Below are positions 1-35,416 of a stretch of DNA of 35,416 bases, piece after piece; positions within the stretch are counted from its first letter, which is position 1; every line of letters begins with the position of its first letter. This DNA comes from Polyangiaceae bacterium (GTDB taxonomy: Bacteria > Myxococcota_A > Polyangia > Polyangiales > Polyangiaceae). Under the pieces are notes generated by a model that searched no databases, was not told where the DNA came from, and was given only the letters and a program-made list of their open reading frames with translations. A program made the position numbers and the translations under genes. The DNA is taken from contig JADLAB010000271.1 in the NCBI GenBank assembly GCA_020848455.1, positions 1 to 35,416 on the forward strand, given 5' to 3'.

Positions 1-668
1 CGGTCGGGCGGGACCGCGACCGCCGCGCTCGGAGCGGGCGCTGCCGCCCTCGCGCTCGGGCGAGCGGGCTTGGCGGTGGTCGGGCGCTCGGCCTTCGAGG
101 TGCTTGGCCGGTCGCCCACCTTGGCGGCGCTCGGCCGGGGAGTCTTGGACGGGACGACGGGGGACGGGACCTTGGCGGCGGCCCCCTTCGACCCAGCCGG
201 AGCCGGGCGGCCCTGCGCCTGCGGAGCGGTCCGCGGCGCGGTCCGCGGCGCGGTCGGAGGTGCGGCCCGGTCGGCGGGCGCCCGCTTCTTGGGCGCGGTG
301 CCGGCGCGACGCGCCGCGGGCGGCGGTGCGTGGCGTGCGACCGGTGCTGCCTTCGCCCGCACGGCCTCGGGCTTGCGCGACCCCGACTGCGCACGGCCGG
401 GGCGCTTGGCGGCCCGACGCTCCGCGGGTCGCGCTGCCGCACGCAGCGGACGCTCAGCCGATTGATGCTTCGATTTCGATGACTTGGCGCGGCGCTCACC
501 GCGCGTGGTCGCGACCGTGCGCGCCCCGGTCCCCCGGCGTCCGCTCGGGCGCTTGCCCGCCGAGGGGATCTTCGGCGCGGGCTTGCGCGAGGCCTTGGCG
601 CCCGCTCGCCTGCCCGACGATCCTCCCCGGACGGAGCCTGCCTTCGGCGTAGTCGCTTTCTTGATCAT
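1..668 (-). CDS. Basic Lys/Arg/Ala/Pro-rich protein, N-terminal part (partial)
   Basis: An open frame runs from an ATG at 668 to the window edge without a stop: 222 codons are visible and the C-terminus lies outside. It begins MIKKATTPKAGSVRGG and stays extremely rich in Ala, Pro, Lys, Arg, Ser and Thr, with many short KPxR, AAK and PRT patterns and almost no hydrophobic or aromatic residues. The visible part should be disordered and strongly positive, so DNA or RNA binding is likely. It resembles the histone H1-like tails and basic extensions that many Myxococcota proteins carry, for example in front of DksA/TraR-type zinc fingers, but no folded domain is visible to decide between these. The overlapping plus-strand ORFs are antisense shadows. 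A sigma70-like promoter lies about 150 bases upstream. Certain: the frame and its composition. Inferred: nucleic acid binding. Confidence 0.7.
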   Translation of the reverse strand, partial: MIKKATTPKAGSVRGGSSGRRAGAKASRKPAPKIPSAGKRPSGRRGTGARTVATTRGERRAKSSKSKHQSAERPLRAAARPAERRAAKRPGRAQSGSRKPEAVRAKAAPVARHAPPPAARRAGTAPKKRAPADRAAPPTAPRTAPRTAPQAQGRPAPAGSKGAAAKVPSPVVPSKTPRPSAAKVGDRPSTSKAERPTTAKPARPSARAAAPAPSAAVAVPPD

Positions 669-822
669 GGGCCGGGTCCGTCTTCACCGTTCCCATCCGA
701 CGCTCGCGGAGACCGGCCCTGCTCGGTGGCGCGTGCCCGCGGTCGATGTTCGTAAATATATGTTTTTCAACGAAAAGTCGTACCAACCGAACGCTGCGCG
801 TGCAGGGGCTCGACCAGCGGGG

Positions 823-852
823 ACACTAGCAGTCTCCGATTTACACAGTCAA
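823..852 (-). promoter_or_regulatory. Sigma70-like promoter for the basic protein
   Basis: On the minus strand, TTGACT (852-847) and TAGTGT (828-823) are separated by 18 bases. The first is a 5/6 match to the -35 consensus; the second is a weaker -10. Transcription would start near 816 and run leftwards into the gene starting at 668, giving a 5' leader of about 150 bases. The position, after the end of the TPR gene and before the next start, fits an independent promoter. Confidence 0.5.
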
Positions 853-875
853 TACGCGCTTCTCGAAAGGGGTCC

Positions 876-906
876 GATCGGCCGCCGCGAGCGCCGCGGC
901 CCGATC
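876..906 (-). terminator. Hairpin after the TPR pseudokinase gene
   Basis: GATCGG at 876 pairs with CCGATC ending at 906, and the GC-rich interior can extend the stem with one bulge. It lies about 70 bases beyond the stop at 974 on the minus strand, followed only by a short CCCTTTC stretch. It may act as a weak or Rho-assisted terminator. Confidence 0.4.
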
Positions 907-973
907 CCTGGCGGCCCGCCGGGCGCGCGTCGGCTCGCCGCCGCGCCACGACCCCTGCCCCGTGTGCGCGCCG

Positions 974-3900
974 TCAGCTGTCGACGCTGATCGCGAGCCG
1001 CTTGCGCAGCTCGAAGTACCCGCGCTCGATGGAGAACATCGTGAGCTCGCGGAGCCGGTCGCGCTGGGGCACGGCGGCGCTCGCCTCGTCCGAGGCCTTG
1101 ATCATCTCGCAGGCCACCTCGAGGTCGTGGGCGACGAGGAAGCCGGCGCGGTCGGCGGTCAGATCGACACCGGCGACCCACTTCTTGAGGTCGATGGCGC
1201 CGGACTGCAGCAGCTTCGTGACCGCGCTCGCCAGCTGGTCGCGGGCCGGTCCCTGGATGACGGGATCGATGGCTTGCTGGTTCTCGGTCACCGTCTTGTC
1301 GAACTCGGCGGCGATCGGGAAGCCCTCGTGGATGAGGCGGATCGCGGCGAAGAGCCAGGCCCGGAGGCCGGTCCCGGTGGGGACGAGGTGCCGGATGTAC
1401 AAGCCGGGGCGGTAGTAGACGAGGTGGCGGGCCGCGATGAACGCCGCCGCCTGGATCGGCAGCTCCACGGCGAGCGCGGTCGAGCCGAGCACGATGGCCG
1501 GCGGCCGAGCGTGGAGGAAGGAGATGCCGCCCGGATCGTGCGGATTCTGGAAGGTGAGCGGCAGGTCCATCCCGAGCACACCGCCCGCGTAGTACAGGGT
1601 CTGCGACATCGGGTACGGGTGCATCGACAGGTCGAGCGCGTAGGCGTTCTGGAACCCGAGCGCCTCGAGCGGCTGGGCGTTGCGCGCCATCACCGCCGGC
1701 TCGATGAGGGTGAAGATGGCCGTGACGAGCGGGTCCACGCTCGGGTGCATGAGCACGCGCGCCCACTCGTCGTCGGTGAGCCGCTGCTGCGCCTCGGCGG
1801 CGCTCTCGGCGCGCATGCGCCGGAAGAAGCGCTCCTCGTCGGGCTCCGCGAAGTTCAGGCAGTGCAGCGCCTGACACAGGCACCACGCCGAGTCCGCCTG
1901 TCGCGCCTCGGTGTAGAGCTTGCGCAGCTTGCGGTAGGGCGTCGCGTTGAAGGGGTTCTTGCGGATGACCTGCATCTGCGCCTCGATCGCCTTGTCGAGG
2001 TAGGCCTCGAGGTTGTCGGCGTAGAGGTCCGCGAGCTTGTCGGCGCGCGCCGCGTCTTCCGGGTCGAGCTTCTGCGCGGCCTCGAGCGCGGCGATGCCCT
2101 CGGTGACCTTGCCGAGCTTGTCGAGGTAGAGGCGCCCGAGCCGGTCGTGCACGACCTTGAGGCGCGCCGGCTCGTTCTTCGCCTTGGCGCGCTCGAGCTC
2201 GACGCCGAGCAGGCGCAGGTAGGCCTCGTCGTCACCCCGCTGCTCCGCCACGTCGATGGCCTCGGTGAGCGCCTTGTCGTTGCTCGGGTCGAGCGTGAGC
2301 ACCTGCTCGAAGAACGCTGCGGCCTGGTCGGGGTTGCCGATCTGGCGCGCCGAGACGACGGCCGCGGTGTGGATGTACTTGGCCTTCTGGAGCTTGTCCT
2401 CGACGCCCTCGGCGAGCTTGACGACGACGTCCACGAGCTTGCTCCAGTCCTTCTCCTCGGAGTAGAGCTTCATCAGGCGCGTCAGGATCTTGCGGTCGTC
2501 GGGTCGCTCCTCGAGCGCCGCGACCAGGCTCTTGGCCGCGCGCATCGGGTCCTTCAGCTTGGTGGCGAGCACCTCGCCGATGTCGAGCAAGAGCTGGCTG
2601 CGCTCCTCGCCCTCGGCGATGTCGAGGCGCCGGCGCTTCACGCGCATCACCTCTTCCCACTGCTCGAGCTCGCCGTAGGCCGCCGCGAGCTCGTTGATGG
2701 GCTCGACGGACAGCGTGGCGAGGTCGGCCGCCTCCGACAGGGGCACGAGCGCGGCCTCGGCGTCGCCGGCCTTGCGTAGCGCGCGGCCGTAGTGGAGCAA
2801 GGCCTCGAGCTTGCGCGTCGGGCTCAGGCTCTCGCCGAAGCGGTCGAGTAGATCGCGGTAGAGGTTCGCCGAGCCGGTGGCGTCGTCGGAGTCGAGCCGC
2901 ACGCGCGCCGCCCGCGCGAGCGCGTCGGGATCGTCCGGCGCGAGCGTCAAGAGCGCCTGCACGGTGTTCTGCGCCTTCTCCGTCGAGCCGATCTTGGCGA
3001 GCGAGTCGATGAAGTGGATGAGCACCTGCTTGGCGTCGTCCTTCGGCAGCGATTCTGCCCGGGGCACGACCTGCCCGTAGTGCGTGCTCGCCTCGGCGAA
3101 GCTCCCCGCCTCGAAGGCGAGATCGCCGAGGATCACGTAGCCGCGGAGGTTGGTCGGATCGAGATCGACCGCGCGCTGCGCGCTCTCGCGCGCCTCCTTG
3201 GCGAGGCCGAGCTTCGTGCGCTGCAGCTCGGCGATGTCGCAGTGGAGCCGAGCCTGCGCGAGCTTGCCGTCGGTCTGCCCGATCTCGCGCTCGATGATGT
3301 CGACGGCGCTCGCGGCGTCGCCGCGCGCGAGGTAGGCCGCCCGCAGGGCGTGCGAGGCCGTCTGGTTGCTCGGCTGCGCGTCGAGCGCGCGCCGGTAGCG
3401 CTCGATGGCGCCGTCGCGGTCGCCGTGGTCCTCGAGGATCTTGGCGGCGCGCAGCCACTGCTCGCCGCGCGCCTCGGGGGTCTCGGCCTTCTCGGCGAGC
3501 GACTCCACCGCCGAGAGCGCCGCCAGGGCGTCGCCCGTCTGGGCACGGACGTTGGCGAGCGACTCGAGCGCGCCGGCGTGCTTCGGGTCGATCTCGAGCA
3601 CCTTCTCGTAGGCGTGGCGCGCGCGCTCCGGCGAGCCCACCTGGTCGAGCAGCGTGCGGCCGAGCGCCATGAGCAGCTCGACGCGGCGCGTGTCGGTGGT
3701 GGTGATCTTGAGCGCGCGCTCGTAGAGCAGGATGAGGTCCTCCCAGCGATCGAGGGCGCGGTAGTGGCGCATGAGCGCCGTGAGCGCGCCCTCGTGGGCG
3801 GCGTCGAGCGTGAGCACCTGCTCGAGACACTCGGCGGCCTTCTGGTGATCGAGGAACTCCTCGTCGTAGATGCCCGCCATGCGCTCGTGGAGGTTGATCT

Positions 3901-6325
3901 TCTGGCGCGGCGTGGCCGCGACCGCGATCTGCGCCCGCAGGTTCTCGAGCAGCTCGTCGTAGCGACCCTTGCGGTTGAGGATGCGGTCGACCGCGCGCAG
4001 GGCCGTCAGCATGCCGGGGTCGAGCGCGAGCGCCGCCTTGTAGTGCTTCTCGGCCTCGACGAGGTCGTTCAGCTGATCCTCGTAGATGTCGCCGATGCGG
4101 CACAGGATCTCGCTGCGGGGGCCACCCGACAGAGCCTCGGCCTGGCGCGCGAGGATCTTGGCGTAGCCGGCGTAGTCGTTGTCGCGCTGGTAGATGCGCG
4201 CCAGGGCGTCCACCGTCTTCTGGTGGCCCGGGTCCTCGCGCAGGGTCTGCTCGTAGAGCTCGCGCGCGCGACCGGCGTCGCTGAGGCGCGTCTCGAGAAT
4301 GTCGGCCGCCTCGGCGCGGAAGTCGCGCGCCCGGTCGGGCGTGGCCGCCCGGTCGACGCGCATCAGCAGCACCACGACGAGCTCGGCCCACTGCTGAGCG
4401 CGGCGGTAGAGCTGCGCGAGCCCCTCGAGCGCGCCCTCGTTGGCCGGGTCGACCTTGAGCACGGCCTCGAAGCACGGCAACGCGAGGTCGGGGCGCGCGA
4501 CCTTCTCGTTGTACCAGGCGCCGAGGCGCGTGAAGAGCGACACCTTGACCTCGGGCGGCATGCGCGGGTGCTCGCTCACCTGATGGAGCGTGCGCATGGC
4601 CTCGGCCCAGTAGGTCATGTTGGTGCCGGCCGCACGCTCGAGGTCGGTCGCGTAGGTCTCGTTCTGGATGTCCTGCGCCAGGGCCTGCGCGAAGGCGTAG
4701 ACGGCCTGCTCGGGATCCTCGAGCGGCCCGGCGTAGAGTCGGCCGATCTTGTGCAGGGCGCCGGCGCGCTCGCTGTGGCTCTCGCTCTTCTCGCTCTGCT
4801 CGAGGAGGACTTCGACGAGCTCGTCGTACTTCTCCTGCGCGCGGAGCGCGGTCTCGAAGCCCGCTCGCGCGACCTCGTCGGTCGCATCGATGTCGAGCAG
4901 CCACTTGAAGATCTCCTCGCAGCGGGCGGAGTCCTTCAGCACCGACTCGAAGAGGCGCGCCGCTCGGAACAGGAGCGCCTTCTTCTGGTCGCGCGCGCGG
5001 TCTTGCGCCGCCTCTTCCATCGCCTCGCCGACGGCTCCCTCCGCCTTCTCGGCCGCGGCGCTGCCCGCCGCCTCGATGTCCACCTGGTCGGCGGCCATGA
5101 GGAAGGCCTCGGCGATGGTGATCGGTGCTGCGCCCTGCTCGAGCGTGAGCTCGAGCGCGATGGCGGCCTCCACGTCCGTGGGGTCGGCGACGAGGGCGTC
5201 GATGCGCTCGTTGACCTCTTCCTCGGTGATGGTCTCCTTGCGCTTCTCCTTGGTGCTCGGCGCCACCAGCTCGGCGACGCTCGCGACGCTCGGCCGGCGG
5301 CTCGGCTCCTTGTCGAGCAGGCGGGCGCAGAGATCCCCCAGCTCGCGCGACACCCAGCCGCGCGGCGCGACCTCGGCGAGCTCGGGCGGCGCCTTGGAGA
5401 GCAGGGCGACCGCGAGATCCGCGCCCGCGGCCTCGCCGAAGGGCGGCTTGCCGCTCAGCACCTCGAACAGGAGCTCACCGAAGGCGTAGAGGTCCGACCG
5501 CGGCGTGGCCGGCTGGCCCTTGAGCTGCTCGGGCGCGAGGCCGCGCAGGCCGCCTGGCGCCTCCGCCACGACATCGGTGCGAAACAAGAGGTCGCTGCCG
5601 ACGTCGACGAGCAGGGCGCGCGGCGTGCCGTCCGCGGCCTTGGTGACGAGCACGTTGTCGAGCTTCACGGCGCCGTGGGGCAGGCCCCGCTCGTGCAGGG
5701 CACCGAGCGCGCCGAGCACGCCGCCGAGCAGGACGCGCGCCTCGTTCAGGTGCAGGGCGCCCGTGCGCCCGATGCGCTTCGACAGCGGCTGGGCGTCGGG
5801 CGCCTCGTAGGCGACGTACGGCACGCTGCCGACGAAACCGGCGGCGAGCTTGCGCGGCAGGGTGTCGTGCACCACCCGGGCCGCCAGGCGCACGCGCGTG
5901 AGGTAGCGCTGCACCGCCCCGCGGTGGCTCGCCGCCGCGCCGTGCAGCACGCGCACGAAGCGGGCCTCCTCGCCCTCGGTGACGGCGTAGACCGTGGCGT
6001 GGGGCCCCGCGCCCACGCGGCGCACGACCCGGTAGGGGCCGAACTCTTCGCCGACCTTGAGCTCGACCGGGCCGCCGAGGAGCTCCGCGACGACGCGCGC
6101 GAGCTTCGGCGAGGCGTCGCTCTTCGTGCTCGTCACCGCGTCGACGAGCGCGCCGAGGGCGTCCCTGTCGCGGCAGCGCTCGGTGAGCGCCCGCGCGTAG
6201 GACGCGCTCGACGCACCGCCGCCGACGCTTGCAGGGTCGAGGCCGAGCAGTTCGGTCGAGAGTCCCTGCATCTCCTCGAGCGTGAAGAGGCGCTCGAGCT
6301 CGCCGCGGATGAATTCGATCGACAT
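974..6325 (-). CDS. Giant TPR protein with N-terminal pseudokinase domain
   Basis: 1783 residues. The start at 6325 is set by AGGAG a few bases upstream and the sequence MSIEFIRGEL. Residues about 93-300 fold like a Ser/Thr kinase: glycine loop VGAGPHATVY (104-113), HGAVKLDN (217-224), DVG (241-243), APE (264-266) and SDLYAFGELLFEVLSGKPPF (277-296). The ATP-anchoring Lys is Arg125 (VRVL in place of VKVL), and HRD has become HGA, so the catalytic Asp is Ala219. It should be a pseudokinase, though the DxG Asp, Lys221 and Asn224 remain and might still bind nucleotide. From about 380 to 1560 there are many TPR units (repeated patterns such as YEKVLEIDPKHAGAL). The last 220 or so residues form a conserved-looking non-TPR domain. 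No signal peptide is visible, so it is probably a cytoplasmic scaffold. It diverges from the ftsB-like gene. Substrates and partners are unknown. Confidence 0.88.
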   Translation of the reverse strand: MSIEFIRGELERLFTLEEMQGLSTELLGLDPASVGGGASSASYARALTERCRDRDALGALVDAVTSTKSDASPKLARVVAELLGGPVELKVGEEFGPYRVVRRVGAGPHATVYAVTEGEEARFVRVLHGAAASHRGAVQRYLTRVRLAARVVHDTLPRKLAAGFVGSVPYVAYEAPDAQPLSKRIGRTGALHLNEARVLLGGVLGALGALHERGLPHGAVKLDNVLVTKAADGTPRALLVDVGSDLLFRTDVVAEAPGGLRGLAPEQLKGQPATPRSDLYAFGELLFEVLSGKPPFGEAAGADLAVALLSKAPPELAEVAPRGWVSRELGDLCARLLDKEPSRRPSVASVAELVAPSTKEKRKETITEEEVNERIDALVADPTDVEAAIALELTLEQGAAPITIAEAFLMAADQVDIEAAGSAAAEKAEGAVGEAMEEAAQDRARDQKKALLFRAARLFESVLKDSARCEEIFKWLLDIDATDEVARAGFETALRAQEKYDELVEVLLEQSEKSESHSERAGALHKIGRLYAGPLEDPEQAVYAFAQALAQDIQNETYATDLERAAGTNMTYWAEAMRTLHQVSEHPRMPPEVKVSLFTRLGAWYNEKVARPDLALPCFEAVLKVDPANEGALEGLAQLYRRAQQWAELVVVLLMRVDRAATPDRARDFRAEAADILETRLSDAGRARELYEQTLREDPGHQKTVDALARIYQRDNDYAGYAKILARQAEALSGGPRSEILCRIGDIYEDQLNDLVEAEKHYKAALALDPGMLTALRAVDRILNRKGRYDELLENLRAQIAVAATPRQKINLHERMAGIYDEEFLDHQKAAECLEQVLTLDAAHEGALTALMRHYRALDRWEDLILLYERALKITTTDTRRVELLMALGRTLLDQVGSPERARHAYEKVLEIDPKHAGALESLANVRAQTGDALAALSAVESLAEKAETPEARGEQWLRAAKILEDHGDRDGAIERYRRALDAQPSNQTASHALRAAYLARGDAASAVDIIEREIGQTDGKLAQARLHCDIAELQRTKLGLAKEARESAQRAVDLDPTNLRGYVILGDLAFEAGSFAEASTHYGQVVPRAESLPKDDAKQVLIHFIDSLAKIGSTEKAQNTVQALLTLAPDDPDALARAARVRLDSDDATGSANLYRDLLDRFGESLSPTRKLEALLHYGRALRKAGDAEAALVPLSEAADLATLSVEPINELAAAYGELEQWEEVMRVKRRRLDIAEGEERSQLLLDIGEVLATKLKDPMRAAKSLVAALEERPDDRKILTRLMKLYSEEKDWSKLVDVVVKLAEGVEDKLQKAKYIHTAAVVSARQIGNPDQAAAFFEQVLTLDPSNDKALTEAIDVAEQRGDDEAYLRLLGVELERAKAKNEPARLKVVHDRLGRLYLDKLGKVTEGIAALEAAQKLDPEDAARADKLADLYADNLEAYLDKAIEAQMQVIRKNPFNATPYRKLRKLYTEARQADSAWCLCQALHCLNFAEPDEERFFRRMRAESAAEAQQRLTDDEWARVLMHPSVDPLVTAIFTLIEPAVMARNAQPLEALGFQNAYALDLSMHPYPMSQTLYYAGGVLGMDLPLTFQNPHDPGGISFLHARPPAIVLGSTALAVELPIQAAAFIAARHLVYYRPGLYIRHLVPTGTGLRAWLFAAIRLIHEGFPIAAEFDKTVTENQQAIDPVIQGPARDQLASAVTKLLQSGAIDLKKWVAGVDLTADRAGFLVAHDLEVACEMIKASDEASAAVPQRDRLRELTMFSIERGYFELRKRLAISVDS

Positions 6326-6568
6326 GGCACTCCTGACGCGTGGGGCGCGCGGGGTTCCTGTCGGCGCACGCCACCGGATCCCGAGGTCGCCCGACCCGCC
6401 GCCCGTAGCGGGGGCGGGACGCCCAACCGGGGGGCGGAACCCTGTATAGCCAAAGGCGCTTCCGCCGGACAGCGCTTCGGCGCCTCCTGGTGCCGACAGG
6501 GCGCCCGAGCGCCCCAGCCCGCCACGAAGAACTTGGCCCACCGGGCGCGACCGGGGCAAGGCAGCAGC

Positions 6569-6850
6569 ATGCGCCTGCTCGGCCGCATGCTGCCGGTCAT
6601 CCTCCTCTGCGTCGCGCTCGTCGGCGCCCCGTTCATGATCTTCTCCTCCGAGGGGCTGCCGCGCCTGCGCACGCTCGAGAAGGAGCTCGCGGCCGTCGAG
6701 CAGGAGAACGCCATGCTGCGCCGCCAGGCCGACGTCACCCGGGCGCGCGTCGCGAAGCTGCGGGACGACCCGGCGGCGATCGAGCGGCTGGCGCGCGACG
6801 AGCTCGGCCTCGTGCGCCACAGCGAGATCGTCTTCAACTTCCCGAAGTGA
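6569..6850 (+). CDS. FtsB/DivIC-family septum formation initiator
   Basis: 93 residues with the classic layout of this family: a short cytoplasmic N-terminus, one membrane segment (about 8-25, [19 protein letters not shown]), then a coiled coil (about 33-65, with [18 protein letters not shown]) and a short periplasmic tail. The tail includes [18 protein letters not shown], the region that in FtsB contacts the divisome. FtsB, FtsL and FtsQ form a trimer that activates septal peptidoglycan synthesis. The length equals that of typical FtsB. The start at 6569 has only a weak AAGG upstream; the ATG at residue 7 is an alternative but would leave a shorter basic N-terminus. It is divergent from the TPR gene, with 243 bases between them, and 106 bases ahead of the mutase. 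FtsL and DivIC share this architecture, so the exact name is uncertain, but the family is clear. Confidence 0.85.
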
Positions 6851-6956
6851 GCGCCGGCACGCGCCCGGGGGTCCTCGGCCGCGGCGCCACGACCGCCCGC
6901 CGCGCTCGAGCCGGACCAGGCTTCCCGCCCTGTCGCCTTCGTGGGATCTGTCGCGC

Positions 6957-8588
<1,632 letters not shown>

Positions 8589-8683
8589 GTCGAAGGGGGA
8601 GCGCACCTCGGAGCTCGCCGCGGGCGCCAGGCCGTTCGGGTTGCCAGGCGGAGCGCCGTGGGCCGGGGCGGAGCGAGGCGAAC

Positions 8684-8718
8684 CACGGAGGCACCGAGTC
8701 ACGGAGCGTGACACGGAG
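8684..8718 (+). repeat. CACGGAG short tandem repeat block
   Basis: The heptamer CACGGAG occurs at 8684, 8700 and 8712, with a one-base variant CACCGAG at 8692. Spacings of 8, 8 and 12 give a degenerate tandem array in the 244-base gap between the mutase and the lipoprotein gene. Just downstream (8722-8755) the complementary sense appears in CTCCG, CCTCC and CCGTGGAG, so the block could fold back on itself. Similar CACGGAG or CACAGAG arrays turn up between genes in other bacteria, from memory. Confidence 0.6.
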
Positions 8719-8832
8719 GAGTCTCCGAACCGTGCCTCCACCGTACCGTGGAGCTCCCTTGCCCCTTCTCCCTTGTTCGCCCGCCCCCTCATCTGCAATC
8801 CTGTCCGTCCACCTGAAATCGGGAGAACCAGG

Positions 8833-9114
8833 ATGCGCCTGTCCGTCACCGCCTCGCTCGTCGCGCTCGCCCTCGTCGCCGCCGCCGGCTGCTCCAAGAA
8901 GGGCGCCGTCGACCCGAGCGACGCCACGTTCTGCAAGAGTTACGAGGACAACTTCCTCGCGCAGTGCCGCATCAACAAGGAGAGCGGCATCGAGCCCGGC
9001 GACAGCGCGGCGATCAAGGCCGCCCGCTCCGCCTGCAACCACGATCTCGGCGCGGACGGGACGTTCAACGAGCGCTGCGACGCGCGCGCCGCGCAGTTCG
9101 CCGACATGCCGTAG
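8833..9114 (+). CDS. Small Cys-rich lipoprotein, unknown function
   Basis: 93 residues. It has a clean lipoprotein signal: MRLS, a hydrophobic stretch and the lipobox AAGC with Cys20 as the lipidated residue, followed by SKKG. The mature part carries four more cysteines (Cys34, Cys45, Cys67, Cys82) that could make two disulfides, which fits an exported, compact domain. The residue after Cys20 is Ser, so transport to the outer membrane is plausible under the usual Lol rules. The start is supported by GGGAG nine or so bases upstream. It stands alone between the mutase and rpsB, behind the CACGGAG block. I recognise no family; the charged, helical mature region is too short to assign. Confidence 0.75.
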   Translation: MRLSVTASLVALALVAAAGCSKKGAVDPSDATFCKSYEDNFLAQCRINKESGIEPGDSAAIKAARSACNHDLGADGTFNERCDARAAQFADMP

Positions 9115-9142
9115 CGACCGCTCGCCCGGGCTTCCGGCTCCC

Positions 9143-9186
9143 GGCGCCCTTCGACCGGGCGCCCGGGACGAGCGCCCCCGGGGCGC
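9143..9186 (+). terminator. Two GC hairpins after the lipoprotein gene
   Basis: GGCGCCC (9143-9149) pairs with GGGCGCC (9157-9163) across a 7-base loop. GCGCCCC (9172-9178) pairs with GGGGCGC (9180-9186). They lie between the lipoprotein stop and the rpsB promoter, with no T tract. They may insulate the two transcription units. Confidence 0.4.
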
Positions 9187-9190
9187 CCGG

Positions 9191-9218
9191 TTGACATCCG
9201 CCCAGAGGCAAGTATCCT
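9191..9218 (+). promoter_or_regulatory. rpsB promoter (sigma70-like)
   Basis: A perfect -35 box TTGACA (9191-9196) and a -10 box TATCCT (9213-9218) are separated by 16 bases. This is the best promoter in the window, as expected for a ribosomal protein operon. Transcription should start near 9225, giving a leader of about 150 bases before rpsB. Confidence 0.75.
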
Positions 9219-9235
9219 CTTGGCCCCTTCGGCCA

Positions 9236-9347
9236 CCCGGGCGTGCATGCGCCCGGGCGACCGGCGAACGAAAACACACGCCTCCTCGTGCAAACGCGGG
9301 TCCGGTGCTGCCCCCCAGCTTGGGCGGGCGGCTCTCCCGCGCGGGAG
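9236..9347 (+). promoter_or_regulatory. Structured rpsB leader with two hairpins
   Basis: Near the start of the predicted leader, CCCGGGCG (9236-9243) pairs with CGCCCGGG (9250-9257) around the loop TGCATG. A second perfect inverted repeat, CTCCCGC/GCGGGAG (9334-9347), lies shortly before the ribosome binding site. S2 is known to autoregulate rpsB-tsf through the leader in other bacteria, so these are candidates for such an element. Binding by S2 here is inference. Confidence 0.45.
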
Positions 9348-9375
9348 GCGGAGGAACAACCGGAAGGAAAGCACG

Positions 9376-10266
9376 ATGAGCGACGCAATGCAGCAGGTCG
9401 TCCAGGCGGACGAGAAACCGCAACCCCCCGCCGCTGGCGGCGCCGGCACCTACGACGTGCCGCCCCGCATGCCCGGCGAGCCCCCCGTCGACGTCAAGGG
9501 CCTGATGGACGCCGGCGTGCACTTCGGTCACCAGACCCGGCGCTGGAATCCGAAGATGCGCCAGTACATCTACGGCGCGCGCGGCGGCATCCACATCATC
9601 GACCTCGACCAGACGGTGCGGCTGTTCCAGCGCGCCTTCGATTTCGTCGTCCAGACGGTCGGTCGCGGCGGTCACGTGCTCTTCGTGGGCACCAAGCGCC
9701 AGGCCCAGGAGATCGTGATCGAGGAGGCCGCGCGCTGCGGCATGTACCACGTCACGAACCGCTGGCTCGGCGGCACGCTGACGAACTTCCGCACCATCAA
9801 GCAGGGCCTCGAGCGGCTGCGCTCGCTCGAGCGCATGAAGGAAGAGCACGTCTACGAGCAGCTGCCGAAGAAGGAGGTCGTGCGCCTCGAGAAGGAGCGC
9901 GAGCGGCTCGAGAAGTTCCTCGGCGGCCTGAAGGGCATGGGCGCGCTGCCCGCGGCGCTCTTCGTGGTCGATCCGGCCCAGGAGACCATCGCCGTCGCCG
10001 AGGCGCGCAAGCTCGGCGTGCCGGTCGTGGCCATCACGGACACGAACTGCGACCCGGATCTCATCGACTACGTGATCCCGGGAAACGACGACGCCATCCG
10101 CGCGATCCGCATCGTCACGCACCGCGTGGCCGACGCGTGCATCGAGGGCGCGCAGCGCCGCAAGGAAGAGCCGGCGTCCGAGGGCGGCGGCGACATGGCG
10201 CGCGGCGGGGCCGAGGTCACCGTCTACCAGGGGTCGCGGCAGCGCCAAGGCGGCGGACCGCGCTGA
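9376..10266 (+). CDS. rpsB: 30S ribosomal protein S2
   Basis: 296 residues. S2 binds the 30S head-body junction and helps recruit S1. Family hallmarks are [55 protein letters not shown] and [24 protein letters not shown]. The start at 9376 has AAGGA seven bases upstream, so the protein carries about 38 extra N-terminal residues (Pro/Gly/Ala-rich) before the usual S2 start; Met32 is a possible alternative but has no comparable ribosome binding site. The C-terminus is also extended, with a Gly/Arg/Gln-rich tail. It is the first gene of an operon with tsf, which follows after 129 bases, as in most bacteria. Confidence 0.97.
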
Positions 10267-10395
10267 GCGCGCCGCGGCGACGAGCGCGCACCGGGCAGCT
10301 CCCCTTCTCTCTTCATCTCTTCGCGCGACGACGCCCGCGACGCCCGGTCGCGTGCGCCGCCGCTCCTCTGCGTTTCGAGCGACCAGGAGTCAGGC

Positions 10396-11331
10396 ATGTC
10401 TTCGATCAACGTCCAGTCCATCAAAGAGCTCCGTGAGCGCACCCAGGCCGGCATGGGCGACTGCAAGGCCGCCCTCGTCGAGGCCGACGGCGACATGGAG
10501 AAGGCGGTGGAGATCATCCTCAAGAAGGGCCTCGCCAAGACCGCCAAGCGCGCCGGGGCCATCGCCGCGGAGGGCGAGGTGGCGGCGTGGGTCAGCGCGG
10601 ATCTGCGCCAGGCCGTGGTGGTCGAGGTGAACATCCAGACCGACTTCGCGGCGCGGAACGAGCAGTTCAAGGCCTTCGTGCAGCGCGTGGTCGCGCTCGC
10701 CCAGACGGCACCCGCCGGCGCCGATCTGTCGGCCGCGAGCTACGAGGCGGGCAAGACGGTGGCGGACGCGGCGGGCGAGCTCACGGCGCGCCTCGGCGAG
10801 AAGATCGCCGTGCGCCGCTGGGAGAAGCTCGAGGTGCCGGCCGGCAAGCACGGGTTCATCCAGAGCTACGTGCACCTCGGCGGCCGCATCGGCGTGCTGC
10901 TCCACGTCGAGACCTCGGGCGACGCCGTCTCGAGCCATGCGGAGGTGAAGAACTTCGCCGACCAGACGGCGATGCAGATCGCCGCCATGAACCCGGTCGC
11001 CCTGTCGCGCGACGACGTGAGCAAGGACACCGTCCAGAAGCAGCGCGAGATCTTCGAGGCGCAGCTCAAGGACGACCCCAAGCCCAAGCCCCAGGCGATG
11101 TGGCCGAAGATCGTCGACGGCAAGGTCGACAAGTGGTTCTCGGAGGTGACCCTGCTCGAGCAGCCGTCGGTCATCGTCACCGACAAGAAGGTGGGCGAGC
11201 TCGGCAAGGCCGCAGCCGCGGCCGCCGGTGGCGACCTCAAGGTCGTGCGCTACGTGCGCTACCAGCTCGGCGAGGGCATCGAGAAGAAGAAGGACGACTT
11301 CGCGAGCGACGTCACCAAGATGCTGACTTGA
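10396..11331 (+). CDS. tsf: Elongation factor Ts
   Basis: 311 residues. EF-Ts is the nucleotide exchange factor that recycles EF-Tu from its GDP form. The N-terminal UBA-like region and signature are clear: IKELRERTQAGMGDCKAALV and GDMEKAVEIILKKGL, followed by VVVEVNIQTDFAARNEQF, where the conserved TDFVA-type motif contacts EF-Tu, and later VALSRDDV. A good ribosome binding site (AGGAG) precedes the ATG at 10396. It is downstream of rpsB. In many bacteria pyrH and frr follow tsf; here a polysaccharide deacetylase overlaps its stop instead. Confidence 0.97.
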   Translation: MSSINVQSIKELRERTQAGMGDCKAALVEADGDMEKAVEIILKKGLAKTAKRAGAIAAEGEVAAWVSADLRQAVVVEVNIQTDFAARNEQFKAFVQRVVALAQTAPAGADLSAASYEAGKTVADAAGELTARLGEKIAVRRWEKLEVPAGKHGFIQSYVHLGGRIGVLLHVETSGDAVSSHAEVKNFADQTAMQIAAMNPVALSRDDVSKDTVQKQREIFEAQLKDDPKPKPQAMWPKIVDGKVDKWFSEVTLLEQPSVIVTDKKVGELGKAAAAAAGGDLKVVRYVRYQLGEGIEKKKDDFASDVTKMLT

Positions 11332-12272
11332 GCGACGGTCGCGACGCCACGGCGGCGCGCCAGACGGCGGTGTCGGTGGATCTCGACGAGATCCACCACT
11401 ACGCGCGCCTTCACGGCCTTCGCGCCCGGCGCGAGGGGCCGGGCCTCGTCTACCGGCGGGCCCTCGAACGGCTCGGCGAGCTCGCGCTCGGCGAGGGCCT
11501 GCGCCTGAGCCTCTTCGCCGTCGGCGAGGACGTGGCCGACGCCGCCGGGGCCGCGGCCCTGCGTCCGCTCTGCGCCGCGGGACACGCGGTCGAGAACCAC
11601 TCGTACACCCACCCCTACGCCTTCGCGACGCTGCCCGAGGCGGCGCTGTCGGCGGAGATCGAGGGTGCGCAGGCCGCCATCCTGGCGGCCACGGGGCGCC
11701 GACCGCTCGTGTTCCGGGCGCCGGGCTACGCCGCGTGCGACGCCCTCTTCGACGCCCTCGAGCGGAGCGGGATCGCGCTCGACGCCTCGGCCTTCCCCTG
11801 CCCTGCCTACTACGCGGCGAAGGCGGCCGCGGTCGCCGCCCTGCGCCTGCGCGGGCAGCGCTCGGGCGCCGTGCTGCACCGGCTGGCGGGCCTGCGCGCC
11901 CCGACCGCGCCCTATCGCGTGGGCAGGCCGTGGCACCGCCGGGGGGAGCGGGGCGTCGTCGAGCTGCCGGTGCAGGTGACGCCCGTCCTGCGGCTGCCGG
12001 TCATCGGAACGACCCTCACGGCGTTCGGACGGTCGGGCGCCCGAGCGCTCGCGAGCGCCGTCGCACGGCGGCCCTTCGTGAGCCTCGAGCTCCACGGCAT
12101 CGATCTGCTCGACGCGACGGACGGGCTCGACGAGCTCGCTCGCTACCAGCCCGACGTGCGGATCCCGGTGCGCCGGAAACTCGAGCGGCTGCGGGCCGCG
12201 CTCGCCGTGCTGCGCGACGCGGGCCACGCCTTCGTGCGCCTCGACGAGGCCGCGGTGTCGGTCGGCACCTGA
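11328..12272 (+). CDS. Polysaccharide deacetylase (NodB-type)
   Basis: About 314 residues if translation starts at the TTG at 11328, which overlaps the tsf stop as TTGA; GTG codons at 11370 and 11376 are alternatives, and none has a clear ribosome binding site. Translational coupling to tsf would explain this. The carbohydrate esterase 4 motifs are present: VDLDE (Asp18/Asp20 region), HSYTHP (His91 and His95, metal ligands) and RAPGY (Arg130). The VD-x-DE form of motif 1 resembles the polysaccharide deacetylases acting on envelope or exopolysaccharide N-acetyl sugars rather than classical NodB (TFDDG). No signal peptide or membrane anchor is visible, so the place of action and substrate are open. 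The gene ends 10 bases from the convergent MlaF-like gene. Confidence 0.85.
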   Translation: MSDGRDATAARQTAVSVDLDEIHHYARLHGLRARREGPGLVYRRALERLGELALGEGLRLSLFAVGEDVADAAGAAALRPLCAAGHAVENHSYTHPYAFATLPEAALSAEIEGAQAAILAATGRRPLVFRAPGYAACDALFDALERSGIALDASAFPCPAYYAAKAAAVAALRLRGQRSGAVLHRLAGLRAPTAPYRVGRPWHRRGERGVVELPVQVTPVLRLPVIGTTLTAFGRSGARALASAVARRPFVSLELHGIDLLDATDGLDELARYQPDVRIPVRRKLERLRAALAVLRDAGHAFVRLDEAAVSVGT

Positions 12273-12282
12273 CGGCCCGCCC

Positions 12283-13197
12283 TCAGGGCAGCTCGTCGCC
12301 CGACTCACCGTCCGCTGCGCGCACGCGACGCTCCTCGGCCTGCCGGGCCGCGCGCGAGGGGGCGCGCCCGCCGGCGATGCGCTCGAGCTGGTCGGACGCC
12401 ACGCCCGAGGCCGCGATGAACGCGCGCGCGGCGTCGTTCGCGCCGAACGCCAGATCTTCGGGCGTGCCCGCGGCAGCCACGGCTCCGTCGATGAGCAGGT
12501 AGACGTGGTGCGCAATGCGGAAGGCGCTCGCCATGTCGTGCGAGATGACGATGCTCGTGACGTCGAAGCGCGAGCGCGTCTCCTCGATGAGGTCGTCGAC
12601 CATGCGACTCGTGTGGGGGTCGAGGCCGCTCGTCGGCTCGTCGTAGACGAGCACCTCCGGCTCCAGCATCAGGGCGCGCGCCAGACCGACGCGCTTGCGC
12701 TGGCCGCCCGACAGCTCGCTCGGCATGTGCCCTTCCTTGTCGTAGAGGCCGAGCAGGTTCAGCATCGCGACGACCTTGTCGCGCACGTCGGCGCGCGACA
12801 TGTCCTTGCGGTGCTCGCGCAGCGGGAAGGCGACGTTGTCGAGCACCGTCAGCGAGTCGAGCAGTGCCGCGTACTGGAAGACCATGCCGAACTTGCGCCG
12901 CACCCGGTTGAGATCGACCTCTCCCAGGCGCGAGATGTCGATGCCGTCGACCAGGATGCGCCCCGCCGTAGGCCGGTCGAGGCCGATGAGCAGCCGCAGG
13001 AGCGTCGTCTTGCCCGCGCCCGAGCCGCCGATGATGACGGCCGTCTCGTGGCGCTTGAAGCGGATGTCGATGCCCTTGAGCACACCGACCTCGCCGAACG
13101 ACTTCGTCACCCGATCGAAGGCGACGTGGTCGTCGGGGGCGAGCGGCGGCACGAGATCGCTCGTGTCCGCCGGAGTGAGCGGGCGGCGCCGGAACAT
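12283..13197 (-). CDS. MlaF-type ABC transporter ATP-binding protein
   Basis: 304 residues with all ABC ATPase motifs: Walker A GGSGAGKTTLL, Q-loop FQYAALLDSLTV, signature LSGGQRKRVGLARAL, Walker B VLVYDEPTSGLDP and switch His in ISHDM. The combination GVLKGIDI, FQYAALLDSLTVLDNVAFPL and DEPTSGLDP is typical of the Mla/Mce lipid-transport ATPase (MlaF, Ttg2A), which moves phospholipids between membranes. The C-terminal 45 residues are Ala/Arg/Glu-rich and probably disordered. The usual partners MlaE (permease) and MlaD (MCE domain) are not next to it; its neighbours are unrelated, so it must pair with subunits encoded elsewhere. The start at 13197 has only a weak upstream AAGG. Confidence 0.88.
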   Translation of the reverse strand: MFRRRPLTPADTSDLVPPLAPDDHVAFDRVTKSFGEVGVLKGIDIRFKRHETAVIIGGSGAGKTTLLRLLIGLDRPTAGRILVDGIDISRLGEVDLNRVRRKFGMVFQYAALLDSLTVLDNVAFPLREHRKDMSRADVRDKVVAMLNLLGLYDKEGHMPSELSGGQRKRVGLARALMLEPEVLVYDEPTSGLDPHTSRMVDDLIEETRSRFDVTSIVISHDMASAFRIAHHVYLLIDGAVAAAGTPEDLAFGANDAARAFIAASGVASDQLERIAGGRAPSRAARQAEERRVRAADGESGDELP

Positions 13198-13273
13198 CGG
13201 ACGGGCGCTACCTTAGCACCGCCGCGCGCGCCGGCGGCCCGGCCGAAACGCCACCCCGCGCCGTGCGCGCCGC

Positions 13274-13302
13274 TTGACGCCCGGCCAAATGGCGGAAATG
13301 AA
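13274..13302 (+). promoter_or_regulatory. Possible promoter of the 96-residue gene
   Basis: TTGACG (13274-13279) is followed after 17 bases by AATGAA (13297-13302), a poor -10. If used, transcription would begin within a few bases of the ATG at 13312, so the message would be leaderless or nearly so. The context CGCTTGACGC is repeated almost exactly upstream of tig at 21421. Confidence 0.35.
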
Positions 13303-13311
13303 AACGCGACC

Positions 13312-13602
13312 ATGACTCCCAAGATGCTCGAGGCCATCCTCAAGACCGCCGAGGCCGAGACCGACAAGGGCGGCACGTCCGCGCTGCCCGAGAAGCGCAG
13401 CCTCACCTTCTACTGCGCCCACGCGGGGGTCGCGCTGGCGGTGAGCCGCATCGTGTCCCTGCGCGTCGAGGACGGCCTCGTGAAGGCCCAGGACCACAAG
13501 GGCGAGCTCTACGTCTTCGCGCTCGAGGACGCCTACGCGGCCTCGGTGTCCGGCGCCGCGCCGCCGCCGACCGCGCGCAAGGCGGGGTTCCTCGCGGGCT
13601 GA
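13312..13602 (+). CDS. Conserved-looking hypothetical protein, 96 residues
   Basis: Begins MTPKMLEAILKTAEAETD. A predicted helix is followed by a compact, beta-rich middle (LTFYCAHAGVALAVSRIVSLR, then VKAQDHKGELYVFALEDAYAA) and a short Pro/Ala tail. The composition is that of a soluble, folded cytoplasmic protein; there is no signal peptide. No ribosome binding site is visible before the ATG, which fits a leaderless start from the TTGACG promoter. It lies between two minus-strand genes (the MlaF-like gene divergent, moaA convergent with 19 bases between stops), so it is its own transcription unit. I do not recognise the family. Confidence 0.7.
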   Translation: MTPKMLEAILKTAEAETDKGGTSALPEKRSLTFYCAHAGVALAVSRIVSLRVEDGLVKAQDHKGELYVFALEDAYAASVSGAAPPPTARKAGFLAG

Positions 13603-13621
13603 GCCGACGTTGGCGCGCGGC

Positions 13622-14701
13622 TCAGCCGCCGCGCTTGTGCATCTCGAGGTGCGGGTTCTTCCGCAGCTGGGACGCCGGCACGAGCGGCGCGCGCTCGCTC
13701 TCGGCGAGGCGCTCCTCGGCGCCACGCGCCGCCCGCGCCCCCCAGGTCGTCGCCAGCAGGGCGGCCAGCTCCGCGCGCGGGACACCGCGGCGGAGCGGCG
13801 TCTTGAGGTCCACGCCGCGCGACGCGTAGAGGCACAGGAACAGCATGCCGTCGGCCGTGAGACGCGCGCGATCACAGGCCAGGCAGAAGGGCGTGGTCGT
13901 GCTGGCGACGATGCCGAACACCTGGCCGCTCGGCAGTCGGAACCGCTCCGCCGGCGCCGACCCGCGGCCGGCGAGCGGCTCGGGGACGCCGAGGCGCCGC
14001 CCCACGGCCACGAGCAGCTCCGCGCGCGACACGACTGCGTCGCCGCGCCAGCGCGTGGCGCCACCGACGTCCATGTACTCGATGAAGCGCAGCTCGGCGC
14101 GGAGCTCGCGGGCGAAGTCGAGCATCGGCACGACCTCGTCGTCGTTGACGCCGCGCATGACGACCATGTCGAGCTTGAGCGCCTCGTCGCCGGGCGCACC
14201 GAAGCCCGCGGCGCGCGCCGCCTCGATGCCGCCGAGCACCGCGCGGTGCGCGTCGCGCCGGGTGAGCGCGGCAAAGCGCTCGGGGCGCAGGGTGTCGAGG
14301 CTCACCGTGAGCCGATCGAGCCCGGCGGCGCGGAGCGCGCGCGCCTGCTCGGCGAGCAAGATGCCGTTGGTGGTGAGCGCGAGCTCCGGGCGCCCGGCCC
14401 TCTCGCCCGGCAACGGCGCGGCGCCGCGCCGCTCCGCGACGAGACGCGCCGCGAGCAGCGCGACCAGGGCCGGTACGTCGCGGCGCAAGAGCGGCTCGCC
14501 CCCCGTGAGCCGGATGCGGTCGACGCCGAGCCCGGCGAAGAGCGCGGCCAGCTCCGCGAGCTCGCCGAAATCGCACAGCTCGGCGCGCGGCAGCCACACG
14601 TAGTCCGGCTCGGGCATGCAGTAGGCACAGCGCAGGTTGCACCGATCCGTGACGGACAGGCGCAGCGAGCGGAGCGGGCGTGCCAGCTGGTCGAGGAGCA
14701 T
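13622..14701 (-). CDS. moaA: GTP 3',8-cyclase MoaA (molybdenum cofactor)
   Basis: 359 residues. MoaA is a radical-SAM enzyme with two [4Fe-4S] clusters that converts GTP to 3',8-cyclo-GTP, the first step of molybdopterin synthesis, together with MoaC. The N-terminal cluster motif is CNLRCAYC (Cys21, Cys25, Cys28); the SAM-site region reads RLTGGEPLLRRD. The second, C-terminal cluster has Cys273, Cys276 and Cys290 in FCLACDRARLTADGMLFLC. The chain ends in GG, the conserved tail that reaches into the active site. Length is a little above the usual 330; the extra residues are Ala/Arg-rich inserts. The start at 14701 has GAGG upstream. No other mo genes are present in the window, so the pathway is scattered. 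Confidence 0.95.
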   Translation of the reverse strand: MLLDQLARPLRSLRLSVTDRCNLRCAYCMPEPDYVWLPRAELCDFGELAELAALFAGLGVDRIRLTGGEPLLRRDVPALVALLAARLVAERRGAAPLPGERAGRPELALTTNGILLAEQARALRAAGLDRLTVSLDTLRPERFAALTRRDAHRAVLGGIEAARAAGFGAPGDEALKLDMVVMRGVNDDEVVPMLDFARELRAELRFIEYMDVGGATRWRGDAVVSRAELLVAVGRRLGVPEPLAGRGSAPAERFRLPSGQVFGIVASTTTPFCLACDRARLTADGMLFLCLYASRGVDLKTPLRRGVPRAELAALLATTWGARAARGAEERLAESERAPLVPASQLRKNPHLEMHKRGG

Positions 14702-14835
14702 GCGGCGACGCCTCGGCGGCGACGGGTCACTATACCCGCCCGCCGAGGCGCGGGCGAGCGTCCGACCGCATGCGCCGCACGACGCGAGCCCTGCCCGGGC
14801 CGTCGGGACGGGTCACGTGGTAGCCTGCGCGCGCG

Positions 14836-17658
14836 ATGGCGGAGGAGGTGCACGAGGTTCCCGACGCGCTGCGCCACCTCGTGCGGGCGCTCATGGCGCG
14901 GCTGCCCGAGGTGCGCGTCGGACGCGAGGCGCTCGGCCCCGAGGTCGGGGTGGAGCTCGGGCGCGTGCGCGCCACCCTCTTCGACGAGCTGTTCGCAGCG
15001 CTGTTCCCCGCGGCGCTCGCGGCCGCCGCCGTGTCCGCGAGCGGCGTCGCGCTCGGAGCGGTGGGGAGCTACGGACGGGGCGCCGTCGCGCTCGCGGGCG
15101 ACCTCGACGTGCGCATCCTCCGCCTCGACGCACGCCACGGCGAGGAGCTCGGGCGCGTGCTGCTCTACCCCCTGTGGGACGCGGGGCTCGCCGTCGGTCA
15201 CCAGGTGGTGTCGGTCGACGAGCTCATCGCGGCGGCGCGCGACGATCTGCCGACGGCGACGAGCCTGCTCGACTACCGCCACCTCGCCGGCGACCACGCC
15301 CCGAGCAGCGAGCTCACGACCCGGGCCCGCGCGAGCGTGTTCGCCACCGGCGAGCTCGCCCACTTCGTCGCCCGCCTGCGCCGCGAGGTCGCCGAGCGCC
15401 ACCGCCGCTTCGGCGGGTCGGTCTACATGCTCGAGCCGGACGTGAAGCACGGGCCGGGTGCGCTGCGCGACCTCGACGTGGCGGGCTGGGCGGCGGCCGC
15501 TCGCTGGGGCGTCCACGACCTCGAGGGCCTCTTGCGGCGTGCGGTCGTGACGGCGCGCGAGCTCGGCTTGGTGCAGACGGCGCGCGAGCGCCTGTGGCGC
15601 ATCCGCAACGTGCTGCATGCGCTGGCCGGGCGGCGCAGCGACCGGCTCGGCTTCGAGGAGCAGGAGAGCGTGGCGGCCGCGCTCGGCTACGAGGGCGAGG
15701 CGCACGAGGCCGTCGAGCGGCTCATGAGCGACTACTACCGGGCGGCCGACGCCGTGGCGCGCTTCCGCGACGCGATGCTCGACCGGGCTGTGCCCACACG
15801 CACGCAGGGGCACGGGCGCCGCCGCCCGTCGACGAGCGACCTCGGCGACGGGGTCGTCCTGTTCGACGGGGAGGCAGCGCTCGCGCGCTCCGAGCTCTTG
15901 CAGGAGGATCCGGTCGTCGCGCTGCGCCTGGTGAGCGCCGCGACGCGCCACGGCGTGCCGATCCACCCCCACGCGCGCGCGGCGATCGTCGCGGCGGCGA
16001 GCAGCGAGGAGTGGAGCGAGGCCCTGCGCGACCGGCGCGAGGCCGCGGAGCTCTTCGCGGAGCTCGTCACCTCGCGCGTCGAGACGCGCCTCAAGGGCGG
16101 CAGCCCCATGCGCGAGCTGCACGAGCTCGGGCTCTTGCTCGCCATGGTGCCGGAGTTCGGACCCGTGGTGGGGCGCGTGCACCACGACACGTACCACGTG
16201 TACACGGTCGACGTGCATTCGGTCGCGGCGGTCGACCGGCTGGTCGAGCTGGCGCGCGGCGAGTGGCTCGGACCGGGCGGGGACGAGCCGCAGCGCGACG
16301 CGCTCGCGGACAAGCCGGCCTGGGGAGGCGCGCTCGCGAGCGAGCTCGCCGGCGAGATCGCGCGCCCGCGGGTGCTCTTCTTCGCGACCTTGCTCCACGA
16401 CGTCGGCAAGGCGATCGGCGGCCGGGACCACAGCGAGCGCGGCGCCGAGATGGTGAGGGGCATCCTGCCCCGGCTCGGCTTCGCGCCCGACGACGTCGAG
16501 GACGTCGCGTGGCTCGTCCATCACCACCTGCGCATGTACCACGTCGCCACGCGGCGCGACCTCGACGACCGGAGCACGGTGGCCGAGCTCGTGGCAGACA
16601 TCGGGAGCCGCGAGGCCCTGCGCGAGCTCTACCTCCTCACCGTGGCGGACCTGTCGACGACCAGCCCCACGTCGATGACGTCGTGGAAGGCGCGCATGCT
16701 CGACGAGCTGTGGCTCGCGGCGGACCAGGCGCTCTTGGAGCGGAGCGCCGCGGCCACGCCTGCGCCGCCCGCGGGCTCGGGCGCGGCGCCGACACCGGTC
16801 GCAGCGGGGACCGCCCTCGCGGCGCAGCAGGCGACACGCCTCGAGCGGGCGCACGCGGCCGTGCTCGAGGCGTCCGCCGCGCTCGCGCCGCCGGGCGAGA
16901 CGGATGCGCGGCGCGCCTTCGTCGGGCCCTACCTCGAGTCGATGCCGGAGCGCTACCGCCTGCGCCACGCGCCCGAGTCGGTCGCCGCGCACGCCGAGCT
17001 CGCGCGTCGCAGCCTCGGCGACCCGTTCGGCCTCGCCCGCGTGGCCTCGCGCCAAAAGGCCGCCGCGGAGCTGTGCGTCGTGGCCCCCGACCGGCCGGGC
17101 CTGCTGGCCGCCATCACCGCCGCGTTCTCGGGTAGCCGGCTCGAGGTGCACGCGGCCGAGATCCACTCGCGCCGCACCGCGCCGGGTGGCGCGCCCGGCG
17201 AGCCTCCGGTGCAGGCCGTCGATCTCTTCTGGGTGCGTCACGCCGTCGAGGGCGTGAGCGGCGTCGACCGGGTGCTCGCCAAGGTGCGCGCGGACCTCGG
17301 GGCCGTGCTCGCGGGCGCCGCCACCGCCCGGGCCGTGGCGCGCCTCTCGCGCCCGGGCCTGCACCGACCGGCGCGCGACGTCGCGACCCAGGTGGTCATC
17401 GACCATCGCGCCTCGCCCGAGCACAGCGTCATCGAGGTCGTCGCGCGCGACCGTCCCGGGCTCCTCTTCACCCTCGCCAACGCCCTTCACAAGGCGGGCT
17501 TGTCGATCGCCGTCGCCAAGATCAACACCGAGGGGGCGCGCGTCATCGACGTGTTCTACGTGAGCACGGCCGATGGCGGGAAGCTCGCCCCCGGCGAGCC
17601 CTCGGAGCGCGTGCGCCAGTTGCTGCGCACCGAGGTCGAGCACATGGACGTCCCGTGA
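14836..17658 (+). CDS. glnD: Bifunctional PII uridylyltransferase/uridylyl-removing enzyme
   Basis: 940 residues, the usual length for GlnD, the nitrogen sensor that uridylylates PII when glutamine is low and removes UMP when it is high. Domains in order are: nucleotidyltransferase with GSYGRG (77-82) and the metal-binding Asp89/Asp91 (GDLDVRIL); a helical linker with LEPDVKHGPGALRDLD; an HD hydrolase with His521-Asp522 (LLHDVGKAIGG) and further His in DHSERGAEM and VHHHLRM; and two ACT domains, one starting near 745 (APDRPGLLAAI) and one near 862 (ARDRPGLLFTLANALHKAGL), which sense glutamine. The gene is divergent from moaA with 134 bases between. The start at 14836 has no clear ribosome binding site. 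PII (glnB/glnK) is not in the window. Confidence 0.96.
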   Translation: MAEEVHEVPDALRHLVRALMARLPEVRVGREALGPEVGVELGRVRATLFDELFAALFPAALAAAAVSASGVALGAVGSYGRGAVALAGDLDVRILRLDARHGEELGRVLLYPLWDAGLAVGHQVVSVDELIAAARDDLPTATSLLDYRHLAGDHAPSSELTTRARASVFATGELAHFVARLRREVAERHRRFGGSVYMLEPDVKHGPGALRDLDVAGWAAAARWGVHDLEGLLRRAVVTARELGLVQTARERLWRIRNVLHALAGRRSDRLGFEEQESVAAALGYEGEAHEAVERLMSDYYRAADAVARFRDAMLDRAVPTRTQGHGRRRPSTSDLGDGVVLFDGEAALARSELLQEDPVVALRLVSAATRHGVPIHPHARAAIVAAASSEEWSEALRDRREAAELFAELVTSRVETRLKGGSPMRELHELGLLLAMVPEFGPVVGRVHHDTYHVYTVDVHSVAAVDRLVELARGEWLGPGGDEPQRDALADKPAWGGALASELAGEIARPRVLFFATLLHDVGKAIGGRDHSERGAEMVRGILPRLGFAPDDVEDVAWLVHHHLRMYHVATRRDLDDRSTVAELVADIGSREALRELYLLTVADLSTTSPTSMTSWKARMLDELWLAADQALLERSAAATPAPPAGSGAAPTPVAAGTALAAQQATRLERAHAAVLEASAALAPPGETDARRAFVGPYLESMPERYRLRHAPESVAAHAELARRSLGDPFGLARVASRQKAAAELCVVAPDRPGLLAAITAAFSGSRLEVHAAEIHSRRTAPGGAPGEPPVQAVDLFWVRHAVEGVSGVDRVLAKVRADLGAVLAGAATARAVARLSRPGLHRPARDVATQVVIDHRASPEHSVIEVVARDRPGLLFTLANALHKAGLSIAVAKINTEGARVIDVFYVSTADGGKLAPGEPSERVRQLLRTEVEHMDVP

Positions 17659-17822
17659 TGCGCCTGAAAGGCCCGAGGCGGCCGCGCGTTCGGTGGTCGT
17701 GCCACCGCCGGGCGGTCGCGTTCGCCCTGGGGCCGCGGCGGGCCGCGGCGCCAGCGGTTGACGGTGTCGGACAAGCGCGCGAACCTCGTACCGTGGCGGA
17801 ACCGAACAAGCAGGCGACGAAC

Positions 17823-18896
17823 ATGAACCGACCGTACCGAGCCCCCCGATCCCGGCGCTGCGACCGCCCCACGCCCCTCGGCGCCGCGCTCACGCTCGTC
17901 GCCGCGCTCGGCGTCGCGGCGTGCAAGACACCCTCTGCGCCCCCGCGCGTGCTGCCGGCCGACCCGGTCACCGACGGCGTCATGCCCGGGGCGGGCGTCG
18001 GCGACCTCGACCGCGGCGTCGCGTTCGTGACGAACGGCGCCTTCGCCGAGGCGATCCCCTACTTCGACCGCTCCATCGCCGCCGACCCGAAGAACGCGCA
18101 GGCGCACTTCTACCGCGGGCTCTGCCGGGAGGAGACGAAGGACGCGGCCGGAGCCGAGGCCGACTACAAGGCGGCGATCGCGCTCGACGCGACGCTCGTC
18201 GAGGCCGCGGTCAACCTGGGCGCGCTCTACCTGAAGGAGCCCGCACGCCCCGCCGAGGCCATCGCCGTCCTCGGCCCCGCGGCCGCGAAGCACCCCGAGG
18301 ACGCCGACCTCGCCTCGAATCTCGCCTACGCGCACCAGCTCCAGAAGGAGTGGGACAAGGCCACGGCGGCCTTCGAGCAGGCCATCCGCGCCTCCGGCAG
18401 CGCGGACCCCGCAGCCACGGCCAACCTCGAGTTCCGGCTCGGCGCCATGCTGGTCGAGGCGGAGCGCCGCGAGGCCGCCACCGAGCACCTGCGCAAGGCG
18501 CTGCCGGCGTTCACCTCGGACGCCCCCACGCTCATGACCATCGCGCACCTGTTCGGGCAGAGCCGGGCCTACGCGGACTGCGTGAAGGCCTTCGACGCGG
18601 CCCTGGCGATCAAGGCCGACGAGGCCGAGTGGTACATCCAGCGCGGGGTGTGCAAGCACGGCGCCGGCAACGAGGAAGCCGCGCGCAACGACTACGAGGC
18701 CGCGCTCAAGGTCGAGCCCGGCAACGCGGAGGCCTACTACGCGCTCGGCAAGAGCTACCTCCTCGACCGCAAGCGCCTGAACGCCGTCTCGTCCTTCGAG
18801 AAGGCCGTGAAGCTCGGCGGCGACGGGCCCTTCGCCAAGGCCGCCAAGCAGGAGCTCGAGCGCATCGCCGCGGAGCAGAAGGCCCGCGGGCAGTGA
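17823..18896 (+). CDS. TPR-repeat lipoprotein
   Basis: 357 residues. The N-terminus is basic (MNRPYRAPRSRR), then a hydrophobic segment ends in the lipobox GVAAC with Cys34 as lipid attachment site. The mature protein is built from TPR units, for example GAFAEAIPYFDRSIAADPKN, NEEAARNDYEAALKVEPGNA and RLNAVSSFEKAVKL, about seven to nine in total. Such lipoproteins commonly scaffold envelope complexes, pili or gliding and outer-membrane machines; which one applies here cannot be told. A longer in-frame reading from further upstream lacks a sensible signal, so the ATG at 17823 (AGG about ten bases before it) is preferred. It follows glnD by 164 bases, with TTGACG at 17758 as a possible promoter element. 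It is convergent with parB. Confidence 0.85.
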   Translation: MNRPYRAPRSRRCDRPTPLGAALTLVAALGVAACKTPSAPPRVLPADPVTDGVMPGAGVGDLDRGVAFVTNGAFAEAIPYFDRSIAADPKNAQAHFYRGLCREETKDAAGAEADYKAAIALDATLVEAAVNLGALYLKEPARPAEAIAVLGPAAAKHPEDADLASNLAYAHQLQKEWDKATAAFEQAIRASGSADPAATANLEFRLGAMLVEAERREAATEHLRKALPAFTSDAPTLMTIAHLFGQSRAYADCVKAFDAALAIKADEAEWYIQRGVCKHGAGNEEAARNDYEAALKVEPGNAEAYYALGKSYLLDRKRLNAVSSFEKAVKLGGDGPFAKAAKQELERIAAEQKARGQ

Positions 18897-18921
18897 GCCC
18901 CCGCGCCGCGGCAGGCGCCCG

Positions 18922-19839
18922 TCAGCCCGGGTCGAGCAGCGCGAGCACGCGGTCGAGGTCGTCGAGCGAGACGTAGTGCAGGGTCACCGTCCCGCCCGGG
19001 GCGCGGTGGTCGATGGACACGCGCACGCCGAGCCGACGCGCCAGCCGGTGCTCGAGATCGCGCACGCTCGGGCTCTTGCCCGCGGGCTGCCCCGCCTGCC
19101 CCTCGGTCGGCGCCTTCTTGCGCGCGGCCGCCCGAACGAGGGCCTCCACCCGGCGCACCGACAGCCGACCGCGTACCGTCTCGGCCGCGAGCCCGAGCAG
19201 CGCCGTCTCGTCCGGCGCGCCGAGCAGGGCGCGCGCGTGCCCCTCGGTGAGCGTGCCCTCGTGCACCAGGCGCCGTACCGTGCTCGGCAGCTTGAGCAAG
19301 CGCAGCGCGTTCGCCACGGCCGGCCGGCTCTTGCCGACGCGCGCGGCGAGCTCCTCCTGGGTGTAGCCGTGGTCGTGCATGAGCCGCTCGTAGGCCTCGG
19401 CGGTCTCGATCGGGTTCAGATCCTCGCGCTGGAGGTTCTCGACGAGGGCGAGCTCGAAGGCGCTCTCGGGCGTCACGTCCTTGACGACGACCACGAGCTC
19501 CTTCAGCCCGGCGCGCTGGGACGCGCGCCAGCGCCGCTCGCCGGCGATGATCTCGTAGCGGTCGCCGAGCGGGCCGGCGACGCCCTCGGGCGCGCCGCGC
19601 CGCACCACCACGGGCTCGATGACGCCGTGCTCGCGGATCGAGGCTGCCAGCTCCTCGAGGCGAGCGTCGTCGATGCGCTTGCGCGGCTGGTCGGCGGAGG
19701 GCCGGATGCGCTCGATGGGCACCCGGAAGACCGCACCGTCGCCGTACTTCGCCGCCTCCTTGCCGCCGGCGCTCGCGGGCAAGAGCGCGTCGAGGCCCAT
19801 CCCGAGCGCGCGCCGTGGCGCCTTCTTGTCCACGCTCAC
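18922..19839 (-). CDS. parB: Chromosome partitioning protein ParB
   Basis: 305 residues. ParB binds parS sites, loads as a CTP-dependent sliding clamp and stimulates ParA to move the origin region. Visible elements are the N-terminal ParA-contact peptide (RRALGMGLDALL), the CTP-binding boxes GERRWRA (100-106) and ENLQR (134-138), the helix-turn-helix (about 158-182, YTQEELAARVGKSRPAVANA) and a C-terminal dimerisation region ending LDDLDRVLALLDPG. The GTG start at 19839 overlaps the parA stop as GTGA, the normal arrangement for coupled translation. A longer open frame continues upstream but is only the shadow of parA. I found no full parS palindrome in the window, although parS sites are usually within tens of kilobases of parAB. 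Confidence 0.96.
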   Translation of the reverse strand: MSVDKKAPRRALGMGLDALLPASAGGKEAAKYGDGAVFRVPIERIRPSADQPRKRIDDARLEELAASIREHGVIEPVVVRRGAPEGVAGPLGDRYEIIAGERRWRASQRAGLKELVVVVKDVTPESAFELALVENLQREDLNPIETAEAYERLMHDHGYTQEELAARVGKSRPAVANALRLLKLPSTVRRLVHEGTLTEGHARALLGAPDETALLGLAAETVRGRLSVRRVEALVRAAARKKAPTEGQAGQPAGKSPSVRDLEHRLARRLGVRVSIDHRAPGGTVTLHYVSLDDLDRVLALLDPG

Positions 19840-20684
19840 GGATCGCGCTCCGGCGCCGCGGCCGCGGCGCGCCGGACGCCGCGCTCGTCCCCGGAGCCTG
19901 CGTCCCGCGGCACGGACTTGCCGGCACGCTCGAGCAGCTCGCGCGCCAGCCCCAGGTAGCCCTGCGCGCCCTTGCACGAGGCGTCGTAGAGCAGCACGGG
20001 CTTGCCGTGGCTCGGCGCCTCGGAGAGCTTGACGTTGCGCGGGATGATCGAGCGAAACACGTGGAAGTGCTCGCGGACCTCCGCCGCGACCTGGTGGGTC
20101 AGGGCGTTGCGCGAGTCGAACATGGTGAGCACCACCCCGGCGAGCCCGAGAGCCGCGTTCGGGCCGGCGCGCACGCGGTCGATGGTCGCCATCAGGTGGG
20201 TCAGCCCCTCGAGCGCGTAGTACTCGCACTGCATCGGCACGAGCACCTCGGCGGCGGCGCACAGGGCGTTCAAGGTGAGGATCCCGAGCGAGGGCGGGCA
20301 GTCGAGGATGACGTAGTCGTAGCGAGCGAGCTCGGGACGCAGCAGCTCACGCAGGCGGAGCGCGCGGTCCTCCGCGTCGACGAGCTCGAGCTCCACGCCC
20401 ACGAGGTCCTGGCTCGACGGCACGAGCTCGAGCAGCGGGACCTCGGTCGCGCGGATGACGTCGCGCATCGACATCCGGCCGGCGAGCGCGTCGTAGAGCC
20501 CGTGCTCGACGGTGCGCGGCCGCACGCCGACGCCGCTCGAGGCGTTCGCCTGGGGATCGACGTCGACGAGCAGGGTGCGCTGCTCGGCCGCGGCCAGGCT
20601 CGCGGCGAGGTTGACGCTGGTCGTGGTCTTGCCGACCCCACCCTTCTGGTTGGCGACCGCGATGACGATGGCTTTGGCGGGCAT
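19836..20684 (-). CDS. parA: Chromosome partitioning ATPase ParA
   Basis: 282 residues. ParA is the Walker ATPase that forms a DNA-bound gradient to pull ParB-parS complexes. It begins MPAKAIVIAVANQKGG and has the deviant Walker A KGGVGKTT (14-21), followed by LLVDVDPQANASSGVG, YVILDCPPSLG and later SIIPRNVKLSEAPSHGKPV, all diagnostic. The frame could be extended 22 residues to a TTG at 20750, but ParA proteins start just before the Walker A segment, so the ATG at 20684 is chosen even though it lacks a clear ribosome binding site. It is the first gene of parA-parB and divergent from the small ORF at 20852. The C-terminal 25 or so residues are Ala/Arg-rich. Confidence 0.96.
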   Translation of the reverse strand: MPAKAIVIAVANQKGGVGKTTTSVNLAASLAAAEQRTLLVDVDPQANASSGVGVRPRTVEHGLYDALAGRMSMRDVIRATEVPLLELVPSSQDLVGVELELVDAEDRALRLRELLRPELARYDYVILDCPPSLGILTLNALCAAAEVLVPMQCEYYALEGLTHLMATIDRVRAGPNAALGLAGVVLTMFDSRNALTHQVAAEVREHFHVFRSIIPRNVKLSEAPSHGKPVLLYDASCKGAQGYLGLARELLERAGKSVPRDAGSGDERGVRRAAAAAPERDP

Positions 20685-20816
20685 GCTGCGCGGGCGCGCC
20701 GTGGGAGCGAGCGCGCACGTCCGCTTACGTTGGTCGGCGAGCCGCGACAAGCCCGCAGCGCGCCAGGGCGCTCAACGCACCCCCCGCAAAAAGTCGTCCA
20801 GAAGCAACGACAATTT

Positions 20817-20844
20817 TTGCCATCCATCGAGCGGTTACTACAGT
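20817..20844 (+). promoter_or_regulatory. Promoter-like boxes upstream of the 73-residue ORF
   Basis: TTGCCA (20817-20822) and TACAGT (20839-20844) are 16 bases apart within an AT-rich patch (CAATTTTTGCC). The predicted start of transcription coincides with the ATG at 20852, which would make a leaderless message. The patch may also serve parA on the other strand, but no convincing minus-strand boxes are visible. Confidence 0.45.
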
Positions 20845-20851
20845 CACCTAC

Positions 20852-21073
20852 ATGTCGGACAACGTAGTCCAGAGCGCTGCAGAACAGCCGTGGCGAACGC
20901 TTCGCCGGGTGCTCGAGGTCGGTGCCGACACCGACGCGTGCACCGACCGACTGCTCGCCACGACGTTCTGGGCACCCCGAGGGCTCGGCGCGCGCGACGT
21001 CGCGCTCCACGCTCGGCCGGCCCTGCGCCCCGACCGCCGCTCGACCGCCCAGACCCGCTCCGCGCGCTACTGA
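20852..21073 (+). CDS. Possible small protein, 73 residues
   Basis: Begins MSDNVVQSAAEQPWRTLRRV, is acidic then Arg-rich, and ends in TRSARY. About 85 percent of codons end in G or C, in line with the neighbours. There is no ribosome binding site, but well-placed promoter boxes would start the transcript at the A of the ATG. No signal peptide, membrane segment or known motif is seen; it has one Cys and two Trp. It is divergent from parA. Because random frames of this length are common in such GC-rich DNA, the call rests mainly on the promoter position. Confidence 0.4.
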   Translation: MSDNVVQSAAEQPWRTLRRVLEVGADTDACTDRLLATTFWAPRGLGARDVALHARPALRPDRRSTAQTRSARY

Positions 21074-21187
21074 GCCCGCCCTCGGGCGCCCGCGACGCCT
21101 CATTCCCCGAGCAGCCCCGAGCGGCCCGTGCCGAGCTCGGCGCCGCCACGGGCAACCCTCGACCGCTGTGGAGGAGAACCAGACCCC

Positions 21188-21364
21188 ATGATGCCGCCCC
21201 GTGCCTACCGAAGCTTTGCCGAGTTCGAGCGCGACTACATCCGCCCCGCGATGAAGGTGGGCCAGTCGGTCGAGGAGATGATCGACGACGGGCCCTTCGA
21301 TCAGGAGTTCAGCCTCGACGACATCGACGCCGACCCGTTCGACGCGCAGGACGACAAGTACTGA
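21188..21364 (+). CDS. Small acidic protein, 58 residues
   Basis: Begins MMPPRAYRSFAEFERDYIRP and becomes strongly acidic, ending in DDIDADPFDAQDDKY. A GGAGGAG ribosome binding site lies about 11 bases upstream of the ATG at 21188 (10 upstream of the second ATG three bases later is too far off to prefer). The YRSFAEFER opening and the KVGQSVEEM middle look like a defined small domain rather than random coding. No signal peptide or cysteines are present, so it should be cytoplasmic; the charge pattern would suit binding to a basic partner. I do not recognise the family. It may be co-transcribed with the 73-residue ORF. Confidence 0.65.
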   Translation: MMPPRAYRSFAEFERDYIRPAMKVGQSVEEMIDDGPFDQEFSLDDIDADPFDAQDDKY

Positions 21365-21422
21365 GCGCCCGACCGCGCGCGACCCTCCGCCGGGCGCCGC
21401 CCTCCGCGCGCCCGGGCTCCGC

Positions 21423-21453
21423 TTGACGCTTGGCCTGATCTCTCTGCTACGCC
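21423..21453 (+). promoter_or_regulatory. Promoter-like site ahead of the terminator
   Basis: TTGACG (21423-21428) is followed after 19 bases by TACGCC (21448-21453), which is preceded by TG as in an extended -10. The -35 is good, the -10 poor and the spacing long. The surrounding CGCTTGACGC matches the site at 13272. Confidence 0.35.
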
Positions 21454-21525
21454 GCGCCCCCGCGCGGCCCCTGCACGTTCTCCCGGGACCCCGGCTGACG
21501 CCTCTCAGCCGGGGTCATTTTCTTT
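21451..21525 (+). ncRNA. Candidate small RNA or tig leader attenuator
   Basis: A short unit of two hairpins: GCCGCGC/GCGCGGC (21451-21457 with 21462-21468, loop CCCC) and the terminator hairpin at 21487-21516 with its T-rich tail. With transcription from the TTGACG site the product would be roughly 65-75 bases and contain no ORF. It could be a small RNA, a premature-termination leader for tig, or only the 3' end of the acidic-ORF message. Confidence 0.35.
21487..21525 (+). terminator. Strong Rho-independent terminator
   Basis: A perfect 12-bp stem, GACCCCGGCTGA (21487-21498) with TCAGCCGGGGTC (21505-21516), a 6-base loop and the tail ATTTTCTTT. It is the clearest intrinsic terminator in the window. 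It lies 122 bases after the acidic ORF and about 150 bases before tig. Confidence 0.9.
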
Positions 21526-21678
21526 GGGGCTCCGCATCGCCGGGCAATCCACGCGGCAAATGACGCCGCGCAGGGCCGGCGGCGACTTGACCCTAGGTGG
21601 GCTGCGTGGCAAGGGTCGCCGCCCGCGCTTCGGCGTGGCTGACTCGCGTCAGCCGGCCGGCGGCGGATGGAGATTGCC

Positions 21679-22941
21679 ATGCAAGTCACGCTCGAAAAGC
21701 TCTCCCCCGTGCTCGTGGAGCTCCGCGTCGAGGTCCCCGCGGACACCGTGTCGACCGAGGTCGACAGCGCCTACACCTCGCTGCAGCGGCGCGCACGCGT
21801 GCGCGGCTTCCGCCCGGGCAAGGCCCCGCGCGCGATCCTGAAGCAGGTGTACGCCGACGCCGTGCACGCCGACGTGGCCAAGCGCCTCGTCGACCGCATG
21901 CTCGAGCAGGCCATGGCCGACAAGGCGGTCCAGCCCCTCACGCAGCCCGACGTGCACCCGAGCGACCTCGACCCGGGCCAGGCCTTCTCGTTCAAGGCAC
22001 GCTTCGAGGTGCGCCCGGAGATCGAGAGCGTGATCTGGGAGGGCCTCGAGGCGAGCCGCCCCGCGATCGAGGTCACCGGCGCGCAGATCGACGCCGAGAT
22101 CGAGAAGCTACGCCTCGAGCACGCGACCCTCGAGCCGCCGGCCGAGCCGCGCGCCGCGAAGAAGGGCGACATCGCGGCGGTGGCCCTCACCTTCCAGGTG
22201 CCGGGCGGCAAGCCGATCACCGAGGAGCTCGAGACCGAGGTCGGTGCCCGCCAGATCCTGCCCGAGATCGATCAGGCCCTCGAGGGCGCCGAGATCGGCA
22301 CGACCAAGGAGACCGAGGCGAGCTTCCCGACCGGTCACCAGCGCAAGGATCTGCGCGGCAAGAAGGCCACGTTCAAGATCACCGTCAAGGAGATCAAGGA
22401 GCGCATCTTGCCGAACGTGGACGACGAGTTCGCCAAGGACTGCGGCGACTACGCGGACCTCGCCGCCCTGCGCGAGGGCGTCGCTGCGCGCCTGAAGAAG
22501 CAGGCCGAGCAGCGCACCGAGGAGGACGTCGCGCGCCAGCTCGTCAACGCGCTCTGTGCCAAGAACCCCATCCCCGTGCCGCCCTCGCTCGTCGAGCAGC
22601 AGGCGCGGGTCACCGAGCGCGAGCTCGTGATGGCCGCGCAGGCGCAGGGCGGCCGCTACAACCCGACGCCCGAGCTGCGCGAGCGCGTGCTCGCGGACTC
22701 GGAGATGAAGGTGCGGGCCGGCCTCCTGATGGCGGAGATCGCCAAGGCGAAGAGCATCCAGGTCACGCCCGAGGACATCGAGAAGGGCTACCAGGAGCTC
22801 GCCGAGCAGAGCGGCAAGAACGTCGCCAAGATCAAGGCCGAGTACCGCGACCCGAACAAGCAGCAGATGCTCATCGGCATGATCCTCGAGGACAAGATCC
22901 TCGACCTGCTCGAGAGCTCCGGCAAGATCACGGCGGCGTGA
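21679..22941 (+). CDS. tig: Trigger factor (ribosome-associated chaperone)
   Basis: 420 residues from the second of two in-frame ATGs; GGAG six bases upstream favours 21679 over 21667. Trigger factor sits at the ribosome exit tunnel and shields nascent chains. The ribosome-binding loop is GFRPGKAP, close to the family form GFRxGKxP. The C-terminal helical chaperone arms are clear ([52 protein letters not shown]). The middle FKBP-type prolyl isomerase domain is degenerate: the usual FxG-x-GG and FIPGFE patterns are missing ([20 protein letters not shown] instead), so isomerase activity is doubtful. clpP follows after 74 bases, the common tig-clpP order. Confidence 0.95.
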
Positions 22942-22947
22942 CCGCTG

Positions 22948-22967
22948 GCCGGGCCCGCGGGCCCGGC
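22948..22967 (+). terminator. Perfect 20-bp palindrome between tig and clpP
   Basis: GCCGGGCCCG followed immediately by CGGGCCCGGC. As RNA it would form an 8-bp or longer GC stem with a tiny loop, starting seven bases after the tig stop. There is no T tract. It could slow or partly stop transcription, or protect the tig message from decay; it could also be a protein-binding palindrome. Confidence 0.5.
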
Positions 22968-23015
22968 GGCAAGGGGTGTGGCGCCTCGCCGAGGGGCGCG
23001 CTAAGGAGCAAGCCT

Positions 23016-23726
23016 ATGCGACGCGTAGAAAACCGACGGCAAGCGCTCGGCCTGCTCGAGCGCGAGCACACTGCGATCGCCCGGAGCCAGGCCGAGGCGG
23101 AGCGAGCCTACATCCCCATCCCGCGCATCACCGAGACCACGCACCGCGGCGAGCGCGAGTGGGACATCTACAGCCGGCTGCTCAAGGACCGCATCGTCTT
23201 CATCGGCACCGAGATCGACGATTTCGTCGCCAACGCCGTGATCGCGCAGTTCCTGTTCCTCGAGAGCGAGGACCCGGACAAGGACATCCAGGTCTACATC
23301 AACAGCCCGGGCGGGGTCGTCACGAGCGGCCTCGCCATCTACGACACGATGCAGTACGTGCGCTGCCCCGTGGCGACGATGTGCATCGGCCAGGCGGCCT
23401 CGATGGGCGCCGTGCTGCTCGCGGCCGGGCGCAAGGGCCAGCGCTTCGCCCTGCCGAACGCGCGCATCATGATCCACCAGCCGCTCGGCGGGGCACGCGG
23501 TCAGGCGACCGACATCGAGATCCAGGCGCGCGAGATCAAGCGCGTCAAGGAGACGCTCATCGACATGCTGGTCGCCGCGACCGGCCAGAAGCGCGAGCGC
23601 CTCGCCGCCGACGTCGAGCGCGACTTCTACCTGAGCGCCATCGAGGCCAAGGAGTACGGCCTCATCGACGACGTCCTCGCCAAGGCGCGTCCCGAGGACA
23701 AGCCGGCGGCTCGCGCCGCGCGCTGA
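23016..23726 (+). CDS. clpP: ATP-dependent Clp protease proteolytic subunit
   Basis: 236 residues. ClpP forms a double heptamer that degrades substrates fed by ClpX or ClpA. The catalytic triad is Ser129 ([11 protein letters not shown]), His154 (IMIHQPLGG) and Asp203 (VERDFYLSA); the spacings of 25 and 49 residues equal those of E. coli ClpP. Other hallmarks are [13 protein letters not shown] and [26 protein letters not shown] before the ATG at 23016 fixes the start, which leaves about 33 residues ahead of the usual ClpP beginning ([10 protein letters not shown]), longer than the E. coli propeptide. The family clpP-clpX pairing is broken here: the next gene is holA on the other strand. Confidence 0.97.
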
Positions 23727-23742
23727 GCGGCGTTTCCCCGCG

Positions 23743-23757
23743 GCGCGCCCGGCGCGC
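23743..23757. terminator. Hairpin between convergent clpP and holA
   Basis: GCGCGCC (23743-23749) and GGCGCGC (23751-23757) are inverted repeats around one base, midway in the 39-base gap between the two stop codons. It may end transcription from both sides; no T tract is present. Confidence 0.35.
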
Positions 23758-23765
23758 GCGGCCCG

Positions 23766-24764
23766 TCAACGGCACATGTCGACGAGCATCGTCTCGAGGA
23801 CGGCCCGGTCGGGCCGCCGCGAGCCCTTGAGCGCGAGATCGGCCTCGGCCAGCAGCCCGAGCCAGCGCCCGAGCCGCGCCGGGCCGATGCGCTTCAGGCT
23901 GCGCGCGACGTCCCCCGCCTTGAAGGGGGCGACCCCGGCGGCGCGCGCCGCGTCCCCCTCGCTCGCGCCCGCACGGCGCGCGCCGTCGAACTTGACGAGC
24001 TGGCGCACGCTCCAGGCGACCGCCCCCAGCAGGCGCAGGCCGCCCTCGCGCGGGTCGAAGGCGGCGTCGAAGGTCGCGAGCGCCCCGGCGACGTCCGTGC
24101 GGCCGAGCGCGTCGACGAGCTGCCACACCGTGCCCTGCCGGACGCGGGCCACGACCTCCGTGACGGCGTCCTCGGTGATCTCGGCGCCCGCCCCGACGTA
24201 GAGCGACAGGCGCTCGACCGCGTCGTCGAGGGCGCCGAGCTCGCTCGCGCCGAGCTCGGCGACGAGCTCGGCGACGTCGTGAGCCACGGCGTGTCCACGG
24301 CGCTGGGCTGCGTCGCGCACGAAGGCCCCGAGCTCGCGGCGCGGCGGCGCGCTGCAGTCGACCACGAAGCCCCCCTTCTTGGCCGCCGTCACCAGGCGCC
24401 GCTGCGCGTGGAGCTTCTCGGCCACGAGCACGAGCACGGTCGTGAGCACGGGGCTCGCCACGTAGTCGGCGAGCGCGTCGAGGGCGCTCGCGCCGCGGGT
24501 CTCCCAGCGCTCCACGCCGTGCACCGACACGAAGCGCGTCGCGGCCATCATCGGTACGGTGCGCGCCGCCGCGAGCACGCTCTCGGCGCCCGCCTCACCG
24601 GCGTGGAAGCGGTCCTCGTTGAACGCCGCGGTCGGGCCGACGACGGCGCGCGCACGCAACGCCGCGAGCACGCGCCGGGCGTGGAAGCTCTCCTCGCCGA
24701 GCAAGAGGTACACCGGGCGCAGCTGGCCTTCGTGCGCCTCGGACAGCGCCTGCTCGGGCGTCAT
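23766..24764 (-). CDS. holA: DNA polymerase III subunit delta
   Basis: 332 residues, the normal length of HolA, the clamp-loader subunit that opens the beta clamp. Recognisable features are RPVYLLLGEESFHARRVLAAL near the N-terminus (the usual xYLLxGxExF opening), FNEDRFHAGE, VPMMAATRFVSVHGVERW, then the helical middle with LGALDDAVERLSLYVG and ITEDAVTEVVA, and the C-terminal collar domain (LLGAVAWSVRQLVKF). GAGGGA nine bases before the ATG supports the start at 24764. It is the last gene after the lipoprotein-DUF4159-VWA cluster, 85 bases downstream of it on the same strand, so read-through is possible. It is convergent with clpP. Confidence 0.93.
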   Translation of the reverse strand: MTPEQALSEAHEGQLRPVYLLLGEESFHARRVLAALRARAVVGPTAAFNEDRFHAGEAGAESVLAAARTVPMMAATRFVSVHGVERWETRGASALDALADYVASPVLTTVLVLVAEKLHAQRRLVTAAKKGGFVVDCSAPPRRELGAFVRDAAQRRGHAVAHDVAELVAELGASELGALDDAVERLSLYVGAGAEITEDAVTEVVARVRQGTVWQLVDALGRTDVAGALATFDAAFDPREGGLRLLGAVAWSVRQLVKFDGARRAGASEGDAARAAGVAPFKAGDVARSLKRIGPARLGRWLGLLAEADLALKGSRRPDRAVLETMLVDMCR

Positions 24765-24849
24765 GATCGCGATCCCTCGTGTTCCCTCGGCAGCGCGCGC
24801 GCCGCACGGTAGCCGACGAGCGCGGAGCGCGTCAAAGGCCGCGCCGTCC

Positions 24850-27078
24850 TCACGCGAGCCCCGCGCGGCGGCGCACGATCCAGTGCCCGCCGAGCAAGAG
24901 CGCGGCCACGAGCGCGGCGAGCCACGGCGGCACGAGCGCGCGCACGTGCCGCTCGCTCAGCACCTGCTCGGCCTCGGGCAGCGGCAGCTCGTCGATGCCG
25001 TCGAGACCGAGCGCCACGCCGCCCGTGGCCCGGGCGATCGCCGCGAGCCGGGCCGGATCCGGCCGCGGGTCTGCCCACTCGTCACCGCCGGCCTCGCAGG
25101 CGAAGTCGTAGCGGCTCGGCGCCGCGCGGCCGTCGGCGAGCTCCACCTTGACCGAGTAGCCACCCGCCTCGAGCTTGCCGAGCGAGAGCGGCGCCGCCTC
25201 GTCGCCGGTCGGCAGTGTCACGTCCACCCTGTGCACGAGCTCCCCCGAGCCCATGCGGGTGACCTCGACCTTGGCCTGCGCCCCGTCGCCGAAGGCGGAG
25301 CGGAGGCGCAGCCTCGCCTCCTCGCCGGCGAGGCACGGCGTGGCGAGATCCACGACGGCGGGCTCGAAGCGCGGATCGCGCATCAGCCACCCGAGCAGGG
25401 CGTCCCAGAAGGCCCCGTGCGCCCGCCCCGAGGTCTCGGCCGCGAAGGTGCTGAACAGGAGCCGGTGAGCGCCGTCGACCGTGAGCGCGATGCTGCGCCC
25501 GTTCTTGTACTCGCCGAGCGCCAGCACGGGCATGGCCTTGCCGCTCGACGTCTTGCGCGTCGGATGCTCGACGAGCGCGGTCGCCCCGGGGCGCAGGTCG
25601 CCCACCACGTTGGTGCCGGGCATGGGCGGCAGGCCCGGTCCGAGCAGCCCGCGGAGCGGCCCGAGCACAGGCGCGCGCCGGCCCGCGGCCGTCACGACGG
25701 GCTCGAAGGTCGCGAGGTCGACCGCGTCCTTCTGCGCGATGCCGTCGAGCGTGACGGGCAGCACCGAGGCGAGGGCCGTGCGCCCGTAGTGCCCCGAGAC
25801 GAAGGCGTTCGGGCCGCCCACCATGATGAGCCCACCGCCGTTCTTCACGTAGCTCGCGAGCGACGGGAGGTGGCGCGTGAGCCCGTAGGGCTCGGCGTCG
25901 AAGTCCTGCAGCACGACCGCGTCGAAGGAAGGCAGGTGGAGCGTGAAGAGATCGTCGACCGGGAACTTGATGAGCGCGAGCTCGTCACCGACCGCGTTCA
26001 CCTGGTCGGTCGGCGTGCGGAGGATGAAGAACGCGACGAGATCGACCGAGGCGTCGCTCTTGAGCCAGGTGCGCAAGGCGCGCGTGTCGTAGGTCGGGCG
26101 ACCCGCGACGTGGAGCAGGCGCACGCGGTCGCGTGTCACGTCGAGCGTGAGGTAGCGCCGGTCGTTGCCCGGGATCTGGTCGCCCGGCTGGGGGTCGATG
26201 CCGATTTCGAGGATGCGCTTGCCGGCCCGATCGAGCGTCAGCTCGAGATCCACGACCCCACGGCCGTCCTGCACGCGCGCCTTGCCCGAGGCGCGCAACA
26301 GGGCGGGACCGTCGTGGTGCAGCTCGCGCGCCGTGATGGGCAGCTCCCCGCAGACCATGCCGCCGGTACAGGCCACCTCCACGGCGAGCCGGAGCGGCTG
26401 GTGGGCGACCGCGGCGCCGGCCGCCCGCACCGTGCGCACGGCCGCGTCGACCGGCTCCCTGCGAGCCACCGCCACGGTATGAATCGGTACCTCGAGGGGC
26501 GCCGCGGCCGCTCGGGCCGCCGCGCCTGGCTGCTCTTCGCCCGGGCGGTCGAGGCGGCCGTCGCTGACGACGACGAGGGCGTTCGGTGGCTCGTCGGTCG
26601 AGGTGGCGACGGCACGGAGCGCTGCGCTGAGGTCGGAGGCGCGCTCCGGTGGCACGTCGAAGCGCGGCGCGCGCGGATCCTCGAGCACCTTCGGGGCGCC
26701 GTCGCCGAAGGTGAGCGCGCGCAGGCGCACGCCCGCGAGCCGCTCGCCGAGCGCCGCGAGAGCCTGGGCGGTGGCCGCGCGACGGCTGTTGCCGTCGTCG
26801 CCGGGCAGGTCCACGGACCGCGATGCGTCGACGAGCACCGCGACGGCCGGACCAGCGCTCGTGCCGCGGGTGTGGATGCGCACCGGGCGCAGCACCGCGA
26901 CGAGGAGCGCGGCGAGCGCGAGGACGCCGGTGGCGGCCACCAGCCCGGCCCGCGCGCCGGAGTCGCGCTTGCGCCACAGCTCGAGGAGCAGCAGCCCGAG
27001 GCCGAGGCCGGCGAGCACGCACGCGGCGACCACGTAGGGCAGCGCGAGGTCGGCCGAGAGCGCGAAGCTCGAGCTCAC
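24850..27078 (-). CDS. Membrane protein with VWA and GATase-like domains
   Basis: 742 residues from a GTG at 27078 that overlaps the DUF4159 stop as GTGA. There are two N-terminal membrane helices (about 13-34 and 44-64) and one near the C-terminus (LAALVAALLLGGHWIV). A von Willebrand A domain follows the N-terminal helices, with an intact metal-site motif DASRS (84-88) and a later VVVSDGRLDRPG. The central part carries a class I glutamine amidotransferase-like fold (VRLLHVAGRPTYDTRALR, FDAVVLQDFDAEPYG, YVKNGGGLIMVGGPNAF) without an obvious catalytic Cys at the expected turn. Proteins of this build sit with DUF4159 proteins, DUF58 proteins and MoxR ATPases in many bacteria; MoxR and DUF58 are absent here. 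The role is probably assembly or regulation of an envelope complex; the exact function is unknown. Confidence 0.85.
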   Translation of the reverse strand: MSSSFALSADLALPYVVAACVLAGLGLGLLLLELWRKRDSGARAGLVAATGVLALAALLVAVLRPVRIHTRGTSAGPAVAVLVDASRSVDLPGDDGNSRRAATAQALAALGERLAGVRLRALTFGDGAPKVLEDPRAPRFDVPPERASDLSAALRAVATSTDEPPNALVVVSDGRLDRPGEEQPGAAARAAAAPLEVPIHTVAVARREPVDAAVRTVRAAGAAVAHQPLRLAVEVACTGGMVCGELPITARELHHDGPALLRASGKARVQDGRGVVDLELTLDRAGKRILEIGIDPQPGDQIPGNDRRYLTLDVTRDRVRLLHVAGRPTYDTRALRTWLKSDASVDLVAFFILRTPTDQVNAVGDELALIKFPVDDLFTLHLPSFDAVVLQDFDAEPYGLTRHLPSLASYVKNGGGLIMVGGPNAFVSGHYGRTALASVLPVTLDGIAQKDAVDLATFEPVVTAAGRRAPVLGPLRGLLGPGLPPMPGTNVVGDLRPGATALVEHPTRKTSSGKAMPVLALGEYKNGRSIALTVDGAHRLLFSTFAAETSGRAHGAFWDALLGWLMRDPRFEPAVVDLATPCLAGEEARLRLRSAFGDGAQAKVEVTRMGSGELVHRVDVTLPTGDEAAPLSLGKLEAGGYSVKVELADGRAAPSRYDFACEAGGDEWADPRPDPARLAAIARATGGVALGLDGIDELPLPEAEQVLSERHVRALVPPWLAALVAALLLGGHWIVRRRAGLA

Positions 27079-27890
27079 GGCTGGCCCAGCGCGCGCCGCC
27101 GCATGAGGAACGGCGCGTGCACCTGGTCGTCCTTGTAGTTGGAGCAGAGCAGGTACATGGCGATGTTGACGGCGAGGCGGATCGCGAGCTCGCGCTGGCG
27201 CGCGCCGCCCGGCACGACGTCGATCGTCTCGACGCCGCCCGCGCCGCGGGCCAGCGCGCCGAGCAGGTCGTGCGCCGTGAGGATCACCTGCACGGCGCCG
27301 CCGCGCACGATGGCCTCGAGCTTGGGCGTTCCCTCGATGCGACCGATGGCGCGGCGCAAGAGGTAGAAGCTCCGGAAGATCACGTTCTCCGGGCCGATCT
27401 CGATGGGCGAGGCGTCCGGCAGCACGCGCGTGATCTCGCGCTTGGCGCCGCGCGCGAAAGCGCCGCGCTCGGGCTCGAAGTCGTCGCACAGGAGCAAGCC
27501 GCCGAGCGCGATGAACTGGCGCAGCCCGCGCACCTCGCGGCGGCTCAGGGGGTCGGGATCCTTGTGGCTGGCCCAGACCACGAAAGGCTCCGCGAGCAGT
27601 GCAGGGTCGTCGGCGCGCACGGTGGTGGGCGACAGGCGCGCGGGCGCGCTCGTGCGGCGCATGAGCTCCTCGCTCCAGCGCGCGGGGGCCGTCGTGCGCG
27701 CGCCGCGCCACTCGTCCGTTCCGGTGAGCAGGATGCGAGGGTTGAAGGCGCCCTCCTCACCGAACGCTCGGGCGACGCGCGGGCTCGCGCACAGGCTCGC
27801 GGCCGCGAGGAGCAGGTGGCGGCGCCCGAGGCGGGGCGCCGCGGCGTTCCCCGAGGTACGCGCCTGGGTGGCGGGTCGCGGGGCGCGCAT
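27075..27890 (-). CDS. DUF4159 domain protein, possibly Tat-exported
   Basis: 271 residues. The N-terminus has a twin-arginine-like signal: RLGRRHLLLAAASL with a following small-residue stretch and likely cleavage near ARA (about residue 42). The mature part has the DUF4159 pattern, including NPRILLTGTDEW, FVVWASHKDPDPLS, LRQFIALGGLLLCDDFEP and ELAIRLAVNIAMYLLCSNYKDDQVH. DUF4159 resembles a GATase-like fold and travels with VWA membrane proteins. The ATG at 27890 shares its A with the upstream stop (TGATG), and its own stop overlaps the next start, so three genes are translationally coupled. The periplasmic location follows from the signal; the biochemical role is unknown. Confidence 0.85.
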   Translation of the reverse strand: MRAPRPATQARTSGNAAAPRLGRRHLLLAAASLCASPRVARAFGEEGAFNPRILLTGTDEWRGARTTAPARWSEELMRRTSAPARLSPTTVRADDPALLAEPFVVWASHKDPDPLSRREVRGLRQFIALGGLLLCDDFEPERGAFARGAKREITRVLPDASPIEIGPENVIFRSFYLLRRAIGRIEGTPKLEAIVRGGAVQVILTAHDLLGALARGAGGVETIDVVPGGARQRELAIRLAVNIAMYLLCSNYKDDQVHAPFLMRRRALGQP

Positions 27891-28546
27891 CAGTCGAAGT
27901 CGTCCACGTACCACACGCCGTCCTCGCGCCGCAGCACGACGACGTGCCCCGGCAGGTGCACGGTCGCCTGATCGCCGGTGACCTCGACGCGCAAGGCGTC
28001 GGGCTCGGCGAGCCCGTCGACGAGCGAGCGCAGATCGCTCTCGATGGCGCTGCGCGTGCGGGGCGACAGCAGCCGCAACAAGGCCGGGTAGCTGCGGCGC
28101 GCGAGGCTCCGGCGCAGCTCGGCGAGCGCCTGCACCGGGGTGCGCGCGGCCGCCGGGAGGGCGTCGACCGCACCGACGCGGAAGCCGCCGCCCTCGAGCG
28201 CCAGGCTCACGATCTCGCCGTCGCCGTAGCGCACCTCCGCGTGGGCCTGCACCACGCGCTCGGGCGAGGCGATGCCCTTGACGTGGTCGGCGAGCTCCTC
28301 CTTCTGCTCGGTGAGCACGCGCAGGAGCTCCTCGCGCGACACGGCGCGCTTGCTCTCGGCGCTCATGAGCTCGTAGAGCGCGTCGGCGTCGCCGCGCCGC
28401 AGCGCGTCCTCGTAGGCGACGACGACCGGCTCGGCCGGCGGTACCGGTGCGACCCCGCCGCAGCCCGTGACCGCCGCGACCGCGGCAAGAGCGAGCGGCC
28501 AGGGCGCCGTGAGACGAAGCGGTCGCGCGAGGGACGAGGGGGACAT
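27890..28546 (-). CDS. Lipoprotein, first gene of the VWA/DUF4159 operon
   Basis: 218 residues. A hydrophobic signal (APWPLALAAVAAV) ends in the lipobox VTGC. The mature part starts PVPPAEPVVVAYEDALRRGD, a pattern common in NTF2/SnoaL-like folds, where a helix carries pairs of acidic residues after a linker. It ends HVVVLRREDGVWYVDDFD, again like the last strand of such folds (xGWRIDDF). Two similar halves may be present (YEDALRRGDADALYELMS and LRRSLARRSYPALLRLLSP), which suggests a duplicated module; this is inference from the spacing. There is only a weak ribosome binding site at 28546. It is divergent from the lipoprotein gene at 28720. Confidence 0.78.
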   Translation of the reverse strand: MSPSSLARPLRLTAPWPLALAAVAAVTGCGGVAPVPPAEPVVVAYEDALRRGDADALYELMSAESKRAVSREELLRVLTEQKEELADHVKGIASPERVVQAHAEVRYGDGEIVSLALEGGGFRVGAVDALPAAARTPVQALAELRRSLARRSYPALLRLLSPRTRSAIESDLRSLVDGLAEPDALRVEVTGDQATVHLPGHVVVLRREDGVWYVDDFD

Positions 28547-28719
28547 CGAGCGGCTCGGCTCTTGGTAGCGCGACGCCCGCCCCCTGGCTAGTACGGCCGG
28601 CCGGAAGCTCGCATGGCCCCCGCCGCGGCCGAGCAGCCGCGCGGACCATTCGCCAAAGCCCTCGGGTGAGGTAGGCTAGCCGCGACCCGGAGCACGGCCG
28701 ACCGCGCCGCCCCGGACCG

Positions 28720-29211
28720 ATGACCATGCCCCGCCACAACGAATTCCGAGCCATCCTCTTCTCCACGCTCTTGCCCCTCGCGCCCGCGCACCTGCTCGGC
28801 TGCGCGGGCTCGCAGGCCGGCCACGGCAGCGAGGACCTGCGCCCCGTGGACGAGGCGCGGGCGGTCGCGGTCATCGACGAGGCGCTCACCGCCCAGCACC
28901 TCACGGTGGCCCCGGGCGCCGACGTCGCCTCGCCGGACGGCGACGTGCACGTCGAGCTCTGGGTCGAGCAAGGGTACGGCATCGCCTACGTCACCGAGCT
29001 CGAGGACCAGAAGTCCGGGGGCAAGCTGCCGAAGGCCAAGGGGCGCGTGCTGCCGCTCTTGCGGGTCGAGGGCGACCGTACCGTGCTCGTGCTCTACGAT
29101 CGCGACTACCAGTACGACGCGGGCAAGACCCACAGCTCGACCGCGCTCACCGCGGAGCTGAAGCTCAAGCGCGACGTCACGGACTTCGCGCTCCAGGTCG
29201 TCAAGAAGTGA
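28720..29211 (+). CDS. Lipoprotein, unknown function (163 residues)
   Basis: A signal segment (FRAILFSTLLPLAPAH) ends in the lipobox LLGC with Cys28 lipidated. The mature domain has alternating strands rich in charged residues (DGDVHVELWVEQGYGIAYVT, VLPLLRVEGDRTVLVLYDRD) and ends in a helix-like ALQVVKK. ATGs at 28720 and 28726 are both possible; neither has a strong ribosome binding site. The next gene starts within its stop (GTGA), so the two are translationally coupled. The family is not recognised; the beta-rich domain and location suggest an outer-membrane or periplasmic accessory protein. Confidence 0.75.
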   Translation: MTMPRHNEFRAILFSTLLPLAPAHLLGCAGSQAGHGSEDLRPVDEARAVAVIDEALTAQHLTVAPGADVASPDGDVHVELWVEQGYGIAYVTELEDQKSGGKLPKAKGRVLPLLRVEGDRTVLVLYDRDYQYDAGKTHSSTALTAELKLKRDVTDFALQVVKK

Positions 29212-29504
29212 GCACGCCGGCGCAGCGGCCGCCCCGCACGCGCGAGCGCGGGCCCGCAGGGGCCGGCGCACCGGGCGGCAGCACGCCGACCGCGACATCG
29301 GCGTCAGGGTCGACCGGCTCCGAGCGCGAGCGGCGGCTGCGCATCGCCATCGCGGCGGCGGCCCTCGTGGCCACGGCGGGGCTCGGCATCGTGGGCACGA
29401 CGGCCTCGACGCTCGGCTCGGCGCTCGTGCTCCTCGGCACGATCGCGCTCATGTACGCCATCCATCGTTTCGGAAGGCTTGGCCCCGACGCGGACCCGCT
29501 CTAG
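29208..29504 (+). CDS. Small membrane protein, 98 residues
   Basis: The GTG at 29208 overlaps the stop of the lipoprotein gene by four bases. The first 40 residues are Pro/Gly/Ser/Thr-rich and disordered. Two membrane helices follow, roughly IAIAAAALVATAGLGIVG and LGSALVLLGTIALMYAIH, separated by only a few residues, so the helices form a hairpin with both ends on the same side. The tail is GRLGPDADPL. No enzymatic motif is present. Coupled translation suggests it works with the lipoprotein before it. The family is unknown. Confidence 0.65.
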   Translation: MSTPAQRPPRTRERGPAGAGAPGGSTPTATSASGSTGSERERRLRIAIAAAALVATAGLGIVGTTASTLGSALVLLGTIALMYAIHRFGRLGPDADPL

Positions 29505-29645
29505 AGATGAGCGGCACCGTCGCCCGGCATGTCCGCTCTCGCGGGCACGATTCTGGCTAGGCCGGCGGCGGGCGCCGCACTTCACAGGGGCCGGGACCAG
29601 TCGCCTCCGCCCCGCCGCGCCGCAAACCAGCAACACGAGGTCGAG

Positions 29646-30536
29646 ATGCGCACCAGTGGCTCGCTTCCGGTCAGGTCCGACGCGCCCATGGCGTCCGCGA
29701 GAGCTTCCGCTTCGAACGGCGCGCGGCGGGTGCGCTTGCGCGCGCGCCCCGCCTGCATGCTCGGCGCTGCCGCCACGGTCCTGCTGCTCGCCGCCGGCGC
29801 GGCGCAAGCCCAGCCCGCACCGACGGCCACGCAGCCACCCCCGCCGCCGCCGACGGCCGTGCCGGCGCCGCCCCTGCCCACCCAGCCGCCACCGGGCCAG
29901 CCGCCGCCCGGCGCACCTCCGACGGCACAGCCGCAACCCCCGGGCGCGCCTCCGCCCGCCGGGCCGCCGGGACCGCCCGGCGCCTACCCGCCGCCGAGCG
30001 GCTACCCCCCGGCGCCACCCTACGGCCCCCCGGGCTCCTACCCGCCGTACGGACCGCCCCCCTCGGCGCCTCCGACGGCGCGACCCGCCACGCCGGCCAT
30101 GCCGGCGCTCCCACCGCCGAACGAGCTGCCGTACGACGAGTCCCAGCCCATCCCGCCGGGCTATCGGCTCGACTCGCACCCCCGCGTCGGGCTGATCATC
30201 GCCGGCTCGGTCACGTTCGGGGTGCTCTACCTGTCGTCGGCCCTCGCGGCCTCGCTCATCCTCGACACGAGCTCGGGCGATGGCGAGCGGGGCGCGCCCC
30301 TCTACGCGCCCGCCATCGGGCCGTTCATCGCGATGGGCACGCTGAAGACGAGCGCCACCGGCAAGTTCGGCCTCGTCATCGACGGGCTCGGACAGGTCGC
30401 GGGCGTCGCGATGTTCGTCGCGGGCTTCGCCGCCCCGTCGCAGAAGCTCGTGCGCAACGAATACTTCACGGCCGACATCCTGCCCACCTCGCTCGGCGAG
30501 GGCGCGCCGGGCCTCGGCATGGTCGGGGAGTTCTGA
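29646..30536 (+). CDS. Proline-rich exported protein with C-terminal membrane helices
   Basis: 296 residues. The start at 29646 has GAGG nine bases upstream. The signal peptide has a long basic n-region and probably ends AGAAQA near residue 55; a shorter form could begin at Met38. Residues about 57-155 are Pro/Gly/Tyr/Ala-rich with PPPG, YPP and YGPP units, an extended linker. After PYDESQPIPPGYRLDSHPRV come hydrophobic stretches (VGLIIAGSVTFGVLYLSSAL, then APAIGPFIAMGTL, then DGLGQVAGVAMFVAGFAAP) that form two or three membrane helices. This layout is frequent in Myxococcota as paralogous proteins of unknown role. apt follows two bases after its stop, so they form one transcription unit. Confidence 0.78.
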   Translation: MRTSGSLPVRSDAPMASARASASNGARRVRLRARPACMLGAAATVLLLAAGAAQAQPAPTATQPPPPPPTAVPAPPLPTQPPPGQPPPGAPPTAQPQPPGAPPPAGPPGPPGAYPPPSGYPPAPPYGPPGSYPPYGPPPSAPPTARPATPAMPALPPPNELPYDESQPIPPGYRLDSHPRVGLIIAGSVTFGVLYLSSALAASLILDTSSGDGERGAPLYAPAIGPFIAMGTLKTSATGKFGLVIDGLGQVAGVAMFVAGFAAPSQKLVRNEYFTADILPTSLGEGAPGLGMVGEF

Positions 30537-30538
30537 GC

Positions 30539-31120
30539 GTGCGCATCGATCCGAGCTCCCTCGCCTCGGCGCATGCCCGCGCGTATCTCGAGTCGCGGCT
30601 GCGCACGGTGCCGGACTTCCCCAAGCCCGGCGTGATGTTCAAGGACATCACGCCGCTGCTCGCCGACACGCGCGCGCTGCACATCGCCCTCGACTTGCTC
30701 GCCGAGCCGTTCATCGGCGAGGGCCTCTCGTACATCGTCGCGATGGAGGCGCGCGGCTTCATCTTCGGCGGCGCGCTCGCGGCGCGCCTCAACGTGGGCT
30801 TCGTGCCCGTGCGCAAGCCCGGCAAGCTGCCCGCCGACAGCGACGCCGTGTACTACGCGCTCGAGTACGGCGAGGGCGTCCTGCACATGCACAAGGGCTC
30901 CGTCTCGCCGGGCAGCCGTGTCCTCATCGTCGACGATCTGCTCGCGACGGGGGGCACGGCCGCAGCCGCCGCGGAGCTCGTGCACAAGCAGCGCGGCATC
31001 GTGGCCGGCTTCGCCTTCGTGGTGGAGCTCGACTTCCTCGCGGGCCGCAAGCGCCTCGCGACCGCGACGAGCCAGGGCACGCTCGTGCACTCGCTCATCC
31101 GCTTCCCGGCCGAGGGCTGA
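30539..31120 (+). CDS. apt: Adenine phosphoribosyltransferase
   Basis: 193 residues. Apt salvages adenine with PRPP to give AMP and pyrophosphate. Family motifs are clear: LRTVPDFPKPGVMFKDITPLL at the N-terminus, EARGFIFGGALA (70-81), PVRKPGKLP (90-98), the flexible loop region YYALEYGEG and the PRPP loop VLIVDDLLATGGTA (128-141). The length is slightly above the usual 170-180. It starts with GTG three bases after the previous stop, without a separate ribosome binding site, so translation is probably coupled to the proline-rich membrane gene. It is convergent with the gene ending at 31130. Confidence 0.96.
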   Translation: MRIDPSSLASAHARAYLESRLRTVPDFPKPGVMFKDITPLLADTRALHIALDLLAEPFIGEGLSYIVAMEARGFIFGGALAARLNVGFVPVRKPGKLPADSDAVYYALEYGEGVLHMHKGSVSPGSRVLIVDDLLATGGTAAAAAELVHKQRGIVAGFAFVVELDFLAGRKRLATATSQGTLVHSLIRFPAEG

Positions 31121-31129
31121 AGGCGCCCG

Positions 31130-32287
31130 TCACGGCACGCCCCGGCGCCCGAGCGCGTCGGCGAGCGCGCTCGCCGCGCTCGTGGCGCGCCGCGGACCGC
31201 CCGCGGGAAAGGCGAGCACGACGGGGCCGGCAGGGTCACCCGCGTCCGCGGGCGGCGTCGACGGCGTGCCGAGACTGGCGCCGAACGGCGCGGCCACGCG
31301 CTCGAGCGTCGACCGGTCGAGCTCCGCCGCGCGCCCGAGGAGCGCCTCGAAGGTGAAGGCGCGCGTCGGGGGCTCGCGCAGGGCGCCCCCGAGGTGCCCG
31401 GCCGCGTAGAGCAGCGCAGCGCCCGCGCGCGCCGCGTCCGCGCCGAAGTACCAGGCGCCGATCTCGTGGCCCCCCGCGTGCGCACAGGTCGCGTAGAGCG
31501 CGGCCGCGTCCGCGGCGAGCTCGCGCACCGTCTGCTCGGCCCACGCGACCATCGTGGGCCGACCGCGCGGCTCGAGGAACACGTCGACGTAGCCGCCGCG
31601 CAGCTCGAGCCGCGCGTACTCGGTGGCGGCCTCCGGCGCCTCGGCCGGCACCGGCGCGGCGGACGCGGAATCGACGGCCGCGAGCACCGCACCGGCATCG
31701 CGCAGCTGCCCCGCGGGCGTCACCCGCGCGCCGAGCGCCGCGGCGAGCGAGCTCGGCTGCTTCGCCCGCGCGAGCCACAGCTCGACGACCCATCCTTCCG
31801 TATCGAGCGGTCCGAGTGAAGCACCCGCGCGCAGGCGCGCCGTCGCTGCCTCGCAGACGCGCGCGGTGCGAGCCTGGGCCTGCTCTGGAGTCTCGGGCGT
31901 GCTGGCCGCCACCGACGCGCTCGCTGCCGCGCCGGAGCCGAAGAAGCTCGAGCTCCGCAGGCCGAGGTAGGCGGCCACGCCGAACGCCGCCAGCGCCGCG
32001 AGCTGCAGCAGCGTACGCCACGGCACCGGTCCTGCCGCCCCGCGCGCCGGATCTTCGGCCGCGCGGCGGGCGCTCAGCAGGCGCGTCGCGATCATCTCCG
32101 CGCGCTTGCGCCGCGCGGTCGGCGGCAGCAGGGCCCACTGCTCGACCCAGTCGTCGAGATCGACGGCGACGATGGTTCCGAGGCCGTGCAGCTCGGCGGC
32201 GCTGCCGCGCACGGCCACCGAGGCGGCGACCCCGCGACGACCGAGCGCCTCGGTCACGGCCTGCTCGATCTCGGTCGCTGCGCCCAT
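31130..32287 (-). CDS. Hypothetical single-pass membrane protein
   Basis: 385 residues from the ATG at 32287 (GGTGGTGG just upstream); the frame stays open for another 33 codons, but that part overlaps the divergent gene and has a poor start. The N-terminal 90 residues are cytoplasmic with a DLDDWVEQWALLPP segment and a basic patch (ARRKRAEM), followed by a membrane helix at about 91-110 (RTLLQLAALAAFGVAAYLGL). The outer part, about 275 residues, is Ala-rich and helical with scattered cysteines and HAGGHEIGAWYFGADAARA. No catalytic motif is recognised. Its start is 97 bases from the start of the divergent lipase-like gene. Confidence 0.72.
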   Translation of the reverse strand: MGAATEIEQAVTEALGRRGVAASVAVRGSAAELHGLGTIVAVDLDDWVEQWALLPPTARRKRAEMIATRLLSARRAAEDPARGAAGPVPWRTLLQLAALAAFGVAAYLGLRSSSFFGSGAAASASVAASTPETPEQAQARTARVCEAATARLRAGASLGPLDTEGWVVELWLARAKQPSSLAAALGARVTPAGQLRDAGAVLAAVDSASAAPVPAEAPEAATEYARLELRGGYVDVFLEPRGRPTMVAWAEQTVRELAADAAALYATCAHAGGHEIGAWYFGADAARAGAALLYAAGHLGGALREPPTRAFTFEALLGRAAELDRSTLERVAAPFGASLGTPSTPPADAGDPAGPVVLAFPAGGPRRATSAASALADALGRRGVP

Positions 32288-32384
32288 CCACCACCGCCGT
32301 GCCCACCACCCGGCCAGGGCCTCGGGGTGAGCCGACCGCAGAGTATCACCCCCGCGGTCCCGCCTGTGCCATCCTCGTGCGCCC

Positions 32385-33512
32385 ATGTCGACGAGCCGCG
32401 CGTATCTCTCGCCCGGGATGTTCGGATTCGCGGAGCTCGCCGCGTACGCCTACTTCGAGCACCTCGCGACCGCTCTGCGCCGACGCTACGCCAGGCGTGG
32501 TCGCACGCTCGAGGTGCGCGTCTGCGAGGTTCACCCGACGTCGTCCGTCCGACGGCGCGCGGCCACGCTCGCCGAGATGATCGCGCACACGAGCGGCTCG
32601 AGCACCGATCCCATCCACATCCTCGGCCACTCGACGGGCGGGCTCGACGGCCGCCTCGTGGCGTCGCCGAGCGTGCACCTCGACCAGCGCAGCAACCGGC
32701 AGCTGGGCTGGCGCGCGCGCTTGCGGTCGGTGACCACCCTGTCGACGCCGCACTACGGCACGCCGCTCGCCACCTTCTTCGCGACCGCGAAGGGGCAACG
32801 ACTGCTCTACGCCATCTCGGCGCTCACCGTCGCCGGCCTGAAGCTCGGCTCGCCGCCGCTCGCCGCGGCGAGCGCGCTCGTCGCGGCGCTCGGCCGCACG
32901 AGCGAGAGCATCGGGGTCGAGTTGGCGCTCGTCGACCGCATGACCGAGGGCGTGGTCCGGCTGCTCGACGAGGCCTCGGGCCGAACGCTGCGCAGCTGGC
33001 TCCGGCAGGTGCGCGACGACCAGGGGGGCATCGTGCAGCTGATGCCCGAGGCGATGGATCTCTTCGAGGCCGGAGTCGAGGACCGGCCCGGTGTGCGCTA
33101 CCAGTGCGTCGCCGCCTACGCTCCCATCCAGGGTCCGATCGACTGGATGAGGGCGGCCCGGTCGCCGTGGCGCGCGCTCTCCGGCGTCATCTTCAACGCC
33201 CTCGCCCGGATCACGGGGCGCCTGGATGCTCGCTACCCGTGCGCCCCCCAGGACGGCCGGGCCGACGGCATTCTGGCGCGCGCCCTCGGCGCCGTGCCCC
33301 CGGCGGATGCGAGCGACGGAGTCGTGCCGCTGCGCTCCCAGCTCTGGGGCGAGCTCGTCTGGGTCGGCCTCGGCGACCACCTCGACGTCGTCGGACACTT
33401 CCCGGGCCCGGACGGCCACACCGACTGGCTCGCGAGCGGCGCGGGCTTCGACGGTGCCCGCTTCGACGCGCTCATGGACCGGGTCGCCGAGGGCATGTGG
33501 CTGAGCGAGTGA
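32385..33512 (+). CDS. Alpha/beta hydrolase, lipase-like
   Basis: 375 residues. The nucleophile elbow is GHSTGG with Ser83 at its centre, preceded by DPIHIL as the strand. Asp311 (ASDGVVPLRSQL) and His332 (GLGDHLDVVGHF) are good candidates for the acid and base; His338 is the alternative. STPHYGTPLATFFA after the elbow resembles the STPHxGS region of bacterial triacylglycerol lipases, which act on long-chain esters. There is no obvious signal peptide, so it may work inside the cell or be exported by another route. The start at 32385 has a weak ribosome binding site. Substrate preference cannot be read from the sequence. Confidence 0.85.
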   Translation: MSTSRAYLSPGMFGFAELAAYAYFEHLATALRRRYARRGRTLEVRVCEVHPTSSVRRRAATLAEMIAHTSGSSTDPIHILGHSTGGLDGRLVASPSVHLDQRSNRQLGWRARLRSVTTLSTPHYGTPLATFFATAKGQRLLYAISALTVAGLKLGSPPLAAASALVAALGRTSESIGVELALVDRMTEGVVRLLDEASGRTLRSWLRQVRDDQGGIVQLMPEAMDLFEAGVEDRPGVRYQCVAAYAPIQGPIDWMRAARSPWRALSGVIFNALARITGRLDARYPCAPQDGRADGILARALGAVPPADASDGVVPLRSQLWGELVWVGLGDHLDVVGHFPGPDGHTDWLASGAGFDGARFDALMDRVAEGMWLSE

Positions 33513-33763
33513 CGCGGCGGTCGGGATACGCGGCGCGTCACGTCGCCGACGTGCTCCGGTGAGCCTCGCGACGACGCTCGTGCGTCCGCTCCAGTGCCGC
33601 GGAGCACCCTTGCCTCGCGGTCGCGGCGACGCAGCTCGCATCGTCGCCCCGCATCGTGTAAAACCGCCCGTCGCGCCCCCCGGTTCCGGCCCGGGGCGCG
33701 ACGCGCTCGCCGCCTCCCACGGGCGGTCGCGGAGCGCAGCCCCCGCCGGGAGGAGTTCACCCC

Positions 33764-34540
33764 ATGCGTCTCGCCTTCGTGGTTCCCGCCGCCGCATTCG
33801 CCTGCGCGCTCGGTCTCGGGTGCGACAAGAACAGCCAGGACCCGAACGACCCGTCGACGATGCCCCCGGGCTCGTACCAGGGCGGGACCTACCCCGGCAG
33901 CTACCCGGCGGGGACCTACCCTGCCCCTGGCAGCTACCCCGGCGGCACGCCCGGTGGGTACCCCGCCCCCGGCGGCTACCCGGCCCCGGGCGGCTATCCC
34001 GCCCCCGGCGGCTACCCGGCTCCCGGTGGCTACCCCGCTCCGGGCGCGCCGCCCGCGACGGCGCCGGCGCCGTCGAGCCCGTTCCCGTTCCCGATCCCCG
34101 GCATGCCCGCGCCCGACGCCGGCTCCTCCGGCGGCAGCGCCCAGGCGTTGCCGGGTGGCGCGCTCATCGTGGTGCAGCCGCTCCTGCAGGGCATGGCGGC
34201 CCAGGAGGCCGCCGGCATGAGCCCGGAAGGCGGCGCGTTCGGAGCCAACTTCCAGCCGGGGCAGACGCTCGAGCAGCCCTTCCAGCTCCAGGCCGGCCGG
34301 TGCTACGCGGTCGTCGGCGCCGGGATGGGCGTGACGCAGCTCGACCTGCAGATCGTGATCCAGCAGGCCCCGCTGCCGCCGTACGTCGCGGCGCAGTCGC
34401 AGTCGCAGGGCGCGCAGGCCGTGCTCGGCGGCCGCGGCAACTGCTTCAAGAACCCCCTGCCGATCGGCGGCCCCGCCAAGGTCGTCATGAAGGCCGCGGC
34501 GGGCGCAGGCCTGGCGGCCGCTCAGATCTACGTCAAGTGA
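33764..34540 (+). CDS. Lipoprotein with GGYPAP repeats and a C-terminal paired-Cys domain
   Basis: 258 residues. GGGAGGAG before the ATG gives a strong start. The signal ends in the lipobox LGLGC (Cys20). Residues 35-95 are Pro/Gly/Tyr-rich, with five exact GGYPAP units at 64-93 forming an extended stalk, followed by a Pro/Ala/Ser linker. The last 126 residues form a domain that recurs in the next gene: LEQPFQLQAGRCYAVVGAG, VTQLDLQIVIQQAPLP, QAVLGGRGNCFKNPLPIG and KVVMKAAAGAGLAAAQIYVK. Its two cysteines (in GRCY and GNCF) are kept in both copies and may form a disulfide. The domain looks beta-rich, like a small jellyroll or immunoglobulin-type fold; I do not recognise it. Seven bases separate it from the second copy. 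Confidence 0.85.
   Translation: MRLAFVVPAAAFACALGLGCDKNSQDPNDPSTMPPGSYQGGTYPGSYPAGTYPAPGSYPGGTPGGYPAPGGYPAPGGYPAPGGYPAPGGYPAPGAPPATAPAPSSPFPFPIPGMPAPDAGSSGGSAQALPGGALIVVQPLLQGMAAQEAAGMSPEGGAFGANFQPGQTLEQPFQLQAGRCYAVVGAGMGVTQLDLQIVIQQAPLPPYVAAQSQSQGAQAVLGGRGNCFKNPLPIGGPAKVVMKAAAGAGLAAAQIYVK
33953..34042 (+). repeat. Five 18-bp in-frame repeats encoding GGYPAP
   Basis: Five consecutive 18-base units within the lipoprotein gene. Codons vary in third positions (GGC/GGT/GGG, CCC/CCG/CCT, TAC/TAT), so the peptide is kept more strictly than the DNA. Confidence 0.9.
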
Positions 34541-34547
34541 GGACACC

Positions 34548-35135
34548 ATGAAGCGTGCACAGAGCTTGGTTCTGGTTGGGGCGGCCTTGCTGGTCGTCGC
34601 CGCGGGCTGCAAGAAGGAAGAGCCGCCGGTGGTGCCGACTGCCGCGCCGCCTCCCACCTACACGGCGCCGCCGGCGACCACCCCGACGCCCGCGCCCGTT
34701 CCGACCCCCGACCCGAACGCGGCGGGCGGCATGGCCACACCGGTGCCTGCGACCGGCGCGACGATGGCCCAGCCCCTGCTCGACGCGCTCGTCGCCAAGG
34801 AGGTCGTCGGCATGACGCCGGACGGCAGTGCCTTCGCGGGCAACTTCCAGCAGGGCCAGATCCTGGAGCAGCCGTTCCAGATCCAGCCCGGCAAGTGCTA
34901 CACGGTCGTCGGCGTCGGCGTCGGCATCACCCAGCTCGACGTGCAGATCGTGCTGCAGCAGCCGCCGCTGCCGGCCGTGACCGCCGCCCAGTCGTCGACG
35001 AGCGGGCCGCAGGCCGTGCTCGGTGGCAAGGGCCAGTGCTTCAAGAACCCGTTCCCGATCGGCGCGCCCGGCAAGGTCGTCATGAAGGCGACGAGCGGCG
35101 CCGGTCTGGCGATGGCGCGGATCTACATCAAGTGA
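34548..35135 (+). CDS. Lipoprotein paralogue with the same C-terminal domain
   Basis: 195 residues. The ribosome binding site GAGGACACC precedes the ATG at 34548. The signal ends in the lipobox VAAGC (Cys21), followed by KKEEPP. A Pro/Thr/Ala linker (about 25-65) replaces the GGYPAP stalk of the upstream copy. The C-terminal domain matches it residue by residue over about 120 positions: AFAGNFQQGQILEQPFQIQP, GKCYTVVGVGVGITQLDVQI, QAVLGGKGQCFKNPFPIG and KVVMKATSGAGLAMARIYIK, again with the two conserved cysteines. The pair arose by tandem duplication and is surely one operon. Function unknown; surface or periplasmic ligand binding is one possibility. Confidence 0.85.
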   Translation: MKRAQSLVLVGAALLVVAAGCKKEEPPVVPTAAPPPTYTAPPATTPTPAPVPTPDPNAAGGMATPVPATGATMAQPLLDALVAKEVVGMTPDGSAFAGNFQQGQILEQPFQIQPGKCYTVVGVGVGITQLDVQIVLQQPPLPAVTAAQSSTSGPQAVLGGKGQCFKNPFPIGAPGKVVMKATSGAGLAMARIYIK

Positions 35136-35142
35136 CGCGTCG

Positions 35143-35163
35143 CGGGGCGCAGCACGCGCCCCG
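35143..35163. terminator. GC hairpin after the lipoprotein pair
   Basis: CGGGGCGC (35143-35150) pairs with GCGCCCCG (35156-35163) around the loop AGCAC. It starts seven bases after the stop of the second lipoprotein gene and lies between convergent genes, so it may end transcription from both. There is no T tract. Confidence 0.5.
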
Positions 35164-35211
35164 ATCGGCCGCCCGCGCCGCGCACGCCCTGGTGCCGCGG
35201 CGCGGCGCGCC

Positions 35212-35416
35212 TCAAGACCACTCGGGCGCGACCAGGCGACGGCCATCCGCGCTGCGCGCGACCGGGGGCTCACCGGCTCGGTCCGGCATCCGGTCCCAGA
35301 GCCGGCACGTCACGACGGCATGGCGCTGGTCGAGCGCCTCGCAGTAGTTCGTGTACGCGCAGCGGCGCACCTCCGCGCCGCGCCCGAGGCGCAGCTTGCG
35401 GAACCAGTCCGGATCC
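35212..35416 (-). CDS. C-terminal end of an unknown protein (partial)
   Basis: 67 codons run from the window edge to a TGA at 35214-35212 on the minus strand; the start lies beyond 35416. The visible residues begin DPDWFRKLRLGRGAEVRRC and contain three cysteines in C-A-Y-T-N-Y-C and VTCRLWDR, and then a hydrophilic tail ending LVAPEWS. The Cys pattern (CxxxxxC, then C about 16 residues on) could bind zinc or an iron-sulfur cluster, or reflect disulfides. The coherent composition and GC-rich third positions support a real gene. I cannot name the family. Confidence 0.65.
   Translation of the reverse strand, partial: DPDWFRKLRLGRGAEVRRCAYTNYCEALDQRHAVVTCRLWDRMPDRAGEPPVARSADGRRLVAPEWS

Follow-up and report, generated by a model that had tools for sequence, protein, structure and literature searches.

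Protein kinases are unusually abundant in myxobacteria, and we know of no function for most bacterial pseudokinases. Among the described systems, the DYD kinases have no αC glutamate and carry an arginine, and an aspartate has been proposed as replacement of the αC glutamate (PMC12599244). The pseudokinase scaffolds EssB/YukC and MviN resemble the protein described here in that a dead kinase fold would serve assembly in bacteria; they differ as membrane proteins for which TPR or pseudo-peptidase parts are not reported (PMC12599244). EADs are small adaptor domains that are thought to work through homotypic contact (PMC7159879). The window analysed in this study, a stretch of 35,416 nucleotides, is one entire contig of a 9.2-Mb Polyangiaceae genome, and the host group are soil-dwelling myxobacteria. 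It codes for a protein of 1783 amino acids, for which no description was found in the open-access literature of PMC. From sequence and structural models we favour the reading of a conserved cytosolic scaffold of Polyangiales, with an assembly module and two disabled enzyme folds arranged around a TPR solenoid. The following features were assigned:

974..6325, minus strand: whole gene, 1783 aa, with EAD7-like domain, pseudokinase, TPR solenoid and pseudo-M48 domain
6074..6325, minus strand: six-helix EAD7-related domain, residues 1-84 (Pfam EAD7 PF19960, AF2 model)
5261..6049, minus strand: kinase-fold domain, residues 93-355, predicted pseudokinase (Pfam Pkinase, AF2 model)
5951..5953, minus strand: Arg125, in place of the ATP-anchoring β3 lysine (orthologue alignment)
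5894..5896, minus strand: Arg144, at the position of the αC glutamate (orthologue alignment)
5669..5671, minus strand: Ala219, in place of the catalytic HRD aspartate (orthologue alignment and tree)
5591..5605, minus strand: Asp241-x-Gly-x-Asp245, the retained DFG aspartate and an extra conserved aspartate (orthologue alignment)
1814..5005, minus strand: TPR solenoid, approximately residues 441-1504 (Pfam TPR models)
977..1811, minus strand: C-terminal domain, approximately residues 1505-1783, predicted inactive M48-like metallopeptidase (AF2, hhalign)
1415..1429, minus strand: dead zinc motif R1633-H-L-V-Y1637, at the HExxH of M48 (profile alignment)
1151..1165, minus strand: D1721-L-T-A-D1725, at the third zinc ligand (ExxxD) of M48 (alignment to EITCDRAGLLCCGD of an intact M48)

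Orthologues matched the gene product in start and full length. The reading frame is open as far as 6964; the start at 6325 is supported because the orthologues begin with the same methionine. On the plus strand of 974-6325, the compared frame was interrupted by stops and a comparable protein was absent. Against a sister with 97 % identity the gene is under purifying selection with an overall dN/dS of 0.109, a value that rules out a pseudogene. No transmembrane stretch was present in the 1783 residues, the best 19-residue Kyte-Doolittle mean being 1.58. The TPRs over more than 1000 residues claimed by the first-pass annotation were recovered, with Pfam TPR matches spanning approximately residues 440-1440.

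The kinase fold is clear. Pfam Pkinase (PF00069) covered residues 98-350, its 66.6 bits exceeding the cut-off of 31.7, so the profile search proposed earlier for this region was positive; the AF2 model of residues 1-370 had a pLDDT of 92.5, and PknA matched its kinase part with a Z-score of 30.6 and 2.2 Å over 259 residues. The likeness to Hanks-type bacterial Ser/Thr kinases (PknA, PknB, StkP) thus extends over the whole domain, the difference being the loss of the β3 lysine, the αC glutamate and the HRD aspartate and the position within a TPR scaffold. Translation and alignment placed Arg125, Ala219, Lys221, Asn224, Asp241-Val-Gly243 and A-P265-E266 as annotated at first pass; that inventory of the active site had overlooked the loss of the αC glutamate (Arg144), which was absent from all 75 full-length orthologues. 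A shifted αC glutamate was rejected, since an acidic residue at 139-146 occurred in just one of 75 sequences, and likewise a relocated lysine of the WNK type, the Gly-rich and β2 stretch of the window protein being free of lysine. The β3 position was occupied by lysine in 65, arginine in nine and leucine in one of the 75 orthologues, the HRD aspartate position by Asp (42), Ala (18), Asn (14) or Thr (1), and the HRD arginine position by glycine in 72. The DFG aspartate, Asp241, was kept in 73/75, and the window protein retains both this residue and the catalytic-loop asparagine, Asn224. Lysine, αC glutamate, HRD aspartate and DFG aspartate were kept in 40/40 control kinases, which were other kinases of the same genome chosen by BLAST rank.

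With the DYD pseudokinases (PMC12599244), the window protein shares the exchange of lysine by arginine, the absent αC glutamate and the retained catalytic-loop asparagine. It differs by the additional loss of the HRD aspartate, by a D-V-G-S-D (D-x-G-x-D) instead of a DYD motif, by the lack of a transmembrane part and by its host, a member of the Myxococcota. Asp245 could take over the role of the αC glutamate as proposed for the DYD kinases; it was present in 64/75 sequences, including all nine rows with Arg125. By analogy with the DYD kinases and POMK, the family may be an atypical active transferase in which orthologues that keep the HRD aspartate modify a substrate, e.g., by phosphorylation. 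Lysine, HRD aspartate, DFG aspartate and asparagine are together retained in 31/75 sequences, which may be active by such an arrangement, and the DYD family itself lacks the αC glutamate and has the arginine (PMC12599244). However, the window protein is also devoid of the catalytic aspartate, the HRD arginine is replaced by glycine nearly throughout and the second aspartate of the DYD type is located at a different position, so we regard the transferase as unlikely.

The family is widespread in the order. A match at E ≤ 1e-200 was present in 47 of 59 relatives from its genus, family or order; the nearest named relative was a groundwater Myxococcales MAG (L050) with 97 % identity over the full length. 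The 75 full-length orthologues came mainly from Polyangiales and included Sorangium cellulosum, Polyangium, Minicystis rosea and MAGs labelled Labilithrix and Sandaracinaceae. A wider search of the phylum gave matches in 16 of 140 genomes, all of the same class, an upper bound because TPR relatives devoid of the kinase are among them. Some genomes (G007, G008, G017, G022, G023) had two or three diverged kinase-TPR copies.

In a tree computed after removal of the kinase columns, the HRD aspartate was absent (Ala or Asn) in 24/24 members of the clade of the window protein and present in 42/51 sequences outside it; nine changes between Asp and non-Asp were needed overall. A lesion of one strain is ruled out by the loss throughout the clade. 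The two substitutions highlighted at first pass differed in their conservation: the loss of the HRD aspartate was clade-wide, while arginine at 125 was found in just 9/75 sequences, these being the window protein, its sister genome and seven scattered others, which marks Arg125 as recent or recurrent. The sequences that keep all four catalytic residues were without exception outside the clade, hence full inactivation appears to be lineage-specific, and the aspartate kept in most orthologues outside the clade suggests that the family ancestor was probably less degraded at the active site. According to the alignment, a degraded active site is a family-wide trait and full inactivation would have been fixed in one clade. 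The description as catalytically dead hence holds for an impaired domain beyond one strain and does not extend to the 31 sequences outside the clade. The pseudokinase is thereby placed in a large family with ordered motif losses, the αC glutamate family-wide and the catalytic aspartate clade-wide, which allows the role of the kinase fold to be compared before and after the loss of catalysis.

Selection differed along the chain. Against the 97 % sister, constraint was strongest in the C-terminal domain (dN/dS 0.035), followed by the TPR part (0.09), the kinase domain (0.27) and the N-terminus (0.33). The ratio of kinase to TPR dN/dS was 1.07-3.04 in lineages without the HRD aspartate and 0.57-1.49 in lineages keeping it (p = 0.016), a comparison of 12 independent pairs (4 vs 8) and thus a small sample, with some synonymous distances near saturation. 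Where the aspartate is missing, the kinase domain evolved at about double the pace of the TPR part, a pattern that loss of function explains no less well than a binding role under strong selection. The kinase domain of the clade may accordingly be vestigial, a folded spacer drifting after the loss of catalysis, with the work done by the TPR solenoid and the pseudo-M48 domain. Kinase dN/dS values of 1.1-3.0 times those of the TPR part, against a ratio of about 1 in Asp-keeping lineages, are consistent with it, as are paralogues in the genome that consist of TPR and the same C-terminal domain and lack the kinase. On the other hand, dN/dS of the kinase domain was 0.12-0.59 across the few pairs, and the fold motif residues H217, P265, D278 and R344 were present in 75/75 sequences. 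Since these residues are invariant and dN/dS is well under 1, the kinase domain seems to be maintained, and a mere spacer is possible though doubtful. In the reading we favour, the kinase domain probably has an accessory role under relaxed constraint.

The first-pass annotation had also proposed that the pseudokinase could sequester active Ser/Thr kinases or activate them, the activation being considered here as allosteric. More than 100 kinase-domain matches in the genome offer potential partners, and back-to-back dimers occur in some bacterial kinases and in the MviN pseudokinase (PMC12599244). The analysis added nothing in support: a conserved kinase neighbour was missing among the commonest neighbour families of related loci, and conservation along the chain is lowest in the kinase domain. 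We consider this mode of action improbable.

The C-terminal domain, described at first pass as conserved-looking with 220 residues, is indeed conserved and has a length of about 265-280 residues. Sequence searches of Pfam, including M48 (PF01435), and PDB gave nothing significant. The AF2 model from 68 sequences, opened by helical repeats, had a pLDDT of 95.5 and a pTM of 0.93. Zincins recurred among the fold matches (ZMPSTE24, Ste24p, BepA, SPRTN, selecase, jannalysin), each single match being weak (Foldseek E > 0.5; Z 5.4-6.3, the middling range of the tool). In hhalign, the domain aligned to M48 peptidases of relatives over 166 columns with an E-value of 4.4e-5; with two control profiles the E-values were 0.19 and 0.56, and the M48 match was no weaker once the TPR part had been removed. 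An HMM search of 9291 ORFs returned, beyond the family itself, 21 matches, 15 of them M48 peptidases, with LRQWFRRAEITCDRAGLLCCGDLEAA of an intact M48 as strongest local match; as the ORF set was enriched with fetched M48 loci, this result presents a ranking and not a database-wide E-value. The HExxH motif was absent in 68/68 sequences, with never a glutamate at 1634 and never a histidine at 1637; invariant in 68/68 were W1716, D1721, D1725, R1726, R1757 and R1774. The case for M48 is thus one of profile comparison and motif register. With the M48 metallopeptidases (PF01435; ZMPSTE24, Ste24p, BepA) the domain shares the profile alignment of about 166 columns, the motif register and zincin-like fold matches, and it differs by the missing HExxH and by aspartate in place of the third-ligand glutamate. 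We classify it as a divergent M48 (zincin) metallopeptidase without HExxH, predicted to be inactive; the formerly unannotated domain would on this view represent a myxobacterial family of inactive M48 peptidases.

The same C-terminal domain was seen in proteins of 510-1603 aa at L004 (C163), L007 (C652), L008 (C172) and L207 (C589, a weak match), and HExxH was not found in the stretches read of these four. A kinase-less TPR protein of 3787 aa (L202, G000:C76, 3386-14749) also ends in the pseudo-M48 domain, and comparable giants in relatives have open reading frames of about 3790-3990 aa. L008 and L202 have retained glutamate at the position of the third ligand.

The N-terminal domain had been overlooked at first pass. 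In the AF2 model, residues 1-84 fold into six helices (pLDDT about 90-98), and EAD7 (PF19960) matched 21 of 25 orthologous N-termini. The window protein scored 20.5 bits, under the Pfam cut-off of 32; orthologue L109 scored best with 34.6 bits, over the cut-off. The top profile match in PDB was the p75NTR death domain, a weak one (E 0.25). The likeness to EAD7 is that of a small all-helical N-terminal adaptor with profile matches in most orthologues; differences are one copy of the subtype per genome, the lack of a conflict operon and scores under the Pfam cut-off for most family members. A second copy of this EAD subtype was found neither in the own genome nor in six others. The single copy per genome argues for self-association of the N-terminus rather than pairing with a partner copy. 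One distant EAD7 protein was present in the same genome: a product of 415 aa (L206, G000:C606, 1982-3229) scored just over the Pfam cut-off for EAD7 and combines this domain with a low-complexity linker, a hydrophobic stretch and an end rich in Cys.

The adaptor-like N-terminus, the repeat scaffold and the broken kinase and metal-protease domains suggest that the protein probably serves to assemble other proteins, with no catalysis of its own. In the proposed mechanism, the EAD7-related N-terminus would self-associate, the TPR solenoid would recruit clients, and the groove of the pseudo-peptidase would hold, but not cleave, a peptide or protein. The pseudokinase would be an accessory part, regulatory or structural, less constrained after catalysis was lost, and may still bind a nucleotide via Lys221, Asn224 and Asp241. 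The earlier idea of a scaffold using the kinase fold for binding is thus kept for a large TPR scaffold with an impaired kinase, and weakened in the binding role by the fast evolution of the kinase domain. A more specific version, a widespread signalling hub of two dead enzymes with EAD7/death-like assembly domain, pseudokinase, about 1000 TPR residues and a previously unrecognised inactive M48 domain, seems slightly more probable than its opposite. This M48 domain is the most conserved part and also forms the end of at least four other proteins of the genome.

The divergent neighbour in the window codes for a methylmalonyl-CoA mutase; next come rpsB, tsf, an ABC ATPase, moaA, a glnD-like gene, a TPR gene, parB, parA, tig and holA; the annotated neighbours are housekeeping genes. 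Related loci had often DivIC, an MshEN protein and the mutase on the divergent side (21-25 loci) and T2SS genes on the convergent side (15-18 loci), which looks like a stable chromosomal order. Neither a partner nor a conserved operon that would indicate what is scaffolded emerged from the window or from related loci. These surroundings bear on a role as adaptor of an EAD-type conflict (immunity) system, in which EAD domains co-occur with catalytically disrupted kinases (PMC7159879). The second copy of the EAD subtype was absent in the seven genomes searched, the neighbours are housekeeping, DivIC, MshEN and T2SS genes, and the protein is broadly present across the order; an immunity function is therefore very improbable. 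A defence-system kinase was rejected, as the PADLOC matches (PD-T4-6, mad6) were mostly on the kinase domain and looked generic. Elsewhere in the window, positions 27893-35132 held a run of predicted genes with almost no Pfam matches, and an otherwise unassigned ORF of 953 aa on the minus strand (24853-27711) contained a GATase1-like region.
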